From positions 3,596,001 through 3,660,000 of the forward strand of contig NZ_AP022671.1 in assembly GCF_011405515.1 (NCBI RefSeq): a stretch of 64,000 bases of DNA, written 5' to 3'. Shown piece after piece: positions 1 through 64,000 of this stretch. The translations under genes were made by a program, and so were the position numbers. The notes below the pieces were generated by a model. It saw only the letters and a list, made by a program, of their open reading frames with translations. It was not told the DNA's origin and did no database searches. The number at the start of each line of letters is the position of its first letter. Positions within the stretch are counted from its first letter, which is position 1. Source of the DNA: Nitrospira sp. KM1 (GTDB lineage: Bacteria > Nitrospirota > Nitrospiria > Nitrospirales > Nitrospiraceae).

Positions 1-249
1 GACCACAGGCGAACTGGTTGGCAATGGAGCCTGTGGTGTCGATATACCAGACGAGCGCCGGAGTAGAGGGTGCAGTTGGGCGGATTTTCCAGTTGCAGGG
101 TTCGGTCGAGACACCAGACTGTGCCGGCGGCCAGATTCACCGTCCTGGGCTCCGGCAGCTAAGGGGTATAGCAGGTAATTGCAGCCAGCGGCCAACAATC
201 CAATAAATACCGCGGTACGGTAGGGGGCGCTCTGACGTGAGAGGAACAT
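1..249 (-). CDS. Partial exported protein (N-terminus only)
   Basis: An open frame starts at ATG 249 and runs off the left edge without a stop (83 codons visible). The N-terminus reads MFLSRQSAPYRTAVFIGLL and continues into a hydrophobic stretch ending in AAGA-Q, which fits a Sec signal peptide cleaved near residue 34. The visible mature part is polar and rich in Ser, Pro and Arg and shows no motif I recognise. A purine-rich GAGAG lies about 8 bases before the ATG. The rest of the gene is outside the window, so no function can be given. Confidence 0.5.
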   Translation of the reverse strand, partial: MFLSRQSAPYRTAVFIGLLAAGCNYLLYPLAAGAQDGESGRRHSLVSRPNPATGKSAQLHPLLRRSSGISTPQAPLPTSSPVV

Positions 250-481
250 GGGAATCTCTCGGCGGTATTGCGTGCGTCTGTTTACGCCCAATGCGCACAG
301 CAATGACCATGCCTGCACCATTCGACACAGGCGCAGCCAACTTTGGAAAGCTAGGAACTGGAAATAACGGATTTCTTGATTCAAATTGATTGCCTGCCGC
401 GTGAAAACTATGAAGGGCAACTTCTAAACGGACGAGGCGATGGAGGGAACTTCATGCGGGAAGTTCGAACCCGAACGTCGC

Positions 482-931
482 TCAATCGAGGAGAAGGGCC
501 AGCAGGAAGATGAAGTTCAAGGCGCAGAGAGCCGACAAATACAGTGTTCCACTTCTGTCTCTCAGCCAGGCCGTTTTCCATCCCTCGGGATAGAGCGTTT
601 GCCGATCCGCATAGAGTCCCTCTTCATAGAACCCGAGAGCCTGCTCTAATTGTACGAGCACCTGCTTTGCCAGGCGGTGGCGCTCCTGCTGCTGGAGGAT
701 CAGGATGGAAAAAAGCCCGCTCCATACCAAGCTTGCCAATCCAAGGAGAAACGTTTCCGACGAGGTCAGGTGATGCTTTTGGGGACTCAATAGAAGCCCG
801 CAGAGCATCGCGGTCAGCCCCACCGCCCCGAACGCGGTCAACTTCATCATCTGTTCACGGCGCCTGTACACTTCCTGTTTATAGATCGGATACAGGACGG
901 TAAGAATCTGTTGTACACCTTCGATGATCAT
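482..931 (-). CDS. Small integral membrane protein, unknown function
   Basis: This 149-residue protein has a short amphipathic N-terminus with the basic run KQEVYRRREQMMK. Two hydrophobic helices follow (about residues 30-48 and 60-80), then a charged cytoplasmic-looking stretch with QQQERHRLAKQVLVQLEQ that could form a coiled coil. A last membrane segment lies at the C-terminus (LSALCALNFIFLLALLL). I do not recognise the family. It lies 13 bases downstream of the alpha/beta hydrolase gene on the same strand and may be the last gene of that transcription unit. Codon use resembles its neighbours. Confidence 0.65.
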   Translation of the reverse strand: MIIEGVQQILTVLYPIYKQEVYRRREQMMKLTAFGAVGLTAMLCGLLLSPQKHHLTSSETFLLGLASLVWSGLFSILILQQQERHRLAKQVLVQLEQALGFYEEGLYADRQTLYPEGWKTAWLRDRSGTLYLSALCALNFIFLLALLLD

Positions 932-944
932 GGGGCAGCGTCTT

Positions 945-1724
945 TTATTTCGGCCTGTTTCCGTGTAGATGCGTATCGAGCCACGCCGTGATTGATGCCG
1001 TCATCGCGTTGAAATCCGCTGCATCTGTGAACCGGTGATTCGCATTCGGTAAGAGGTCCATACGCTTGACTCCACCGAGCGACTCGATCAGCTTTCTGCT
1101 TTGATGCAGGGGTATCAGTTCATCACGCTCGCCCTGCACGATCAAGGTCGGCACCTTGATGCCGGTGGCGGCTTTATAGGCATCGTGTTTTAGCGAGTCT
1201 TCGTAAAGATCGTACTTTAGCCGTACGCGGTCTCCCCCTCGCGCGAGAGGAGGCACCGTATCGGTGTTTTTCCATCGAACCAGTTCGTCAGGGCCAAATT
1301 CTAAGCGAAGCTCTTCCGCGAAGTCCACTACAGGGCATTTGAGGGCGAGGCAGGCCACGTCATCTCGTTGCGAGACGGTGAGGATTCCGACAAGTCCTCC
1401 GAAGCTGGAGCCTGCGAGGCCGATGCAACGATGACCCTGCTCGAGCACGTATTCCACGGCCGCCTCCGCCTGGGCTACGGCAAGCGAAACCGTAATGTTT
1501 TCCAGTAGTCCCTCGCTTTCTCCTTGTCCAAAAAAGTCGAACCGGCAGGTCGCAATTCCTCGCTCGCCCAGCAGGCGGGTCAGCGTTTTGTTCGTGGTGC
1601 TGTTCTTATCGGAAAGAAAGCCGTGGCATAAAATGACGATAGGGCTGCCGTGCTCCGATGGACGGCTGAGAACCCCTTCGATGCGGTGATGCCACCGATC
1701 ATAGAACGTAACCCTATGTTCCAT
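945..1724 (-). CDS. Alpha/beta hydrolase (serine esterase/peptidase-like)
   Basis: A 259-residue alpha/beta-hydrolase-fold enzyme. The oxyanion-hole region is CHGFLSDK, the nucleophile elbow is G-S-S-F-G-G, the acid is in GERDELIP and the catalytic His is in NANHRF, in the order expected for the fold. It has no signal peptide, so it is probably cytoplasmic. The start at ATG 1724 is preferred over the upstream in-frame codon at 1784 because the homologous part begins there. It overlaps the end of the upstream membrane-protein gene by 11 bases, suggesting translational coupling. Substrate is unknown; dienelactone hydrolase-like and acylaminoacyl peptidase-like relatives share this architecture. 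Confidence 0.85.
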   Translation of the reverse strand: MEHRVTFYDRWHHRIEGVLSRPSEHGSPIVILCHGFLSDKNSTTNKTLTRLLGERGIATCRFDFFGQGESEGLLENITVSLAVAQAEAAVEYVLEQGHRCIGLAGSSFGGLVGILTVSQRDDVACLALKCPVVDFAEELRLEFGPDELVRWKNTDTVPPLARGGDRVRLKYDLYEDSLKHDAYKAATGIKVPTLIVQGERDELIPLHQSRKLIESLGGVKRMDLLPNANHRFTDAADFNAMTASITAWLDTHLHGNRPK

Positions 1725-3015
1725 GACGGTCACTGTGGATGGATGTTGGGCGGCTGCCCGCCACTTGCGCGAGTTTCGCTGCAACGATCGTGAGACCTCC
1801 CAATAAAAGTCCCGCAGCCGACCAAGTGGCGATGCCGACCGGCAACGCTCCCAACGGCGTGCTCCATGTGAGCACGGCGGCAGTCGCCAGTGCCATGGTG
1901 CCGAAGCTGAGGCCGGCCAGCTGCAGGCCGCGCCACCGGTTCATGACGTGCTCCAGCTGTCCCAGATATGGCAGTCGCTTCTTTCTGTTGGGAACTTGTC
2001 CGGCAGCCAGATAAACGGGGAGACCACACGACATGGCCGCGCATGCTACGTTGACCATAAACCCCAGAAAGGCCAGGTGCGCATAGGCTGCGAGGTGCAA
2101 GGACCCGATCGGAAGCCATGGTTTCTCCGAAAGAAAATTGACGGCCATGAACAGGCCGGCCATGGACATGAGGAGCAAAAATATTGTTGAGAGGAATAGA
2201 TGATCCGACGCGGCGGTGGCTGCCGCACTGGAGGCCTGTCGAATCTGAAACTGACTGAACGCATGCACCCCGGCTGCGAGCAAGACGATGCAGCCGCTCG
2301 CGAGTTGAACGGTCACGGACGAGGCGGCAAATCCGGCGACGAGGGCCGCCAAGCCGATTGTCATCAGGGCCATCATGACGTGGTTGAGCCGCGGACTCGG
2401 CCATCGGGTTTGCAAGATCGACGGTAACGTCGCTTGCGTGACGATGAGGCCGAGCACCGTAAAGAATCCGAACAAGGGTATATGGAGATGGAGGAGACGT
2501 ATGTGCCCGCGATATTCCGGCATCCACCCAAATGCCATACCCGTTCCAATCAGCATGCCGATGAATAGCGCGCTCAACATGACCGCATGGACCCATGGCG
2601 GGCTCGTTATGGTCACGAGGGTTTCACGGATGTGATGCCACGCGGGGTTCACCGAACTCGCGACGATCGCCGTGAGGACGAGTCCGGCGATGCCGGCGAG
2701 TTGAAGCTGTCCGGAGGCCAGGCAGACAAGCAGGGCCGTCGTTGCGCCGTTGAAGCCGAAATATAAGAGGGGGTAGGTGAGTGCGTGGTTTGGCCGTTCT
2801 TCCGTGTGGGAAATCGACGCCAGGACTCCCCCGAGGGCCAACTGCAGGATCCCGCCGATCAAGACGGCATGGACATGCACGGTTCGCAACCATGAAGGGA
2901 GCGGCGTTCCATACACGAGTCCAAGCAGCGTGGCGGTCCCGGCGAGAGCGGCCAACAGCAGCCAGGAAAAACCGGTGAGCAGGAAGGCCAGCGGTGTGCA
3001 GCGGCGGCTCACCAT
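1714..3015 (-). CDS. Polytopic membrane protein, haem-copper oxidase subunit I-like
   Basis: This 433-residue protein has about 12 predicted membrane helices. Histidines sit inside helices in patterns recalling haem ligands of the cbb3/NorB subunit I family: HVHAVLIGG near residue 47, HLHIPLFGF and AHLAFLGFMV. The full set of catalytic-subunit signatures is not obvious, so it may be a small haem-binding relative of subunit I or an NnrS-like protein rather than a terminal oxidase. Its start overlaps the end of thiD by 7 bases and its end overlaps the hydrolase gene, giving a tight minus-strand unit. No accessory oxidase subunits are adjacent. The family assignment is an inference from helix and histidine pattern. 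Confidence 0.6.
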   Translation of the reverse strand: MVSRRCTPLAFLLTGFSWLLLAALAGTATLLGLVYGTPLPSWLRTVHVHAVLIGGILQLALGGVLASISHTEERPNHALTYPLLYFGFNGATTALLVCLASGQLQLAGIAGLVLTAIVASSVNPAWHHIRETLVTITSPPWVHAVMLSALFIGMLIGTGMAFGWMPEYRGHIRLLHLHIPLFGFFTVLGLIVTQATLPSILQTRWPSPRLNHVMMALMTIGLAALVAGFAASSVTVQLASGCIVLLAAGVHAFSQFQIRQASSAAATAASDHLFLSTIFLLLMSMAGLFMAVNFLSEKPWLPIGSLHLAAYAHLAFLGFMVNVACAAMSCGLPVYLAAGQVPNRKKRLPYLGQLEHVMNRWRGLQLAGLSFGTMALATAAVLTWSTPLGALPVGIATWSAAGLLLGGLTIVAAKLAQVAGSRPTSIHSDRHGT

Positions 3016-3821
3016 CCGGGATCACCCGCAAGGAAATAGAAGTGATTCGTCGGTCCGGTGCCGTGTCCGATCGCCAGGCTATGACGGATAGCCTCCGTAA
3101 GGTACGTCTTGGCCGTTTGAACGGCATCGCCGACCGATTTGCCTCTGGCCAGATGTGCAGCGATGGCCGAAGCGAAGGTGCAGCCGGTGCCGTGCGTGTG
3201 CGGCGTATCTATGAATTCTCCTTTAAAGATATTGAAGAAGCGCCCGTCGTAGAGCAGGTCAGTCCCACGTTCAGCGATCAGATGGCCCCCTTTGATCAGG
3301 ACGTGCCTGCAGCCGAATCCGTGAATGATTTTTGCCGCACGCCGCGCATCGGCGAGTGTCTTGATCTCGATGCCGGAAAGTTGCTGAGCTTCACGGATGT
3401 TCGGAGTCACGACCAATGCGAGGGGGAACAATTTGGTCTTGACGGCATCGATGGCCTCAGGCTGGAGCAACGTGTGGCCGCTTTTTGAAATCATGACGGG
3501 GTCGACCACCAGGTTGGTGACGCCCTGAGGTTGCAGCATTGCCGCGACGGTTTCGACGATGATGGCTGACGACAGCATGCCGGTCTTGACCGCCGAGACC
3601 TCAAAATCATCAAAGACGGCGTCGATCTGAGCGGCGACGACCGACGTCGGCAGTTCGAACACATCGGTCACTTCCTCGGTATTCTGGGCGGTAATCGCCG
3701 TGATGACCGACATACCGAACACTCCGTTCGCCGACATGGCCTTCAGATCGGCCTGGATTCCGGCGCCGCCGCCTGAATCCGATCCTGCAATCGTCAACAC
3801 TTGTTTCAACGTCGTGCTCAT
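3009..3821 (-). CDS. thiD: Hydroxymethylpyrimidine/phosphomethylpyrimidine kinase ThiD
   Basis: ThiD phosphorylates HMP and then HMP phosphate to HMP pyrophosphate for thiamine synthesis in the cytoplasm. The 270-residue length is normal. The N-terminus [18 protein letters not shown] is the ribokinase-superfamily HMP-binding signature, the middle has KTGMLSS and [10 protein letters not shown], and the C-terminal anion hole with catalytic Asp appears in [13 protein letters not shown]. It is preceded by a plausible promoter at 3861-3888. A thiaminase-family gene (tenA) is 1.6 kb upstream on the same strand, consistent with pyrimidine salvage. The downstream membrane-protein gene overlaps it. 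Confidence 0.95.
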
Positions 3822-3860
3822 ACGGTCCAGTGCTCCGTCCCGTCAGGGATGCCCGCCCTT

Positions 3861-3888
3861 TATATACTCAGCTGAAGAATTCTGTCCA
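3861..3888 (-). promoter_or_regulatory. Probable sigma-70-type promoter of thiD
   Basis: On the minus strand a TGGACA hexamer (3888-3883) is followed after 16 bases by TATATA (3866-3861). This would start transcription about 30 bases before the thiD ATG. No thiamine-riboswitch core is visible in the short leader. Confidence 0.45.
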
Positions 3889-3907
3889 GCGATGGAAACG
3901 CGACGGA

Positions 3908-4399
3908 TCAGCGGAAGATCAACGCGCCGATCAGGCGGCCCAGGGCATAGCCGAGGGGGATGAAGCCTGTCAGGAGAAGCGGCAGAATCACGAAGGCGAG
4001 AGCGCCTTGCGCGTCCGGATACCACAGTGTGGTGACCTGCACCCACGCGCTGATTCCGATCAATCCTAAACCGGTACAGATGACGGCCGTTGCCCGGCGG
4101 CGAATGAGCCGGCGATTGTCGGAAGAGGCCAGTCCAAGGTGAAACAGCGCGAAGACGGAAAACAAGACGAATGGGATTGCATTCAGCAGGCCGACCAGGA
4201 ATAAGTTGTAGCCCGGAGCGAACAGATGAAGTTGAACCTGACGTACCCCCTGGGTCATCGAATGGCCGTGCTTCCACAGATCCACCGCAATCGATGCGAA
4301 CCAGGGGATGCACAGGCCGAGAAGAATGCCTCCCCAGAATAAGATCGTCACGACGCGCGCCAGCCAGCGGTCCGATTCCTTGCCACGTACGGGCGTCAT
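3908..4399 (-). CDS. Four-helix membrane protein, unknown function
   Basis: A 163-residue protein with four likely membrane spans (about residues 17-38, 64-85, 100-120 and 133-158) and a short basic N-terminus ([13 protein letters not shown]). The connecting loops are short and there is no signal peptide cleavage site. The start codon overlaps the stop of the upstream HEAT-repeat gene (ATGA arrangement), so the two are very probably co-translated and may act together at the membrane. I do not recognise a named family. Confidence 0.7.
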
Positions 4400-5379
4400 C
4401 GCCGAACCCCCCCGACCGTGTTCAGGGCATGGGCCGCGGCCTCACGCACGATGGGATCAGTATCGTGGCTCGCCTGTTCCAAGCCGGGAAGCGAATCTTT
4501 GGCATCGGGACCGATTTCCCCCAATGTCGTGGCTGCAAGATAGCGATGGAGGGGAAGAGGATCCCGCAATATGTCAGCGAGGACACCAACCGCGTCGCTC
4601 GCCAGCGGACCCAAACGCGCGAGACGGTGCAATGCGCCGTCTCGTTCATCCAGCGTTCGCAATTGAGCGATGAGAAGCTGGACGTCCGTGCGATCGATTC
4701 CCCCGCCTCGGTCCAGGGCGATCCGCGCCTGGGACGCGACCGATCGGTCGGAGTCCTGTTTCAATCTGTTGAGCGGAGCCACCGCACTCGCGGGAATGGG
4801 AACCGTGAATGCAAAATGAGAGGCAGCTTGGAACCGGACCATCGGAGCTTTGTCGAACAGCGCCGTCGTCAGCGCCGTGGCCACGTCGACGGACGGCAAA
4901 CCGATGGCGCCGATCGCCGCGACAGCACGTTCGCGAACGGTGTCGTCCGTATCCCCCAGCATGCCGATCAGCGAGGGAATGGCAGGTTTTGCGAGCAGAC
5001 CAAGCCTTCCCAGGACGGCACAGGCATTTCTTCGGACTTCTTCTCGGGGGTCGGCCAGAGCGGGCAGATAGCTCTGCATGACGGCTCGCGCCGAGGCCAG
5101 GTCTAAAAATCTCAGGGCATTGGCCGCAGCCGCGTTGAGGTTGGCATCGCGATGGTGGAGCGCCTGCTCGACGAGCGCCGGCACGGCGGGTCTGGCATCA
5201 TCGCCGAGCGTGCCCAGCCAGTGTACCGCGAGGAGCTGCGCCTGCAGGTCGTTTCCGTGAAGATCTTCGATCAGCGCCGGCACCGCTCGGGAACCGGTGT
5301 GCTGCCAGTAGATCCATCCCAGGAGCGCCGCCAGGAGACCCAGCCCGCCGAGATTGAGGTAGACGGCTTTGAGAGTCAT
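4396..5379 (-). CDS. Membrane-anchored HEAT-repeat protein
   Basis: This 327-residue protein has one N-terminal membrane helix (about residues 7-24, VYLNLGGLGLLAALLGWIYW) followed by repeated alpha-helical units of about 35-40 residues. The units carry phrases such as AVPALIEDL, NAAAANALRFL, VRRNACAVLGRLG, VRERAVAAIGAIG and VREAAAHALNTVG, typical of PBS-lyase/HEAT repeats. Such repeats are known as protein-interaction scaffolds. Topology suggests the repeats face the periplasm or cytoplasm while tethered. It overlaps the next gene by 4 bases and probably belongs to the same unit as tenA upstream. The partner is unknown. Confidence 0.85.
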   Translation of the reverse strand: MTLKAVYLNLGGLGLLAALLGWIYWQHTGSRAVPALIEDLHGNDLQAQLLAVHWLGTLGDDARPAVPALVEQALHHRDANLNAAAANALRFLDLASARAVMQSYLPALADPREEVRRNACAVLGRLGLLAKPAIPSLIGMLGDTDDTVRERAVAAIGAIGLPSVDVATALTTALFDKAPMVRFQAASHFAFTVPIPASAVAPLNRLKQDSDRSVASQARIALDRGGGIDRTDVQLLIAQLRTLDERDGALHRLARLGPLASDAVGVLADILRDPLPLHRYLAATTLGEIGPDAKDSLPGLEQASHDTDPIVREAAAHALNTVGGVRR

Positions 5380-5427
5380 TTCAGGACGTCCGACTGACGT
5401 GAAGCATCGAAGGCGGGCCCAACCAAC

Positions 5428-6096
5428 TCACACCGGCCACTTCTCCTCGTTCCATGCCATCTCCCAGAACATCCATTCATAGCGGGAACTGATGACGAAC
5501 GATTCTTCCATGCGCCGCCGTTCCGCGAGACCGGCGTTCTTGGCCCATTGATCCACGCGCCGTCGCATCCATCGCTGAACTTCTGCAAACTCCGGTGAAG
5601 CATAGAGCATGAGCCAATTGCGATACGGATGCTGCTTGCCCGGAGGGCCATGCTTCAATAGATGCTGCCCCACCACGCAGTAGATCCAGGCGCAGGGAAG
5701 GGCGACCACCGTGATTTCTGCCGCAGAGCCCGATTGAGCGATCTGCAGCATATGCCTGGTATAGGCATAGTTCGTTGGAGCCATGGGGACGGTGGACATC
5801 TGTTTGGCGGTCATCTTCCAACGGCCCCCGTAACCTTCGTGCAGACTGCGCTCGACCGTAATCGTCTCTTCGGCCAGTTTGGCGAAGCGTAGCGCGGATT
5901 CCGAATCGGGCGCGCGCAACGCCGCGGCGGCGAATACACGGGACAAGTCAGCGAGGAAGCGGGCATCCTGCAGGATGTAGTACTTGAATTTCCGTTCCGG
6001 CAGCGCGCCGCTTCCCAGTTCCATCACAAATGGGTGGGTCAGTTGCGCGTTCCAGATCGGCGCCGCGAGCTTGCGCAGATGGGCGGTAAACGACAT
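5428..6096 (-). CDS. tenA: TenA/thiaminase II family protein
   Basis: TenA-type proteins hydrolyse aminopyrimidine products of degraded thiamine so the HMP moiety can be salvaged. The 222-residue all-helical protein carries LTHPFVMELGSGALPERKFK near the start and LPCAWIYCVVG in the middle, where family members have the active-site Cys. The C-terminal YEWMFWEMAW matches the family's conserved aromatic end. The start at 6096 is chosen because AAGGAG sits 6 bases before it; the in-frame codon at 6111 has no such site. The gene leads a minus-strand group with the HEAT protein and shares the thiamine theme with thiD. Some homologues have lost thiaminase activity, so the activity is inferred. Confidence 0.88.
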   Translation of the reverse strand: MSFTAHLRKLAAPIWNAQLTHPFVMELGSGALPERKFKYYILQDARFLADLSRVFAAAALRAPDSESALRFAKLAEETITVERSLHEGYGGRWKMTAKQMSTVPMAPTNYAYTRHMLQIAQSGSAAEITVVALPCAWIYCVVGQHLLKHGPPGKQHPYRNWLMLYASPEFAEVQRWMRRRVDQWAKNAGLAERRRMEESFVISSRYEWMFWEMAWNEEKWPV

Positions 6097-6156
6097 GGAT
6101 CTCCTTTCCAATGAAGACCGTTTCCCACGATGAGACGGAGCGGGGAAGCGGTCCGG

Positions 6157-7560
6157 TCAGTTGATCGGTGGCCAGGGGCGCGGCAAGCGGTTGATGCCGT
6201 CCAGAGCAGCCACCTTGTAGCATTCGGCCAAGGTAGGGTAATTGAACACCGTGTCCACGAAATAATCGATGGTGCCGTGATAGGCCATCACCGCCTGCCC
6301 GATGTGAATCAACTCCGTAGCGCCTTCCCCGATTCCATGGACACCCAGCAGTTCATGCGTGCGGCTGTGGAAGAGCAGTTTCAGCATCCCGTTCTCGTCG
6401 CCGATGATCTGCCCGCGGGCTATTTCACGGTACCGCGCAATGCCGACGCCGTAGGGCACCTCGGCCTTGTTCAGGTCCTCTTCATTGCGGCCGACCATGG
6501 AAATTTCAGGGATGGCATAGATGCCGTACGGGAGGAGATCGGTGTCGGTCCGATCCGCATGATTGAACGCATGGCAGGACGCGTGCCGGCCCTGTTGCAT
6601 GGAGGTTGAGGCCAAGGCCGGGAATCCGATGATGTCGCCGACCGCGTAGATGTGTGGGATGGCGGTTTGGAAATGCTCGTTGACGACCAAGCGTCCCCGT
6701 GTATCCGCCTTCAAGCCGATGGCTTCGAGATTGAGGCCGGCTGTTGCGCCGACCCGTCCAATGGCATACATCAACGTCGTGGCCTGAATCGGCTGCGCAT
6801 GGTGCAGGGTGACATGAATACGATGATCCGAGCCTTTCTTGATGCCGACGACTTCTTCTTCGTGAAAGAGGGAAATCCCCATCTCTTTCATCTGGCGCTG
6901 CAGCGTGTCGATGATTTCCGCGTCGACGAATTCCAACAGCCTGGGCCGCTTGTCGATGAGTGTCACGGGAATGCCGAGCGCCGCCAGGATGGACGCGTAT
7001 TCGACCCCGATCACTCCGCCGCCCACGATCATGATGGAGTCCGGAATGCGTTTGAGTGTCAGGAGTCCGTCGGTGTCGATGATCGATTCTTCGTCGAACG
7101 GCACATGAGGAGGCCTGGCCGGTTCGGTGCCCACGGCGATGACGATGTAGTCCGCGTCATGTTCGATGACACTGTCTCGCTGCCGGATCTGCAGGCGATG
7201 AGGCGTCACAAAACCGGCCTGGCCGTAGATCATGTCGACCCGGTTACGGGCCATTTGATTTTCGACGATCCGGACTTCACGCGTAATGACGTGGTTGGCG
7301 CGGAAGGCAAGATCCTCGATCGCGATGGCGTCCTTGACGCGATAACCCGCCCCGTACAGATTCCGTTGGCGGTATCCCGATAGATAGAGCACCGCCTCGC
7401 GCAACGACTTGCTGGGGATCGTGCCGGTGTTGATGCAGACGCCGCCGACGACTTCCTTGCGCTCGATGATGCCGACCTGCTTACCGAGTTTGGCCGCCTG
7501 GATTGCGGCTTTTTGTCCGGCCGGTCCCGTTCCAATCACAAGCAAGTCGTAATGTGCCAT
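6157..7560 (-). CDS. sthA: Soluble pyridine nucleotide transhydrogenase (Si-specific)
   Basis: This FAD flavoprotein moves hydride between NADPH and NAD+ in the cytoplasm, balancing reducing power. The 467-residue protein starts with the FAD Rossmann motif GTGPAGQKAA (residues 10-19). The region that is a redox disulfide in lipoamide dehydrogenases reads CINTGTIPSK, with Thr at the second Cys position, as expected for SthA rather than a disulfide reductase. A second nucleotide site (IVGGGVIGVEYASILAALG) and the dimerisation domain ending in FNYPTLAECYKVAALDG complete it. GAGG lies 4 bases before the ATG. The length is typical. Confidence 0.93.
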   Translation of the reverse strand: MAHYDLLVIGTGPAGQKAAIQAAKLGKQVGIIERKEVVGGVCINTGTIPSKSLREAVLYLSGYRQRNLYGAGYRVKDAIAIEDLAFRANHVITREVRIVENQMARNRVDMIYGQAGFVTPHRLQIRQRDSVIEHDADYIVIAVGTEPARPPHVPFDEESIIDTDGLLTLKRIPDSIMIVGGGVIGVEYASILAALGIPVTLIDKRPRLLEFVDAEIIDTLQRQMKEMGISLFHEEEVVGIKKGSDHRIHVTLHHAQPIQATTLMYAIGRVGATAGLNLEAIGLKADTRGRLVVNEHFQTAIPHIYAVGDIIGFPALASTSMQQGRHASCHAFNHADRTDTDLLPYGIYAIPEISMVGRNEEDLNKAEVPYGVGIARYREIARGQIIGDENGMLKLLFHSRTHELLGVHGIGEGATELIHIGQAVMAYHGTIDYFVDTVFNYPTLAECYKVAALDGINRLPRPWPPIN

Positions 7561-7656
7561 GAGTCCTCGTCTCTGCTACGGCGGCGACGAGCCGCCGAGA
7601 TTGTTGCCGCCGGGGAATTGGCAGGACGCCGCTCCCCACTGGTTGTGATCAATCGG

Positions 7657-8319
7657 CTAGCTGGACGTCACCAGCGACCGGGCAGCGGCAAAGGCGGCCT
7701 CGAGGTCCGGTAACTGGCCCAGTTCAGGAGTGATCTGCAGATACCGCACGATATTTTGCGGGTCCACCACCATGACGGCGCGAGCGAGCACATGCGGGTC
7801 TTTCAACAAAAGGCCGTATGTTTTACCGAAATCCGCGCCGCGATAATCGGACAAAAACGTCACGTTCGCGATCTTGGCTTCTTCGGCAAACCGTTTTTGC
7901 GCGAATGGGGTATCGATGCTCACGGTGATCATCTCGACCATCTTGTCGAGCCCCTTGTTTTTTTCGCTGAGGAAATGCGTCTGCTGCTCGCAGACTTTCG
8001 TGTCCAGCGATGGCACGACGCTGATGATACGGACCTTGCCCTTGCCCTTGGTCTCCACAATATTGACGAGCGAGAGGTCCGTTTGGGCGACCTTCACGTC
8101 GCGGAGAGGGTCTCCGACCTTGATGCCCGTTCCGCTCAACATCACCGGACTGCCTTTGAACAGTACAGTATGGCCTTCACCCGCCGCGGCACTGCCTCCC
8201 GCTACGGGAAGGTTCTTATAGGAAAAGATGGATCCGGACCCTGTTCCTCCGCAGGCGGAACCGGCCAGGCAGGCAAGCACGGCGCATGTCGAGATCAGGC
8301 GATGCGTGTACGACCTCAT
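7657..8319 (-). CDS. tpx: Exported thiol peroxidase (Tpx-like), resolving Cys absent
   Basis: Tpx peroxiredoxins reduce hydroperoxides through a peroxidatic Cys. This 220-residue protein has an N-terminal export signal with a Cys at 23 (LAGSAC), possibly a lipoprotein although the lipobox is imperfect, then a Tpx domain from about residue 50. The peroxidatic motif is SLDTKVC (Cys110). Where the E. coli protein has its resolving Cys (RFC) this one has RFAEEA (Ala145), so it looks like a one-Cys form needing an outside thiol. Cytoplasmic Tpx is usual; an exported one is less common. GGAGGG lies just before the ATG, and sthA is downstream. Confidence 0.85.
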   Translation of the reverse strand: MRSYTHRLISTCAVLACLAGSACGGTGSGSIFSYKNLPVAGGSAAAGEGHTVLFKGSPVMLSGTGIKVGDPLRDVKVAQTDLSLVNIVETKGKGKVRIISVVPSLDTKVCEQQTHFLSEKNKGLDKMVEMITVSIDTPFAQKRFAEEAKIANVTFLSDYRGADFGKTYGLLLKDPHVLARAVMVVDPQNIVRYLQITPELGQLPDLEAAFAAARSLVTSS

Positions 8320-8346
8320 GATTCCCTCCAGTGAAACGCTCGAAGA

Positions 8347-9339
8347 CTACGACTTCAGGAACTCTACCATAGCTCGGTTGCTGATATCCGGTTGCTCCCA
8401 CATCGGAATGTGTCCGGCATCCGGAATGCGCACCAGCGCCGCGCCCTCGATTTGTCGTTGCAAGTGCTCGCCGACGGAAAGCGGAAAGACACGGTCCTCC
8501 TCGCCCCAGAGAATCAGCGTCCGATGAGTGATCTGGCCGATGTGCTTGGCGAAGCCCGATTCCCAGAGTGGAAGATTATTGCGCACCGTCATGATGGGAG
8601 CAATGATCCCGGGACGTTTCCGGTTCCGGTTGGACCGTTCGATGACGGCGGGGGTCAACAGACCGGGATCGTGGACGATTTCCTTCAGGATCGACTCGGT
8701 CATGAATCCACCGAACAGCCGGTTGCCGAGTGAGACGAGCCATGAAGGGGCGCTGGTTTCGAGCGCGCGTTTGATCGAAGGGCTGTTCAGATTGTCCAGC
8801 ACATGATCCGGAAGTCCGTCGATCAAGATCAGCTTGTCCACGCGGGAGGGATGGGACAGCGCCATTCCCATGGCCAAGCCCGCTCCCATGGAATTGCCGA
8901 CGAGCGTGGCGCGTGAGAGATGGAGCGCCTCCATGAAGCCTAGGAAAAAGTCCAGCACTTGATCCGGACTGTAGGCAACATCCGGTTTATCAGAAAGGCC
9001 CGAGCCGATGAGGTCCGGCGTAATGACGCGTACGTGGCGGGAAAGCGGAATCTGCTGATGTTCCCATTGCCACATGGATCCGCCGAATCCATGGATCAGA
9101 ATGACCGGATCGCCCGTTCCGGTGTCGAGATAGGCGATGGTCTGCCCGTGCACTTGAACACGGTGAATGGGGAGGCGGATGAAGGCGTCGAGGTGCGTCG
9201 GGTTGTGATCCGGCGAAGCGCAAGCGGCCATGATCAGACAACAGAGGCTTGATGCCAGGAACGGGAGACGGAAGCGCCGGGTAAACCAATCGGCGAAGGT
9301 GCGGACCGAACGCCTACTCCAGCTGGATGACGGTCTCAT
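8347..9339 (-). CDS. Lipoprotein-like alpha/beta hydrolase
   Basis: A 330-residue alpha/beta hydrolase with an N-terminal hydrophobic signal ending LIMAAC (Cys40), consistent with lipid attachment and a periplasmic location. The fold motifs are HGFGGSMW (oxyanion, near 83), GNSMGAG (Ser150), WGEEDRVFP (acid) and DAGHIPMWEQP (His). This layout fits the proline iminopeptidase/haloalkane dehalogenase/epoxide hydrolase group; the substrate cannot be told. The gene begins inside the last codons of pycB (overlap 26 bases), so it is probably translated from the pyc transcript. A shorter start is possible, since the first 20 residues are Arg/Ser-rich. Confidence 0.85.
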   Translation of the reverse strand: MRPSSSWSRRSVRTFADWFTRRFRLPFLASSLCCLIMAACASPDHNPTHLDAFIRLPIHRVQVHGQTIAYLDTGTGDPVILIHGFGGSMWQWEHQQIPLSRHVRVITPDLIGSGLSDKPDVAYSPDQVLDFFLGFMEALHLSRATLVGNSMGAGLAMGMALSHPSRVDKLILIDGLPDHVLDNLNSPSIKRALETSAPSWLVSLGNRLFGGFMTESILKEIVHDPGLLTPAVIERSNRNRKRPGIIAPIMTVRNNLPLWESGFAKHIGQITHRTLILWGEEDRVFPLSVGEHLQRQIEGAALVRIPDAGHIPMWEQPDISNRAMVEFLKS

Positions 9340-11269
9340 CCGTTTTCACATTCTCCCCTTCGATGACGAGAATGCCAGTCACTTTCCCGTCGATCGGAGC
9401 CGGGACCCGGCTTTCCATTTTCATCGCTTCGATGATCAACAGGGGATCTCCGCTCTTCACCTGATCGTCTTTGGCGACCAGGATCTTGACCACGCGTCCG
9501 GGCATCGGCGGCGCCACGTCCCCGGGTTTCGACGGCCTGGGACGTTTGGGTTTCGGTCCACCACCGGTTTCGGGAGCTTCGGGAACGCCCGCGAGAATTT
9601 CCTGAATCGGTTCGAGCGACACTTCTTCCAGTTTATCGTTGACCCGGATGTAATAGGGTTTGCGTCCGTCGGTTTTGCGGCCAGATCCGGAAACCTTGAC
9701 GTGATACGTTTCTCCATGAACAGTTACGTTGAATTCGACCGGTGCGAGATGCAGTTCGCCGCCGCCGGCGGGACCCTTGGCATCCATCTCTTCCAATGGT
9801 TCCGGGACGAGGTCGCCCCGTTCCCGCGCCTCGAAGAAATCTCTCGCAATGGCCGGAAAGAGCGCGAACGAGAGCTGATCTTCCACAGTGTCCGCTGAAG
9901 CGGGAAGATCCTTCTTCACCGCCTCCATCTCGGGTTCCAGCCGGTCGGCCGGCCTGCTCTTGATCGGTTCCTCGTCTCCCACCGCCCGGGCCATGATGTC
10001 GCGGTCAACCTGACCCGGCGCGCGGCCGTAGAGGCCCAGGAAATAATTCTTCGTTTCATTCGTAATGACTTTGTAGCGTTCGCCGGTCAACACGTTGAGG
10101 GTCGCCTGGGTGCCGACGATCTGACTGGTAGGCGTCACGAGCGGCGGATACCCCATGTCTTTTCTGACCCGCGGCACCTCGTCCAGCACTTCCTTCATCC
10201 GGTCCAGCGAGTTTTGTTCGGAGAGCTGCGCGGCGAGGTTGGACAGCATCCCTCCAGGAATCTGAGAGGTCAGGATTTCGGCATCGACGCCGGTCACGTC
10301 ACTTTCGAACTGGCGATACTTCCGACGCACGGTGCGGAAATGGTCTGCGATCGGCTGCAGGGCCCCGAGGTCGAGCTTGGTGTCATACGGCGTCTGTCGC
10401 AAGGACGCGACCATCGATTCGGTCGGCGGATGCGATGCCCCTCCGGCCAGCGGGGACATGGCCGTGTCAAGAATATCGAGGCCGGCAAGAATCCCCATGA
10501 GCGCCGACATTGTTCCCATTCCGGATGTGTAATGCGAGTGGAGATGGATTGGCACACTGACGGCTCGTTTCAGACTCTTGACGAGCATGTACGCGTCCAT
10601 GGGAGCCAGCAGTCCTGCCATATCCTTGATGCAGATGGTGTCGGTACCGAGATCCTCGAGGCGTTTCCCCATCTCCACGAAGCCCTCGAGACGATGGACG
10701 GGACTGACCGTGTAGGAGATGGCGGCCTCTACGTGCTTGCCGCATGCCTTGACTTCCTGGATGGCGCGTTCGAGATTGCGGATATCATTCAGTGCGTCGA
10801 AGATCCGGAAGACATCGATCCCATTCGCGGCCGATCGTTCGATGAACTTATCGAGGACATCGTCGGCATAGTGACGATACCCGACGATGTTCTGGCCCCG
10901 CAGCAGCATCTGTAGTTTGGTATTCGGCATGGCGGCCCGCAGCGCGCGCAGCCGTTCCCATGGGTCCTCCTTCAGAAAGCGAAGACAGGTATCGAAGGTC
11001 GCGCCGCCCCATACTTCCAGCGACCAGAATCCGACCGCATCCAATTTCTGGGCGATCGGAAGCATGTCCTCCGTGCGCATGCGCGTGGCGAGCAAACATT
11101 GATGGCCGTCGCGCAACGCCACTTCAGTGATGAGGACCTGTTTTCCCGCTGCCGGCTGAATCGGCCAATCCTGAGAACGGATCGCCTGGGGCTTTGACGG
11201 TTTCTGGGAGCGGGGACGTGCACGCTTCTTTTGCATCGACTTTTTCGTGTGAGATCGCTTGGTGGCCAT
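9314..11269 (-). CDS. pycB: Pyruvate carboxylase subunit B (carboxyltransferase plus biotin carrier)
   Basis: The subunit transfers CO2 from carboxybiotin to pyruvate, giving oxaloacetate. The 651-residue protein has a basic Lys/Arg-rich N-terminal tail (residues 1-35), then an HMGL-like TIM barrel opening TEVALRDGHQCLLATRM, with conserved metal and substrate segments such as DTICIKDMAGLL and PIHLHSHYTSGMG. A PYC/OADA middle domain follows, a Pro-rich linker, and a C-terminal biotinyl domain with the EAMKMES biotinylation site. The architecture is shared with oxaloacetate decarboxylase alpha. The adjacent biotin carboxylase and the absence of membrane decarboxylase subunits favour pyruvate carboxylase, an anaplerotic feed for the citric acid cycle in either direction. 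Confidence 0.92.
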   Translation of the reverse strand: MATKRSHTKKSMQKKRARPRSQKPSKPQAIRSQDWPIQPAAGKQVLITEVALRDGHQCLLATRMRTEDMLPIAQKLDAVGFWSLEVWGGATFDTCLRFLKEDPWERLRALRAAMPNTKLQMLLRGQNIVGYRHYADDVLDKFIERSAANGIDVFRIFDALNDIRNLERAIQEVKACGKHVEAAISYTVSPVHRLEGFVEMGKRLEDLGTDTICIKDMAGLLAPMDAYMLVKSLKRAVSVPIHLHSHYTSGMGTMSALMGILAGLDILDTAMSPLAGGASHPPTESMVASLRQTPYDTKLDLGALQPIADHFRTVRRKYRQFESDVTGVDAEILTSQIPGGMLSNLAAQLSEQNSLDRMKEVLDEVPRVRKDMGYPPLVTPTSQIVGTQATLNVLTGERYKVITNETKNYFLGLYGRAPGQVDRDIMARAVGDEEPIKSRPADRLEPEMEAVKKDLPASADTVEDQLSFALFPAIARDFFEARERGDLVPEPLEEMDAKGPAGGGELHLAPVEFNVTVHGETYHVKVSGSGRKTDGRKPYYIRVNDKLEEVSLEPIQEILAGVPEAPETGGGPKPKRPRPSKPGDVAPPMPGRVVKILVAKDDQVKSGDPLLIIEAMKMESRVPAPIDGKVTGILVIEGENVKTDETVIQLE

Positions 11270-11305
11270 GATGGTGTCAGTCCTGGGGGCGAAGGCCTGG
11301 GAGCG

Positions 11306-12724
11306 TTATAGCCCCTCGTAGGCGGCAATGGCAGCCGCGAGGGCAAGTACCAAGTCTTCGGGCTGTTTGAACTCATCGTAGGCGTATAAGTCGGGATGAG
11401 TGTCCAGATAGGAAGTGTCAAATCGTCCGGCGACAAAATCCTCGTCCTGCATGATGGCTTTCATGAAGGGAATCGTGGTCTTCACCCCACGCAGCACATA
11501 TTCTTCGAGCGAGCGTCTCATGCGATTTACAGTTTCCTCCCACGTCCGGCCGCGGACCGTCAGTTTGGCCAGCAGGGCATCATAATAGGGAGGAACCGTA
11601 TAGTCCTTATAGACCGCGCCGTCGATGCGGACACCGATGCCGCCAGGGGACAAGTAATCCGTCACCGTGCCTGTGCAAGGCATGAAGTTATTCTTCGGAT
11701 CTTCGGCATTGATGCGGCATTGAATGGCATGTCCTTGCAGGATGACGTCTTTCTGCTCGATCTCGAGCGGTTTGCCTGCTGCGATGGAGATCTGATTCCG
11801 TACGATGTCGATGGCGGTGATCTGCTCGGTGACCGTATGCTCCACCTGGAGCCGAGGGTTCATCTCGATAAAATAGAATCGGCCTTCCTGGTCGAGAAGA
11901 AATTCCACGGTTCCGGCGTTGTCATAATTTACAGCCTGTGCGATCGTCGTGGCGGCTTCTCCCATTTCCGTCCGGAGCTTGGGCGTCAGGATCAAGGAAG
12001 GCGCCATCTCGATCAATTTCTGGTGTCGCCGTTGAATGGAACAGTCCCGTTCCCCCAAGTGGATGATGTTGCCATGGCGGTCGGCGAGAATTTGAAACTC
12101 GATATGGTGCGGCCGCTCGATAAATTTCTCGAGGAAGACACTCCCGTCGCCGAATGAGGCTTGTGCTTCACGAGAGGCCGCTTCCATGTTTTCGCGCAGT
12201 TCGGCATTCGACCGGACCACTCGAAGCCCGCGCCCTCCGCCACCGGCGCTGGCCTTGATCATGACGGGATAGCCCGCTCTGTTGGCGAACGCCAGAGCCT
12301 GTTTGACCTCCGTGACTCCGCCGTCGGTTCCCGGGACGATCGGCACTCCGACCTTTTTAGCCAACTCTCGCGCCCGAACCTTGCTGCCCATCACGGTGAT
12401 GGCCTCGGGCGACGGCCCGATGAATGTGATCCCGGAATCGCCACAGAGCTTGGCGAACTGCGCGTTTTCAGAAAGAAATCCATAACCCGGATGGATGGCG
12501 TCGGCGCCGATACGGAGGGCCAAGTCCACGATCTGGCGGCTGTCGAGAAATCCTTTCACGGGACCGGGTCCGACGAGATACGCCTCGTCCGCTTTTTTCA
12601 CGTAAATACCGGTCGAATCGGCCTCGGAATAGATGGCGGCGGTGGCGATATTGAGCTCGCGGCAGGCGCGGATGATTCGCATTGCGATCTCACCACGATT
12701 GGCCACGAGGATTTTCTTGAACAT
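11306..12724 (-). CDS. pycA: Pyruvate carboxylase subunit A (biotin carboxylase)
   Basis: This subunit carboxylates biotin using ATP and bicarbonate. The 472-residue protein begins MFKKILVANRGEIAMRIIRA. It has the ATP-grasp Gly-rich loop KASAGGGGRGLRVV and the catalytic stretch FIEMNPRLQVEHTVTEQ, all standard. An in-frame codon 54 bases upstream is rejected because the family starts at MFKK. It lies 36 bases upstream of pycB, and the pair plus the lipoprotein hydrolase form an operon. AccC of acetyl-CoA carboxylase is very similar; linkage to pycB decides the name. Confidence 0.92.
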   Translation of the reverse strand: MFKKILVANRGEIAMRIIRACRELNIATAAIYSEADSTGIYVKKADEAYLVGPGPVKGFLDSRQIVDLALRIGADAIHPGYGFLSENAQFAKLCGDSGITFIGPSPEAITVMGSKVRARELAKKVGVPIVPGTDGGVTEVKQALAFANRAGYPVMIKASAGGGGRGLRVVRSNAELRENMEAASREAQASFGDGSVFLEKFIERPHHIEFQILADRHGNIIHLGERDCSIQRRHQKLIEMAPSLILTPKLRTEMGEAATTIAQAVNYDNAGTVEFLLDQEGRFYFIEMNPRLQVEHTVTEQITAIDIVRNQISIAAGKPLEIEQKDVILQGHAIQCRINAEDPKNNFMPCTGTVTDYLSPGGIGVRIDGAVYKDYTVPPYYDALLAKLTVRGRTWEETVNRMRRSLEEYVLRGVKTTIPFMKAIMQDEDFVAGRFDTSYLDTHPDLYAYDEFKQPEDLVLALAAAIAAYEGL

Positions 12725-12849
12725 GTCGGGCTGGCTTCCTAATAGACCCACGCGTCGCTCCGATGAAGACCGGCGCAAAGGAACGCGTAAGCTAGCATAT
12801 GGTCGCGAGCGCTGTCGAGGGAGTTGGCCGGAAACCGAGTGGGAAGCCA

Positions 12850-12877
12850 GCCCGGAAAGCGAACAGGCTTTCCGGGC
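12850..12877 (-). terminator. Strong hairpin after the IPT/TIG gene
   Basis: GCCCGGAAAGC and its exact complement GCTTTCCGGGC enclose a 6-base loop (11-bp perfect stem) directly after the stop of the gene ending at 12885. There is no clear U-tract, so it may be an RNA 3'-end stabiliser or a weak terminator. Confidence 0.55.
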
Positions 12878-12884
12878 GGACGTG

Positions 12885-13352
12885 TTACTGACCTTTGATC
12901 AAAAGGGGCTTCGACTGTGCGCTGCCGCCACCGGCGACGATGATCAAAAACGACATGCCGGCTTTGGCTTCCGGAACCGTCGCCTCAATCGTCGTTTCGT
13001 TCACGAATCGGAATGTCACGGGGGCCTTGGGCGCGGCGCTGAATGTCACCGTATGAAAACATTCCTTGGTGCCGAAGTTCTCTCCCGAAATCACAACTTT
13101 GTCCCCGGGTTTGACGTCGTCCGGTTCGACCTTCATGATTTTCGGCCGCCGGCTGCGGTCACAGACAGGATCATGTTCCACCTTTTCCGAGTCCACGCCC
13201 TTGATCGATTCCATGTCGTACAGCGTAAAGCCGGCACCCTCCACGATGGCACCCTTCTCACTCTGTTCTTCCGCCTGAAGGAACGACACCTGAAACGCGA
13301 GACACCCGGCCAGTCCCATCATCATAGACAGCGCGACACGCGATATCGTCAT
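12885..13352 (-). CDS. Exported IPT/TIG-domain protein
   Basis: This 155-residue protein has a Sec signal (about residues 1-26, through FQVSFLQAEEQ). After a short linker comes an IPT/TIG-type immunoglobulin-like domain, with PKIMKVEPDDVKPGDKVVIS, GENFG and TTIEATVPEAKAG, a pattern characteristic of that fold. It is probably periplasmic or cell-surface. The ATG at 13352 follows GGAGGG; the TTG codon 15 bases upstream lies within that site and is rejected. The upstream gene encodes a phosphate-binding-like protein. The role is unknown; such domains mediate binding. Confidence 0.8.
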   Translation of the reverse strand: MTISRVALSMMMGLAGCLAFQVSFLQAEEQSEKGAIVEGAGFTLYDMESIKGVDSEKVEHDPVCDRSRRPKIMKVEPDDVKPGDKVVISGENFGTKECFHTVTFSAAPKAPVTFRFVNETTIEATVPEAKAGMSFLIIVAGGGSAQSKPLLIKGQ

Positions 13353-13391
13353 AGGACCCTCCCTCAAAAAAATAAAAAATCTCGTGACGGA

Positions 13392-14210
13392 TTATTTACG
13401 CCTAAAAGGAATATACGATTCGCCGACGATCTGTTGTCCTGGCGCCGAAAGCGCAAATTGGATGAATGCATCGATCAGAGGGTTAGGCTCTTTCTTCGAC
13501 AGCAGCAGGACCGGCCGTCTCAGGGGATAGCGCCCATCCGAAACGGTCGGAATTTCCGGCTCGACCTTGTCAATGGCAAGGAGCCGCACGGCGACGCCTC
13601 CCGAGACCACGGACAGCCCCTGGCCTAACGAGATGTACGCGGTGGCGGACAGCGGCGGCAATGTGCCGACGACGGTCTTCACCACTTTGTCATCCTTGGC
13701 GATGACTTTGGCGCTGTCGGGAATTTTGCCGACGATATCGAGCTGTTGTTCAAATGCATCCCGAATATTCTGATTTTTCGGCCGGTCGATCAGGAGAATT
13801 TTCGTTTCCGGCCCGCCGAGCTCCGACCATTCTTTCACCTTTCCAGAAAACAGGTCGGCCACCTGCTGTTTGGTCACTTCCTTGGTGAAATTCGACAAAT
13901 GAACCAGGATCACAATGCCGTCCCAGGCAATCTGCGCCGCAGCCAGTCCCTGTTCTTCCGAACCGGTGACGGCCAGTTGCGCATCCCCTGACTTGACCAT
14001 GTCGACAGGCTTGGAATGATCGTCCCACAGGACATCGACGTACGCGCGCGGGTTTTGTTTCTCAAATGCGCGCGCGAGCGCCTCGATGGTCGTGGTTTCG
14101 GGTCCGTTGCCGGCAATCACGAGGTTTCCTGAGACTTCCGCGAGGGAGGGAAGAGCGGTCAGCCACAGCAGCACCGTCAGGCATAAGGCGGACGGTGCGC
14201 GGAGGCTCAT
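13392..14210 (-). CDS. Periplasmic phosphate-binding-like protein (PstS superfamily)
   Basis: The mature part resembles type 2 periplasmic binding proteins of the PstS kind: VIAGNGPETTTIEALARAF at the N-terminus, a WDGIVILVHLSNFTKEVT hinge region, then VADLFSGKVKEWSELGG, which is typical of phosphate-binding relatives. A signal peptide ends near PSLAEV. No pst permease or ATPase genes are adjacent, so it may be a stand-alone sensor or scavenging protein. The start is uncertain: 14210 has AGGA 5 bases before it, while 14225 and 14249 are also in frame. The stop is 39 bases before the IPT/TIG gene. Confidence 0.8.
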   Translation of the reverse strand: MSLRAPSALCLTVLLWLTALPSLAEVSGNLVIAGNGPETTTIEALARAFEKQNPRAYVDVLWDDHSKPVDMVKSGDAQLAVTGSEEQGLAAAQIAWDGIVILVHLSNFTKEVTKQQVADLFSGKVKEWSELGGPETKILLIDRPKNQNIRDAFEQQLDIVGKIPDSAKVIAKDDKVVKTVVGTLPPLSATAYISLGQGLSVVSGGVAVRLLAIDKVEPEIPTVSDGRYPLRRPVLLLSKKEPNPLIDAFIQFALSAPGQQIVGESYIPFRRK

Positions 14211-14258
14211 CCGGGTCCTATGCATTCGCTGGTGTGTCTCCCTGACCATTGACGCGAG

Positions 14259-14573
14259 TCACTGTTTGGATGGATCCGACGAAGACGAATCCGGGCTGGG
14301 TGTGATGTTCGGCGGGGGAGTATTCCGCATGCCGCCGAGCGGAGGCAGTCTCTTAAACTTGTCCATGCGCTCGTTCAGCATGTTGTAGGCTTTCATCTCT
14401 GAGAATCCGGGCTTCCGCGTTCCCACGACGTTCGAGGAGACCGCGGAGATGATCCGGGAGGCATCCTGAGCGTTGCAAAACGGGCAAATTGTATCTTCGG
14501 CCCTGAAGTGGAGGGACTGGGTGGCTTCGAAGGTTTTCTCGCAACCGCCGCATCGGTATTCGTAAATCGGCAT
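14259..14573 (-). CDS. FmdB-family zinc ribbon protein
   Basis: A 104-residue protein whose first 45 residues form the FmdB/CxxC-CxxC regulatory-type zinc ribbon: MPIYEYRCGGCEKTFEAT, then CPFCNAQD. The tail is low-complexity and rich in Pro and Ser (PPPNITPSPDSSSSDPS). These proteins are widespread and their function is poorly known. The start at 14573 has GGAAGGA upstream; the longer frame from 14621 lacks support. Confidence 0.85.
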   Translation of the reverse strand: MPIYEYRCGGCEKTFEATQSLHFRAEDTICPFCNAQDASRIISAVSSNVVGTRKPGFSEMKAYNMLNERMDKFKRLPPLGGMRNTPPPNITPSPDSSSSDPSKQ

Positions 14574-14698
14574 CAGTGTTCCTTCCCCATTCGGTCGGAG
14601 GCAGTACCCTTGACCCCTCATTCAGCGATGCCGTATTGTAGCACACCTGCCTGGTTTCAAGACTAGGGGATATTCGAGCGGAGGGAGGAGGTTCGGCG

Positions 14699-14875
14699 AT
14701 GGCGGTGTTGATACGGCGGTATAAGGGCCACAACGGCATGATGCAGGAAGAGCGGATCGACGACGATGATCGGATCGAGCGATATTTTCGCCTCTTCGAA
14801 AAGGACGACGTCAAGAAACTCGAAACGGGCGTAAAGGTTTTCATCGAGAAGGACGAGTGGCAACTCCTCCCGTAG
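14699..14875 (+). CDS. Small acidic/basic protein, unknown
   Basis: A 58-residue frame begins at ATG 14699 behind an excellent GGAGGAGG site 7 bases upstream. The protein starts MAVLIRRYKGHNGMMQEER, continues with an acidic run IDDDDRIER and ends FIEKDEWQLLP. The alternation of charged and aliphatic residues looks like a real folded small protein. It is divergent from the FmdB gene. The antisense frame over the same bases is poorer in start signals. The family is not recognised. Confidence 0.65.
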   Translation: MAVLIRRYKGHNGMMQEERIDDDDRIERYFRLFEKDDVKKLETGVKVFIEKDEWQLLP

Positions 14876-14965
14876 TCATCCCATGAGGGAGCAGCATCGA
14901 GGGTTCGTTCGAACGATTTCCTCCCCTGCTCATTGAGAACTCCGACAACGGCATGTCCTGATTCC

Positions 14966-15169
14966 ATGACCTATTGGATTCACATCGCGCGATCGATCGA
15001 TCGGGTCACGTTGCACAAGGATCGATGTTCGGAAGTTCCGTCGATCCAGGCCTCCACCGATTACTGGGCGGGAGGGTGGTTCGATTACCCCGATAAGGAG
15101 CGGGCCCTCGCTGCCATGGAGCAGGCGGGGACGAACGAGCAGCGTCGATGTCCGCTCTGCAAACCCTGA
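14966..15169 (+). CDS. Small protein with C-terminal CPLC motif
   Basis: A 67-residue protein starting MTYWIHIARSIDRVTLHKD. It has one Cys after the His-rich start (HKDRC), a central aromatic stretch DYWAGGWFDYPDKERAL and a terminal RRCPLCKP. One Cys near the start with CxxC at the end recalls small zinc-binding proteins, so metal binding is possible. An upstream in-frame codon at 14933 is rejected because the conserved-looking part starts with MTYW. The family is not known to me. Confidence 0.6.
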   Translation: MTYWIHIARSIDRVTLHKDRCSEVPSIQASTDYWAGGWFDYPDKERALAAMEQAGTNEQRRCPLCKP

Positions 15170-15260
15170 CCGCCCACGACGAACATCGGACGACCATTTG
15201 CAATCGGCGTTCCGACGCCCCTTCGGCTTCTAGCGCCTGGTGCAGGTTCGGCTGAAGGCC

Positions 15261-16124
15261 ATGCCACGACTCGCACTCCTGCTGACGACGCTAATTTGGG
15301 GCGCCACCTTTCCTGCGACCAAGCTCGCACTGGATCAGGTCCCGCCGCTGTCGTTTCTATTTCTGAGATTCCTTCTGGGCGCGTCGCTGGTCGGAGCATG
15401 GTTCGTACTTGCCCGGCGCACGGTTCGCCGCGGGCGGAGCATTCTGGCAGCCAGCGGCGTCGCAACGGTCTTCTTGTTCCTGGGCTATGTCCTGCAAACA
15501 GTCGGGCTGCGGTATACGAGCGCATCGAACTCCGCATTTCTGACGGCGCTGTATGTCATCGTCGTGCCGCTGATGCTTCGTCGATTCCACGGGCGCGTGC
15601 TGTTGGCGACGGCGGTGGCGACGCTGGGTCTCTGGTTGTTGGTAAAACCCAACGCAACGATGAATATCGGCGATCTGATGACGCTGGGTTGCGCCGTCGC
15701 CTTTGCCGGTCATATCGTCTGTCTTGAACGGTTCACACGCGAGTTCGACGCGCCGTCCATGTTGTGGTGGCAGATGGCGGCCATGACGCTGTTGTTTATT
15801 CCGGCGATGGGATGGGAACGACCTCCGTCCGATGCGTTTGCGCCGACCGGGGTGTTGCTCCTTGGGTTGGCTGTGACGGGCGGGTTCGCGACCGGAGCGT
15901 TTGCCGTACAGATGTGGGCGCAGCAGCATGTGCCCGCTCAGCAGGTGGCGCTGGTGTTTGCCGCGGAACCCGCCTATGCGGCCTGGCTGTCGTGGTATTT
16001 TCTCGGAGAAACGCTGGATCTCCAAGGATGGATCGGAAGCGGGTTGATCCTCGCAGCGGTCGTCATCGGCGCGTCCGGTTCCGGCGACCGTGCCGTGCCG
16101 ACCGCCGTCGCGGAAGTGGCCTAA
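15261..16124 (+). CDS. EamA/DMT-family transporter
   Basis: A 287-residue inner-membrane protein with ten predicted helices in two homologous five-helix halves. The first half opens LLTTLIWGATFPATKLAL and FLRFLLGASLVGAW; the second ends with FAAEPAYAAWLSWYFLGE, a typical EamA ending. Members export metabolites or amino acids; the substrate is unknown. A GTG at 15240 is also in frame, but ATG 15261 starts the family pattern and has GAAGG nearby. The next gene begins 15 bases after its stop. Confidence 0.88.
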   Translation: MPRLALLLTTLIWGATFPATKLALDQVPPLSFLFLRFLLGASLVGAWFVLARRTVRRGRSILAASGVATVFLFLGYVLQTVGLRYTSASNSAFLTALYVIVVPLMLRRFHGRVLLATAVATLGLWLLVKPNATMNIGDLMTLGCAVAFAGHIVCLERFTREFDAPSMLWWQMAAMTLLFIPAMGWERPPSDAFAPTGVLLLGLAVTGGFATGAFAVQMWAQQHVPAQQVALVFAAEPAYAAWLSWYFLGETLDLQGWIGSGLILAAVVIGASGSGDRAVPTAVAEVA

Positions 16125-16139
16125 GGCGAAGGGGACAGC

Positions 16140-16610
16140 ATGGCACAGAAATTTGGAAACGGGCGTTGGGTGAAGGAGGGGTTCCTGGACAATCGGATGG
16201 AGGGCATCGTCACGGGCCAAATCGTCTTCGCGGCCGTTGGCTCCATCGATTTTCTCTTAGCGGGGAATTTCAAACCCGACCTTGCCGGGCGGCTCATCCG
16301 TTTTCGCAATGCGAAATTCGAAGAGGACGATCTGGCGGCGCAGGTCATCGGGGATATGGAAAATCCTCAACTCGGCAGCGTGAATCTGATCTCCTTCGAT
16401 CCCCATCCGAATCTCGCGCCGCATCCCTATATCGAATGGTTCTCAGCCGGTAAACAGCATTATCGATTCGAGCTTCTCCCCGGAGAGGCGTGGGTCGTGT
16501 CGGAGGGCGATATCGACGAATTGAATCAGGAAAGCTTAAGAATCCGGAGCAGCTATGGCGGCCGCCCTGCGCAACGTCCGCCATCCGAGGATGAACCGGA
16601 ATGGATGTAG
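16140..16610 (+). CDS. Conserved hypothetical protein
   Basis: A soluble 156-residue protein without signal or membrane segments. It contains GFLDNRMEGIVTGQIVFA, a beta-rich middle with AGRLIRFRNAKFEED, a patch DPHPNLAPHPYIEWFS, and a polar tail RPAQRPPSEDEPEWM. GAAGGGGA lies 5 bases before the ATG, and the gene follows the transporter closely, so they are probably co-transcribed. I do not know its function. Confidence 0.7.
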   Translation: MAQKFGNGRWVKEGFLDNRMEGIVTGQIVFAAVGSIDFLLAGNFKPDLAGRLIRFRNAKFEEDDLAAQVIGDMENPQLGSVNLISFDPHPNLAPHPYIEWFSAGKQHYRFELLPGEAWVVSEGDIDELNQESLRIRSSYGGRPAQRPPSEDEPEWM

Positions 16611-16639
16611 AGGCCGTTCCGGCCGAGGCGTGAGAGCCT

Positions 16640-17614
16640 CTAGACGGCGATCGCCTCGTGCTTGCTTTTTTGCTCCCTGACGTAGACCGGCACTTCCTTG
16701 ATATCCCAGACCAATCCCATCCACTCCATGGCCTTGAGACAGTAATAGGTCATGTCGATCTCCCACCAATAAAATCCCTGACTCGTCGAAGCGGGGTAAT
16801 AGTGGTGGTTATTGTGCCAGCCCTCGCCCATGGTGATCAGCGCGAGGATGAAATTATTCCGGCTGTCGTCGCCGGTCTCGTAACGCTGTGATCCGTAGAC
16901 GTGCGACAGGGAATTAATCGTGCAGGTCCCGTGAACGAGCGCGACGGTAGAAATGAAAAATCCCCAGATCAGCATCTGCGGGCCGTTCGTGCCGAGTTCA
17001 GGCGCATACAGTTCGAGCATCTTCCCGAGTCCGAACATGCCAAAGCCCGTCAATATTGGAATCAGGATGTCGAAACGGTCGATGAATCGAAGCTCCGGAT
17101 ATTTGGCGAAATCCGCGATGCCTTTCAAGCGCGGAGCATAATGCGTCTGTGACGTGAACCAGCCGATGTGCGACCAGAGAAATCCTCCGTGCCGAGGCGA
17201 ATGGACATCACCGGGCGTATCCGACGCGATATGGTGGTGGCGATGATGGCCGGCCCACCAGAGCGGACCGCGCTGGGCACAGGAACTGCCGAGGACGGCA
17301 AAGGCAAATTGGACGGCGCGCGACGTTTTGAACGTGCGATGGGAAAAGTATCGGTGATACCAACCGGTAATGGCGAACATGCGGAGGAAATAGAAGGCGA
17401 CCGCGACCGCGACGGCAATCCAGCTGACGCCGACCCAAATGACCCCCAGGCACATCAGATGGACGGCGATGATGGGCACGCATCGCAACCAGTCGACTTT
17501 GGGGACTCCGTCGGTCTTCATGTGCTCGAGCCCGGCCCAGGAATCGAACCAACGCAGCACGGTGAACCACACATCTTGGGTCTTGGTTGGGCGCAAAGTG
17601 CGAACGTCGGACAT
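16640..17614 (-). CDS. Membrane acyl-CoA (delta-9-type) fatty acid desaturase
   Basis: This non-haem di-iron enzyme introduces a double bond into acyl chains. The 324-residue protein has four membrane helices and the three His boxes of the family: HRYFSHR, HRHHH (in WAGHHRHHHIASD) and HNNHH, with a fourth His/Asn-type segment near the C-terminus. The start at 17614 has GGAGGT 7 bases upstream; the frame from 17656 is rejected. It would adjust membrane fluidity. It converges with the preceding plus-strand gene. Confidence 0.92.
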   Translation of the reverse strand: MSDVRTLRPTKTQDVWFTVLRWFDSWAGLEHMKTDGVPKVDWLRCVPIIAVHLMCLGVIWVGVSWIAVAVAVAFYFLRMFAITGWYHRYFSHRTFKTSRAVQFAFAVLGSSCAQRGPLWWAGHHRHHHIASDTPGDVHSPRHGGFLWSHIGWFTSQTHYAPRLKGIADFAKYPELRFIDRFDILIPILTGFGMFGLGKMLELYAPELGTNGPQMLIWGFFISTVALVHGTCTINSLSHVYGSQRYETGDDSRNNFILALITMGEGWHNNHHYYPASTSQGFYWWEIDMTYYCLKAMEWMGLVWDIKEVPVYVREQKSKHEAIAV

Positions 17615-17914
17615 TCGTTTACCTCCGGTCAGGCCCGGCCAAAAGAGGCCCGGCACACACTACATAATTCTTCAAGATCGATGAAACCGCGGCAGCTGTT
17701 GGTGGATCACAGGGCAGGCCGCAGAACGCCCGGCCAGGACATAGACACTATCGCTGCCCGAGAATGGAAGTATATTATACATAATAGTCAACACGATTGG
17801 TATAGGCAATTTCCGCGGGCCGGATTGGGCTGTGTGTATTGTACTGGAAGGAGCGGCGCTGTCTATTGAACGCGCAAATCCTGATCGACGGCACAAGGTA
17901 CAAGCCGGTTGAAT

Positions 17915-17944
17915 TTGACACGTTCGATCGGCCACACCTAGAAT
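17915..17944 (+). promoter_or_regulatory. Promoter of hemE placing a near-leaderless start
   Basis: TTGACA (17915-17920), an 18-base spacer, then TAGAAT (17939-17944). Only 9 bases separate the -10 box from the hemE ATG, so transcription would start within about 4 bases of the start codon. No Shine-Dalgarno sequence is present. The remaining desaturase-hemE gap (from 17657) holds a small AT-rich inverted repeat, TATTAT-AC-ATAATA, and no gene. Confidence 0.6.
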
Positions 17945-17953
17945 GCCGCAGCC

Positions 17954-18979
17954 ATGAATGATCGCTTCCTCAAAGCCTGTCGGCGCGAGCCTGTGGATTG
18001 CACCCCTGTATGGTTTATGCGCCAGGCCGGACGATATATGTCTGAATACCGGTCTTTGCGGGCGAAGCATTCCATGCTGGATCTCTGCAAGACTCCCGAA
18101 CTGGCCGCGCAGGTGACGCTTCAGCCGATCGACCGGTTCCCTCTCGATGCCGCCATCATCTTCGCGGACATTCTTCTTCCTCTCGAGGCCATGGGTTTGG
18201 ACTTGGAGTTTGCCGAAGGCGAAGGACCCGTCATTCACAATCCTGTCCGTGAACGGGCGGATGTCGAGCGGCTGACGGTCATCGACGGCCATGAATTGGA
18301 CTATGTCGGCCAGGCTATCCGACAGGCCCGCCGCGCACTGGACGGCAAGGTTCCGTTGATCGGATTTGCCGGCGCTCCCTTCACGCTGGCCAGCTATGCG
18401 ATCGAGGGTGGTGGGTCCCGCAACTACGTCTTGACCAAGTCCATGATGTATCGCGAGCCGGACAACTGGCACAAACTGATGGACAAATTGGCCCGGGTCG
18501 TCACCGGGTATCTTCGCCGTCAAATACAGGCCGGTGCGCAAGCGGTGCAACTCTTCGACAGCTGGGTCGGATGCCTGTCAGCCGGCGACTACGCCGAATA
18601 CGTGTTGCCGCACGTGCAGATGATCTTTGAAGGCTTGAAGCGGGAAGGCGTGCCGATGATTCATTTCGGGACCGGCACGACTGCCATTCTTCGCCAGATG
18701 CGCGAGGCCGGAGGTGATGTCATCGGAGTCGATTGGCGCATCCATCTCGACGAAGCGTGGGCCATGATCGGCTATGACCGGGCTGTGCAAGGCAATCTCG
18801 ACCCGGTGACGCTGTATGCGCCCTTGCTCGAAATCGAACGGCGGATCGAGGATATCCTGAACCGGGCCGATGGGCGCAACGGGCATATTTTCAACCTGGG
18901 CCACGGTATTCTGCCGACCACCCCGATCGATCACGTGGCAGCAGCCATCGACATGATTCACAAGCTGAGTCAGCGCTGA
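17954..18979 (+). CDS. hemE: Uroporphyrinogen decarboxylase
   Basis: HemE decarboxylates the four acetate side chains of uroporphyrinogen III to give coproporphyrinogen III in haem synthesis. The 341-residue protein has the N-terminal signature PVWFMRQAGRYMSEYR, the second signature region GFAGAPFTLASYAIEGG and the usual C-terminal GHGILPTTP. The length is normal. It has no Shine-Dalgarno site and probably uses a nearly leaderless mRNA. hemG follows after 165 bases. Haem supply suits the cytochrome-rich content of the window. Confidence 0.95.
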   Translation: MNDRFLKACRREPVDCTPVWFMRQAGRYMSEYRSLRAKHSMLDLCKTPELAAQVTLQPIDRFPLDAAIIFADILLPLEAMGLDLEFAEGEGPVIHNPVRERADVERLTVIDGHELDYVGQAIRQARRALDGKVPLIGFAGAPFTLASYAIEGGGSRNYVLTKSMMYREPDNWHKLMDKLARVVTGYLRRQIQAGAQAVQLFDSWVGCLSAGDYAEYVLPHVQMIFEGLKREGVPMIHFGTGTTAILRQMREAGGDVIGVDWRIHLDEAWAMIGYDRAVQGNLDPVTLYAPLLEIERRIEDILNRADGRNGHIFNLGHGILPTTPIDHVAAAIDMIHKLSQR

Positions 18980-19144
18980 CGTCCTGCCGTTGAAAGCCGG
19001 GTGCATACCGGCTAACGATGGTTAGTTTCATGCGATGCTTCCGTGATGGATGCCTTCCGCAGATGAGTCCGGCATGCGATTCAAGGCACACTCAAACCTC
19101 ATGATGCGGCTCCTCCCTCAGGTGTCGCGTCAGCTCGTCCGTCC

Positions 19145-20602
19145 GTGAAGAATCCTCGTACCGTTGCCATCGTCGGCGGAGGCATCTCCGGTCTTGCGGC
19201 CGCGTTTGCATTGGTGGAACGCGCGAAAGAGGAAGGCCTTCCACTCCGGCTCACACTCATCGATGCGGATCGATCATGGGGGGGCAAGATCGTCACGCAC
19301 CGCATCGGGGATCTCCTGACCGAAGCGGGACCCGACTCCTTTCTGTCTCAAAAGCCGGCCGGTCTGCAACTGGTCCATAAGCTCGGCCTGACCGATCAGC
19401 TGATCAATACGAACGAAACCGGGAAGAAGGCATTCGTCTATTGCCGCGGACGTCTGTGCGAATTGCCGGAAGGCTTGGTCGTGCTCAGACCCGGTCAGAT
19501 CGCGCCGTTTCTACGAAGCGGATTGCTGACTCCGCTGGGACTTGCCCGTATGGGATTGGATTTGGTCATGCCCGCTTCACCGCAGAATGGCGACGAATCG
19601 GTGGCTTCATTTTTCCGCCGTCGATTCGGCCGGCAGGTCTTCGAACGCATGATGGAGCCTCTTCTGGCCGGCATCTACGCCGGTGACGCGGAGCACATGA
19701 GCCTGCGCGCCACCTTTCCGAGATTCATCGAATTAGAGCGCGAGCACGGGAGTGTAATTCGCGGCATGATGGCTGCACGAACGGCTCATGAACAGCCCGA
19801 ACCGGGACGAACGCCGCGCACCATGTTCGTCAGCCTGAAACACGGCTTGGCGGATCTTGTGGAAGCCATTGTTCGGCGGCTCACCGAGCAGGGCGTCACG
19901 CTCAGATCCGGCACGACGGTCGAATCCCTGCGAGTGCGTTCACATGCGTTGGGGCGTTGGATGTACGACATCATGTTGAGCGACGGATCCGCTCTCTCCG
20001 CGGAAAGTCTCGTACTCGCGGCGCCGGCCTACGCCTCGGCCGAATTATTGCGGCCGTTGACCCCGATTGCCGGAGGGCTACTCGACATGATTCCCTATGC
20101 CTCGACAGCGACGATTGCCATAGCCTATCCTGCAGCCGTCATCGGTGGTGCGGTGCAGGGATTTGGATTCGTCGTGCCTCGGACGGAACAGAAGGACCTG
20201 ATTGCCGCCACGTGGACCTCGTTGAAATGGCCGCACCGCGCTCCGGCTGATCAACTGCTGGCGCGCTGCTATGTCGGAGGAGTCGGACGGGAGGATATCC
20301 TCCAACTCGACGATCAGGCGTTGGTGCAGAGAATCAAGGGGGAGTTACGGGCGATCTGCGGCATCACCGCTGAACCCACATTTGCGGAAGTCAACCGCTG
20401 GGTCAACGCCATGCCGCAATATGTCATAGGGCATCTCGATCGGCTGGCTCAGCTCGAGGCCGCTTTGAGCCGGTACGGAGGACTTGTGTTGACGGGCGCG
20501 GCCTATCGCGGAGTGGGCATACCCGATTGCATCAGGGATGGAGCTCTGGCCGCCGAGCGTGTCATGCAACATCTTTCAAGCCAAGGAATGGAACGGAGAT
20601 AA
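19145..20602 (+). CDS. hemG: Oxygen-dependent-type protoporphyrinogen oxidase (HemG/HemY)
   Basis: This FAD enzyme oxidises protoporphyrinogen IX to protoporphyrin IX, peripherally at the membrane. The 485-residue protein starts from GTG. It has the dinucleotide-binding VAIVGGGISGLAAAF, the second FAD segment LIDADRSWGGKI, and the C-terminal GAAYRGVGIPDCIRDG, which in the family contacts FAD. The end lies 10 bases before a small hypothetical gene. The gap to hemE contains a short AGCCGG/CCGGCT hairpin. No ferrochelatase gene is adjacent. Confidence 0.92.
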   Translation: MKNPRTVAIVGGGISGLAAAFALVERAKEEGLPLRLTLIDADRSWGGKIVTHRIGDLLTEAGPDSFLSQKPAGLQLVHKLGLTDQLINTNETGKKAFVYCRGRLCELPEGLVVLRPGQIAPFLRSGLLTPLGLARMGLDLVMPASPQNGDESVASFFRRRFGRQVFERMMEPLLAGIYAGDAEHMSLRATFPRFIELEREHGSVIRGMMAARTAHEQPEPGRTPRTMFVSLKHGLADLVEAIVRRLTEQGVTLRSGTTVESLRVRSHALGRWMYDIMLSDGSALSAESLVLAAPAYASAELLRPLTPIAGGLLDMIPYASTATIAIAYPAAVIGGAVQGFGFVVPRTEQKDLIAATWTSLKWPHRAPADQLLARCYVGGVGREDILQLDDQALVQRIKGELRAICGITAEPTFAEVNRWVNAMPQYVIGHLDRLAQLEAALSRYGGLVLTGAAYRGVGIPDCIRDGALAAERVMQHLSSQGMERR

Positions 20603-20612
20603 GGATTCGCCC

Positions 20613-21026
20613 ATGCCCACGGACAATACATTGACAATCCTGCACGTCAGCGGACCATTTCGAGAACCCAGAGAACCGGTGTTCTCCTACGATTATTCAT
20701 TGCAGCGGCCGATGTGGCCGATGCCGCACGCCGCGCGTGTGAAGATATCGATCACCGATGAATTGGATATCATCAGGGGCAAACTCCTCGGCACAGTGAA
20801 CGGTACACCCGGGCAACAGCTGCTGATCGGGCAGTTGTTGTCGCGGCGTATCGCGGATGAAAAATTGAAGATCGCGGATCGTGAGGGATTGTTGTCCGAC
20901 CGGCGGGACGTGATCGTGGCCCCGTTTACCGGCGCACACGCGCATCTTTTTCCCAAGCTGGAGGAGTGGGCGGGTCGCGAACAGGAGCGCCTGCGGGCCG
21001 AGGTCAAAACGCGGACCGGTCTCTGA
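20613..21026 (+). CDS. Hypothetical protein downstream of hemG
   Basis: A 137-residue soluble protein starting MPTDNTLTILHVSGPFREP. It has an aromatic patch (FSYDYSLQRPMWPMPHAARV), then a helical region and the segment VIAPFTGAHAHLFPKLEEW in which His residues cluster. No signal or membrane helix is seen. GGAGATAAGG precedes the ATG, and tight spacing to hemG suggests co-transcription. The family is not recognised; it converges with the next gene with a 2-base gap. Confidence 0.65.
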   Translation: MPTDNTLTILHVSGPFREPREPVFSYDYSLQRPMWPMPHAARVKISITDELDIIRGKLLGTVNGTPGQQLLIGQLLSRRIADEKLKIADREGLLSDRRDVIVAPFTGAHAHLFPKLEEWAGREQERLRAEVKTRTGL

Positions 21027-21028
21027 GT

Positions 21029-21637
21029 CTAGAAAAGTTTGCGATAGTGCTTGGAATGGACGCCGGATTCATCGGCAAACCCGATCGAACCTGCATCCGG
21101 CGCGCCCGTGTTATTCATGTCGATGCGGTAATGCCCCCGGATCTCTTCCATGGCGACCTCGAACGGCACGGCGTCCGGGTAGAGGCCTCCCGGCGCATGA
21201 GCGCCGCGCGTCAGGGTCTTGATGACCTCGGTTTGCGCATACTTAGGGTCGGATACCACATAAATATCGGCCACCGAGTGATCTCCGAGCGTATGGCCCG
21301 GTGTCGTGGCCGGAACCAAGTCCGTCAGCGATCCGGCCAGGCGTTCTTTTTTTAAGCGCTTGAGCAGACCGATCACCTGGCTGTCGGTGGCCTGCGCCGG
21401 CACGACGATGCTGACCGCGTTCATCTCGGGAACCGTAGCCTGGACCTTGAAAATCACCGGCGCGGCTTCGGGATCCTCAATCATGGGGACCGTCGGACCC
21501 TCGGTGCCGGCCGCCTGCTTGTTCTTCGAACTCGGTACGATCAACGCCACGAACAGCCAGAGGCCTATTAACACGCTGAATACGACGATCAGCGGATGAA
21601 TGCCCGCGCGCTTGCCCTCTTCGTATTCGTCACTCAT
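21029..21637 (-). CDS. Single-pass membrane-anchored protein, unknown
   Basis: A 202-residue protein with one membrane helix near the N-terminus (about residues 14-36, HPLIVVFSVLIGLWLFVALIV) and a soluble, probably periplasmic part. That part has alternating hydrophobic strands (VIFKVQATVPEMNAVSIVV) and a helical LLKRLKKERLAG. The Lys-rich MSDEYEEGKRAG start is cytoplasmic. Its start codon overlaps the mazG stop (4 bases), so it is translationally coupled to mazG. I do not know the family. Confidence 0.7.
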   Translation of the reverse strand: MSDEYEEGKRAGIHPLIVVFSVLIGLWLFVALIVPSSKNKQAAGTEGPTVPMIEDPEAAPVIFKVQATVPEMNAVSIVVPAQATDSQVIGLLKRLKKERLAGSLTDLVPATTPGHTLGDHSVADIYVVSDPKYAQTEVIKTLTRGAHAPGGLYPDAVPFEVAMEEIRGHYRIDMNNTGAPDAGSIGFADESGVHSKHYRKLF

Positions 21638-22473
21638 GGCCGTGCTCCTTCGGATCCACGACGCTTGGCTTCATCCCATAATCCGTTCATCTCGTCCAGG
21701 GAGAGTTCGCCGACAGAACGCCCGGACGCGGAAGCTCGGGTTTCGATATATTGAAACCGTTCGATAAATCGGCTGATGGATTGCCGCAATGCGTCCTCCG
21801 GATTGACTTTGATGAAACGCGCGAGATTCACCAACGAAAATAACACATCGCCAAATTCATCCGCGATGTGCCGTTGCCGGCCGTCCGAGTCCGATCCCGT
21901 CGCACGAATGGCCATGCGGAGCTCGCGGATCTCCTCTTCAATTTTGCTCAAGACCTGATCGAATCCCGTCTCGTCCTGGGTCCAGTCGAATCCGACGCGG
22001 GATGCCCGTGCCTGAATCTGATACGCCCGAAGCAGGGCGGGGAGAGTCTTCGGAACGCCGTCGAGCACAGATTCCGGCCGCCCGGCCGCCCGGCGCTCGG
22101 CCTGCTTGATGTCTTCCCAGCGTGCCAACACCTGGTCGGCATTGGCCGGTTTCGGATCGGTCGAACCGTTGGGAAAGACGTGCGGGTGACGTCGGATCAG
22201 CTTGTCAGCCAGTTGATCGAGTACGGTGTCGACCGTGAAGTGCCCCGCCTCTGAGGCGATCTGGCTGTGAAAGAGAACTTGGAGGAGCACGTCGCCCAGC
22301 TCCTCGGGCAGCTTGGCACGGTCCGCATGGTCGATAGCATCGAGGACTTCATAGGTTTCTTCGATCAGATACGGTTTGAGTGACTCATGAGTTTGTTTGC
22401 GATCCCACGGACAACCCTCCGGCGCGCGCAAGGCAGCCATGAGGGCGATCAACTTTTGAAACCGCTCAGACAT
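21634..22473 (-). CDS. mazG: Nucleoside triphosphate pyrophosphohydrolase MazG
   Basis: MazG hydrolyses (d)NTPs to NMP and PPi, cleaning aberrant nucleotides and modulating the stringent response. This 279-residue protein has the two tandem MazG domains of the full-length form. The first includes CPWDRKQTHESLKPYLIEE and EELGDVLLQVLFH; the second DEFGDVLFSLVNLARF. The acidic EExxE/ExxD metal ligands are present. The start at MSERFQKL (22473) is preferred over the codon at 22488. Confidence 0.93.
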   Translation of the reverse strand: MSERFQKLIALMAALRAPEGCPWDRKQTHESLKPYLIEETYEVLDAIDHADRAKLPEELGDVLLQVLFHSQIASEAGHFTVDTVLDQLADKLIRRHPHVFPNGSTDPKPANADQVLARWEDIKQAERRAAGRPESVLDGVPKTLPALLRAYQIQARASRVGFDWTQDETGFDQVLSKIEEEIRELRMAIRATGSDSDGRQRHIADEFGDVLFSLVNLARFIKVNPEDALRQSISRFIERFQYIETRASASGRSVGELSLDEMNGLWDEAKRRGSEGARP

Positions 22474-22608
22474 GATCAAACCCTTCACGAATGTGAGAGG
22501 CGCATTATACTCGGTTCGAAGGATGCTTCAACGCGGCGGCTGGATCTTGCGACCCCAGGATGCCTATGGTAGGCTTCCGCGATATCTGGAATTTGCGAGG
22601 CATAAGCA

Positions 22609-23007
22609 GTGGCGGGAGACAAGGAAGAGGGGTTCGTCATTCGAGATCGGCGAGGCTCCGGAGGAGCGGAGAAGGCTCCTGCGCCGCCTCCACCGTCTGC
22701 TTCGGCGGCCGAGCATCCGCCGCATGTGCCATCATGGGAAGCGGATGAAAAAGCCGCGCCGCCGGTGACGTTTGCTTCGTTCGTGATTTCGCTGGGAAGC
22801 TCTTCGCTCATGTTGATGGGGGAAAAACTGGAACCCCAGCAACCCTCCATGCCAGTCAATCTGCCGCAGGCCAAGGAAATCATCGATCTGCTGTCTGTCC
22901 TGGAGGAAAAAACCAAGGGCAACCTCACATCGGACGAACAAGCGGTGTTGCGGGACATGCTCTACGCCTTGCGCATGAAATACGTGAGCCTGACCACCGG
23001 ATCATAA
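22609..23007 (+). CDS. DUF1844-type protein
   Basis: A 132-residue protein with a disordered, Pro/Ala-rich N-terminal half and a C-terminal helical domain. The domain contains FASFVISLGSSSLMLMGE and NLPQAKEIIDLLSVLEEKT, then an ending that matches DUF1844. That family is conserved in several phyla and has no known activity. The start is GTG with GAGG 9 bases upstream. It precedes the NtrY-like kinase gene and may be co-transcribed with it. Confidence 0.8.
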   Translation: MAGDKEEGFVIRDRRGSGGAEKAPAPPPPSASAAEHPPHVPSWEADEKAAPPVTFASFVISLGSSSLMLMGEKLEPQQPSMPVNLPQAKEIIDLLSVLEEKTKGNLTSDEQAVLRDMLYALRMKYVSLTTGS

Positions 23008-23108
23008 TCCCGCCGCGATTGCGGCCGTGTGAGCCGCAACAACAACTCCGTTATTGTCAGAGATCTGCACCCGTGGCTGAAACCCCCCGACCGGAAGGAA
23101 CGCGGGAC

Positions 23109-25442
23109 GTGAGTGACCTTCAAAAAGATCATGGGTCACTGGCCTGGGAAGGACCGGATCGCCGTTCCCAACCGGCCTCCACCGCGCCCGGCGGCCGTGT
23201 GTCCGCTCTGCCGGGGCTGAACCCCGAACCCGAAAGACGAAAACGCCACCTGCGGCCGGTATGGATCGTCCTGCTCCTGCTCATGTCGTGTCTCGCCCTG
23301 ACGTTCTACTACACACAAATGGTCGAGCCCGGCGGCGAGGATACGGACTCCTTCATCCTGCCGACCAGTTATGCGCTGGTGCTGCTGCTGATCAACCTCG
23401 ATCTCATCGGGGTCGTCGTCCTGCTCTTGCTGCTGTCCAGAAATCTCATCAAGGCCTATTTCGAACGCCGGCACCGGATGCTCGGCTCCGGATTCCGCAC
23501 AAAACTGGTGGCCGCCTTCATCGGATTTTCGCTGATTCCGACGGTGCTGCTGGCTCTGGTCGCGAGCGGGCTGGTGAACAAAGCCGTCGATGTCTGGTTC
23601 AGCGATCAGATCGATCGTGTCATGAGGGATTCCTACGAAGTGGCCCGCATGCAGCATGCGGGGCACATCACACTGGCCGTCAACAGCGCAAGGGCGATTA
23701 GCCAGGAAATCTATCGTGAGGATCTGCTCTTCCCCGAACAGCGCGATCTGCTGGTCTCGGCGATGGCGCGCAAGCGGGTGGAGTTTGGAGTGGCGGGCAT
23801 CGAGGTGTTTTCATCCAAGATGGAAACGTTGACCAAATCGTTAGACCCGGAAGTGCCCCCTGGAGTCTTGGATCTACCAATCGGACAGCTCATTCTTCAG
23901 GCCATCAACGGAAAGCAGGAGACGAACACCGTCCAGGAAGCGCAGACCGGCCGTCTGGTCAGGGCCGCGGCGCCCATCGCGTTGAGCGGCCGCCGCGGCG
24001 AAGTGGGCGGGGTCGTAGTGGTCGATGCGTATGTGCCGGAGTCTCTGCTGGCCAAGATGGAAGGCATCGGCCGCCAGTATGAGGAATACAAACAGATCAA
24101 GGCGATGAAAAACCCGATCAAGGCCGGCGCCTATCTTTTCGTCGCCGTCATCACCGTCTTGATTCTTTTCGGAGCGACCTGGTTCGGGTTTTATGTGGCG
24201 AGGAGCATTACGGTGCCGATTCAACGGCTGGCCGAGGCCACGGAAGCCATCGCGCAGGGCGATCTGTCCGTCCGCATCGACGCGAAGGCGACCGACGAAA
24301 TCGGGACGTTGATCGAATCATTCAACCGGATGACGGCGGATCTGCAGGGGAACAAATCGGCGATCGAATCCGCCAACCGGTCATTGCGGCAGAACAACCT
24401 GGAACTCGATCGACGCCGCGCCTATATCGAAACGGTCGTCGAAACGATTGCCGCCGGCCTCGTCTCGATCGACCGGAACGGCCAGATCACCAATTTTAAT
24501 CCGTCCGGAGAGCGCATTCTTGGCCTTTCCGCGGACCGCTTCCACGACCGGTCGGCCAATGACGTGTTCAAGGAGTTCGGGCTCACGCTCTTCCAGACGC
24601 TCTACGACCGGATGCTGGTGGACCAGCGCGATGATCTGACGATGGACGGCACGGTCGAGGTCGAGGGAAAATTTCTGACGATCGCGCTGCACGGCTCGCG
24701 CATGAAGGATGAGTTGGACCAAGACCTCGGCATCGTGCTGGTGTTCGAGGACCTGACCGAATTGTTGAAAGCCCAGAAGGTCGCGGCCTGGCAGGAGGTC
24801 GCGCGGCGTGTTGCCCACGAAATCAAGAATCCGCTCACGCCCATTCAGCTCTCCGCTCAACGGATGCGGAAGAAGTTCTTCGAACGGGCGCCGGATTTCG
24901 AACGGGTGTTCGACGAGTCCACCAACGTCATCGTCAACGAAGTGACGAGCTTGAAACACATGGTGGACGAGTTCTCCAAGTTCGCCCGGCTGCCGGCGCC
25001 GCAGTTGGCGCAGCAATCGCTGCATGACGTCATCAACGAGGTGATTGCGCTCTACCGCGGGGCGCACAAGGACATTCAATTGCTCGTGACGCTGGACGAC
25101 GATCTGCCCGCCCTCAAGTTCGACTGGGAGCAGATCAAACGCGTGCTCGTGAATCTCCTCGACAACGCGATTCAGGCGATGAACCAGAAGGGGCGGGTGT
25201 GGCTGACGACCCAGTACGACACGAAACGCCGGCGCGCGGTCGTCAGCATCGCGGACGAGGGGACCGGGATCGCCGCCGAGGATCAGGAAAAGCTGTTCGT
25301 GCCCTACTTCACCAGAAAGAAGACGGGGACGGGACTGGGGTTGGCGATCGTGCGGCGCATCATTACCGATCATGAGGGGCAGATCAGCGCGGGAAACAAT
25401 CATCCTCGCGGAGCCTTGTTTACGTTTGAACTCCCGGTGTGA
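23109..25442 (+). CDS. NtrY-like membrane histidine kinase
   Basis: This sensor kinase probably phosphorylates the adjacent NtrX-like regulator. The product is about 777 residues. It has three to four N-terminal membrane helices with a periplasmic loop, a HAMP domain starting YVARSITVPIQRLAEATEAIAQG, and a PAS domain (ETVVETIAAGLVSIDRNGQ). The HisKA box is RRVAHEIKNPLTPIQLSAQR and the HATPase has N and G boxes (NLLDNAIQAMN, TGTGLGLAIVRRI). This order is that of NtrY. The start is uncertain: GTG 23109 has AAGGAA nearby, while GTG 23073 and TTG 23019 are in frame. The signal is unknown; nitrogen or redox control is typical of the family. Confidence 0.88.
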   Translation: MSDLQKDHGSLAWEGPDRRSQPASTAPGGRVSALPGLNPEPERRKRHLRPVWIVLLLLMSCLALTFYYTQMVEPGGEDTDSFILPTSYALVLLLINLDLIGVVVLLLLLSRNLIKAYFERRHRMLGSGFRTKLVAAFIGFSLIPTVLLALVASGLVNKAVDVWFSDQIDRVMRDSYEVARMQHAGHITLAVNSARAISQEIYREDLLFPEQRDLLVSAMARKRVEFGVAGIEVFSSKMETLTKSLDPEVPPGVLDLPIGQLILQAINGKQETNTVQEAQTGRLVRAAAPIALSGRRGEVGGVVVVDAYVPESLLAKMEGIGRQYEEYKQIKAMKNPIKAGAYLFVAVITVLILFGATWFGFYVARSITVPIQRLAEATEAIAQGDLSVRIDAKATDEIGTLIESFNRMTADLQGNKSAIESANRSLRQNNLELDRRRAYIETVVETIAAGLVSIDRNGQITNFNPSGERILGLSADRFHDRSANDVFKEFGLTLFQTLYDRMLVDQRDDLTMDGTVEVEGKFLTIALHGSRMKDELDQDLGIVLVFEDLTELLKAQKVAAWQEVARRVAHEIKNPLTPIQLSAQRMRKKFFERAPDFERVFDESTNVIVNEVTSLKHMVDEFSKFARLPAPQLAQQSLHDVINEVIALYRGAHKDIQLLVTLDDDLPALKFDWEQIKRVLVNLLDNAIQAMNQKGRVWLTTQYDTKRRRAVVSIADEGTGIAAEDQEKLFVPYFTRKKTGTGLGLAIVRRIITDHEGQISAGNNHPRGALFTFELPV

Positions 25443-25517
25443 TTCCACTGCCGGAGGGTGGCCCGTGATGGGCGGACAAGCCGGTGCAGTCAGTTCTTGG
25501 CGGAGGGGAAACGACGC

Positions 25518-26927
25518 ATGTCAGCTTCAATTCTAGTCGTGGATGATGAAGAGGCCATTCTGTCCTCGCTGAGCAGCATTTTGCAGGACGAAGGATACGA
25601 GGTCGCCACAGCCAAAACGGGAGGGGAAGCGCTGAAGATCTTCACGATGGATCCCCCGGATCTGATGATCTTGGATATCTGGATGCCCGAAATGGACGGG
25701 CTCGAGACGCTCCGGCGGGTGCGGGAGCTGGTTCCCACCGCCCAGGTGATGATGATGTCCGGCCACGGGTCGATCGAGACGGCGGTCAAGGCGATCAAAC
25801 TCGGCGCCTACGACTATATCGAGAAGCCGCTGTCGCTCGAAAATGTGACGCTGCGCGTGAAGCACGCACTGGAGCAGTATCGGTTGGAAGAGGAAAACCG
25901 CTCTCTTCGCACCAAAGTCCAGCGGAAGTTCGAGTTGGTCGGACAATCGGCGGCCATGCAGCAGCTTCGGCAATTGATCGAAACGGCCGGCCCCACCAAC
26001 AGCCGTGTATTGATCGGCGGGGAAAATGGCACGGGCAAGGAATTGGTGGCGCGGGCCATCCATCTTCAAAGCGCGCGGGGCGACCGGCCGTTTGTCGCGG
26101 TGAACTGCGCGGCCATTCCCGAGACGCTGATCGAAAGCGAGTTGTTCGGCCACGAGAAAGGATCGTTCAGCGGCGCGACCTCGATGAAGCGCGGGCAGTT
26201 CGAGCAGGCCGACGGCGGCACGCTGTTCCTCGATGAAATCGGCGACATGAGCCTCAGCACCCAAGCCAAAGTCCTTCGCGCGTTGCAGGAACAGCAGTTC
26301 ACCCGGGTGGGCGGGACGAAGCTGATGAAGGTCGACGTTCGGGTCCTCGCCGCTTCGAACAAGGATCTGTTCAAGGAAATCGATAAAGGCGCATTTCGTG
26401 AGGATTTATACTATCGCTTGAACGTCGTCCCGATCGAAGTGCCGCCGCTGCGTGAACGGCGGGAAGACATTCCGTTGCTCATACGGCATTTTTTACGCGT
26501 ACATGCCGAAGAACAAGGGCTTCGGATGAAAGAAATCACACCGGAAGCCATGCATGTGTTCCAGCAGTACGAATGGCCGGGCAATATCAGGGAGCTCAGA
26601 AACCTGATCGAACGGCTCATGATCATGGTGCCGGGGTCCGTGATCGACACGCACCAGGCCGCCATGTCGTTACAAGGCCGCCAGCCGGCGGGAGGGGCAG
26701 CCGCTTCGAGCATCCCGGCGTCCATGCCTTCCGCCAATCCGGTGCTCTCCCAGACGTTCGATTCGCTTCGCGATGCAAGAAACGCGTTCGAAAAGGACTA
26801 TATAGGACGCAAGTTGCGGGAGCATCACTGGAACATTTCACGGACCGCCGAGGATCTCAAGATCGAGCGGAGCCACTTGCATCGCAAGATCAAGCTGCTG
26901 GATGTCGAAATGAGGCCTGAGAGCTGA
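25518..26927 (+). CDS. NtrX/NtrC-like sigma-54-dependent response regulator
   Basis: A 469-residue activator. The receiver domain has ILVVDDEEAIL and the phospho-acceptor Asp in LMILDIWMPEMDG. The AAA+ domain has Walker A GENGTGKE and Walker B GTLFLDEIGDM; the sigma-54 contact loop reads GSFSGA instead of GAFTGA. A Fis-type helix-turn-helix lies at the end (ISRTAEDLKIERSHLHRKIK). It follows the NtrY-like kinase by 75 bases and is its probable partner. The ATG follows GGAGGGG. The last bases overlap the left end of a repeat element. Confidence 0.9.
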   Translation: MSASILVVDDEEAILSSLSSILQDEGYEVATAKTGGEALKIFTMDPPDLMILDIWMPEMDGLETLRRVRELVPTAQVMMMSGHGSIETAVKAIKLGAYDYIEKPLSLENVTLRVKHALEQYRLEEENRSLRTKVQRKFELVGQSAAMQQLRQLIETAGPTNSRVLIGGENGTGKELVARAIHLQSARGDRPFVAVNCAAIPETLIESELFGHEKGSFSGATSMKRGQFEQADGGTLFLDEIGDMSLSTQAKVLRALQEQQFTRVGGTKLMKVDVRVLAASNKDLFKEIDKGAFREDLYYRLNVVPIEVPPLRERREDIPLLIRHFLRVHAEEQGLRMKEITPEAMHVFQQYEWPGNIRELRNLIERLMIMVPGSVIDTHQAAMSLQGRQPAGGAAASSIPASMPSANPVLSQTFDSLRDARNAFEKDYIGRKLREHHWNISRTAEDLKIERSHLHRKIKLLDVEMRPES

Positions 26928-27123
26928 GTCGCTTCAGCTCGATGGCCGGAGTCCTGTTGGTCCGCTGTACGCCTCGCCGTCTCTTCGCTCCGCAACTCGT
27001 TGCGCTTGGCGCTCCCGCGCGAGCACAGCTTCGGACAATGCTCGCTACCGGCCTTCGGCCGTCGATCCGGCTCGGCTACATCGGGTGCAACAGGGCTCTG
27101 ATGCCCGCTGAAAGCGACTCAGC
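26923..27123. repeat. MITE-like element with terminal inverted repeats
   Basis: GCTGAGTCGCTTCAGC (26923-26938) and the complement of GCTGAAAGCGACTCAGC (27107-27123) differ by one base and bound about 200 bases of non-coding, hairpin-rich DNA. The left end lies on the stop codon of the NtrX-like gene. The open frame across this area (26942-27430) has no protein-like features. Confidence 0.55.
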
Positions 27124-27487
27124 TCCCCCTAGAGTTACTGTTGATGGAAATTTCTGGAATTCCACTCGGGCGCGACGTACGTCGCGTACCCTCGGTCAGT
27201 TCCAGCTTTCCTGCTCGGCAACGCCACGTGGGACCCCGCTTCTCCGGCGACGGTCGCGAAGAGCCAGGCAGGCTTTGATGTGTGAATTGGGGGGATGGGT
27301 CCGTCTCGGCGATATCAGAGCGTTATCGGGACCCTGCTGCTCGTTCGGCCGCTCAGCTTTCCACGAGGAGATGAAAAGTGTAAGAATCTCCCTTCTGGGC
27401 CACAGCCAGATTGTTGTTCTTGAAGGATGAAACGTATGTCCAGTGAACTGATTGCATCGACATCACATTCATCAATGACAGTAGACT
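27124..27487. other. Intergenic region with 16-bp palindrome
   Basis: No convincing gene. It contains the perfect palindrome CGCGACGTACGTCGCG at 27171-27186 flanked by CTGGAA/TTCCAG. From about 27350 there is an abrupt shift to AT-richer sequence leading into the phosphoribosyltransferase-like gene. A 24-codon frame at 27436 has a good AAGGA site (MSSELIASTSHSSMT...) and may be the displaced true start of that gene. Confidence 0.4.
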
Positions 27488-28363
27488 ATGGTGTGGAAAC
27501 CTCTTTCTGAAGGAACTCGGGTTCGCCATTGCCATCTGAGCTTTGAAGGATGGATCGATGGACTAACTACCTGTCATGACAATAGCCGGATGAATCCAGA
27601 CGGTAGGACTGCGTACCGTATTCGTATTCACGGGCAGAACAGGCGAGAACTTGCAGTACATGAAGAGCTTGTGAAATGCGATGACGAAAGTCTAATTTTT
27701 CTTTCTACGGAACACTTAATCGGACAAGTAATTGAAAGAAAAAGTGAAAATAAGAAGCAGAATGAGCTTTTGACACGCTGGGGTATGCTAATACCTTTGC
27801 CATATACAATTTGGGCGCTAGGAGAATATTGCCCTTCTAATCAAAATGATCCGGTCAAATGGGTTAACGACAGTGTGTGGTTTTCCAGTTTCGTAGGTAT
27901 AGCAATGGATCGATTCTCTCCGAAATTGATTGAACTTCTGGGAGCTAAAGTGCATGTAGCTATTGTTCCATCACATGAGGCAGGTGAATATAATCCTTCC
28001 CTCCTAGCCATAGCGAGAGATCTTCAGGCACACGGGCATATTGACGTGAGTTCAAGCTTGGTGCGCTATAAGAGTGTCGAATCTTCTAGAGCCCGTAGAC
28101 AGTGCGGGGTTCCAGGTAATGATATTGACACCCACTTAGATAGCATCAGGGTGGTAGATGTAACGAGAATTTCGAGAAAGGTAATTTTATTATTGGATAA
28201 TGTTGTTACGACCGGAACGTCTTTTATCGCTTGCAGGAAGCTCTTGCTCGATGCAGGTGTTGCCGAAGTTGTCTGTTTGGCTTTAGGGAAAAATGGTGGA
28301 CGAAAGATGCAAGAACCATCGAACACAGGTAGAAAACATTTAGTTATTCGTCGAAGCAAATGA
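27488..28363 (+). CDS. Phosphoribosyltransferase-like protein, probably acquired
   Basis: The 291-residue frame has a C-terminal PRTase-type nucleotide site: a hydrophobic strand VILLLDNVVTTGTSF (from about residue 232), matching the PRPP loop of type I phosphoribosyltransferases, with ComF-like spacing. The N-terminal 200 residues show no domain I recognise. Base composition is clearly more AT-rich than all neighbours and codon choice differs, suggesting horizontal gain. The start is doubtful: no Shine-Dalgarno is found at 27488 or at the next Met (27590), and a small well-signalled frame (27436) ends just inside, so an N-terminal frameshift is possible. It lies alone between a repeat and purM. 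Confidence 0.65.
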   Translation: MVWKPLSEGTRVRHCHLSFEGWIDGLTTCHDNSRMNPDGRTAYRIRIHGQNRRELAVHEELVKCDDESLIFLSTEHLIGQVIERKSENKKQNELLTRWGMLIPLPYTIWALGEYCPSNQNDPVKWVNDSVWFSSFVGIAMDRFSPKLIELLGAKVHVAIVPSHEAGEYNPSLLAIARDLQAHGHIDVSSSLVRYKSVESSRARRQCGVPGNDIDTHLDSIRVVDVTRISRKVILLLDNVVTTGTSFIACRKLLLDAGVAEVVCLALGKNGGRKMQEPSNTGRKHLVIRRSK

Positions 28364-28394
28364 TCTACGAGGCTGCCTATTCTCTTCCTCACTG

Positions 28395-28424
28395 TTGACC
28401 CTCGCTACGGGCTCCCACTAAGAT
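28395..28424 (+). promoter_or_regulatory. Promoter of purM placing a near-leaderless start
   Basis: TTGACC (28395-28400), an 18-base spacer and TAAGAT (28419-28424) lie with exactly 9 bases between the -10 box and the ATG at 28434. The geometry is the same as at hemE, and no Shine-Dalgarno is present. Confidence 0.6.
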
Positions 28425-28433
28425 ACGCGCACC

Positions 28434-29471
28434 ATGACGACCTACCGCGACGCCGGAGTCGATATCGATGCGGGTGACGAATTCGTCCACCGCATCAAGC
28501 CCCTGGTTCGATCCACGTTTCGGCCGGAGGTTCTGACAGATCTCGGCGGATTTGGCGGATTGTTCAGGTTGCAATCCAAACAATATGAAGATCCCGTGTT
28601 AGTGTCTGGAACCGACGGTGTCGGAACGAAACTCAAGATCGCCTTCCTCATGGACAAGCATGACACAGTTGGAATCGATCTGGTCGCGATGAGTGTGAAC
28701 GATATTGCAGTGAGCGGAGCCGAACCCTTATTTTTTCTGGACTATTTCGCGACGGGCAAATTGGCAGTTTCCAAGGCCCAGCAGGTCGTCGGGGGCATTG
28801 CCGAAGGATGCCGTCAGGCGGGCTGTGCGTTGATTGGGGGTGAAACGGCAGAAATGCCGTCGTTTTATGCGGATGGAGAATACGATCTGGCGGGTTTTGC
28901 CGTCGGTGTGGTCGACAAACCTAAGATCATCGACGGGAAGTCCATCGAGCCCGGCGACGTCCTCATCGGGCTCGCATCGTCGGGACTTCATAGCAATGGA
29001 TATTCGCTGGTCCGCCGGATCCTGTTCGAGAAGGCGAAGCTGTCGGTTGCGAGCAAAGTCCCGGACCTCGATCGTCCGATCGGGGAGATCCTTTTGACCC
29101 CGACGAGGATCTATGCCAAGCAGATTCTTGCTCTCGTGAGCGAGTTTCCCATCAAAGGCATCGTGCACATTACCGGCGGCGGCATTACCGAAAATCTTCC
29201 TCGAGTGTTTCCTCCCGGCGTCAGAGCCAGAATTCATCGTAAAGTCTGGACCGTTCCTCCGGTCTTCGGCCTCTTGAGCCGTCTTGGGCAGGTGGATCGC
29301 GAAGAAATGTACCGAGTATTCAACATGGGCATTGGTCTGATCCTCGTCGTGCCGGCTCCTTCCTCCGCGGGTGTTCTGAAAAAAGCGGCATCCCTCGGCG
29401 ATCAGGCATGGATCATCGGAGAAATGGTCCCGGCATCCGATGGAACACCGGACGTCGAATATGCCGACTAA
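28434..29471 (+). CDS. purM: Phosphoribosylformylglycinamidine cyclo-ligase
   Basis: PurM (AIR synthetase) closes the imidazole ring in purine synthesis using ATP. The 345-residue protein has the family segments [49 protein letters not shown] and the C-terminal [16 protein letters not shown]. The length is normal. It forms a purine pair with purN, which starts 83 bases beyond its stop. Confidence 0.95.
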
Positions 29472-29554
29472 ACTCTTGGCTCCCAGGATGGACCAGCCGA
29501 GCGTTGACGCGGGTTGCTGACAATCTTCCAGAGTCCATTGAGGGAATCATCAAC

Positions 29555-30238
29555 GTGAATGCTCATCCGATCAAACGTGCCCATCCATTGCGTGTGGCGG
29601 TCCTCGCGTCGGGTCGGGGATCGAATCTCCAGGCCATCATCGATGCCATCGAGGTCGGAACGGTGCACGCCACGATCGTTGCAGTTATCAGCAACAAGAA
29701 AGACTCTGGGGCGCTGGAGCGGGCGAGAAAACATGGTGTGCGCGATCTGTTCGTCGATCCCAAACCGTTCGCCGGACGTCCGGATAGCCGCGAAGTCTAT
29801 GACCGGGAATTGCTGGAACAATTGAACAAACACGATGTCGAGCTGGTCCTCTTGGCCGGATACATGAAGATTGTCACGGGGGTGCTGGTCAATGCGTATG
29901 CGAACCGGATGATGAACATTCACCCATCGCTGCTGCCGTCATTTCCGGGGTTGGACGTTCAAAAGAAGGCGATCGAGTGGGGATGCAAACTCGCCGGCTG
30001 CACCGTTCACTTTGTCACGGAAGGCGTAGACGAGGGGCCGATCATCCTGCAAGCGGCGGTTCCCATTCTAGATGACGATACGCCGGAAATCCTCGCCGCG
30101 CGAATTTTGGAACAGGAACACAAAATCTATCCGCGCGCCGTGCAACTGTTCGCCGAAGGCCGGCTGCGGGTCGAAGGGCGCCGTGTCACGATAGACCAGG
30201 GAACGCCGGTCGGGCAGTCGATCATCAGCGCGTCATAA
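29555..30238 (+). CDS. purN: Phosphoribosylglycinamide formyltransferase
   Basis: PurN transfers a formyl group from 10-formyl-THF to GAR. The 227-residue protein has VAVLASGRGSNLQAIIDAI for GAR binding. The catalytic Asn/His/Asp set lies in MNIHPSLLPSFPG, CTVHFVTEGVDEGPII and the region between. The start is GTG at 29555 with GAGGG about 10 bases upstream; the longer frame overlapping purM encodes nothing conserved. Confidence 0.93.
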   Translation: MNAHPIKRAHPLRVAVLASGRGSNLQAIIDAIEVGTVHATIVAVISNKKDSGALERARKHGVRDLFVDPKPFAGRPDSREVYDRELLEQLNKHDVELVLLAGYMKIVTGVLVNAYANRMMNIHPSLLPSFPGLDVQKKAIEWGCKLAGCTVHFVTEGVDEGPIILQAAVPILDDDTPEILAARILEQEHKIYPRAVQLFAEGRLRVEGRRVTIDQGTPVGQSIISAS

Positions 30239-30311
30239 GAAGCCGGTGTTACGACACGCGACATCGGGATCGCAAACTCAGCTACCGGTAGCGAGTGAAC
30301 CGGTGCTTGTG

Positions 30312-30317
30312 TATAAT
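30312..30317 (+). promoter_or_regulatory. -10 box candidate upstream of tRNA-Ala
   Basis: A perfect TATAAT stands 120 bases before the tRNA, in a stretch without genes (30239-30436). The -35 region is poor, so this is only a candidate. Confidence 0.3.
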
Positions 30318-30436
30318 GCGGCAACCGGGAGATACGGGCATCTACCTCCCCGTTTTTCTACTGCGGTCCACGCCAGCGCACTGATGCGCGACACATCCCG
30401 CAGGTTCAGTCGCTCGTATTCTCCGGTATTCCAGGT

Positions 30437-30512
30437 GGGGGGCTAGCTCAGTTGGGAGAGCACTACGTTCGCAACGTAGGGGTCGGGGGTTCAACTCCCC
30501 TGCCCTCCACCA
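30437..30512 (+). tRNA. tRNA-Ala (anticodon CGC)
   Basis: A 76-base cloverleaf with encoded CCA. The acceptor GGGGGGC pairs with GCCCTCC (one G-U). The D arm is TAGCTCAGTTGGGAGAGCA. The anticodon stem CTACG/CGTAG holds loop TTCGCAA, giving anticodon CGC for GCG (Ala). The T arm GGGGTTCAACTCCCC is canonical. It is followed at once by the hairpin array. Confidence 0.95.
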
Positions 30513-30529
30513 AACCAAGCTCGCTCGTG

Positions 30530-30823
30530 CCGCGTGCTCTTCAGCGCAGTATCGTGATTGCTGCACGCGGATAAAAACCTCCAGAAGTCTTGTCTTATGC
30601 TTGCGCGTGCCGTCCGCTCATTATCGCTTTATGGAATTGTGCGGGCGGATAAAAGCCTCCAGTTTTCTCTCTGGGCCGAACCAAGCCCGCTTGTGCCGCG
30701 TGCTCTTCAGCGCATTATCGTGATTGCTGCACGCGGATAAAACCTCCAAGAAGTCTTGTCTTACGCTTATGCGTGCCGGCGACTCATCAGGCGAAGCCTC
30801 CCTCCCATCTTTATCGTCGACGG
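30530..30823 (+). repeat. Array of four tandem hairpin units
   Basis: Four units start at 30530, 30610, 30696 and 30776 (spacing 80, 86, 80). Stems are CCGCGTGC/GCACGCGG, CCGTCCGC/GCGGGCGG, CCGCGTGC/GCACGCGG and CCGGCGAC/GTCGACGG. The loops are 25, 23, 25 and 32 bases. Each stem is preceded by GTG or close to it and followed by ATAAAA or ATAACC, the first three then having CCTCCAG or CCTCCAAG. Units 1 and 3 lie within near-identical 100-base blocks (30513-30612 and 30679-30778). Stem sequence varies with mostly preserved pairing. The rest of the gap to 31057 shows no gene. Confidence 0.7.
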
Positions 30824-31057
30824 ATAACCGATAACATTCACTATCAACGCATCGAATGTCCAAGTAGCAGTGGATAGTCCGTATGCACGAGGATTTTTGC
30901 CGATTAAATTTAGCCCGGAATAAAACGCAACGTGCATGAGGAGACTACGATATAGATTCGCACGTTGGATTGATTAGGCTGAGCACAAGGCCTTGAAGTG
31001 GCATGTTTATTTTCTCCTCTTGTTTTGATATCTGTTGCAGACCTGCCGGAGGTTGTT

Positions 31058-32437
31058 ATGCCGGACGTTGTCAGAAATGTGCTTGTCGTTGATGATGATC
31101 ATGAGATGCGGGCGTTGCTTCGGGACGTGCTGGAGCAGCATGGCTATACCGTGAGTCTCGCCTCCAATGGACAGGACGCTCTCGTGACCCTCCGTGAGAA
31201 AGAATACCCGGTCGTTCTCACCGATCTGCGGATGAAAGGGATGCAGGGGATCGAACTGCTCACACAGATCAAACAATCGTGGCCCGATACCAACGTGATT
31301 CTGATGACCGCGTTCGGCAGCGTGGAAACTGCCATTCAGGCCATGAAACAAGGCGCCTATGATTATCTGATGAAGCCGGTGAAGAATGAGGATCTGTCGC
31401 GAGCGACCGAGCGCGCGTTCCGTGAAGCGCTGCTCAGAAGCGAGATTCACCGTCTCCGACGGGAAGTGGATAGGGAATACAGCTTCAGTCAAATTCTCGG
31501 AAAGAGCAAGGCGATGCGGGAGGTGTTTGACTTGATCCGCCGCGTTGCGAACAGTCCGACCAACATCCTGATCACAGGGGAAAGCGGAACGGGCAAGGAG
31601 CTTGTGGCCAAGGCGCTTCACTACAATAGCGAGCGGAAGGACGCTGCCTTCATTCCCGTCAACTGCGCTGCGATTCCAGAGCATTTGCTGGAAAGTGAAT
31701 TGTTCGGCCACGTGCGCGGCGCCTTCACGGATGCAAGAACGGACAAGCGCGGCCTGTTTGAAGAGGCGGAACGGGGATCTCTTTTTCTCGATGAGATCAG
31801 CGAGTTGCCGCACATGCTGCAGGCCAAGCTTCTTCGCGCCATCCAGGAAAAGGAAATCAGGCGCGTAGGTGCGACCAAGTCAACTGCCGTAGATGTCCGG
31901 GTCATTGCGGCGACAAATTTGAATCTGGCGGAGGAAGTCAAAGCGAAACGGTTCAGAGGGGACCTATACTACCGTCTCAATGTGATCGAAGTGAAACTTC
32001 CACCGCTGCGGGAACGACGTGAAGATATTCCTCTGCTCGTGGATGCATTTTTGAAAAAGTTCGGGCAGGAGCGGGGCAAGGATGTGAAAGGGATGAACGA
32101 AGCCACGTTGGCCATCTTGATGGACTATGCGTGGCCGGGAAACGTTCGGGAACTGGAGAATGTCATTGAGCGAGCGGTCACGCTCAGTCGGACAGACAGG
32201 ATTCTCCCCGACGATCTCCCCGGGACCATCCAAGGAGCACGCGGTGATCGCCGCGTCATTGACGAGGGTGCGGAGAAGATGGTTTCCCTGCATGAAGTGG
32301 AAAAGGAGTACATCAAGAAAATTCTCGAAAAGCTGGGCGGCAATAAGTATCAGGCTGCGCAGGTTCTGGGGATCGACCGCAAGACGCTGTACCGAAAGCT
32401 TGCAGAGATCGAGGCTGTCCTCCCGCCGGACGAATGA
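31058..32437 (+). CDS. Sigma-54-dependent response regulator
   Basis: A 459-residue NtrC-family activator. The receiver has VLVVDDDHEMR and phospho-Asp in VVLTDLRMKGMQG. The AAA+ domain has Walker A GESGTGKE and Walker B GSLFLDEISEL; the sigma-54 loop reads GAFTDA. The C-terminal Fis-type HTH contains NKYQAAQVLGIDRKTLYRKL. The ATG follows GGAGG at 7 bases. The kinase gene follows after 22 bases, so the two form a two-component system. Targets are unknown; the strong sigma-54 promoter at 36692 downstream is a candidate. Confidence 0.92.
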   Translation: MPDVVRNVLVVDDDHEMRALLRDVLEQHGYTVSLASNGQDALVTLREKEYPVVLTDLRMKGMQGIELLTQIKQSWPDTNVILMTAFGSVETAIQAMKQGAYDYLMKPVKNEDLSRATERAFREALLRSEIHRLRREVDREYSFSQILGKSKAMREVFDLIRRVANSPTNILITGESGTGKELVAKALHYNSERKDAAFIPVNCAAIPEHLLESELFGHVRGAFTDARTDKRGLFEEAERGSLFLDEISELPHMLQAKLLRAIQEKEIRRVGATKSTAVDVRVIAATNLNLAEEVKAKRFRGDLYYRLNVIEVKLPPLRERREDIPLLVDAFLKKFGQERGKDVKGMNEATLAILMDYAWPGNVRELENVIERAVTLSRTDRILPDDLPGTIQGARGDRRVIDEGAEKMVSLHEVEKEYIKKILEKLGGNKYQAAQVLGIDRKTLYRKLAEIEAVLPPDE

Positions 32438-32459
32438 CCACCGGCATCGCCGTGTGCTT

Positions 32460-34022
32460 ATGAAGTTCGTCATGGAAAAGGCATTCCCCCGGGGTCCCTG
32501 GACGATCCCGGTGTTGATGATCGTCGTCTTTGCGTGTGATCTGGCGGCTCCGCTCGGAGTGGCCGTCGCCATTCTCTACGTCATCCCCCTTCTCTTGACC
32601 GTTCATACACCGCGCCAGCGCGACGCATTGTACTATGGTCTCGGTGCAATAGCGCTGCTCTGGACCGCACTGTTCCTGAAACCTGGCGCGTTGTCGCTGC
32701 AGTATGCCGTCTTTAATCGAATGTTGGGAACCTTCGTCCTCTGCCTACTCACATGGGGCCTGCTTCAATTGAAGCGGACCCGAGCGGAATTGCTACAGTC
32801 CGAAATCAGCAGGACGAAGACGGTGCAGGATTTGCTATTGGAGCGTGCCGGACGATCTCATGCTGAGGCGCTGATGGAAGCGGCTCAGGAAGCACGAGCG
32901 CACGCAGAGACTGCTGTCGCGGGGGCGGTGGCAGGCCGTCAGCGGGCCGAAGAACATTTTCTTGTCAGCCAACTCAGGCTCGAAAGCATCATCGATTCTG
33001 CCATGGACGCCATCATCACCGTTGATCATGAGCAGAAGATCGTGGTCTTCAATCATGCAGCCGAGCGCATGTTCAAATGTGCGGCCAAGGAAGCTATTGA
33101 CCGATCGCTCGACAGGTTTATTCCCGCGCACTTCCGTGACGCCCATCGGTCCCATGTGAACAGGTTCGGGCAGTCTGGCGTGACGACCCGAAAAATGGGC
33201 CAGTTGGGCACGGTGACCGGTCTCCGAGCGGACGGAGAAGAGTTTCCTATTGAAGCGGCGATTTCGCACGTCACGGTCCAAGGGAGCAAGTTCTTCACCG
33301 TCATCCTTCGCGATATCACCGAACGGACGCGCCTGGAGGAACAGCTGCGACGAACCGAGCGGATTGCCGAACTGGGAACCGTGGCTTCAGGGATGGCGCA
33401 CGAGATTGGGACGCCCATGAACGTGATCCTGGGACGGGCCGAATACCTCTTGGACCGGGTCACCGATGAGCCGGTGAGGAAGGGCTTGCAAACCATTGTC
33501 GCTCAGGTCGAGCGGATTACGCGAGTCATGAATCAACTATTGTCGTTTGCGAGAAGAAAACCGCCTCAGCCGCGCTCCCTTCGGCTGCAGGACGTGATTG
33601 AGAGCAGTCTTGAAATGTTCCATGAGCGGCTGTCCAGCAAGCGCGTGCAGGTGGAGTTGCAGGTGGATGCCGCCGCCTCTCCGACCATCTCAGGCGACAG
33701 CGATCAGATGAGTCAGGTCATGATCAATCTCATTATGAACGCACTTCACGCCATGCCGGAGGGAGGGAAGCTCCGCATCACGCTCGGATTGGAGAAAGGC
33801 ATGGTAAAGCTCACGATCTCGGACACCGGACACGGAATCTCACACGACATCGTAAAGCAGATTTTCGATCCGTTCTTTACCACAAAAGAATTTGGCAAGG
33901 GGACGGGTCTTGGTTTGACCGTGGTCAAGGGAATCATCGAGGAGCACCAGGGCTCGATCGAAGTAGAGAGTGAACCAGGAATCGGGACGACGTTCACCAT
34001 CCTCTTGCCGAAAAGCCCATAA
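32460..34022 (+). CDS. PAS-domain histidine kinase
   Basis: A 520-residue sensor kinase. The first 100 residues contain four likely membrane helices (PWTIPVLMIVVFACDLAAP, IALLWTALFL and others). A coiled coil rich in Ala, Glu and Arg follows, then a PAS domain (IIDSAMDAIITVDHEQKIVV ... RDITER). The HisKA box is GMAHEIGTPMNVILGRAEYL and the HATPase has ILNxxN-type MINLIMNALHAMPEGG and GTGLGLTVVKGI. It probably phosphorylates the regulator encoded just upstream, and possibly the single receiver downstream. The start may also be GTG 32454; no clear Shine-Dalgarno is visible, suggesting coupling to the upstream gene. Confidence 0.9.
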   Translation: MKFVMEKAFPRGPWTIPVLMIVVFACDLAAPLGVAVAILYVIPLLLTVHTPRQRDALYYGLGAIALLWTALFLKPGALSLQYAVFNRMLGTFVLCLLTWGLLQLKRTRAELLQSEISRTKTVQDLLLERAGRSHAEALMEAAQEARAHAETAVAGAVAGRQRAEEHFLVSQLRLESIIDSAMDAIITVDHEQKIVVFNHAAERMFKCAAKEAIDRSLDRFIPAHFRDAHRSHVNRFGQSGVTTRKMGQLGTVTGLRADGEEFPIEAAISHVTVQGSKFFTVILRDITERTRLEEQLRRTERIAELGTVASGMAHEIGTPMNVILGRAEYLLDRVTDEPVRKGLQTIVAQVERITRVMNQLLSFARRKPPQPRSLRLQDVIESSLEMFHERLSSKRVQVELQVDAAASPTISGDSDQMSQVMINLIMNALHAMPEGGKLRITLGLEKGMVKLTISDTGHGISHDIVKQIFDPFFTTKEFGKGTGLGLTVVKGIIEEHQGSIEVESEPGIGTTFTILLPKSP

Positions 34023-34212
34023 TCTCTGCCGCTCGCTGGGGCATTGTGGGACAGTGCGGCGCATAGGGGTGTAGTCTTTCTCGCCAGCCTCGCGATTGAA
34101 ATTCCGCCTGCTGCTCGATTGTCCCAAATAATGAGGCCTTCGGTCATAGATTCTCACGGCATGTCCTTTGCCCCTTTGTCGCGTAGGACAGGATCCTCCG
34201 GAGATGCCTACA

Positions 34213-34590
34213 ATGGTGGCACAGAAGAAAGCGGTGGTTCTCGTCGTCGAAGACGATAGAGATATGCTCAATCTGCTCTGTGACGCATTCTGGAGCGCCG
34301 GATATCAATTACGTGAGGCAAAGGACGGTGACGAAGCCTTGTTGTCGGTTCTGCAATCCGTGCCGGACGTCATCCTCACCGATCTCCGCATGCCTGCCGG
34401 AGGAGCCGATTACATCACCCGGTTGCGGACGGTGGCGCCCCACTGCCCCATCGTGGTCATGACGGCGTTCGGCGAACCCGGCTTGCAAGCACAAGTCCTG
34501 CGTGCCGGAGCGACGGCGTATTTCGACAAACCTGTCCGAATTTCTGATCTCAAGCTGAGGATTGACGCCTTGCTGACCGATCACCAGTGA
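34213..34590 (+). CDS. Single-domain response regulator (CheY-like)
   Basis: A 125-residue receiver with [15 protein letters not shown], phospho-Asp in [12 protein letters not shown], Thr in VVMTAFGEP and Lys in AYFDKPVR. It has no output domain, so it may act as a phosphate sink or through protein contact. ATG 34213 has GGAG 9 bases upstream; ATG 34204 is in frame. It lies between the kinase and the next sigma-54 regulator gene. The 190-base gap after the kinase (34023-34212) shows no gene. Confidence 0.85.
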
Positions 34591-34613
34591 CGCTGCGACG
34601 AAAGGGATCTGCA

Positions 34614-36002
34614 ATGAACGAATCTTCATCACGGGATGCGTGTTTGCAGCAGGATCCTGTCCTGATGGTTCGCATTGAGACGATCAGCCAGCTGGGCGCG
34701 GTCCTCTCCGATCGGATCGCGATCATGGACCGTCAGTTCAACATCACATACATGAACGGCCCTGCCGAAAGCGGGGCATTCGAAGAGTTGAAAGAAGTCA
34801 AGCTGGGGAAGTGCTACGAAACGTTTACACGGAGGCTGGAACCTTGCGAATCGTGTCCAGCTGTTAGGATGTTTGATCACCGCGACCCTCGCTCGGGGTG
34901 CTGTGACGTCACGCTAGAGCGCGCCGCTTGCGGTTTATACCAGGCCTTTCCGCTCCTCACGGGGCAAGGACAAGTTGGTTCTATGCTGGCTCTGTTCGAG
35001 CCTCGATCCGGAAAACCCTCCATCGGCCCGGCATCCAAATCGAGGCCGGTCTCTCCCGGTATGGCGGGGGAGTCTCTGGGAAAGCTCATCGGCCGGAGCG
35101 ACGTTATGCAGAGGATGTTCGACCTGATCCGTGTGGTCGCAGACACTTCTGCGACCGTCCTGATCGAAGGGGAAAGCGGGACCGGCAAAGAACTGGTGGC
35201 CAGGACGATACACGAGTCGAGTCCCAGGGCAGGGAAGCCATTCGTGGTGGTTGACTGCGGATCGCTACCGGAAACCTTGCTGGAGAGCGAGCTGTTCGGC
35301 CATGTCAAGGGGGCCTTCACCGGAGCGGTGGCCAACAAGCGGGGCCTATTCGAAGAGGCAGACGGCGGCACTATTTTTCTCGATGAGCTTGCAGACACTT
35401 CTCCGGTCTTCCAAGCCAAGCTGCTTCGGGTGCTTCAAGAGGGCGAGATCAAGCCGGTCGGCGGGATGCGCCCAGTTAAGATCGACGTGCGAATCGTCTC
35501 AGCGACAAACCGGGACTTGGTCCCCCTCGTCAAAGCCAAACGATTCCGTCAAGATCTCTATTATCGATTGGCGGTTCTGCCGCTGTGCGTTCCGCCACTT
35601 CGAGATCGGCGGGAGGACATTCCGTTGCTGGTGAATCATTTTTTGGAAGAATCCTCCAGACGGCACTGGAAGCCGGTAGCGAGGGTGTCGCCGCAGGTAT
35701 TGCGCATGCTCACTGATGCCGCTTGGCCGGGGAATGTGCGTGAACTTCAACATTATATTGAAAGGGCCGTCGTGACGGCGCCGGACGACCTCCAAGTCTG
35801 TTCCAATGCATCCATCACGCTACCGGCTTCGTCGCTGCGTGATCTCCGGTCTAAAACGCGCGAAACCGTGAAGGAGGTTGAGCGGGCATGCATTCTCCAA
35901 GCACTCGATAGTACACAAGGGAATCGGACCAAAGCAGCAAAGCTGCTCAAAATCAGTCGGGCCAGCCTCTATAATAAGCTGCGATTTCACTGCATCTCCT
36001 AG
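34614..36002 (+). CDS. PAS-type sigma-54-dependent transcriptional activator
   Basis: A 462-residue activator without a receiver. The N-terminal PAS-like domain has [19 protein letters not shown] and a Cys-rich segment ([18 protein letters not shown]) resembling PAS domains that bind metal, haem or Fe-S ligands. The AAA+ domain has GESGTGKE, the canonical GAFTGA loop and [12 protein letters not shown] Fis HTH ([20 protein letters not shown]) ends the protein. GTG 34587 overlapping the receiver stop is an alternative start. It is the nearest activator to the promoter of the multicopper oxidase. A repeat element begins on its stop codon. Confidence 0.92.
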
Positions 36003-36390
36003 CAGGCTGTTGACAAAGTCCGCCAGCGGCGTTCTCGCGGGACACAGCCGCCTCACTATCTCGGCGGCGTTCACAGGCGTGCCGTGCCTTATTCGGCACG
36101 GCGTGAACCTCAGAGGCTCAACGTACGGGACGGGAACACGACTGTTCCCACAGCAGTGGGCGGGCGGGTGAGACCTGGGTAAGAGCGGCCTTGGCCGCTT
36201 GGGGCGGGCGGGTGAGAACGGCTACGCTTCGCCTCCAAGACACTGGGCGCTCATCGACTCGCGCCCGTCCGCAAACGTGGCGCTCATTATTCTTCGCGCC
36301 GCGGACCTCGCTGCGGCCTTGAGGGAAACCGACGCGTCTTGGCGCGTCGGGGCGGGTGGGTGAGAAAAGACGCCTTTCTGAACAGCCTGC
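36002..36390. mobile_element. MITE-like element with 17-bp terminal inverted repeats
   Basis: GCAGGCTGTTGACAAAG (36002-36018) and the complement of CTTTCTGAACAGCCTGC (36374-36390) match at 15 of 17 positions. The interior has no ORF of quality. It holds strong hairpins (GCCGTGCC/GGCACGGC; AGCGGCC/GGCCGCT) and three near-copies of GGGCGGGCGGGTGAGA. The left end covers the stop codon of the preceding regulator. It resembles an element I recall as recurring in Nitrospira intergenic DNA, but I cannot verify that here. Confidence 0.6.
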
Positions 36391-36495
36391 AGGGCAGGCT
36401 AATGACGCCGTGACCTCAGACACGACTCCATTTCCGAGGGCATCACGTAGTTTGTCAACACATTGCTAGTCCACCACTGTCCCGTTCTGCCTCAT

Positions 36496-36527
36496 TGTCT
36501 CTGAGACGGTGTCTACGCCGTTGGACA
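36496..36527. promoter_or_regulatory. Upstream activator site 1 (TGTC half-sites)
   Basis: Three half-sites are spaced by 14 bases: TGTC (36496-36499), TGTC (36510-36513) and GACA (36524-36527). The last two lie in an inverted repeat CGGTGTC-N10-GACACCG. The position, about 180 bases upstream of the -24/-12 promoter, suits an enhancer-binding protein. Confidence 0.55.
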
Positions 36528-36578
36528 CCGAGAAGTCCTCGAATCATGCGGAGTTCCCGTTTCTGGGTCATGTCGCGT

Positions 36579-36596
36579 TGTCCAAAACATTGGACA
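36579..36596. promoter_or_regulatory. Upstream activator site 2 (TGTC-N10-GACA)
   Basis: TGTC (36579-36582) and GACA (36593-36596) lie in the perfect 8-bp inverted repeat TTGTCCAA-AACA-TTGGACAA (36578-36597). It has the same TGTC-N10-GACA geometry as site 1; the centres are 69 bases apart and about 105 bases from the promoter. Confidence 0.6.
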
Positions 36597-36691
36597 ATGC
36601 TTTTTGCGGTTCGTTTCTGACCCTGCACCACCTTCATCGTAACTCTCATTCGAGCCTGAGGAATTTTGGTTTTGTGCCTGCACGAATGCGC

Positions 36692-36708
36692 GTGGCCCGC
36701 GATTTGCG
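36692..36708 (+). promoter_or_regulatory. Sigma-54 (-24/-12) promoter of the multicopper oxidase
   Basis: GTGGCCCGCGATTTGCG matches the -24/-12 consensus, with GG and GC separated by exactly 10 bases (TGG at 36693, TTGC at 36704). The predicted start near 36719 gives a leader of about 210 bases before the ATG at 36932, with no ORF of quality inside. Confidence 0.7.
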
Positions 36709-36931
36709 CTAGCTCGTGGTTGCCGGCGGGGGCACGGGTGATTAGGACCGGCCTCCGAATAACCCGATCCTTCATGAGAAGAACCCCCGCCGGTTCTAAA
36801 TCGCCTGATGGGATGAGTTGAGCGTACGGCCGGTATTCGCGAGAGCCTAACGGCACAGACATCAGCCAATCCATACAAGTGTCAACAATCCGAACCGCCC
36901 TATTCAGGGCATTATGACAGGAGGCCGTACG

Positions 36932-39900
36932 ATGAAGGATGTTCGTGTTCACCATAAGCGAAGACGACGACGCGGATCCGCTCTGCTGTTGCAGAGCATT
37001 CTGCTCGTGGGGTGTTTGGTGATTACATCGGGACTACAGGCCGCAGGTCCCGGCGAAGCATCGCACAGCGAACATGCGAGTCCTGTCTCACTGCCAGGCT
37101 GGACTCAGCAGTTGAAAGGACAAACAGTCGTCGAGGATACCATCGAGGGCCGTCCTGAGCGTTCAGAAAAAATGGAACTGCAGCATCATCGTCTGATGCG
37201 GCGGCTCGAAGAACAAGCTCAAAAAGACGCCCAGGCGCAACAGACATCCGGTGCCTTCAACAATATGTCCATGATGCACCAGTACATGGGACAGGACGGC
37301 AGCAGTTTCCTGCTCATGACAGATACGAAGAAGGGCGAGCCGGTTCTCTCGTCCGGGGGGAGATGTCCGTCCAATGCACCGCAGAAGATTTACGACGTCT
37401 CGATGATCAATATCGAGATCACGTTGAACCGCTGGCTCGACTATTATCCCGGGTATATGTACGTGTTGACCGAGGACGTCGCCAAGGCACGGGCGGAAGA
37501 AACCGCGAACAAGGAGTCACGTGAAAAAGACGGATTTGATCCCGGTGCAGTCAGCACCGGTTTACAGGGCGATGTGATCCAGCCGTTGGTACTCCGTGCC
37601 AATCAGGGAGACTGTGTCAAGATGACGCTCCGCAATCAGATGGAGGGCGAGGACGGGAGCCTGTTCATTCAAGCGTCCAGCATGATCGTGAGCGCAACCG
37701 GGAAGCCGGCGACGACTACCAATCCCGACTCGATCATATCGCCCGGCAAGGCGCAGGAATTTGAATGGTATATCCATCCGCACATGCAGGAAGGTGTCCG
37801 GCAGTTCCACTCTTACAGCCATGACCGCGAGCTGACCGTCATGGGTCTCTTCGGCGCGTTCATCGTCGAACCGAAGGGTTCGATGTACTACGACTCGCTG
37901 GGCACCGGGCCCGACAAAGCTGTGCAGACCGGGTGGCAGGTGAATATCGACAACGGGTCCGGGCCGGACTTTCGCGAGTTTGTGCTCTTCTATCATGAGA
38001 TCGGCGATGAAGCGTTTCGTCCGTTGAACAAGAAGGGCGACTTCCTGCCGCAACGCGATCCTTTGACGGACGCCTACCGACCTGGAGGCCGCGCGATCAA
38101 TTACCGCAGCGAGCCTTTTGGGATCGATGAAATGCATCTGCAGCACGAATATTTTGGGTTCGAAGACGAGTCCCTGGCCTATAGTTCGTATACTTTCGGC
38201 GACACGCCGACCACGATTGCCCGCGGTTATCTGGGAGATCCGGTCAAATGGCGGCTGGTGCACGGAGGATCCGAGGTGTTCCATTCCCACCATCCCCACA
38301 GCGGATCGATCCGCTGGCAGCGGAGCCCCGGCACGGAGCCCAACAATATGTGGGCGATGGGGCAGGACGGTCCGGTGAAGTATCCGGTCGTGCGGACGAA
38401 GTCCGACCGAGTGGACGTGGAAGTCATCGGCCCGTCGGAAGCGTTGGATCTGGAGCCTGAGTGCGGTGGGGGCGGCTGTCAACATTTGGCCGGCGAATTT
38501 CTTTACCATTGCCATGTCGCCCACCATTATGTAGCGGGGATGTGGGGCTACGGACGATTCTATAATACGCTCCAGGTCGGAGCGGCCCACACGGATACGA
38601 TGCCGGATCTACAAGAGCTGCCGGACCGGAAGGGTCGTATGAAGCAAGGCGTTTCGTCCGACAAGCTCATCGGGACCACCGTCGATTGGTTCGGCAAGAC
38701 GTTCAAGATCGTCGACAAGAACCAGAAGACCAACTGGAAATCCGATCCGGTCATCGTGAACATCAAGGATTGGGTCGAGATGTTCGTGCCGGCTCAGGGG
38801 CAACCGGGCCATACGAACGACGAGAAGGGCCAGATCATGGCCTATGACTCGACAGTGTGGGACTGGAAGTGGGACGGCAACATCGCCCGCGGCGAACGGG
38901 AAAGCACCGCGCAGAATCCCAAGTATCGATGGGCGGCCAAGTGGGACGACAGCACCAGACCCGCGATCTTATTCGATCCGACCACGGGCAAGATGGCCTG
39001 GCCGCTCTTCAAGCCGCATTTCGGCAAGCGCGTGCCGTTCTCAGCCAACCATAGCGGGGCACCGTGGCTTGAGCCGATCCATCAGGAAGCGAACGGTGAA
39101 CGAACCTCCGAGCCGGCGAAGCCGGGTGAGCAGGGCCGTTGGAGCCTTTGTCCCGAAAATGCCAATCAGAAGTTCTTTAATATTCACTTTACGCGCATGC
39201 CGATCACGCTGGCCAAGAAGCAGGGGAAAGAGCCGGCCATTACGGACAAGGATGGGTTGATCTATGTGCTGCACGAAGAAGAGCGCCTCATACGGGCGAA
39301 CGATGACCTGAAGCTTCCGGCGGTCATTCGTGCCAACGTGTATGACTGCGTGGACCTCATACTCACGAGCGAGTGGGACGACGATGATTACACCAACTTT
39401 CAGTCGTCCAAGATCAATATCCATCCCCACTTCTTCCAGTTCGACACGGGGAATTCGGATGGAGTGATCTCCGGCTTCGAGTATGAGATGTCCGTCCGCC
39501 CATTTACGATGTGGGGGAAGGGAAAGAAACACGGGATGCCGGCGCCGATGGTCGCCAAGCTCGTCGGAGGGGCGAAAGCGGGAGCCAAGAGCATCAAGAT
39601 TCAAATGGCACCGGGCGCCTCGCCGTTCCACGTGAACACCGAGGTCATGGTCGGCATGGATTGTTTGGAGCGGGGTCACGACGCGACTGCCTCATTGCCG
39701 CGTGACAAGAGCTGCTCAGAGGTCGCCCGCATCAAGGACATCAAGGGCGATCAGGTGACGTTTTTCAAGCCGTTGAAGCACAATCATCCGGCCAACGATC
39801 TTGTGTCGCCGGAGTTCGTCCGTTATCGGTGGTGGGTGGACGTGGACATGGGAACCGTGTTTTGGCATGACCACGCGTTCGGGGCGACGACCTGGCCGCA

Positions 39901-41869
39901 TGGCGGATTCGGCGTGACACTGGTCGAGCCGTTCGGATCCACCTACCACGATCCGAAAAACGGTAAGTTGGTGTACAGCGGCCCTATCGCCGATATTCAT
40001 AGCAACGAGCCGATTGGGGCCGGGGTCAGCGGCAGTTTCCGTGAATTGATGGTCTCCATCCACGACACGGTGCCGCACACCGTCAATGTCATTGAAGCCG
40101 GCAATCCCCCGGGGCAGCCGGTCGAAGTGGCGTTAGAGGCGGGCAAGACGGTGTCGTTCCAGATGCCCGACAAGATTTTAAACGCACCGAACAAGTATCT
40201 GAATGGGGGCACGCATACGACCGGCAGCGGGTTCAACTTCCGCGCGGAGCCGTTTGCGCAGCGCCTGTCGAACAATCCGGATACATCGAAGCTGTTCAGC
40301 AGCATGGTCCATGGGGATCCCGACACGCCGTTGTTGCGGGCGTATACGGGCGACACCATGGTATTCCGGCTGTTGCATCAGCTGATGAATGAGTCGCACG
40401 TGTGGACCATCTCCGGCCATACCTTCCTGACGGAGCGGTACGCGGCGGATGCCAATCGGAAGAACTCGATTCACGTCGGGATCGCCGAACGATACGATCT
40501 CGTGACCAAGGCGGGTGGATTCCAGGGCATGCCGGGCGACTACATCCACTTCAACGGCCGGACGTCGCATTTCGCCGAAGGCGGATGGGGTATCGTGCGC
40601 GTCCTCGACAAGCCGGTAGCGGATCTTATGCCGCTTCCTCGCGGGACCAATCCACTGGGCATTCCGGCGACGCCGAGTTCCGTGTGTCCGGCCGATGCGC
40701 CGATCAAGACCTTCAACGTCGTGGCGTTGGACCGCCCAATGAAACTGAATCCAAAAACGCCGGATGTGATTGAGGTGGACTTCGAGCGAAAGATCGAAAT
40801 GACTATGCCGGAAGGCAAGATCTTTGCGCTTGAAGAGGAGGCCATGACGGTAGCGAGCGGGGGAACGCCGAGCCCGCTGACGCTACGGGTCAACCTTGGC
40901 GACTGCGTCAAGGTCATTCTGAAAAACAAAATGAAGGGCAGCCGGGCGTCTTTCTTTGCCCCTGGATTAGCCTTCGATCCGAAGGACAGTCAGGGCCTGA
41001 ACGTCGGCAACAATGGTGGCGATCAGACGATCGGTCCCGGTGAGAGCCGCACCTATAGGTACTATGCGCATCCAGCCAACAAGGAGACGACCTCACTGGT
41101 GTGGGACGGCGGGAATATCGTCGTGAATCCGCGCAATGGATTGTACGGAGCGGTCATTGTGGGCCCCAAGGGGTCACAATACCGCGATCCCGTAACCGGT
41201 GCAGACATTTCACAGAAGAATTCATGGCGGGCGGACGTCATCGTTGACGCCAGCCTGCCGGAGAACGTGGGCAAGCGGAACTATCGCGATGTGGCCCTCT
41301 TCTTCCAAGACGAGGATAACATCATCGGGACCTCGTTCATGCCTTATGTACAGAACGTCGCGGGATTGACGAGCGTCAACTACCGCGCCGAACCGTACAA
41401 GTTCCGGGAGGAACAAGGCTGCTCCTTGGGGAGAATCTTCCAGCCTTGCGTGGTGGACAAACCGGAAGATCCTTTCACGCCGCTGATCGAAGCGCACGCG
41501 GGTGATCCGGTTCGTATCCATGTACTCGGTGCCAATAGCGAGCAGAATGGGATGTTCGGTGTCGAAGGACACGAATGGCCGATCGAACCGTACATGCCGG
41601 GCGCCGATATGATCAGCGTCGTCGAATACGCCGGGTCTGAGGTGCTCGACGTATTCATCCGGGGCGGGGCCGGAGGACCCTATCGTCAAGCCGGAGACTT
41701 CGTCTGGTCGAATAACCGACTGCCGTATGCGCAATCGGGACAGTGGGGTTACCTCCGTGTATTGCCGACGGACGATACACGGATACAGTCGTTGGGTGCT
41801 TCGGGCTCCGCGCTCAAGCGCGCGGGACAGGACCAGCAGCCTCAAGCGAGTCCGACGGCGATGAAGTAA
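36932..41869 (+). CDS. Giant multicopper oxidase (MnxG-like), exported
   Basis: This 1645-residue secreted protein has a signal peptide (KRRRRRGSALLLQ, then hydrophobic to about residue 38). It is made of repeated cupredoxin domains. Copper-site motifs include FHSYSHDRELTVMGLFG (near 293), EVFHSHHPHSG, LYHCHVAHHYVAGMWGYG (HCH at 526-528), NIHPHFFQFDTGNSDG (HPH at 831-833), VFWHDHAFGATTWPHGG (HDH at 979-981) and a later GHTF (near 1163). Very large multicopper oxidases with HPHFFQFD-type sites include bacterial Mn(II) oxidases such as MnxG and McoA, so metal oxidation is plausible; Fe(II), phenols or another donor are possible. GGAGG precedes ATG 36932. Two cytochrome c genes follow. It is likely controlled from the sigma-54 promoter at 36692. 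Confidence 0.88.
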   Translation: MKDVRVHHKRRRRRGSALLLQSILLVGCLVITSGLQAAGPGEASHSEHASPVSLPGWTQQLKGQTVVEDTIEGRPERSEKMELQHHRLMRRLEEQAQKDAQAQQTSGAFNNMSMMHQYMGQDGSSFLLMTDTKKGEPVLSSGGRCPSNAPQKIYDVSMINIEITLNRWLDYYPGYMYVLTEDVAKARAEETANKESREKDGFDPGAVSTGLQGDVIQPLVLRANQGDCVKMTLRNQMEGEDGSLFIQASSMIVSATGKPATTTNPDSIISPGKAQEFEWYIHPHMQEGVRQFHSYSHDRELTVMGLFGAFIVEPKGSMYYDSLGTGPDKAVQTGWQVNIDNGSGPDFREFVLFYHEIGDEAFRPLNKKGDFLPQRDPLTDAYRPGGRAINYRSEPFGIDEMHLQHEYFGFEDESLAYSSYTFGDTPTTIARGYLGDPVKWRLVHGGSEVFHSHHPHSGSIRWQRSPGTEPNNMWAMGQDGPVKYPVVRTKSDRVDVEVIGPSEALDLEPECGGGGCQHLAGEFLYHCHVAHHYVAGMWGYGRFYNTLQVGAAHTDTMPDLQELPDRKGRMKQGVSSDKLIGTTVDWFGKTFKIVDKNQKTNWKSDPVIVNIKDWVEMFVPAQGQPGHTNDEKGQIMAYDSTVWDWKWDGNIARGERESTAQNPKYRWAAKWDDSTRPAILFDPTTGKMAWPLFKPHFGKRVPFSANHSGAPWLEPIHQEANGERTSEPAKPGEQGRWSLCPENANQKFFNIHFTRMPITLAKKQGKEPAITDKDGLIYVLHEEERLIRANDDLKLPAVIRANVYDCVDLILTSEWDDDDYTNFQSSKINIHPHFFQFDTGNSDGVISGFEYEMSVRPFTMWGKGKKHGMPAPMVAKLVGGAKAGAKSIKIQMAPGASPFHVNTEVMVGMDCLERGHDATASLPRDKSCSEVARIKDIKGDQVTFFKPLKHNHPANDLVSPEFVRYRWWVDVDMGTVFWHDHAFGATTWPHGGFGVTLVEPFGSTYHDPKNGKLVYSGPIADIHSNEPIGAGVSGSFRELMVSIHDTVPHTVNVIEAGNPPGQPVEVALEAGKTVSFQMPDKILNAPNKYLNGGTHTTGSGFNFRAEPFAQRLSNNPDTSKLFSSMVHGDPDTPLLRAYTGDTMVFRLLHQLMNESHVWTISGHTFLTERYAADANRKNSIHVGIAERYDLVTKAGGFQGMPGDYIHFNGRTSHFAEGGWGIVRVLDKPVADLMPLPRGTNPLGIPATPSSVCPADAPIKTFNVVALDRPMKLNPKTPDVIEVDFERKIEMTMPEGKIFALEEEAMTVASGGTPSPLTLRVNLGDCVKVILKNKMKGSRASFFAPGLAFDPKDSQGLNVGNNGGDQTIGPGESRTYRYYAHPANKETTSLVWDGGNIVVNPRNGLYGAVIVGPKGSQYRDPVTGADISQKNSWRADVIVDASLPENVGKRNYRDVALFFQDEDNIIGTSFMPYVQNVAGLTSVNYRAEPYKFREEQGCSLGRIFQPCVVDKPEDPFTPLIEAHAGDPVRIHVLGANSEQNGMFGVEGHEWPIEPYMPGADMISVVEYAGSEVLDVFIRGGAGGPYRQAGDFVWSNNRLPYAQSGQWGYLRVLPTDDTRIQSLGASGSALKRAGQDQQPQASPTAMK

Positions 41870-41875
41870 TGGGAA

Positions 41876-41911
41876 CGGGAGGTGCGGGATGTGTAGGTCC
41901 CGCGCCTCCCG
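41876..41911 (+). terminator. Strong hairpin after the multicopper oxidase gene
   Basis: A 14-bp stem, CGGGAGGTGCGGGA paired with TCCCGCGCCTCCCG (one G-U), with an 8-base loop begins 7 bases after the stop. No U-tract follows. It would separate the oxidase from the cytochrome genes or protect the mRNA end. Confidence 0.65.
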
Positions 41912-42505
41912 CGACCATTGTGACCGAAAGAGAGGGGAGTCGTCGAATAAACTTCCCAAGGGAAACGCATCGTAATGCAGCGGAGCGCCGAATGGCCTGT
42001 GAAAGAGGAGACAGCCGATGTTTTCCCTTGGTCATTGTTGATGGGGAGCGACGGAGTCCCGAAAAACCTGCTGCACGATCCTCTCACTATTGGCAGCTGC
42101 CAATAGTGCATGCTGAAAATAGAGAGGTCCCAGAGCCTATGTAGAATGTGCTGGAAGGCGACTTCTCAGACACTGCCACCCTCGCCTCCTATGGTTTCCA
42201 CCACCAGGAATTTTTACCGGTGTGTTCTGACACTATCAGTATTCAGGATTCGACAGCGCGCCAGTTCATGATTTCAACAGCATGTGGCTCAACCTCTGGA
42301 AAGTACTCCGGAGACCGTCGTTCTTTTGTGATCCAGCCGCGCAAGAAAATCAGGCATCAATGTCGCTTTCTGCGACAACCGTGACCTTCTGTTTGAGGCA
42401 AGGCTCCCCCCTTCGTTGATGCGTGATTGAGAGCCTTCATCCAAACTCTTTGATTTCCCTTTCGTCGTCCTCTGATCTCCCTCTGAGGTGTCCATCTTGC
42501 AACTG
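41912..42505. other. Gap with no intact gene
   Basis: About 590 bases with only short, poor frames. Notable is the perfect palindrome at 42085-42108 listed separately. No promoter stands out. The stretch looks like decayed sequence between the oxidase terminator and the cytochrome pseudogene. Confidence 0.5.
42085..42108. repeat. Perfect 24-bp palindrome
   Basis: The arm CACTATTGGCAG is followed directly by its exact complement with no spacer. It lies in the gene-free gap between the oxidase and the cytochromes. It could be a dimeric regulator operator or a cruciform. No partner site was seen. Confidence 0.6.
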
Positions 42506-43106
42506 ATGACGATCATCGTCTTGCTGGCGATCGGTTCCTGGCTTTGGCCGTTGTGACCGGAGCGCAGGAGGAAGATCTGGCAGTGGTGAACGCGGCATTG
42601 GCGCCGTGGGCCGAGGTTTGATTATTGCCCGCTACTCGGGGTGCCACAGCCCGGACGTATCGCTCAACAACGATTGTCTCGTGCGCGCTGGGAAGCCACC
42701 ATCGAGAGGATGATCCACTGGGGGCTGAGGTCTCATCCGAGTAAGGCCGACCTCCCCGTCCGATACCTTTCCGCGAGGTATCATGCCGGAGCGCCCGATC
42801 AGCTGGCGCCGCTCGATAGTGAATTGGGAAGGGCAGAACCACTGACTCATGAATCAGCACCAAAGGGGCCAGTGACCGGCGTGGCAGCGAGAGGCGCAGG
42901 GTCTGTTTGAACATAATTGCCAGGCTTGCCATGGCGCAGGAGCCGTGGGTGGGATGGGGCCTAAGTTGACGAAGAACCCGATTCTCAAACACGAAGATCG
43001 CTTTCGGGAAACAGTGCTGCACGGTCGGAGTCCCATGCCTGCGTGGGATCCGGTGTTGAGTGAACAGGACATTGCCGACGTTCATGCCTGGTTATCGATC
43101 AAGTAA
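42506..43106 (+). pseudogene. Frameshifted dihaem cytochrome c gene
   Basis: Pieces of one exported dihaem cytochrome c lie in order in changing frames. ATG 42506 gives MTIIVLLAIGSWLWPL then a stop. A second frame from 42553 gives AQEEDLAVVNAALAPWAE. A third at 42615 gives GLIIARYSGCHSPD. A fourth gives QQRLSRARWEATIERMIHWG and runs to 42910. A fifth from 42900 gives GLFEHNCQACHGAGAVGGMG and ends ADVHAWLSIK at 43106. The first haem motif has Tyr for its first Cys (YSGCH); the second is intact (CQACH). At least four frame changes plus the lost Cys argue for real decay rather than a single sequencing error. An intact tetrahaem cytochrome gene follows 38 bases later. Confidence 0.85.
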
Positions 43107-43144
43107 CTGTCGATGAAGTCACGGCGGACGAAAGGAGCGGTGCT

Positions 43145-44557
43145 ATGGAAATGAAGCGTAGAGTCATGCTCGGAGGAGCGGTCGTCGCCCTGATGGGCTT
43201 GATGGCCGTCCCTCGTCTGTTGCTGGGTAGCGAGCAGCAGACGAGGGCGAAGGAATTGATCCAGCAGGCCTGCGTGTCCTGTCACCGGCTGGAGGGACAT
43301 GCGGAGTCGAGGTTCAATCTCCGGGCGCCGGATCTTATTTGGGCGGGAAGCAAGTATCAACGCCCATGGCTCATCCGATGGCTCACCGGCAAAGAATCGC
43401 CGCTGTATGCGAAGGGATATCGATGGGACCTTAGCGAGGGTCCGGTCAAACATCCGGTCGTGACCGAACCTGAGGCGAATGCCATCGCCGACTACTTTGA
43501 GAGGAATAACAAAGATCCTCGGGTGAAGGTCGGCACATTCGACCTGTCGAAGGTCAGCAAGTTCGACGTCTCATTCGGCGGTATAGCCTATAAAGGCCAT
43601 GCCTGCCTCGGCTGCCATACGATCGAAGAAAACGGGAAACTCATCGGCGGTCCGCAGAGCACCGCCCTCCAGAATGCGGGCCAGCGGTACAACATGGACT
43701 GGCTCTACCGGTTTGGGCAGAATCCGCAAAACTTTATCACTCATACCGGAGAATTCTTGGCCGATGCGACGGATCCGCAACTGCGGGCGGTGATCGGATA
43801 CCTCGCGGCGCAGGGCGTCAAGGACTTCAAGTACTACGAGCCCTGGACGAGTCAGGAGTTTACGAACGCGAGCGTCGATCGAGGCACGGCGCTGTACAAA
43901 GAGTATTGCGCCCAGTGCCACGGATTCAGCGGCAAGGGCGACGGTCCGGCGGCTTCTGGTCTGGAGCCAAAACCGGCGATTCACGCCAACATGCCGTTTG
44001 ACAAGCTGCCGATCGAATACGTCTACAACGTCATCAATCACGGCGGTGCGGCGATGGGCAAGTCTCCGAGCATGCCCTATTGGAACCTGACGATCGGCCA
44101 GCAGGGTGTGGCCGACGTGATTGCCTATCTCAAGGTCACATTCAAGGGCGCGCCCGAAGCGTCTGCCGCTGTGCCAAGCGGCGGGCCATTGGGCGTTTGT
44201 CCTCAGCCCCGCAAGACGGTCAAAGCTCCGGGAGAATTCATTTCGAGGGGAAATCCCTTGCCGCCTTCTGCGGATATGGTCGAGGCAGGGAAGGCGCTCT
44301 TTTTACAGAGCGCCCAGCCGGTGGCTTGTGCCTTGTGTCACGGGAATCAAGGCGACGGGCAGGGTGTCATGGGCGCGGCCCTGGTCCCGCAGCCAAGAAA
44401 TTTCACGTGCGGGTCGATGATGAAGGATCTGCCGGACGGGCAGCTCTTTTGGATCATCAAGAACGGTTCACCCGGCACCGGCATGATGTCCTTCGCCGGA
44501 CTGCCCGACGACCAGGTCTGGCAGCTCGTCCACTACATCCGAACGTTGGCTCGTTAA
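43145..44557 (+). CDS. Tetrahaem c-type cytochrome
   Basis: A 470-residue exported or membrane-anchored cytochrome with an N-terminal hydrophobic segment (VMLGGAVVALMGLMAVPRLL) and four CxxCH haem motifs. CVSCH is near residue 40, CLGCH near 157, CAQCH near 257 and CALCH near 396. The segments around them look like separate class I cytochrome domains; the third has the SGKGDGPAASGL loop of the cbb3-CcoP/NirC kind. AAGGAG precedes the ATG. It lies downstream of the multicopper oxidase and a broken dihaem cytochrome, so it may carry electrons for that oxidase or into the respiratory chain. Met/His axial ligands were not traced. Confidence 0.88.
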   Translation: MEMKRRVMLGGAVVALMGLMAVPRLLLGSEQQTRAKELIQQACVSCHRLEGHAESRFNLRAPDLIWAGSKYQRPWLIRWLTGKESPLYAKGYRWDLSEGPVKHPVVTEPEANAIADYFERNNKDPRVKVGTFDLSKVSKFDVSFGGIAYKGHACLGCHTIEENGKLIGGPQSTALQNAGQRYNMDWLYRFGQNPQNFITHTGEFLADATDPQLRAVIGYLAAQGVKDFKYYEPWTSQEFTNASVDRGTALYKEYCAQCHGFSGKGDGPAASGLEPKPAIHANMPFDKLPIEYVYNVINHGGAAMGKSPSMPYWNLTIGQQGVADVIAYLKVTFKGAPEASAAVPSGGPLGVCPQPRKTVKAPGEFISRGNPLPPSADMVEAGKALFLQSAQPVACALCHGNQGDGQGVMGAALVPQPRNFTCGSMMKDLPDGQLFWIIKNGSPGTGMMSFAGLPDDQVWQLVHYIRTLAR

Positions 44558-44567
44558 GGAGGGTGTC

Positions 44568-44647
44568 ATGAAATCGACGATCCCATCGGTGCTGTTGATT
44601 GCGGCCGTGTCGCGCTGACCGCCGGCTGTCCGCCGGAACAGCGATGA
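44568..44647 (+). pseudogene. Frameshifted small lipoprotein gene
   Basis: Behind a strong AAGGAGG site, ATG 44568 encodes MKSTIPSVLLIAAVSR then stops at 44618. Shifting the frame within the GTGTCGCGC stretch continues ALTAGCPPEQR, a clear lipobox (LTAGC), and stops at 44647. This looks like a lipoprotein gene with a one-base change and lost C-terminus. The sequence to 44838 retains an open frame but no recognisable domain. Confidence 0.55.
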
Positions 44648-44834
44648 TGGCAGGATCAACCGATTGTGCGATGGATTGTACGGAGGGCATTGCGGTATTC
44701 GAACCCCATCTTCCGGAAGGGATACGGATTAAGCGGTTTAAGGGGCACCACGACATTGACAATACGGACGCGAACAGAATTAAGAAAAGGATATTTGAGT
44801 GGCCAACCCCGAAGATAATCGGCATCCTCCTGCC

Positions 44835-45110
44835 TTAGTCCGCATTCCTGCCCTTCCGATTCTTGGATAACACCGTTTTCTGTGATTGACCGGCAGGCTT
44901 TGCCGAAATTGAACGAGAGCGGGTTCCTTGTCCGAATCCAATGCTCGCCAGCGACGAAACTTCTTTGCGGATGTGTTCAATTGGAATTGGAGTCTCCACG
45001 AGATTCGGATCGGACAGCCCTAAAAGTTCCCAGCGAATCTTGGGGCGATAGGATCCCCTGACTTTTTTCCGACTAGGATTCCCTGTAGGCCATCCACTGG
45101 GAGTGTTCAT
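44835..45110 (-). CDS. Small basic hypothetical protein
   Basis: A 91-residue frame with GAGGA 8 bases before ATG 45110. The middle reads KIRWELLGLSDPNLVETPIP followed by EHIRKEVSSLASIG, which has the alternating pattern of a real protein. The C-terminus is Ser/Lys/Arg-rich (KPAGQSQKTVLSKNRKGRN) and may be disordered. The family is not recognised. It converges with the broken lipoprotein region. Confidence 0.45.
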   Translation of the reverse strand: MNTPSGWPTGNPSRKKVRGSYRPKIRWELLGLSDPNLVETPIPIEHIRKEVSSLASIGFGQGTRSRSISAKPAGQSQKTVLSKNRKGRNAD

Positions 45111-46390
45111 CTATGTTTCCTCAGTATTCTTCCCATTCCGTAGCAGGTGCACGGTGCTATTACTACCCAGCACAGGCGACGTTGAGGCCTGACGTACGGA
45201 TGTTTGAAAGGGAGTGACGGAACTCGGAGAGAACGTACACTCTATCACATCAATGATGTGGGGGCAACTGCTCTACTGGTTCACTTCAGCGCCATCCGTG
45301 TGCTCCATCAATTATCTGAAAGGAGGGTCTGACTCTTCGCGCTTTCGATCGTCACGAGTGGCAGCACTGTGCAATTGTGCACGGTCGCCATGAATAATCT
45401 TCGCTCACATCCAGAGTTTTTCTTCCGAAGTGAGAGGATCCTATTCCATGAGACCATGGGAAGAAAAAACCATGGCAGCCCACGGCGCTTAGCCTATCCA
45501 CATCCTCAAGGCATTCGTTCTTCGAAGAGAAGCTTTCTGGCGAGTACCTTGCTTTGTGTATGATAATCGAGGTGTCCAGGGTGCTTGATATGGTACCTGA
45601 TAATCATGTGCACGCTCCGATGCCATCCATCGTCGCTCGTTTGTCACAAGGTCGAGGCCTCGTGATTCAGACCCATCGCCGTTATCACGCTCTGTGCGAA
45701 GTTTCGATTGTGCCCAACTGACAGCGTGAGATGAACAGCCTTTGGCAAGCGTGTGCCCAACGTATCAAAGAGGTCGCGCCATGGGAACAAGCCGGCATCC
45801 TGCTCTATCTTTCCGATGAAGACGGGTTTTGCATCTCCCGGCTGGACACCAGGACAAAATGAACAGCAGGCTCATCTCTATCAACAAGGAAGGCGGTCGG
45901 CAGGGCCGGGCACTTGATGATTCACCGAGCAGTTCGTGGAGGAGACCCGCATGGGCATCGGTCTATGAAGCATGATCCTCAAGCGGAACCCGGCTGAACG
46001 ACCGGTTGTGAACTGTAGAGGGTAACACCCCTTCTTGACTCTGATAAGGATCCTGCTCGAGTTCAGACACTTGTGTTTTCTTGCAGCAAGGGCACTACGT
46101 GCGGGCGCTGAACATGCGGCGTATCTGCGGGCGGATCTCCGTCTCGAACAGATCGGCGACCTGTTACGGACCGATCTCGATGGTCTCTTCACGTCTTCTT
46201 CTTCTTCTTGTGTGTCAGAAGAAATCCGATCGCACACCTAGTTTCTTCATGGTAACCCGAGCCGCTTCGTCATAAGTCACGAGTAATGGATCTAATCAGG
46301 CGCGTACGGGCGGGGATGCTATGGTCGTGGTATCGCCCACGAGATGGAGCAAGGCGTTTTCGTCACAAGAGGCGGCCTTTGCCGGTCCGG
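45111..46390. other. Degenerate region with gene fragments
   Basis: About 1.3 kb without an intact gene. Protein-like scraps are visible on the plus strand. One near 45731-45862 (MNSLWQACAQRIKEVAPWEQ... ending RLDTRTK) follows a separate scrap ending CEVSIVPN. Another lies near 46080-46241 (EHAAYLRADLRLEQIGDLLR). Their frames change and none has a good start signal. I read them as remnants of one or more lost genes. Confidence 0.5.
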
Positions 46391-46933
46391 CTAATTGCAG
46401 AAGGTCTGTTCTTCCAGCGGATAGTATCCGCCTCCGGCTTCGAATGGGAAACTGGCAAGGCTGCGTCCCTGGTTTTTCCAGAGATGAATGCAGATCGCCT
46501 CTAGATACGGTTCAGTTCTCGGCACATCATCGATTGTTAGCCTTTTGGCCCCTTCGGTTTTTCCAATCACGATAAAGGAGTTGCCCGGCTGTATCCAGGC
46601 AGCATCAAGAACCTTGTTGAAGTAGATAGTAAACATGGCCGACGCCCTGCCGGTCTTCCTGCCAGGCCCATACCGGGGATGTTGGACAATAGGTGCTCGA
46701 TCTGCCAGGATCACGACCCCTCCGGATTGTCGCTCCGCTTGCAAAATCATTCCGCCTAATTGAACCTTTTGAGGCGCTTCGGTTGAATACGGTCCCTCAT
46801 ACGCCTTGTCCTTCCAGTCTTGAAAGTCGAAATTGACTACCTCAATATCTCTGGTGATTGCAGGTGGGAACATCGGGGTCGCGCTACAGGCGGCTCCTAT
46901 CAGACAGATGACACCCAAGGTCAAGGTACGCAT
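46391..46933 (-). CDS. slp: Slp-family outer membrane lipoprotein (copy 1)
   Basis: A 180-residue lipoprotein with a signal ending LIGAACSATP (lipid-bearing Cys). The Slp/YeaY-type domain has KVQLGGMILQAERQSGG, APIVQHPRYGPGRKTGR and the C-terminal HLWKNQGRSLASFPFEAGGGYYPLEEQTFC. Slp proteins are starvation- or acid-induced outer-membrane lipoproteins; their function is unclear. The second copy at 51767 has the same blocks. The start at ATG 46933 is preferred over a TTG three codons earlier; the Shine-Dalgarno is weak. It is surrounded by decayed sequence but looks intact itself. Confidence 0.82.
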   Translation of the reverse strand: MRTLTLGVICLIGAACSATPMFPPAITRDIEVVNFDFQDWKDKAYEGPYSTEAPQKVQLGGMILQAERQSGGVVILADRAPIVQHPRYGPGRKTGRASAMFTIYFNKVLDAAWIQPGNSFIVIGKTEGAKRLTIDDVPRTEPYLEAICIHLWKNQGRSLASFPFEAGGGYYPLEEQTFCN

Positions 46934-47031
46934 AGCTTTCAACTTGATTTCAAGATATTCGGCTGGATGTGTTGAACGTTGGCCTCATGCACGTTGCCCT
47001 GACAGTGGGGCCTGGCAACCTGAAAGTCAGA

Positions 47032-47376
47032 TCAGAGCGGCGATTGAAGAGGATCAAACACGAAATCCTCACTTGTTCTTGAAAAACCAGCATCCAACAC
47101 CGCTTCTTTAGAAGGCTCGATTGTGAAGATTTCCGCCTTCGCTCCTAGAACATTGCCGGAGACCCCGTCAACATACACCTTCACGCGGCGCCCGGCCGCA
47201 AAGAGTTTGATTCTCCACACTACACGGTGATCCACTTCTTTCAGCTTCACATCGTAGACACTCCCGCCAATCCGCGACACCGCCACCTGAATGGCCTGAT
47301 CAATCGTAAGCGAACATGCGCTTATAAGCTTTACGTCTCGCTTCGCCCGCATGAGTCTCTCGTAGTCATAGTTCAT
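47032..47376 (-). CDS. PepSY-domain small protein
   Basis: A 114-residue protein with one PepSY-like unit: LTIDQAIQVAVSRIGGSVYD, then VDHRVVWRIKLFAAGRRVKVYVDGVSGNVL. PepSY units are thought to inhibit or bind peptidases or to act in cell-surface sensing. No classical signal is evident from the ATG at 47376; the frame from 47415 adds no convincing export signal. GGAAGG precedes the ATG. Its stop lies about 100 bases before the Slp start on the same strand. Confidence 0.7.
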   Translation of the reverse strand: MNYDYERLMRAKRDVKLISACSLTIDQAIQVAVSRIGGSVYDVKLKEVDHRVVWRIKLFAAGRRVKVYVDGVSGNVLGAKAEIFTIEPSKEAVLDAGFSRTSEDFVFDPLQSPL

Positions 47377-47592
47377 AACATGCCCTTCCTTCCCGCTGTG
47401 AAGAAATGCCGGCACTTAGAGATGTTGTTTCCTTCCACGAGGCATCGATTTAATTGGAATGAGTGTGTGTTGGGGTGAAGAAGTCTAGTGGGGATGATTA
47501 AAAAGTTCCAGTCCCAAAACTGCCACCGCGGATGCCCTCTCGAGGTTTACTAGTCGCCTTCGGTGTCTCTCCTTTTCAGAAGCTACGTTCTT

Positions 47593-47643
47593 GTAACAGA
47601 GGGAGAACCAGGCTGTAACACGCTGCCGTTACAGTATGAGCCT
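47593..47643 (+). promoter_or_regulatory. Duplicated upstream element, copy 1
   Basis: GTAACA, after 14 bases CTGTAACACGCT, then TACA and AGCCT, with spacing identical to the copy at 49205. It lies 14 bases before the ATG of a 50-residue gene. The two copies match at 38 of 51 positions, and both are preceded by TTTTCAGAA. It may be an alternative-sigma (ECF-type) promoter. Confidence 0.55.
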
Positions 47644-47656
47644 GGAGGAGGCAGAT

Positions 47657-47809
47657 ATGGGAAAACATGACACATGGGAGAGCGAATCCGCGCATCGGCG
47701 CACATTGTTTCAGGCGGCCTTGTTGGGAGACCAAGAGGCTCAACTGGAGTTGGAACGGGAATATCATGTCCGGATTTCGAGTGGCGCAAGGGAGATATCG
47801 CAAGAGTGA
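47657..47809 (+). CDS. Small 50-residue protein, unknown
   Basis: It starts MGKHDTWESESAHRRTLFQ and continues with AALLGDQEAQLELEREYHVR, ending ISSGAREISQE. The strong GGAGGAGG lies 5 bases upstream of the ATG and the duplicated element lies just before. The helical LGDQEAQLELEREY pattern recalls small proteins and the first helix of sigma-like factors, but it is too short to assign. It may be complete or a truncated N-terminus. Confidence 0.5.
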   Translation: MGKHDTWESESAHRRTLFQAALLGDQEAQLELEREYHVRISSGAREISQE

Positions 47810-47842
47810 GAGGCTTCCCAGCATGCGTGACTATCGGCCGAT

Positions 47843-48055
47843 TCATTTGATCGAACGAACCATTGACCACATTCGGCTAACCCACTGGCCTTTTCGAGGT
47901 TCCTGGAGAAGGTCTGCACGGAAGGCACGACGAGGGTTTGAGCAGATGAGGTGGTCGAGAAAAGCCGCCACAGTCTTATTGATTCCAAAGGGTAAGGCCT
48001 CCGCCAGGACAATGGACGGACCTCCAGCTGCGTGAAGCAGTTCGACCTCTGCCAT
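47843..48055 (-). CDS. Possible small protein or fragment
   Basis: A 70-residue frame starting MAEVELLHAAGGPSIVLAEA, then LPFGINKTVAAFLDHLICSN, which looks protein-like. The C-terminal half is less convincing. AAAAGG abuts the ATG, a poor spacing. It lies in the decayed region and may be a fragment. Confidence 0.3.
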   Translation of the reverse strand: MAEVELLHAAGGPSIVLAEALPFGINKTVAAFLDHLICSNPRRAFRADLLQEPRKGQWVSRMWSMVRSIK

Positions 48056-48105
48056 CCTTTTCTTTAAAGAATTCTGGAAGACTAGGGGATCACATCAGGT
48101 GCTTA

Positions 48106-48336
48106 TTAGACGCCGGCATCGGACTCATTTATTCGGCGGCCGCTGTCTCGAAGAATCCGCATTGCTTCTTTCAGCTTCTCCGGGTCGGAATGTTTGAAGC
48201 GCGTATTTCTGACTTTGGGCCAGTCTAGAATGCACCCGAATGTTTCCTCGGACACCGTGACATCTTCAGCCGAGGAACTGCCGGCAGAGCGCCGGCAAGT
48301 CCAGCCATCATAAGAGTCCAAATCGAAATTTGACAC
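48106..48336 (-). CDS. Possible small hypothetical protein
   Basis: A 76-residue frame from GTG 48336: MSNFDLDSYDGWTCRRSAGS, a middle ETFGCILDWPKVRNTRFKHS and an end PEKLKEAMRILRDSGRRINE that looks helical. No good ribosome site is seen, so the start is uncertain. The family is not recognised. Confidence 0.4.
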   Translation of the reverse strand: MSNFDLDSYDGWTCRRSAGSSSAEDVTVSEETFGCILDWPKVRNTRFKHSDPEKLKEAMRILRDSGRRINESDAGV

Positions 48337-48405
48337 TAAAGCCTGATGACATTGCGCATGTGGTGTGCTCCTCTCTCAATGAACGGGACCGCCTAACGCC
48401 GATGG

Positions 48406-48943
48406 TTATTGACATCTAGGAGTCTCGGGTTGAGGTGTGTTCTCCACCTGGCCGGGTCTGTAATGCGTTTTCCCTCCATGACCCGCGTGTTCGCCCTTGT
48501 GCTCATCATCGAACTCGGCGACGGCTACGTGCTTTAACCAGTAGCCTTCCTCTCCTTTCGCCCCGTGCATCGATGTATCCCCGGTAGCAGGAGTATTGGT
48601 CCGATGAAAATGGTTAAACCCCGACTTTCCGCCATCGGGTTGCGATTCGACGCAGAACTACCTTTGATTCCTTGACCGACGAAGAGCAATTTGGCAGTGG
48701 GGTCGCTCACGGGGTTTATCGAACATCATGAATTGGACACGACCATGGCCTTCGTCCAGCCACAGATGGTTGGGTGGGTTTGGGCGTACCGGCTCAAACG
48801 TATAGGCTTTTACCAAGACTGCGCCGATATTATTGGCCGCCTCTGACGAAGGGGGCGTTCCTTCTCCCGCATAACTATTGTTGACACACACCACCTACCA
48901 AACCCATTAGTATGATACCCATGGTTCGGATTCTCTTCTTCAT
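48406..48943 (-). pseudogene. Exported protein gene split by a frameshift and a stop
   Basis: An ATG at 48943 with an excellent GAGGAGGT gives a signal peptide MKKRIRTMGIILMGLVGG and stops shortly after. A one-base shift in a TGTGTGT run opens the next frame (VCVNNSYAGEGTPPSSEAA, then YTFEPVRPNPPNHLWLDEGH), which ends at TAG 48658. In the same frame beyond that stop the sequence continues protein-like: ESQPDGGKSGFNHFHRTN, MHGAKGEEGYWLKHVAVAEF and DDEHKGEHAGHGG, to TAA at 48406. The intact protein would be about 178 residues, periplasmic and His-rich. The family is unknown. Confidence 0.65.
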
Positions 48944-49325
48944 CGCAGACCTCCTCGGACATGCTGTTGAGTTACCTACCGGTCCTACTGAGGTACCCGA
49001 TGTCACGTTCTTGGAGGTTTCGTTGGAATGATGGGAATAGCTTTCATTCTTCCTTCTCTGACATCGGCGAACCGATGCATGTCGTACCACCGATATCGTG
49101 GGTTGCAAACTGTCAAAAGTGACAGAGAAGTCGCTGCCGTTTCTCTACGTCGTCCGGGATACGATAATACCGCCTTAAGTTTGCCCTCTCCTCTTTTCAG
49201 AATCGTAACAAACGGACAATCTGTCTGTAACACGCTATTGCTACATTCTTAGCCTCAAGAGAGTCGGATGTATGTTGGGTCATCAAACGCTCGCAACCCC
49301 TTCATCGTGATTGGTACGACACGGT
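48944..49325. other. Gap holding upstream element copy 2
   Basis: No intact gene. A frame on each strand exists but lacks start signals. The right part carries the duplicated element at 49205-49255. A 31-codon frame from ATG 49268 overlaps the zinc-finger gene in another phase. Confidence 0.5.
49205..49255 (+). promoter_or_regulatory. Duplicated upstream element, copy 2
   Basis: GTAACA, CTGTAACACGCT, TACA and AGCCT occur with the same 20- and 26-base offsets as copy 1. It lies about 70 bases before a zinc-finger anti-sigma-like gene. A weaker third match (GTAACAAATCGGCAAT) lies at 50031 before the porin. Confidence 0.55.
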
Positions 49326-49610
49326 ATGAAGAGCCTTATCACCCGTCTCACTTTGCCCTGTAGGCGTGTGACCAGGCTTGTCGCGGAGTCAGGGAAAACT
49401 CTGGCTCCCCTGGCCAATGCCAAGTTCCAGGCTCATTTGTTTTTGTGCGAACAATGCCGGCTGTATGCAACACAACTCAAGGCCATACGGGAGCGACAGC
49501 ATCTCGTGTCGGATAAAACTGAACAGACCTCACAGACGCGGGATGTTCACGAGCGCACAAAGCCCAGCCAGCATCAAAGCTCCCAGATCGGTAAAACAGT
49601 AAGTCGCTGA
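49326..49610 (+). CDS. Small zf-HC2-like (anti-sigma type) protein
   Basis: A 94-residue protein with RRVTRLVAESGKTLAPLANA, then the HxxxCxxC zinc motif in AHLFLCEQCRLYATQLKAI, as in putative zinc-finger anti-sigma factors (ZAS/zf-HC2). The tail is polar (SDKTEQTSQTRDVHERTKPS) and lacks a membrane helix. Usually an ECF sigma gene lies upstream; none is seen here. The start is ATG 49326; an in-frame codon at 49311 is possible. Confidence 0.6.
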   Translation: MKSLITRLTLPCRRVTRLVAESGKTLAPLANAKFQAHLFLCEQCRLYATQLKAIRERQHLVSDKTEQTSQTRDVHERTKPSQHQSSQIGKTVSR

Positions 49611-50115
49611 ATGCGATGGGACGTTGATCGATATACTGTGCCTGGCCTAAGATCCGAAAGGCGTCTTCTTCCGTCGTGAGTTCACCGGTAATCCACAGAC
49701 AAAATTCATTGCCCCCAACCCAGTTCATAAGTGCCGCTCATCATAAAGAACGCATAGAGCTGCTCTCCCCAGAAAGCGGTACTGACTCCTGGCATCCCCA
49801 GGCCTCGCTCTCGTTCGAGCGCGAGGCATTAACAATCGCATCCACTACTCCTCCTTTTTAGAAACATCATTGTTTGCCGGAAAACGCACTCTCCGAGCAT
49901 ACGGATGAGTTCTCCCGGGTCGATTGCGACGACGATGTCAACTCTACGCCAACCACTCAGCGCATCCGGCTCCTGTCGCGTTATGGAGCACGGCAGAGAT
50001 GAGAGGCGGCACATGCTTATTAACGATCATGTAACAAATCGGCAATTCGGCCGTGATGAAGCCGTTATAAGAGCAACACCGAAACGATACGTCTTCATCC
50101 TAGAAGGGGGATACG
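49611..50115. other. Gap before the porin
   Basis: No intact gene. A minus-strand frame (49728-49477) begins MNWVGGNEFCLWITGELTTE and looks protein-like for about 40 residues, but overlaps the zinc-finger gene and has a weak start. TATAAG at about 50065 may be part of a porin promoter. Confidence 0.4.
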
Positions 50116-51681
50116 ATGAGATTTATTCGATTGTTGCTCTATTCGGCGCTTGCGATGCCCTGCGCAGTTCCGGCGATCAATGCTTCGACGGCAGAGGCCG
50201 CGTCCACTGGTAGGAATCAACAGCCAACTACCTCGCCGGTCTTGGTCGCACAGAAGACCGATGAGGGGGCTTATCCGACCCAGGGTCCCCTCCAGACAAG
50301 TGAATTGCCCCCAGGAGGATCATCCGTTGAGGATGTGTTGCTTAAAAAAGGCAGCATCACGATGGACGAATGGATACAGATCCGTGCGGAACAAGAGGCC
50401 CGCGGCGCCGATCAATCCCGGCGGATCGATACATTGGAGGAATGGAAAGGGAAAACCGAGGTCTTGCCGATTCTCCGGGACAAGGTGAATTTCGGACTCA
50501 ATGCCCTGCAATTTCTGTATGGGCATATCGACGCCAAGGTGCCGGAAGGACGCAGTCAGGATAGCTTTTCCATCCGCCGGTCCGAATTGTTATTCTGGGG
50601 AAAGATCAGTGAAACGATCCCGCGCTGGCACATTTTGATGGAGTTTCAAAGTATCAACTTGACCAATAACACCCCGACCGTGGGCGCCTCGACGCCGACG
50701 TCGGCGACCTTCTTCCGAGAAACCTATATCGACATCCGGCCGATTCAATCGTGGGCGCCCAATCTCAACGTCTTTCGGCTCGGGATCTTCCGGATGCCCT
50801 TCGGGATCTTTACCGAGCAATCGGGCGGGTTGCGGGACGTCATCAGTTCGCCGTACCTGACCTCGGTGGGGGGCGGCGGAGGCCCGGGCCAGAATGCCCG
50901 AGGGACAGGGGGAGCGATCGAATTTATCCAGGAACGCGATTATTTCGTGGACGTTCGAGGAAAGATCGCCAATCGCCTGGAGTATGTCGCCGGGATCATG
51001 AATAACAACAATTATCAGGCGAACAGTCTGGTCAGCACCACCTCCGGCTTGGGCGGAGCCAACCAACCCAAGGCCTTTTACACGCGGGTCCGCCTGTTCG
51101 GCAGCGATGTCTCGTTCGTGAGTTTTACGACGATTCAGGGGACCTCCAACAACGCCGGCACGCTCATCAACGGTCGTGGCAAAGGGGCCTTCGACCGGTA
51201 CGGGGTGGACTTCCGCTACACGTCAAAGATCCTTCCAGGGTTCATGGTGCAGGGAGAATGGTGGCAGGGGCACGATGGGGCGAACGCGACCACGGTGGGG
51301 ACGGCCGCCAACGGCGCCTGCCAGGTCACGACCCAATGCGGCGGCTCCGGAGCCCCGGGCATGCAGCGGAGAACCTACTATGTGCTCGGGAAGTACCTGA
51401 TCAGCCAAGGCCCGCTGCAGAACTTCGAACCCACGGTCATGTGGGAGCAATTTGATCCGAATACGAGCATGTCGAACGATCTGTATACGCGGACCATTGT
51501 GGGGCTCACCTATTACTTCGAGAATTTTCCCCCCAAGGTTCAGTCGAAGCTCCAATTCAATTATGAATTCCGGCATCACCAGGGGCTCGGCACCGGCCCC
51601 GGTACGCCCGCCTATGATGCGAGCACCGATCCCTTCGCCAACAACGCCTTCTTCGTCCAGTTTCAAGTCCGGTTCATGTAA
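50116..51681 (+). CDS. Outer-membrane porin (phosphate-selective porin O/P-like)
   Basis: A 521-residue protein with a signal peptide (LLLYSALAMPCAVPAINA). A coiled-coil-prone linker follows (VEDVLLKKGSITMDEWIQIR, EEQ and DTLEEWKG stretch), then a beta-barrel with repeated amphipathic strands such as FSIRRSELLFWGKI and NVFRLGIFRMPFGIF, ending in FVQFQVRFM. The N-terminal helix plus long barrel fit the OprO/P family of anion-selective porins. GAAGGGGG precedes the ATG. It is followed by an Slp-type lipoprotein gene in the same direction. Confidence 0.83.
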   Translation: MRFIRLLLYSALAMPCAVPAINASTAEAASTGRNQQPTTSPVLVAQKTDEGAYPTQGPLQTSELPPGGSSVEDVLLKKGSITMDEWIQIRAEQEARGADQSRRIDTLEEWKGKTEVLPILRDKVNFGLNALQFLYGHIDAKVPEGRSQDSFSIRRSELLFWGKISETIPRWHILMEFQSINLTNNTPTVGASTPTSATFFRETYIDIRPIQSWAPNLNVFRLGIFRMPFGIFTEQSGGLRDVISSPYLTSVGGGGGPGQNARGTGGAIEFIQERDYFVDVRGKIANRLEYVAGIMNNNNYQANSLVSTTSGLGGANQPKAFYTRVRLFGSDVSFVSFTTIQGTSNNAGTLINGRGKGAFDRYGVDFRYTSKILPGFMVQGEWWQGHDGANATTVGTAANGACQVTTQCGGSGAPGMQRRTYYVLGKYLISQGPLQNFEPTVMWEQFDPNTSMSNDLYTRTIVGLTYYFENFPPKVQSKLQFNYEFRHHQGLGTGPGTPAYDASTDPFANNAFFVQFQVRFM

Positions 51682-51766
51682 GCAGGGAGGACGCCTGCAT
51701 CTATAACGAACCGTTCGGAAATTTCTCATTGCATTGGAAACCGATTCGGGAGTAAGGAGGACACTT

Positions 51767-52303
51767 ATGAAGCGCATCGTGGCGGTGGTGGCGCTGATTG
51801 GCTGCCTGGGAGTGACCGCGTGTTCGCCGACGACCGTGTTTGCTCCGGACGTGCTGGCCGGCGTCGATCCGAATTTTGATTTTTCCCGCTGGCGCGCCTT
51901 GCCTAATCAAACCGTGGACAAGAAAGTGCAGTTGGGGGGGCGGATCCTCCAGGCCGATCGGAGGGACGGCACCGTCACGCTGGTGCTGATGCAATTGCCC
52001 ATCGTCGAGCACCCCGCCTTCGGGCCCAAGGATACCGGCAAACGCAGCGGCGAATTTGCCGTCACGTTCAACGGGACGATCGAGCGGCCCTTTCTTCAGC
52101 CCGGCAACCGCGTGCTGCTCGTGGGGACGACGCAACGCGCCCAAATCGTGTCGGTGGATGACACCCCGCGCAGCTTTCCGACCGTGGCGGCGAAGTGCCT
52201 GCATATCTGGAATACGGGGGGGCGGGAAATTTCGGATTTTCCCTCGTATGGAGCGGGCTACGAGACGTTGGAGGAAGACACGTTCTGCGCCGCTCACCAG
52301 TAA
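51767..52303 (+). CDS. slp: Slp-family outer membrane lipoprotein (copy 2)
   Basis: A 178-residue lipoprotein with signal VALIGCLGVTACSPTTVF (lipobox VTAC). The domain blocks KVQLGGRILQADRRDGTV, PIVEHPAFGPKDTGKRSG and NTGGREISDFPSYGAGYETL, with terminal FCAAHQ, parallel the copy at 46391. AAGGAGG lies 7 bases before ATG 51767. It follows the porin by 85 bases and is probably co-transcribed, so the two may share a role in envelope permeability or stress. Confidence 0.88.
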   Translation: MKRIVAVVALIGCLGVTACSPTTVFAPDVLAGVDPNFDFSRWRALPNQTVDKKVQLGGRILQADRRDGTVTLVLMQLPIVEHPAFGPKDTGKRSGEFAVTFNGTIERPFLQPGNRVLLVGTTQRAQIVSVDDTPRSFPTVAAKCLHIWNTGGREISDFPSYGAGYETLEEDTFCAAHQ

Positions 52304-52330
52304 CGGGCTCAAGCCCTGGATTGCTCTCGT

Positions 52331-52371
52331 GCGCCAAGCTCCGCTGGGAGGGGTTGCGGTCGGCTTGGCGC
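52331..52371 (+). terminator. Inverted repeat after Slp copy 2
   Basis: GCGCCAAGC and its exact complement GCTTGGCGC are separated by 23 bases, about 30 bases after the stop. The long loop and lack of a U-tract make terminator function uncertain. Confidence 0.35.
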
Positions 52372-52482
52372 AGCGTGGGGGGAATCAAATTACATGCGGA
52401 CGATGCATAACGGTGAAATTGAACGCCGGAGGAACACCAGGTGCGGGCTTCGCTCTTTTACCTGTCTACTGTCCCGTTCCGT

Positions 52483-53565
52483 CTATGGCTTCCAGGAAAT
52501 ATGATTCAACAGATCAGCTAAGCGCACGGCAGCTTTCGTCAACTGCACAGCCACCACCGGTTCCTGGCTCGTGCTGTACTCCGTTCTCGAGGGGGGACCT
52601 TCGATGGTCATGCGGATTGATGCTTCCGACTGGTGGGTATCCTGCAGAACCCCATGACGGCGGACAAACACATATGCCTTCGAGGTGTGCGCGGTCTTGA
52701 TTGAATCCGTCGCCCAGTGCGCGCCCCAGCTGTAATAGTCACCGGAACTATGATAGCCCGCCGAAGCGGGCAACGTCATTCGGTGGGCAATGAGTTGAGA
52801 GAGCTTGCCCACATCTCCGGGTTCTGCAGTCTTTCCACAGGCGCGCATCCCGGCCAAGGCTTTGACGAGGCAGCTGTCCCACAGCGCATGCAGGTTATTG
52901 TTCTCCGAGCCATTGAAGAGCAATTCGTTTCCACCACGGTCGCCGAGCACGCCCGGTTGACTGGCCTCGCGCGGGTGTTCGATCAGAACCGGATTGGGCA
53001 GGTGTTGATGTGCGGTCTTATAGTATCCGGCCGTCACATGTAACGGCTGATGCACGTCACCGACCAGATGAATAAGCCATCGAAGTGCCTGGGCTTTTGT
53101 CCACGGAACTACGTCGCCGGTGGTTTCAAGAATCTTGACGCAAATATTGAGCATCTGAACAATGTCATTGGGATTCGTGAAGGTGGAAAGGAGATCATCG
53201 AGCTGCGCGTCATCAGGATAGTGCGCGCTTCCCAAAGGCATGTATACGAAATGCCACTCCGCGTTGTCGGGGAAGGCCTTGTTGAAATCCAGCGCTTCTT
53301 TCACTTCAGCGGCTGCGAGCTTTGAGGCGGTCACGCCGAGCCGCTGGAGGTCGCGTACTTGGTCCGGCCAGGTCGAAGCGTTCGCTAAGGCATGCGGGGC
53401 GAGGGAGGTCCCTTGTCCAAGAATTTGTGCGATAGCCTTTGCCGCATCAGGGGAGAGATGCGGCTGCGCGGCGTCGGCGATGGCTTCGTGGCCGAGATTC
53501 CCCCAGGCAAAGACTTCGTGCGTCCATATGACAAGCGTCAAGAATGCGAGCAGAATCGAAGCCAT
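52483..53565 (-). CDS. S1/P1-type nuclease, exported
   Basis: A zinc-dependent nuclease family cleaving single-stranded nucleic acids and 3'-phosphates. The 360-residue protein has a signal peptide ending HEVFAWGNLGHEAIAD; cleavage before Trp would give the N-terminal Trp zinc ligand of the family. The other zinc residues appear in STWPDQVRD, WHFVYMP, LRWLIHLVGDVHQPLHV and GGNELLFNGSENNNLHALWD. It is probably periplasmic and may scavenge nucleotides and phosphate, fitting the nearby O/P-like porin. It converges with the Slp gene. Confidence 0.9.
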   Translation of the reverse strand: MASILLAFLTLVIWTHEVFAWGNLGHEAIADAAQPHLSPDAAKAIAQILGQGTSLAPHALANASTWPDQVRDLQRLGVTASKLAAAEVKEALDFNKAFPDNAEWHFVYMPLGSAHYPDDAQLDDLLSTFTNPNDIVQMLNICVKILETTGDVVPWTKAQALRWLIHLVGDVHQPLHVTAGYYKTAHQHLPNPVLIEHPREASQPGVLGDRGGNELLFNGSENNNLHALWDSCLVKALAGMRACGKTAEPGDVGKLSQLIAHRMTLPASAGYHSSGDYYSWGAHWATDSIKTAHTSKAYVFVRRHGVLQDTHQSEASIRMTIEGPPSRTEYSTSQEPVVAVQLTKAAVRLADLLNHISWKP

Positions 53566-53777
53566 GGTCGCGCTCCCTTCCTAGTGTGAGTCCGGCCGAA
53601 ACCAGGCTAGTCTTTCGACCGGAGGGAATCAAGGACGAATGTTCTTTGGCCCCGCTAATATGGAGCCGTCGTATGTGCCGCCGCGCTGTGACAGAGGCGG
53701 ACACCTCCGCATCATTTGGAACTCAAGCGAGAAGCGTGTTCGGGTGTTGCATTCTTCAAGCGTAAACGAAAGACAGC

Positions 53778-54515
53778 TCAATCAGTTCGCAGCCGGTACC
53801 CGACCCCTAATTCCGTAAGCAGATAACGCGGGTGGGCGGGGTTGGATTCGAGCTTGTTCCGTAGTTGGCGCATGTATACGCGGAGGTAGTGCCCTTCCTC
53901 GACATGCAAAGGTCCCCACACGGCCTTAAGCAGTTGGCGATGCGTCAATACTTTGCCCGCGTGCTGGACCAGCGTCGTCAGCAATTTATATTCGAGGGGA
54001 GTCAGATGAACTTCCTTGTCCGAAACGAAGACCTGGCGCCGCCCGAGGTCGATGCGCAGGTCACCCAGCGCAAATATCGATTCTCCGGTGCCGTCGGCGA
54101 TGCGGGCGGTATGGCGCAGGGCCGTTCGCATGCGCGCAAGCAATTCATCGATTCCAAACGGTTTCGTCACATAATCATCGGCACCTAAATCCAGGGCGGC
54201 GACTTTCATCCGCTCTTGGTCACGCGCCGATAGGACGAGAATGGGCACGGCACTCCATTCGCGGATCCGGCGAATGACTTCGGTTCCGTCCAGATCCGGC
54301 AGTCCCAAGTCGAGCAGGAGAAGATCGGGATTTCTCGAACGTGCTTGGTTCAACCCGTCCTGACCGGTGGAGGATTCGTACAGCCGAAAGCCGTGAGCGG
54401 GGAGCGTGGCTCGAAGGAACCGTCGAATCTCCGTTTCATCTTCAATGAGGAGCACCGTGACTTCCTGAGCCGGCACGTGCCTCTCCTCTGCTGAGAACGG
54501 GCGATCGGTCATCAT
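53778..54515 (-). CDS. kdpE: KdpE response regulator
   Basis: An OmpR-family regulator that activates the kdp operon when phosphorylated by KdpD. The 245-residue protein has VLLIEDETEIRRFLR, phospho-Asp in LLLLDLGLPDLDG and Lys in DYVTKPFG. The C-terminal winged helix has VHLTPLEYKLLTTLVQHAGK and VYMRQLRNKLE. Its start overlaps the kdpD stop by 4 bases. The length is normal. Confidence 0.95.
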   Translation of the reverse strand: MMTDRPFSAEERHVPAQEVTVLLIEDETEIRRFLRATLPAHGFRLYESSTGQDGLNQARSRNPDLLLLDLGLPDLDGTEVIRRIREWSAVPILVLSARDQERMKVAALDLGADDYVTKPFGIDELLARMRTALRHTARIADGTGESIFALGDLRIDLGRRQVFVSDKEVHLTPLEYKLLTTLVQHAGKVLTHRQLLKAVWGPLHVEEGHYLRVYMRQLRNKLESNPAHPRYLLTELGVGYRLRTD

Positions 54516-57211
54516 GATCCGGCTTCAACCTGCTCGGCTCTGACCGGCGGCTGCTCTTGTGAGATCGGAAGAGTGAATCGGAAAACTGCACCGCCTCCCG
54601 GGCGGTTGTCGGCCGAGATCCGGCCTCCGTGAGCATCGATGATGCCACGGCAAATGGTCAGCCCGAGACCGACTCCTCCTTCCCGCGCGGACGTTCCCCG
54701 ATAGAATTTGTCGAAGATACGGGCTTCTTCGCCTGCCGGAATCCCCGGTCCGTGATCGGCGATCTCAACGATCATCTCTCCGGTCTTGACCGTTGCCGAC
54801 AGGTCAATCGGGCTTCCCGGCGCACCATATTTGAGGGCGTTTTCGACCAGATTGATGACGACCTGTTCAAGCAAGACGCCGTCGACGAACACAAGAGGCA
54901 GATCGGCGGGCAGGACGGCATGGACCGGATGGTTCGACATCCGTCTTTCCAACGTCGCCAACGCGGACCCGACGATCTCATCCAGAGGATGCCAATCTCT
55001 ATGCAGGTGACCGGCTCCGGCTTCAATGCGCATCATCTCGACCAGGTTCTTGAGAAGCCGGTCCAGGCGGTCTGCTTCGCGATAAATCGATCGGGACAGT
55101 TCGGCGCGAACCGTTGAGTCGACGGTCCGCTGTTCGTCCATCAGCGTGCTGGCAGCCCCTGAGATAGTCGCCAGCGGAGTTCTAAGATCATGAGACACCG
55201 AACTGAGAATGGCGTTCCGCATCCGTTCCGTTTCCGCGCGCACATGAGCGCGCTGAGCTTCCTCCGACAGCCGGGTTCGTTCGATTGCCAAGGCGACTTG
55301 GTTCACCAGCGATTCGAGCAGATGCCATTGATCGGGGTCTAACAGACGGCTTGGGTCGGTCGGCCGGACAGCCACCACCCCGATCGCTCCGGAGGATCCA
55401 ACCAATGGTATGTAGAGTGCGCTGGCTCCCGGGAGCGTATCCGTTCCCAATCCGGCCGCCTCGGTATGCTCAAACACCCATTGAGCGACACCCGACTCCT
55501 TGGGATCGAATTCAAAATACAGTTGTTCCCCCCGCTGCAACTGCACGCGTTTGTCGGCGTCCGCCAGAAAGATCGCCACTTGAGCGTCAAATACCTCTCG
55601 CAGATGCTTCGCTGAAAGCTGGCACAACATGCCGGTTCCCCGATGGGTGGCAAGATCGCGGCTCATCGTGTACAGCACGCCGGTCCGTCGCTCCCGATAG
55701 CGGGCAAGGTCGGCCTGCTGGCGGATGCGCACGGCCAGATTACTGATGACCAGCGCCACCACGAGCATCACGCCGAACGTAAGGAGATACTGGGCGTCGG
55801 ACACCGCGAAGGTGAAGTAGGGGGGGACGAAGAAAAAATCGAAGGACGCCACGCTCAAGACCGAGGCCAGCACCGACGGCCCGCGCCCGCAGCGAATCGC
55901 AATGACGATGATCGCAATGAGATACATCATGATCAGGTTCGCCTGCGCAAAATACGGAAACATCAGCCAGGCCACAGCCGTCGTGGTTACCACGCCGACC
56001 GACGCATAGGCATAGCCTGACATCCGGCTGGTTCGCCTGAGGCTGTGTCGGACGAGCGGCTTGCCTTCGCCAGCCTCTCCCGTAATGACATAGATGTCGA
56101 TGTCTCCGCTTTGATGAACGAGTTCGGACACGACCGACCCGAACATCCATTCCTTCCAGGGGGATCGCACCGGTTTCCCGACAATGATTTTCGTGGCATT
56201 CCGGCTTCGGGCGTAATTCAACAGTTCCTGCGCCACGTTCTCACCAGTCACGGTCACGGTTTCAGCTCCCAACTGTTCCGCCAATCGCAGGGTGTGCACC
56301 AGCCGGTCCCGTTCCTCCTGCGGCAATTGGAGGTGTCGGGGAATTTGAACGTACACGGCAATCCATTTGGCATGCAGATCCGCCGCCATCTGCCGCGCGG
56401 CCCTGATGAGGCGCGGGCCGCGCGGCTTCATGTTGACGCAGACCATGATGGTCTCGGCCGCAGGCCAGGTTCGCACCACCGCATGATCGCGACGATAGAC
56501 CTCCATTTGCTGGTCTACCCGCTCGGCGGTGCGGCGCAAGGCCAGCTCACGAAGCGCAATCAAGTTGCCTTTGGTGAAGAAATGCTGAATCGCGTGCTGG
56601 ATCTGCTCCGGCACGTAGACTTTCCCGTCTTTGAGCCGTTGGAGAAGATCGTCGGGCGGCAGGTCCACAAGCTCCACGTCATCAGCCCGTTCGAGCACCG
56701 AATCCGGAACCGTCTCTCGAACGCGTACTCCGGTAATCTGAGCCACTACGTCATTCAAACCTTCGAGGTGCTGCACGTTCACGGTGGTGTACACGTGAAT
56801 GCCGGATTTGAGCAGTTCCTGTACGTCCTGCCACCGTTTGGCATGGCGCAGCCCCGGCGCGTTCGTATGCGCCAACTCATCCATCAAGATCAGGGAGGGA
56901 CGGCGGGCAAGGGCTGCGTCGAGATCGAACTCCTGCAGGCGGGCAGTGCGGTATTCCACGGTGCGCCGTGGCAGGATCTCGAGGCCCTGCACCAACGCCT
57001 CGGTCTCGGCCCGCCCGTGCGTCTCCACCACGCCGACAATGACGTCTGCACCGTCGCGGCGCTGCTCGTGGGCGGCTTCCAGCATGGCATATGTTTTTCC
57101 CACGCCGGGATTGGCGCCGAAAAACACTTTGAGCTTTCCCTCGGACTGACGGGCTTCCTCCGCGTGCACTCGCCTGAGCAAAGCATCGGGATCCGGGCGT
57201 TGAGGGTTCAT
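54512..57211 (-). CDS. kdpD: KdpD sensor histidine kinase
   Basis: A membrane sensor of K+ limitation or turgor that phosphorylates KdpE. The 899-residue protein has the N-terminal KdpD domain with Walker A GANPGVGKTYAM and DELAHTNAPG, then a USP-like domain. A DUF4118 membrane block of four helices follows (VVTTTAVAWLMFPYFAQANL and others), a GAF domain, then HisKA SVSHDLRTPLATISGA and a HATPase ending GVGLGLTICRGI. All parts are present. It lies 378 bases downstream of kdpC. Confidence 0.96.
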   Translation of the reverse strand: MNPQRPDPDALLRRVHAEEARQSEGKLKVFFGANPGVGKTYAMLEAAHEQRRDGADVIVGVVETHGRAETEALVQGLEILPRRTVEYRTARLQEFDLDAALARRPSLILMDELAHTNAPGLRHAKRWQDVQELLKSGIHVYTTVNVQHLEGLNDVVAQITGVRVRETVPDSVLERADDVELVDLPPDDLLQRLKDGKVYVPEQIQHAIQHFFTKGNLIALRELALRRTAERVDQQMEVYRRDHAVVRTWPAAETIMVCVNMKPRGPRLIRAARQMAADLHAKWIAVYVQIPRHLQLPQEERDRLVHTLRLAEQLGAETVTVTGENVAQELLNYARSRNATKIIVGKPVRSPWKEWMFGSVVSELVHQSGDIDIYVITGEAGEGKPLVRHSLRRTSRMSGYAYASVGVVTTTAVAWLMFPYFAQANLIMMYLIAIIVIAIRCGRGPSVLASVLSVASFDFFFVPPYFTFAVSDAQYLLTFGVMLVVALVISNLAVRIRQQADLARYRERRTGVLYTMSRDLATHRGTGMLCQLSAKHLREVFDAQVAIFLADADKRVQLQRGEQLYFEFDPKESGVAQWVFEHTEAAGLGTDTLPGASALYIPLVGSSGAIGVVAVRPTDPSRLLDPDQWHLLESLVNQVALAIERTRLSEEAQRAHVRAETERMRNAILSSVSHDLRTPLATISGAASTLMDEQRTVDSTVRAELSRSIYREADRLDRLLKNLVEMMRIEAGAGHLHRDWHPLDEIVGSALATLERRMSNHPVHAVLPADLPLVFVDGVLLEQVVINLVENALKYGAPGSPIDLSATVKTGEMIVEIADHGPGIPAGEEARIFDKFYRGTSAREGGVGLGLTICRGIIDAHGGRISADNRPGGGAVFRFTLPISQEQPPVRAEQVEAGS

Positions 57212-57589
57212 CGCGCTGTGAATTCCCCCGGCTGTTGGAAAACGTCCGATTGAATTCTAGAGGGGCTGGAGCAATCCGTCTACGGAATAGGTCTCGACCG
57301 CGTGATTTTTACGCCATATTTACAGCCCGTCTGGCGCTCCTTCCCACACCTTCATCTGTTCAGGGGTATCTTGTTTCCGCTGGAAAGGGAGGAAGCCGAC
57401 ATGGGAAATCTCGATCTGAGAGCGCTGATTGTAGCAGGGATAGCGGGTATCGGACGGATTCAGTTTGGCATGTGGGTCATCCTAACGATCCGGCACCGGG
57501 GAGACGATCTTCTGCGCCTTGTACCGGTTGAAGTGACCTCTATCCAACCGAGGAACCCAGGGCGGTTTCTGCAGCGACTGATACCCGGT
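57212..57589. other. kdpC-kdpD gap with unassigned plus-strand frame
   Basis: The gap contains a plus-strand ATG at 57401 behind GGGAGGAAG, coding MGNLDLRALIVAGIAGIGR, then QFGMWVILTIRHRGDDLLRL. The frame later runs antisense into kdpC, where it looks like a shadow. It may be a small gene remnant inserted between kdpC and kdpD, or chance. Confidence 0.3.
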
Positions 57590-58165
57590 TTAGCGGGGCA
57601 AGGCGTCCAGCGCCAGATTCAACTCCAGGACATTGACCCGCCGTTCTCCCAGCAATCCAAACTGGCGTTTTTCTGTCTGCCGGTTCAACAGCGCGGACAC
57701 GGTGCCCTCATCCAAGCCTCGCGCTCGGGACACACGCTTCACTTGATAGAGCGCCGCGGCCGGACTGATGTGGGGATCGAGCCCGCTTCCGGATGCCGTT
57801 ACCAGATCGACCGGGATAGGCGACTCATTGCCTGGATCTGCGGCCCGTAAGGCCGCCACTCTGGCTTTGACGGCGTCGATCAATGCAGGGTTGGTAGGCC
57901 CGAGGTTCGATCCGCCGGAGGCGGCGGCATTATAGGGAAACGGCGCAGTGGCCGAAGGACGGCCCCAGAAATATTCCGGCTTGTCGAAAAACTGCCCGAT
58001 CAGCCTCGACCCGACCACGCGACCATCTCGAACGATCAAGCTCCCGTTCGCCTGCTCGGGAAACAACAGTTGGGCCAGTCCCGTGACCGCCAGCGGATAA
58101 ATCAGACCGGTGAGAATCGTCAGGACGGCGAGCATCGTCACCGCGGCCAGTACATGCTCTTTCAT
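57590..58165 (-). CDS. kdpC: K+-transporting ATPase subunit KdpC
   Basis: A single-pass subunit that stabilises the KdpFABC complex and aids ATP binding. The 191-residue protein has an N-terminal helix ([21 protein letters not shown]), then the family segments [29 protein letters not shown] and [20 protein letters not shown]. The end has [20 protein letters not shown]. kdpB ends 7 bases upstream. Confidence 0.95.
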
Positions 58166-58172
58166 GGTGTCC

Positions 58173-60296
<2,124 letters not shown>

Positions 60297-60315
60297 GGAC
60301 ACAGCTCCCGAAGCG

Positions 60316-62124
60316 CTATGAAGCGCCTCTCATCAACAGGTGTTCGACAATCGGACCGAGGGCCAATGCGGGCAGGAACGTGAGGGCCCCGACCATGATC
60401 ACGACCCCGATCAGGAGAACGACAAAGAGCGGAGTGTGCGTCGCGAGCGTCCCGGGTCCGGCGGGGACGATCTTCTTTCCGGCCAGCGATCCCGCGAGCG
60501 CCAGCGTCGGAATCGCCAGCCAAAATCGTGAGATCAGCATCGCGATGCCGCCGGTGAGGTTGTAGAACGGCGTGTTCACGTTCAGACCGGCGAACGCGCT
60601 TCCATTGTTGTTGCCTTGCGAGGTGTAGGCGTACAGCATTTCGCTGAACCCATGGGCGCCCGGATTGAGTACCGACGACGTGCCGGACGCAGTGACCACG
60701 GCGAGGGCTGTGAATCCCAACACGGTCATCGGCATAATCAGAATCACAAGGGCCGCCATTTTCATCTCGTACGGCTCGATCTTCTTGCCGAGATACTCGG
60801 GAGTCCTTCCGACCATCAGGCCCGCGACAAAGACGGCAATGATCGCGAACACGATCATGCCGTAGAGACCCGAACCGGCCCCGCCGAACACCACTTCGCC
60901 GAACTGCATGAGGAACAGCGGCACGAGCCCGCCCAGCGGGGTAAAGGAATCATGCATGGCATTCACTGATCCATTTGAAGCGGCGGTCGTCGCAGCAGAC
61001 CACAGAACGGAGTTCGCAATGCCGAATCGAGCTTCCTTACCCTCCATGTTTCCCCCGGCCTGGTCTTCTCCGGGGCGCTGATCAATATGCATCGCCGTGA
61101 ACCCTGGATTCCCACTTTGCTCGGCCCACAGTCCCAAGGGAACGAAGGCGATCAGGAGAATAGTCATCGCCGCGAGAACTCCCCAGCCCTGACGCGTATC
61201 CCCGACCATGATCCCGAACGTGTAGCAGAGGGCGGCGGGGATCAGGAGAATGGCCAAGACCTCGAGGAAATTGGAGATCGGCGTGGCGTTCTCAAATGGA
61301 TGGGCGGAATTCACGTTGAAGAATCCGCCGCCGTTGGTGCCGAGTTGTTTGATCGCAATCTGAGAGGCGGCCGGGCCGACCGCCAGGACCTGTTCCGTGG
61401 CCGTCGCAGACTCGGTCGTCGGCTGACCCTGTTCATCCAGTACAGGCCGGCCGTTCGCGTCCAGGATGGGCTTGGCGTGCTCGGCCGGCTGCATCAGCGT
61501 CGCGGTTTGGTATGGATTGAAGGTCTGGACAACGCCCTGAGACACCAAGAGCAGCGAGAAGAGCAGGGCCAGGGGCATGAGGACGTACAATGTGCTGCGG
61601 ACGAGGTCTTGCCAGAAATTCCCAATGGTCGTGGCGCTGCGACGAGCCAGTCCCCTGATTAACGCGACCAGAATCGCCATGCCGGTGGCAGCCGACACAA
61701 AATTTTGGACGGTGAGGCCCAGCATCTGCGTCAAATAGCTCAGCGTGGTTTCGCCTCCGTAGGCCTGCCAATTGGTATTGGTCGCGAAGCTGGCGGCCGT
61801 GTTGAACGCCAGGTCCGGTGCAACCATACCCAGGCCGGCCGGATTGAGGGGCAGCAGGTGCTGCAGCCGCTGCGATCCGTAGAGAAACAGGAGACCGGCC
61901 GCATTGAAGAGCAGCAAGACGATGCCATAGACCTTCCAATTCATCTCATCGGCCGGATGAATCCCGCAGAGCCGGTACAGAAGCCGTTCAACGGGGCCGA
62001 GAACTCGATCCAAGCCGCAGGGTTGGCCTTCGTAGACGCGCGCCATGTACCACCCCAGCGGCTTGACCAGCGCCAGCAGCACGACAAAATAGAGTCCGAT
62101 TTGAACGAGTCCATTGATCGTCAT
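60316..62124 (-). CDS. kdpA: K+-transporting ATPase subunit KdpA
   Basis: The K+-binding channel-like subunit related to SKT transporters. The 602-residue protein has ten membrane helices and selectivity-filter loops such as [59 protein letters not shown] and a fourth with [13 protein letters not shown]. The ATG at 62124 overlaps the kdpF stop (TGATG); the longer frame from 62247 is an artefact covering kdpF. Confidence 0.97.
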
Positions 62125-62213
62125 CAGAACCACTCCGGCTTGAGCAACGCGACCATCAGATAGCCCACCAATCCAACGGACAGAATGCCACCGAGCACGT
62201 ACATGACGTTCAT
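62124..62213 (-). CDS. kdpF: K+-transporting ATPase subunit KdpF
   Basis: A 29-residue single-helix peptide: [19 protein letters not shown], then a short end KPEWF. KdpF stabilises the Kdp complex. GGAG precedes the ATG and the stop overlaps the kdpA start, as in many kdp operons. Confidence 0.9.
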
Positions 62214-62224
62214 CGCGACACTCC

Positions 62225-62305
62225 TTACAATCGCTCAAGACCCACAATCAGCCAGACAGAGAGGACAAAGAAGCCGGCCACTACGGCAATGAAAATGAAG
62301 TCCAT
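62225..62305 (-). CDS. Small single-helix protein heading the kdp operon
   Basis: A 26-residue frame, [20 protein letters not shown] then VGLERL, behind AAAGGA. It is one membrane helix with a short charged end. Short peptides of this kind sometimes precede kdpF; it may be a second accessory peptide or a translational leader. Upstream on the minus strand a TTGACA (62363-62358) could be the -35 box of the operon. The 235-base gap to 62540 otherwise shows nothing. Confidence 0.65.
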
Positions 62306-62540
62306 CACGAAGGTCCTTTCTTTCTTGATCACCCTACCAAGCGCTTTGTAAAAACGGTGTCAAAATGAAGCATGCCTCCAGGGTTCATGCGGGAGCCGGC
62401 TGCCACCTCGTGTGACCATCTCTTGCAGGCGAAGGGCGAATGCTCCCTTTGAATGGACCTTCGAACTCCGGCGAGACGTTGGACAGGGACGGAGCAATCG
62501 CCGATCCGTTGGGCAAGCAAAGATGGTTGAACGAACACGC

Positions 62541-63086
62541 TCAGAACGGCCTCGGTTGCAGCAAGAAGGCCCTGGGACGTACCGTCGAGCAATGTTCGTG
62601 TCGTATCGACCATGTGTCCGCCTGCTTTTTGAGAATGGCCGTACATTGACCTTGTGAAACTTCCTGAAGCACGCCGCTCCTTCTGACGGTGTATTCATAC
62701 TCGTAGGTGGCCCATCCTAACGTCCCTTCGACACCGGGCGTGATGTTCATGAACTTGGATGAAATACCGATGGGTTCGCCAAGCCTCATCCGATCCAACA
62801 CCTCTGCAAGGTATGTGTGCTTGTCCTTGACCGTTTCGGGTTTGCCGTCCTTGATTCCTGCATAATCTTCCGCGTAGAAACCGAGAATGGAGGCGGGGTC
62901 TTTCGTGCTGTACAATTGCGACTCGGCGTTCGCGACTTCGTTCAGGGTCGTGACGATGAGGCCGCCTTCTTGGGTGACTTCCGGCCTTGCGTCTTGTTGG
63001 GACGTAGGGCTGTCGCCGTTGCCGGTGCACCCCTGGACCAGAGTCAGGGCGAAGAGAGAGGCAACCATCGCGAGATGGCGGTTCAT
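62541..63086 (-). CDS. Lipoprotein with NTF2/SnoaL-like domain
   Basis: A 181-residue lipoprotein: signal MNRHLAMVASLFALTLVQGC with the lipid Cys in LVQGC. A domain follows with VANAESQLYSTKDPASILGF, YAEDYAGIKDGKPETVKDKH and GTLGWATYEYEYTV, in the manner of DUF4440/SnoaL-like proteins of the NTF2 fold. Such domains bind small ligands; the role is unknown. The long frame from 63272 upstream lacks support. It may share a unit with the barrel gene upstream. Confidence 0.78.
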   Translation of the reverse strand: MNRHLAMVASLFALTLVQGCTGNGDSPTSQQDARPEVTQEGGLIVTTLNEVANAESQLYSTKDPASILGFYAEDYAGIKDGKPETVKDKHTYLAEVLDRMRLGEPIGISSKFMNITPGVEGTLGWATYEYEYTVRRSGVLQEVSQGQCTAILKKQADTWSIRHEHCSTVRPRAFLLQPRPF

Positions 63087-63281
63087 AAGCTGTGGCGGCG
63101 GCCCGCCAGGCCTGGCAACACTCGCCGTGATCTGCGGCAGCGTATGGAACGTCTCACGCATGTCTCGCCCGTGTTGGCAGCCACCTCTATGACAGCAGCC
63201 GGCATGAATTCCGCTCAGCCGGTCTTTGCACAAAAGCATGTTCGCATTCATCGTCGGCCATCTCTCATGCAACGGTCTCGT

Positions 63282-64000
63282 TTACGGCGAGTCGAGCGTC
63301 CAGATCAGACCGACAATCAGCAGGTGCTGCGCCGGCGTCAGGCCGATGACCCCCGGGGCGATTTCATTCCCTTTGAAGAATCCACCGCCCGGTCCACGCG
63401 ATTCGTCATAGCGGTATTCCACACGGGCAATCATGTTGGTCCATTTGTAGGGGAATTTGTATTCGCTCGTGGTCGTGATAGCTTTGATCAGCTGCTCCGA
63501 GCCGGTCATCAAGCCGTTCCTGTCCCAGTAGACCTCAGGGCGAAACGCCAGGCTCCAGGGCCCGCCGATATGCCACCTCATGGGAAAGGCAGCGCCCATG
63601 TAGAACGTGCGGGGATTGCCGGGGGCCGAGGCGGTTCGTTGCGTGCCGACTTGATACTCGCCCGCAATCGTCACATTCTCCGAGGCCTTCCATTCGACGA
63701 TGCTGTCGGAAAATGTCCGCCAGAATTCCAATGACGTATCGGATTGATCCGGGCCGTAATAGACTGTTTCTTTGATCGTCCAGGATGCGTTGGGCTTGTA
63801 CGCGGCTTGTGCCCCGTAACTCGGAAGACTGTTCGCATTTTGGAGGTGAAAGTATTCGTTGACGACGAAAAACGCCGTGCTCCATCGATCATTGAATGCG
63901 TACTGGACGTTGGCGCCGAACATCAGATAGGGAGAATAGTCGGCGATCCAGGCCCGCGTGTAATTGAAATTGTCCTTTGCGTAGAGCGATTCGTATCCGA
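63282..64000 (-). CDS. Partial outer-membrane beta-barrel protein (BBP2-like)
   Basis: The C-terminal part of a barrel protein that continues past the right edge: the frame stays open from 63923 to 64000 with YAKDNFNYTRAWIADYSPYL. The strand pattern NVQYAFNDRWSTAFFVVNEY, AQAAYKPNASWTIKETVYYG and VTIAGEYQVGTQRT, ending LIVGLIWTLDSP, fits porin-like proteins of the BBP2 kind. The visible length is 239 codons. The substrate is unknown. Confidence 0.75.
   Translation of the reverse strand, partial: GYESLYAKDNFNYTRAWIADYSPYLMFGANVQYAFNDRWSTAFFVVNEYFHLQNANSLPSYGAQAAYKPNASWTIKETVYYGPDQSDTSLEFWRTFSDSIVEWKASENVTIAGEYQVGTQRTASAPGNPRTFYMGAAFPMRWHIGGPWSLAFRPEVYWDRNGLMTGSEQLIKAITTTSEYKFPYKWTNMIARVEYRYDESRGPGGGFFKGNEIAPGVIGLTPAQHLLIVGLIWTLDSP

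Follow-up and report, generated by a model that had tools for sequence, protein, structure and literature searches.

The four tandem hairpins that lie behind tRNA-Ala(CGC) in the window (the whole stretch of DNA analysed here, 64 kb in length) are probably copies of a mobile element that is non-coding, about 95 bases long and specific to Nitrospira, and that enters DNA 3' of a CNCCA word. Small mobile repeats seldom show a target this sharp and biologically telling, and one short word appears to explain insertion both behind tRNAs and directly upstream of ribosome-binding sites. If this reading is true, Nitrospira, which are key nitrifiers, have a lineage-specific element that alters many 5' leaders simultaneously, and tRNA-adjacent covarying hairpins should not be read as new small RNAs.

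The repeat array downstream of tRNA-Ala(CGC)

The sole tRNA of the window, tRNA-Ala(CGC), is flanked by what we take, from reading the open reading frames without a family search, to be purN and a response-regulator gene, and the first array unit lies directly 3' of its CCA. The initial annotation had placed four tandem hairpins at 30530-30823. The hairpins themselves are real, with GTGCCG at the start of the array units at positions 30527, 30607, 30693 and 30773 (a period of 80/86/80), while the limits of the array are corrected to 30513 and about 30833. The features, in window coordinates, are as follows.

30437..30512, forward strand: tRNA-Ala with anticodon CGC (ARAGORN, Rfam RF00005); the CCA encoded at its end is the apparent target site
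30513..30591, forward strand: unit 1, comprising AACC, a small hairpin, the big stem, the tail ATAAAAACCTCC and a spacer
30530-30570, forward strand: big stem of unit 1, CCGCGTGC...GCACGCGG
30592..30677, forward strand: unit 2, with its big stem at 30610-30648 (CCGTCCGC...GCGGGCGG) and a tail
30678..30757, forward strand: unit 3, with its big stem at 30696-30736, CCGCGTGC/GCACGCGG as in unit 1
30758..30833, forward strand: unit 4, a degenerate copy, with its big stem at 30776-30823, CCGGCGAC/GTCGACGG, containing one mismatch
30513..30833 (end approximate), forward strand: whole array, in which a dimer alignment shows a ~166-bp block of two units present twice

A covariance model (R1; 75 positions, 8 pairs) was built from 32 aligned units; because only units with 7 or more of the 8 stem positions paired were admitted, pair counts are biased. 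Searched against the whole window, R1 scores unit 1 at 86.2 bits (E 9e-23) and unit 2 at 67.0 bits (E 3e-17), both of which belong to the training set, and unit 3 at 70.3 bits (E 3e-18), which lies outside the training set but is paralogous to unit 1. Unit 4, likewise outside the training set, reaches 16.4 bits (E 0.011 in the window, 7e-5 within the array) and, though degenerate, is in register with the other units. The pattern CGTGCCG-N20-50-CGGATAA has three matches in the window versus 0.01 expected; the array is not reported by Tandem Repeats Finder.

As had been observed at the outset, most stem changes between units keep pairing, with one T.G pair in unit 2 (CCGTCCGC/GCGGGCGG) and a single mismatch in unit 4. 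The four units do not, however, contribute equally to this observation, because units 1+2 and 3+4 represent a duplicated block: unit 3 is near-identical to unit 1 and shares its stem, the two are not independent, and the array therefore counts as fewer than four independent observations.

Unit structure and stem covariation

Across the family, the unit consists of (A/T)ACC, a small hairpin with a TTC or CTTG loop, an 8-bp CCG...CGG hairpin, a tail of A(T/G)AAACACCTCCAGTG and a pyrimidine-rich end, the palindrome occupying 39-48 nt of the ~95-nt unit. The sequence past the big stem is non-random for ~33 bases, the last of them pyrimidine-rich, and the full unit length is therefore near 95 bases.

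Among 147 distinct units, the 8-bp stem is paired in 98.6% of cells, and 176 stem cells are changed on both sides; shuffles give 46 such cells, and sliding the pairing partner along the sequence gives far fewer. The units were aligned by fitting to the model, a procedure that favours pairing, but the contrast with slid partners is large. These values support selection on the hairpin, as proposed earlier, or its inheritance. G.T and A.C mismatches, counted as a test of the folding strand, number 13 versus 6, which is too few and is biased by the model. In the unit consensus, read by eye, the integron attC core sites RYYYAAC and GTTRRRY are absent.

Distribution of the repeat

The covariance-model search across Nitrospirota that the initial annotation had called for does recover similar units: R1 matches at E 1e-4 occur in 76 of 295 genomes, all within one family, at 1 to 131 copies per genome, with a few weak matches in a neighbouring family of the same order. 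The genome from which the window derives holds about 19 matches and G017 holds 131, and many full-length matches are also found in genomes outside the training set (61 in G009, 53 in G024). An apparent uniqueness of the array in its own genome, which had been suggested by an exact pattern and a DNA search, was overturned by the covariance model matches elsewhere. An exact 23-base family pattern is found on 25 contigs, all titled Nitrospira or Nitrospirae, and two exact unit patterns have no match in viral contigs; from these searches the repeat appears to be Nitrospira-specific.

The unit does not follow tRNA-Ala(CGC) in most relatives: no unit is present at this position in four species of the same genus, two are present in G006 and four in the source genome. 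In relatives found by DNA search, similar units stand not only after tRNA-Ala but, unexpectedly, behind other tRNAs too.

Apparent insertion sites at tRNA ends and antisense gene starts

In the two complete genomes in which tRNA positions were taken from Rfam models, and the CCA as that following the tRNA model, units begin exactly after CCA at 5 of 43 tRNAs (source genome) and 9 of 45 (G017). Most of the non-tRNA clusters of G017 start after CCTCCA, with CAT (an antisense start codon) 4-9 bases away, and the same junction near antisense gene starts is found in G009, G024 and G025. Read on the gene strand, the arrangement is element-TGGAGG-N(4-9)-ATG, and the encoded proteins are real, diverse and unrelated, with no common theme seen among those downstream of units. 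A clear ACC start is present in 93 of the 109 clusters read and, in junction classes that were defined after seeing the sequences, 36 of these follow a tRNA or tmRNA 3' end, 34 follow an antisense CCTCCA and 23 follow other sequences, most of which end in CCA or CTA. At most of the 93 clusters, the units stand directly 3' of the short word CNCCA and in constant orientation to it. Two of the 34 antisense clusters, from two genera (L154 and L228), lie at tRNA-Ser 5' ends, the complement of which ends in CCTCCA, and these sites fit a DNA target word rather than a role at tRNA 3' ends.

The covarying stem, the start directly after CCA on the same strand as the tRNA, and the lack of a terminator-like site between tRNA-Ala and the array would also suit a structured RNA of tRNA operons, either a signal for processing or stability of the 3' trailer or an array of small RNAs; a small-RNA array and a tRNA-linked processing signal had been entertained in the initial annotation. 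We nevertheless consider such an RNA very unlikely. Neither a processing signal nor a small-RNA array is supported: most relatives lack a unit behind tRNA-Ala(CGC), units stand behind many other tRNAs and tmRNA, and in other genomes they are mostly antisense upstream of protein genes, at Shine-Dalgarno sites, and also at tRNA-Ser 5' ends. In addition, only tRNA and SRP RNA reach the Rfam gathering threshold, the array giving a chance match only, and the array folded as one RNA is no more stable than its shuffles (z 0.5).

Partial tRNA 3' ends precede the unit at several loci, as would be expected if the units were left over from attachment sites of tyrosine-recombinase islands integrated at tRNA 3' ends. 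However, the unit contains no tRNA sequence, most G017 copies lie at gene starts with no nearby tRNA, and the module that does carry tRNA fragments is a separate sequence, occurring with and without units; an origin as island debris is very unlikely.

Evidence for mobility

At two G017 loci (L138 and L163), the loop of an older copy, CCCCTCTTCAT when intact, is split into CCCCTCT and TTTCAT by ~92-95 bases, with no target duplication evident. These two cases resemble one another and may have a single origin, the composite having spread as one piece; other nested cases gave no clean parse. At the orthologous tRNA-Arg(TCT) locus within one genus, the number of units ranges from 0 to about 3 and their type is variable, and at L248, L259 and L267 the flank CCCAG(A/G)TAGTT resumes directly after the last unit. 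No very close strain yielded a perfectly clean empty site, and many unit copies are degenerate.

A replication-strand bias is suggestive in one genome, G017, where 25 of 30 gene-start clusters are placed as predicted for insertion at leading-strand genes (p 0.006 with 60% of genes on the leading strand, 0.02 with 65%), in a post hoc comparison that relies on sparse GC-skew samples and on clusters picked by eye, with the near-zero-skew region at 0-1 Mb left out.

At L048, L057, L140 and L146, tandem copies that are identical or nearly so recur every 94-100 bp, and some arrays therefore grow by direct duplication.

The 20 loci read in a search for longer copies sharing the 5' end yielded mainly a short-loop unit variant, carried by a separate and longer repeat, and no autonomous element. 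This variant lies inside longer dispersed repeats at L333-L347 and L352 (G017) and at L133, L135 and L137 (source genome), and at least 15 G017 copies of the longer repeat that contains it share up to ~460 bp.

Comparison with known mobile repeats

The initial description of a 'REP-like cluster' came near the mark, though neither a GTAG tag nor an association with Y1 genes was found. In common with the REP/REPIN and RAYT (TnpA-REP) systems, the Nitrospira repeat comprises short intergenic palindromes of high copy number, in clusters, with covarying stems and suspected single-strand mobility. The units might accordingly be taken for domesticated REP sequences moved by host IS200/IS605-type Y1 (HUH) transposases, a relationship consistent with the hairpin, the constant orientation to a short 5' word, the absence of an evident target duplication, the tandem arrays and a weak positive rank correlation between unit number and Y1 genes (37 genomes; rho 0.36, p 0.03). 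This relationship is nonetheless unlikely. G009, G024 and G028, with 61, 53 and 27 units, respectively, have no detected Y1_Tnp, and the 30 Y1 loci have no clear flanking unit, the only candidate being a doubtful partial match of 16.7 bits at L203. REP superfamilies carry GTAG or CGTC tags and measure 20-40 bp (PMC3733652), whereas the ~95-base Nitrospira unit has two hairpins, a pyrimidine tail, no such tag at the stem foot (mainly CGTG, CGTA, TGAA, TGAG and TGAC in alignment A1) and, at tRNA ends as at antisense Shine-Dalgarno sites, a strict CNCCA junction. Overall, Y1 genes do not track the units and no mobilising enzyme was found. The nearest parallel is the CGTC group of REPs, which also lacks a dedicated transposase (PMC3733652).

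Insertion 3' of a short fixed word in a fixed orientation, subterminal hairpins and the absence of target duplication are family properties of IS200/IS605 elements (IS608 type), the mechanism of which is summarised in PMC6006769. The Nitrospira unit resembles these elements and their non-autonomous derivatives in its fixed 5' word, fixed orientation, hairpins and lack of evident duplication, but it is far shorter, has a different target, and no transposase gene was found with its ends. In most bacterial MITEs (RUP, Correia/NEMIS, ERIC, RU-1/2/3), terminal inverted repeats occur together with TA ends and target duplications (PMC2229807). Although MITEs (100-170 bp) are likewise non-coding mobile units, the Nitrospira unit has neither TA ends nor an evident target duplication, and its 5' (A/T)ACCAAGC and pyrimidine-rich 3' end do not form terminal inverted repeats. 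A short repeated palindrome behind archaeal tRNA genes has been proposed as a maturation signal (PMC5217627); the Nitrospira unit shares this position but is found at antisense Shine-Dalgarno sites as well. No description of the repeat was found in the openly accessible literature searched, and the best reading is of a new family of mobile palindromic repeat, REP- and MITE-like but filed outside both groups.

Proposed mechanism

The observed family, unit structure, junctions, nested insertion and locus polymorphism would be accounted for if copies enter DNA directly 3' of a C-rich CNCCA word, typically CCACCA or CCTCCA, with a constant orientation to that word. The word would be available where tRNA and tmRNA genes end in 3' CCA and opposite Shine-Dalgarno sequences (TGGAGG), whose complement contains it; at either kind of site an insertion would leave the gene intact, and copies would spread without destroying it. 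A trans-acting enzyme would move the element, probably as a folded single strand, given the constant orientation, the lack of an evident target duplication and, in G017, the suggestive replication-strand bias. In the window, one unit would have landed behind tRNA-Ala(CGC) and a second would have followed, after which the two-unit block would have been duplicated. The fuller proposition, of a miniature element that homes via one CNCCA word to both the Shine-Dalgarno complement and the tRNA CCA, is moved by something other than a recognised Y1 enzyme and repeatedly places hairpins beside Nitrospira ribosome-binding sites, is advanced as a tentative one.

Other sequences adjoining the units

Units in two genera, at L121 (source genome, 4210647-4210720) and L167 (G017), are preceded by an identical TTTGTTGTAACCC(A/G)GCAGAGGTCC, which possibly reflects an old shared insertion. 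Both adjoin a terminator-like hairpin, and a 5S rRNA-like sequence lies near L121.

A second module of ~150 bases (..GTGTGCCCCCTTCGTGGGGAGCGTACGAGGGGGCTGGCCCCCT..) is present in 13 of 37 genomes, where it follows several tRNAs and closes with a repeat of the 3' end of the tRNA concerned; its loci include L119 (source genome, 1914195-1914236 plus flank), L123 (4463891-4463932), L029, L046, L152 and L222. At L002 (1742-2379; about 2114790-2115430 in the source genome), what is presumably a pair of PIN-domain toxin and AbrB-like antitoxin genes, named from open reading frames without a family search, lies between a tRNA-Glu followed by two units and a degenerate copy of the tRNA-Glu 3' end followed by four units.

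Follow-up and report, generated by a model that had tools for sequence, protein, structure and literature searches.

A giant multicopper oxidase (MCO) gene is preceded by a sigma-54 promoter with two inverted repeats, sites A and B, upstream of it and a structured leader RNA at the predicted transcription start. We consider it likely that this is a sigma-54 unit activated through sites A and B by E3, the enhancer-binding protein encoded just upstream, and that the RNA adds control of MCO translation. The feature lies between the E3 gene (34614-36002) and the MCO gene in the window, which is the whole 64-kb stretch of DNA analysed here (G000:C1:3596001-3660000 of a complete 4.51-Mb genome, G000) and to which unprefixed coordinates refer. 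An earlier note on this DNA had described the region as free of genes, and no gene was found in 36003-36931. Its reading of the promoter is supported, with two corrections given below, but the structured RNA that the promoter would start had been missed. From gene content, and because published work on Nitrospira fits the family-wide MCO, G000 is taken to be a Nitrospira-type member of the Nitrospirales. The segment from 36002 to about 36420 resembles a REP-type repeat; with up to 3 mismatches allowed, the 25-base core GCAGGCTGNTGANAAAGTCCGCCAG occurs 19 times in this genome and never in the reversed control.

Activator sites and the sigma-54 promoter

The elements of the promoter region and the target gene are as follows.

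36510-36527, no strand: activator site A, TGTCTACGCCGTTGGACA (TGTCTA-N6-TGGACA), centre 36518.5
36532-36545, + strand: IHF/HU-like element, gAAGtccTcGAATc, degenerate here and shifted by one base
36579-36596, no strand: activator site B, TGTCCAAAACATTGGACA, a perfect palindrome here, centre 36587.5
36693-36708, + strand: sigma-54 -24/-12 promoter, TGGCCCGCGATTTGCG (GG-N10-GC), at a position conserved in orthologues
36719 (+/- 2), + strand: transcription start, predicted from the sigma-54 spacing and the conserved start of the RNA
36932-41869, + strand: MCO, MnxG-like, 1645 aa (PF07732), the target gene

The two inverted repeats were recovered at exactly the positions claimed for them, with their centres 69 bases apart. 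Site A is 183 bp and site B 114 bp upstream of the -24/-12 element, and their six-base arms are complementary at 5/6 and 6/6 positions, respectively. They are the only two matches to TGTC-N10-GACA in the 64-kb window, where 0.96 are expected by chance. An expectation of about one match per window might suggest that the repeats are chance matches in a spacer, but two such matches inside a 300-bp stretch arose in only 1 of 20,000 shuffles and a near-fixed geometry is kept in 45 genomes (see below). Conservation refutes a chance origin, to which we give practically no credence.

In the 4.5-Mb genome TTGTCCAA-N4-TTGGACAA occurs exactly at site B only, and TGTCYA-N6-TRGACA exactly at sites A and B only. 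When one mismatch is allowed the latter pattern has 27 matches genome-wide and 27 in the control, so the pattern alone defines no wider regulon in this genome. A scan of the contigs of many genomes for TTGTCCAA-N4-TTGGACAA gave matches that were spread across many phyla and were mostly chance-like. A third half-site, at 36496, had been placed on a 14-base period; TGTC is indeed present there, but its columns are not conserved in the family and we reject it. A family-conserved TTGCCCCAA-like block occupies 36486-36494, at -24 to -16 from the start of site A.

The -24/-12 element had been called good. It has the GG-N10-GC spacing and a conserved place, but is weak against the strict consensus (2 mismatches), and its -24 part (TGGCCC) is a poor match. 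The genome encodes rpoN (PF04552, E 3e-56), and with the GG-N10-GC element and the upstream activator sites this supplies much of what is expected of a sigma-54 promoter, which would start transcription about 12 bases past the -12. Additionally, the leader RNA starts 13-15 bases past the -12 GC in 57/65 copies, and this fixed spacing provides independent support both for the promoter and for a start near 36719. The IHF-like element is conserved in the family as YAAC-N3-TTGAATT, at columns +22 to +34 of site A, and there are four genes of the HU/IHF family in the genome, within which IHF itself is not told apart.

Conservation of the sites

We compared the MCO upstream regions of 45 Nitrospiraceae genomes (the family names of compared genomes are inferred labels). 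The earlier note had staked its reading on conservation of the inverted repeats in orthologous regions, and this is borne out by site A (TGTCYA-N6-TRGACA), which is found in 45/45 regions (31 exact, 13 with one mismatch and 1 with two), the genomes being related and the counts not independent events. Site A lies 177-185 bp upstream of the best -24/-12 element (194 bp in one genome). Site B is present at up to 2 mismatches in 36/45 genomes, near -115 and usually as TGTCYA-N6-TRGAAW, and is weak or missing in the other nine; its right half outside the present genome is usually TGGAAA-like. The paired geometry claimed earlier, 69 bp, is correct here, but the perfect site B and the 69-bp spacing are peculiar to this genome, since in the family the spacing is mostly 65-67 bp and the right half of B is degenerate.

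The columns between the elements are mostly of low information, which looks like selection and not shared ancestry alone. A scan of 396 genomes in the phylum found the pair pattern in 50, with 0 or 1 match per genome in the control. In class-level relatives (L261, L266, L280 and L281) the same site type and a strong -24/-12 element precede stress-type genes, which encode Hsp20, a YbaK-like editing domain and a phosphoribosyltransferase.

The target gene

The MCO reading frame opens at 36914 but the likelier start is 36932, behind AGGAGG. The product is probably exported, and the MCO query matches 174/175 genomes of the family. The protein is similar to the MnxG model and to PDB 9bxa (E 1e-83). 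MnxG, a manganese-oxidising multicopper oxidase, is the closest named family, but the MCO scores far below its cut-off (108 vs 3100 bits). A periplasmic multicopper oxidase of Nitrospina/Nitrospira that resembles a Mn-oxidising enzyme has been proposed for ROS defence (PMC3578206), a role that is speculative in that paper; we set the MCO beside that protein as a comparison only and assume no identity between them. Downstream of the MCO gene lies a gene (43145-44557) for a cytochrome c that carries several haem-type domains. In the literature searched, outside whose reach many subscription papers lay, neither the sites nor the RNA were described, and no binding-site-level regulation of the MCO gene was found.

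The candidate activator

34614-36002, + strand: E3 enhancer-binding protein (Pfam PF00158, E 6e-69; PF25601; PF02954)

E3 has the layout of an enhancer-binding protein, with a Cys-rich, PAS-like N-terminus, an AAA+ domain with GAFTGA and a Fis-type HTH. It had been described as a PAS-type activator with an intact GAFTGA loop. The loop is intact, but Pfam calls no PAS domain in E3, and it is the strand order in a moderate-confidence model that suggests, with moderate confidence, a PAS-like N-terminus. Four cysteines, C67, C78, C81 and C106, are kept in 94-98% of orthologues, which suggests a metal or redox signal.

The gene order E1-HK-RR-E3-UAS-sigma54-MCO is conserved, and E3 is within 8 kb of the MCO gene in 29/39 loci. 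In the 10 genomes without this linkage E3 is still encoded elsewhere (58-61% identity), and in seven of them (G052, G064, G079, G111, G125, G127 and G151) it has a UAS and -24/-12 element of its own, as it does in G136, outside the set of 10. At these unlinked loci the -24/-12 element is about 178-185 bp downstream of the UAS, and the genes behind it encode an outer-membrane barrel, a 2OG-Fe(II) oxygenase and others. The MCO promoter of these genomes has also retained its site, so the sites go with the regulon and are not tied to one locus. Another family of the order keeps the arrangement E3-UAS-sigma54-MCO. Beside the same site type (65-68 bp spacing), class-level families have NtrC-type activators. 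The UAS-adjacent activators have in common the recognition helix SRAxLYNKL or a near relative of it (SRSSLYNKL, SRATLYNKI), which is absent from the further activators of this genome that were compared. Synteny, the UAS of E3 when unlinked and the shared recognition helix all support the earlier choice of the adjacent activator as the leading candidate, and on sequence grounds E3 is the best candidate to bind sites A and B.

The sites might instead be bound by E1, an NtrC-type response regulator (30998-32437), with E3 as a bystander in the cluster. E1 and its kinase are conserved in the same cluster and the site-adjacent class-level activators are themselves NtrC-type; over AAA-HTH, however, those activators are nearer to E3 than to E1 (about 56% vs 47%). 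The recognition helix of E1 orthologues, IDRKTLYRKL, is unlike the SRAxLYNKL of UAS-adjacent activators. Additionally, E1 has GAFTDA in place of GAFTGA (GAFTDA or GSFTDA in the orthologues seen), which may preclude the usual contact with sigma-54. We regard binding by E1 as unlikely and E3 as the preferred activator.

A three-way-junction leader RNA

36722-36794, + strand: three-way-junction leader RNA (P1, P2 with loop CCGGCC, and P3), 77.3 bits with covariance model R1

Comparison of the leaders gave a block at the predicted start, GCYGGTGAAGG...GGGTGATTnnGGACCGGCCTCCGAATGACCC...P3...CCTTCACCRGC. When 31 sequences were folded singly, nearly all gave the same three-way junction; L273 did not. 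In L273 (1541-3700, from G151) an E3-linked UAS, promoter and RNA stand before a seemingly degraded second MCO copy. In A1, a plain MAFFT alignment of 30 sequences aligned by sequence only, both sides change in 14/27 pairs, and columns 2-10 of P1 are 99.6% paired; 0/500 shuffles of A1 reached any of five measures, and sliding destroyed the signal. In A3, in which 84 matches were aligned to the covariance model, 21/27 pairs have changes on both sides, P1 is 99.5% paired and 0/500 shuffles did as well, although A3, being fitted to the model, is biased in favour of the model structure. The fold is conserved and covaries, as would be expected of a structured RNA.

A long inverted repeat can also serve as a protein site, and the segment past the start could then be a palindromic DNA operator with apparent covariation but no RNA. 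This is very unlikely, as covariation extends over several helices (among them P3, which is nested in P1), the most conserved part is a non-palindromic loop and the reverse strand scores 16 bits against 77. We therefore treat the segment as RNA. Two other candidate elements in the leader were rejected. A minimum-free-energy hairpin further downstream (GTACGGCC/GGCCGTAC) is possible in this genome but did not show up as a conserved feature, and the covarying 5' element is preferred; an intrinsic terminator after P1 was dismissed because the T run is not conserved.

The covariance-model search found the RNA in 113/396 Nitrospirota genomes, comprising nearly all Nitrospiraceae searched and 12 genomes of a second family in the same order; among the 396 there was none outside that order. 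None of the 4227 Rfam models matches the stretch 36000-37000 with E of 1 or less, and none reaches the gathering cut-off at five other loci. The RNA is apparently uncatalogued.

The inspected copies of the RNA precede giant MCO genes. Second matches, where fetched, precede MCO paralogues of 52-64% identity, and the second copy in this genome (G000:C1:1242668-1242739, - strand) has an MCO gene just downstream. These paralogue-linked copies adjoin other activators, with HTH VDRKTIERMV, and mostly have no TGTCYA sites. Conversely, the E3 targets besides MCO genes (barrel, oxygenase) have no RNA. The locus upstream of a 67% MCO paralogue, G000:C1:1613953-1618743, has neither UAS nor RNA. Taken together, the RNA tracks the giant MCO and the UAS tracks E3, which suggests two separable layers that meet at this locus.

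Loop, Shine-Dalgarno and anti-loop

36749-36756, + strand: apical loop CGGCCUCC, invariant in A1 and an 8-nt complement of 36920-36927
36828-36834, + strand: competing anti-loop GGCCGGT, complementary to the loop
36920-36927, + strand: extended Shine-Dalgarno GGAGGCCG of the MCO gene (Shine-Dalgarno plus three bases)

A bare GGAGG would be expected in any Shine-Dalgarno. Among distinct genes with a GGAGG Shine-Dalgarno, CC comes next in 67/79 with the RNA as against 10/74 without it. Conservation supports a pairing of loop and Shine-Dalgarno, with no clear compensatory changes. GGCCGG occurs in 34/45 leaders (about 3 expected, shuffle maximum 8), with up to 12 exact bases, although part of this signal could come from shared descent within clades; the other 11/45 leaders do not have it. 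Loop, Shine-Dalgarno and anti-loop would together form the anatomy of a translational switch, with the direction and trigger as predictions.

Instead of regulating in cis, the RNA might conceivably act in trans, as the 5' end of a small RNA, or form a structure that stabilises the 5' end of the transcript. Its C-rich loop CGGCCUCC is like the anti-Shine-Dalgarno seeds of small RNAs, and T runs follow some P1 stems. We think this rather doubtful, since the T run is missing in many copies, including that in the window, the inspected copies are in leaders of giant MCO genes (even of the 52-64% paralogues with other activators) and a complementary Shine-Dalgarno and anti-loop are present within the same leader. 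Control in cis remains our reading. As a more tentative proposal, the leader RNA may possibly be a new riboswitch class, or another metal or redox RNA sensor, that gates translation of the MnxG-like MCOs of Nitrospirales and whose 5' end is set by sigma-54 promoters with paralogue-specific activators.

Proposed mechanism and relation to known systems

Our explanation starts from what can be read directly in the DNA, namely the sites and their geometry, their conservation, the covariation of the RNA, the promoter-to-RNA spacing and the complementarities; from these we infer protein binding, bending, the start site and the direction of the RNA switch. E3 dimers would bind sites A and B through their Fis-type HTH, and an IHF/HU-like protein beside site A would bend the DNA and bring E3 to the sigma-54 holoenzyme at -24/-12, where the AAA+ domain of E3 would open the promoter. 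With a start at about 36719, the 5' end of the mRNA would be the three-way-junction RNA. The loop CGGCCUCC would pair with GGAGGCCG and block ribosome entry, and pairing of the downstream GGCCGG with the same loop would release the Shine-Dalgarno. Control of the MCO would then have two stages, promoter opening and translation. The site-promoter feature is real and conserved, and its interpretation is probably correct.

The sites resemble those of the NifA/TyrR type (NifA, TGT-N10-ACA), in which the half-sites for a Fis-type HTH dimer are equally spaced to those here; the TyrR-type site is TGTAAA-N6-TTTACA. NifA also combines upstream sites, IHF and sigma-54, as proposed here. Here, in contrast, the half-site is TGTCYA, two sites stand 65-69 bp apart and the target is different. 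E3 is rejected as a NifA (352.6 bits against the equivalog cut-off of 528.85) and is far below the TyrR cut-off (243 vs 576 bits). Inverted repeats upstream of sigma-54 promoters are likewise predicted for activators of the DVU2894/FlrA type (yGTCA-N6-TGACr), but these have a GTCA core and a flagellar context (PMC4641369) and not TGTCYA/TRGACA. In Nitrospira, sigma-54 regulators of nxrAB are activators beside respiratory genes in the same kind of organism, and the available portions of the two reports describe no binding sites for them (PMC6606698, PMC7522533). The present locus differs in that it would control the MCO; its exact site is found nowhere else in the genome. Finally, the leader shares with translational riboswitches a structured 5' region, a conserved loop complementary to the Shine-Dalgarno and a competing anti-loop, but it matches no Rfam family, would begin at a sigma-54 start site and is known from one order.

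Nitrospira dominate nitrite oxidation and include complete ammonia oxidisers. The data link a specific candidate activator to defined sites and to the promoter of a gene present in 174/175 genomes of the family, and they place an apparently new structured RNA on the predicted transcript of that gene. Knowing the signals to which the activator and the RNA may respond would point directly to the role of the giant multicopper oxidase.
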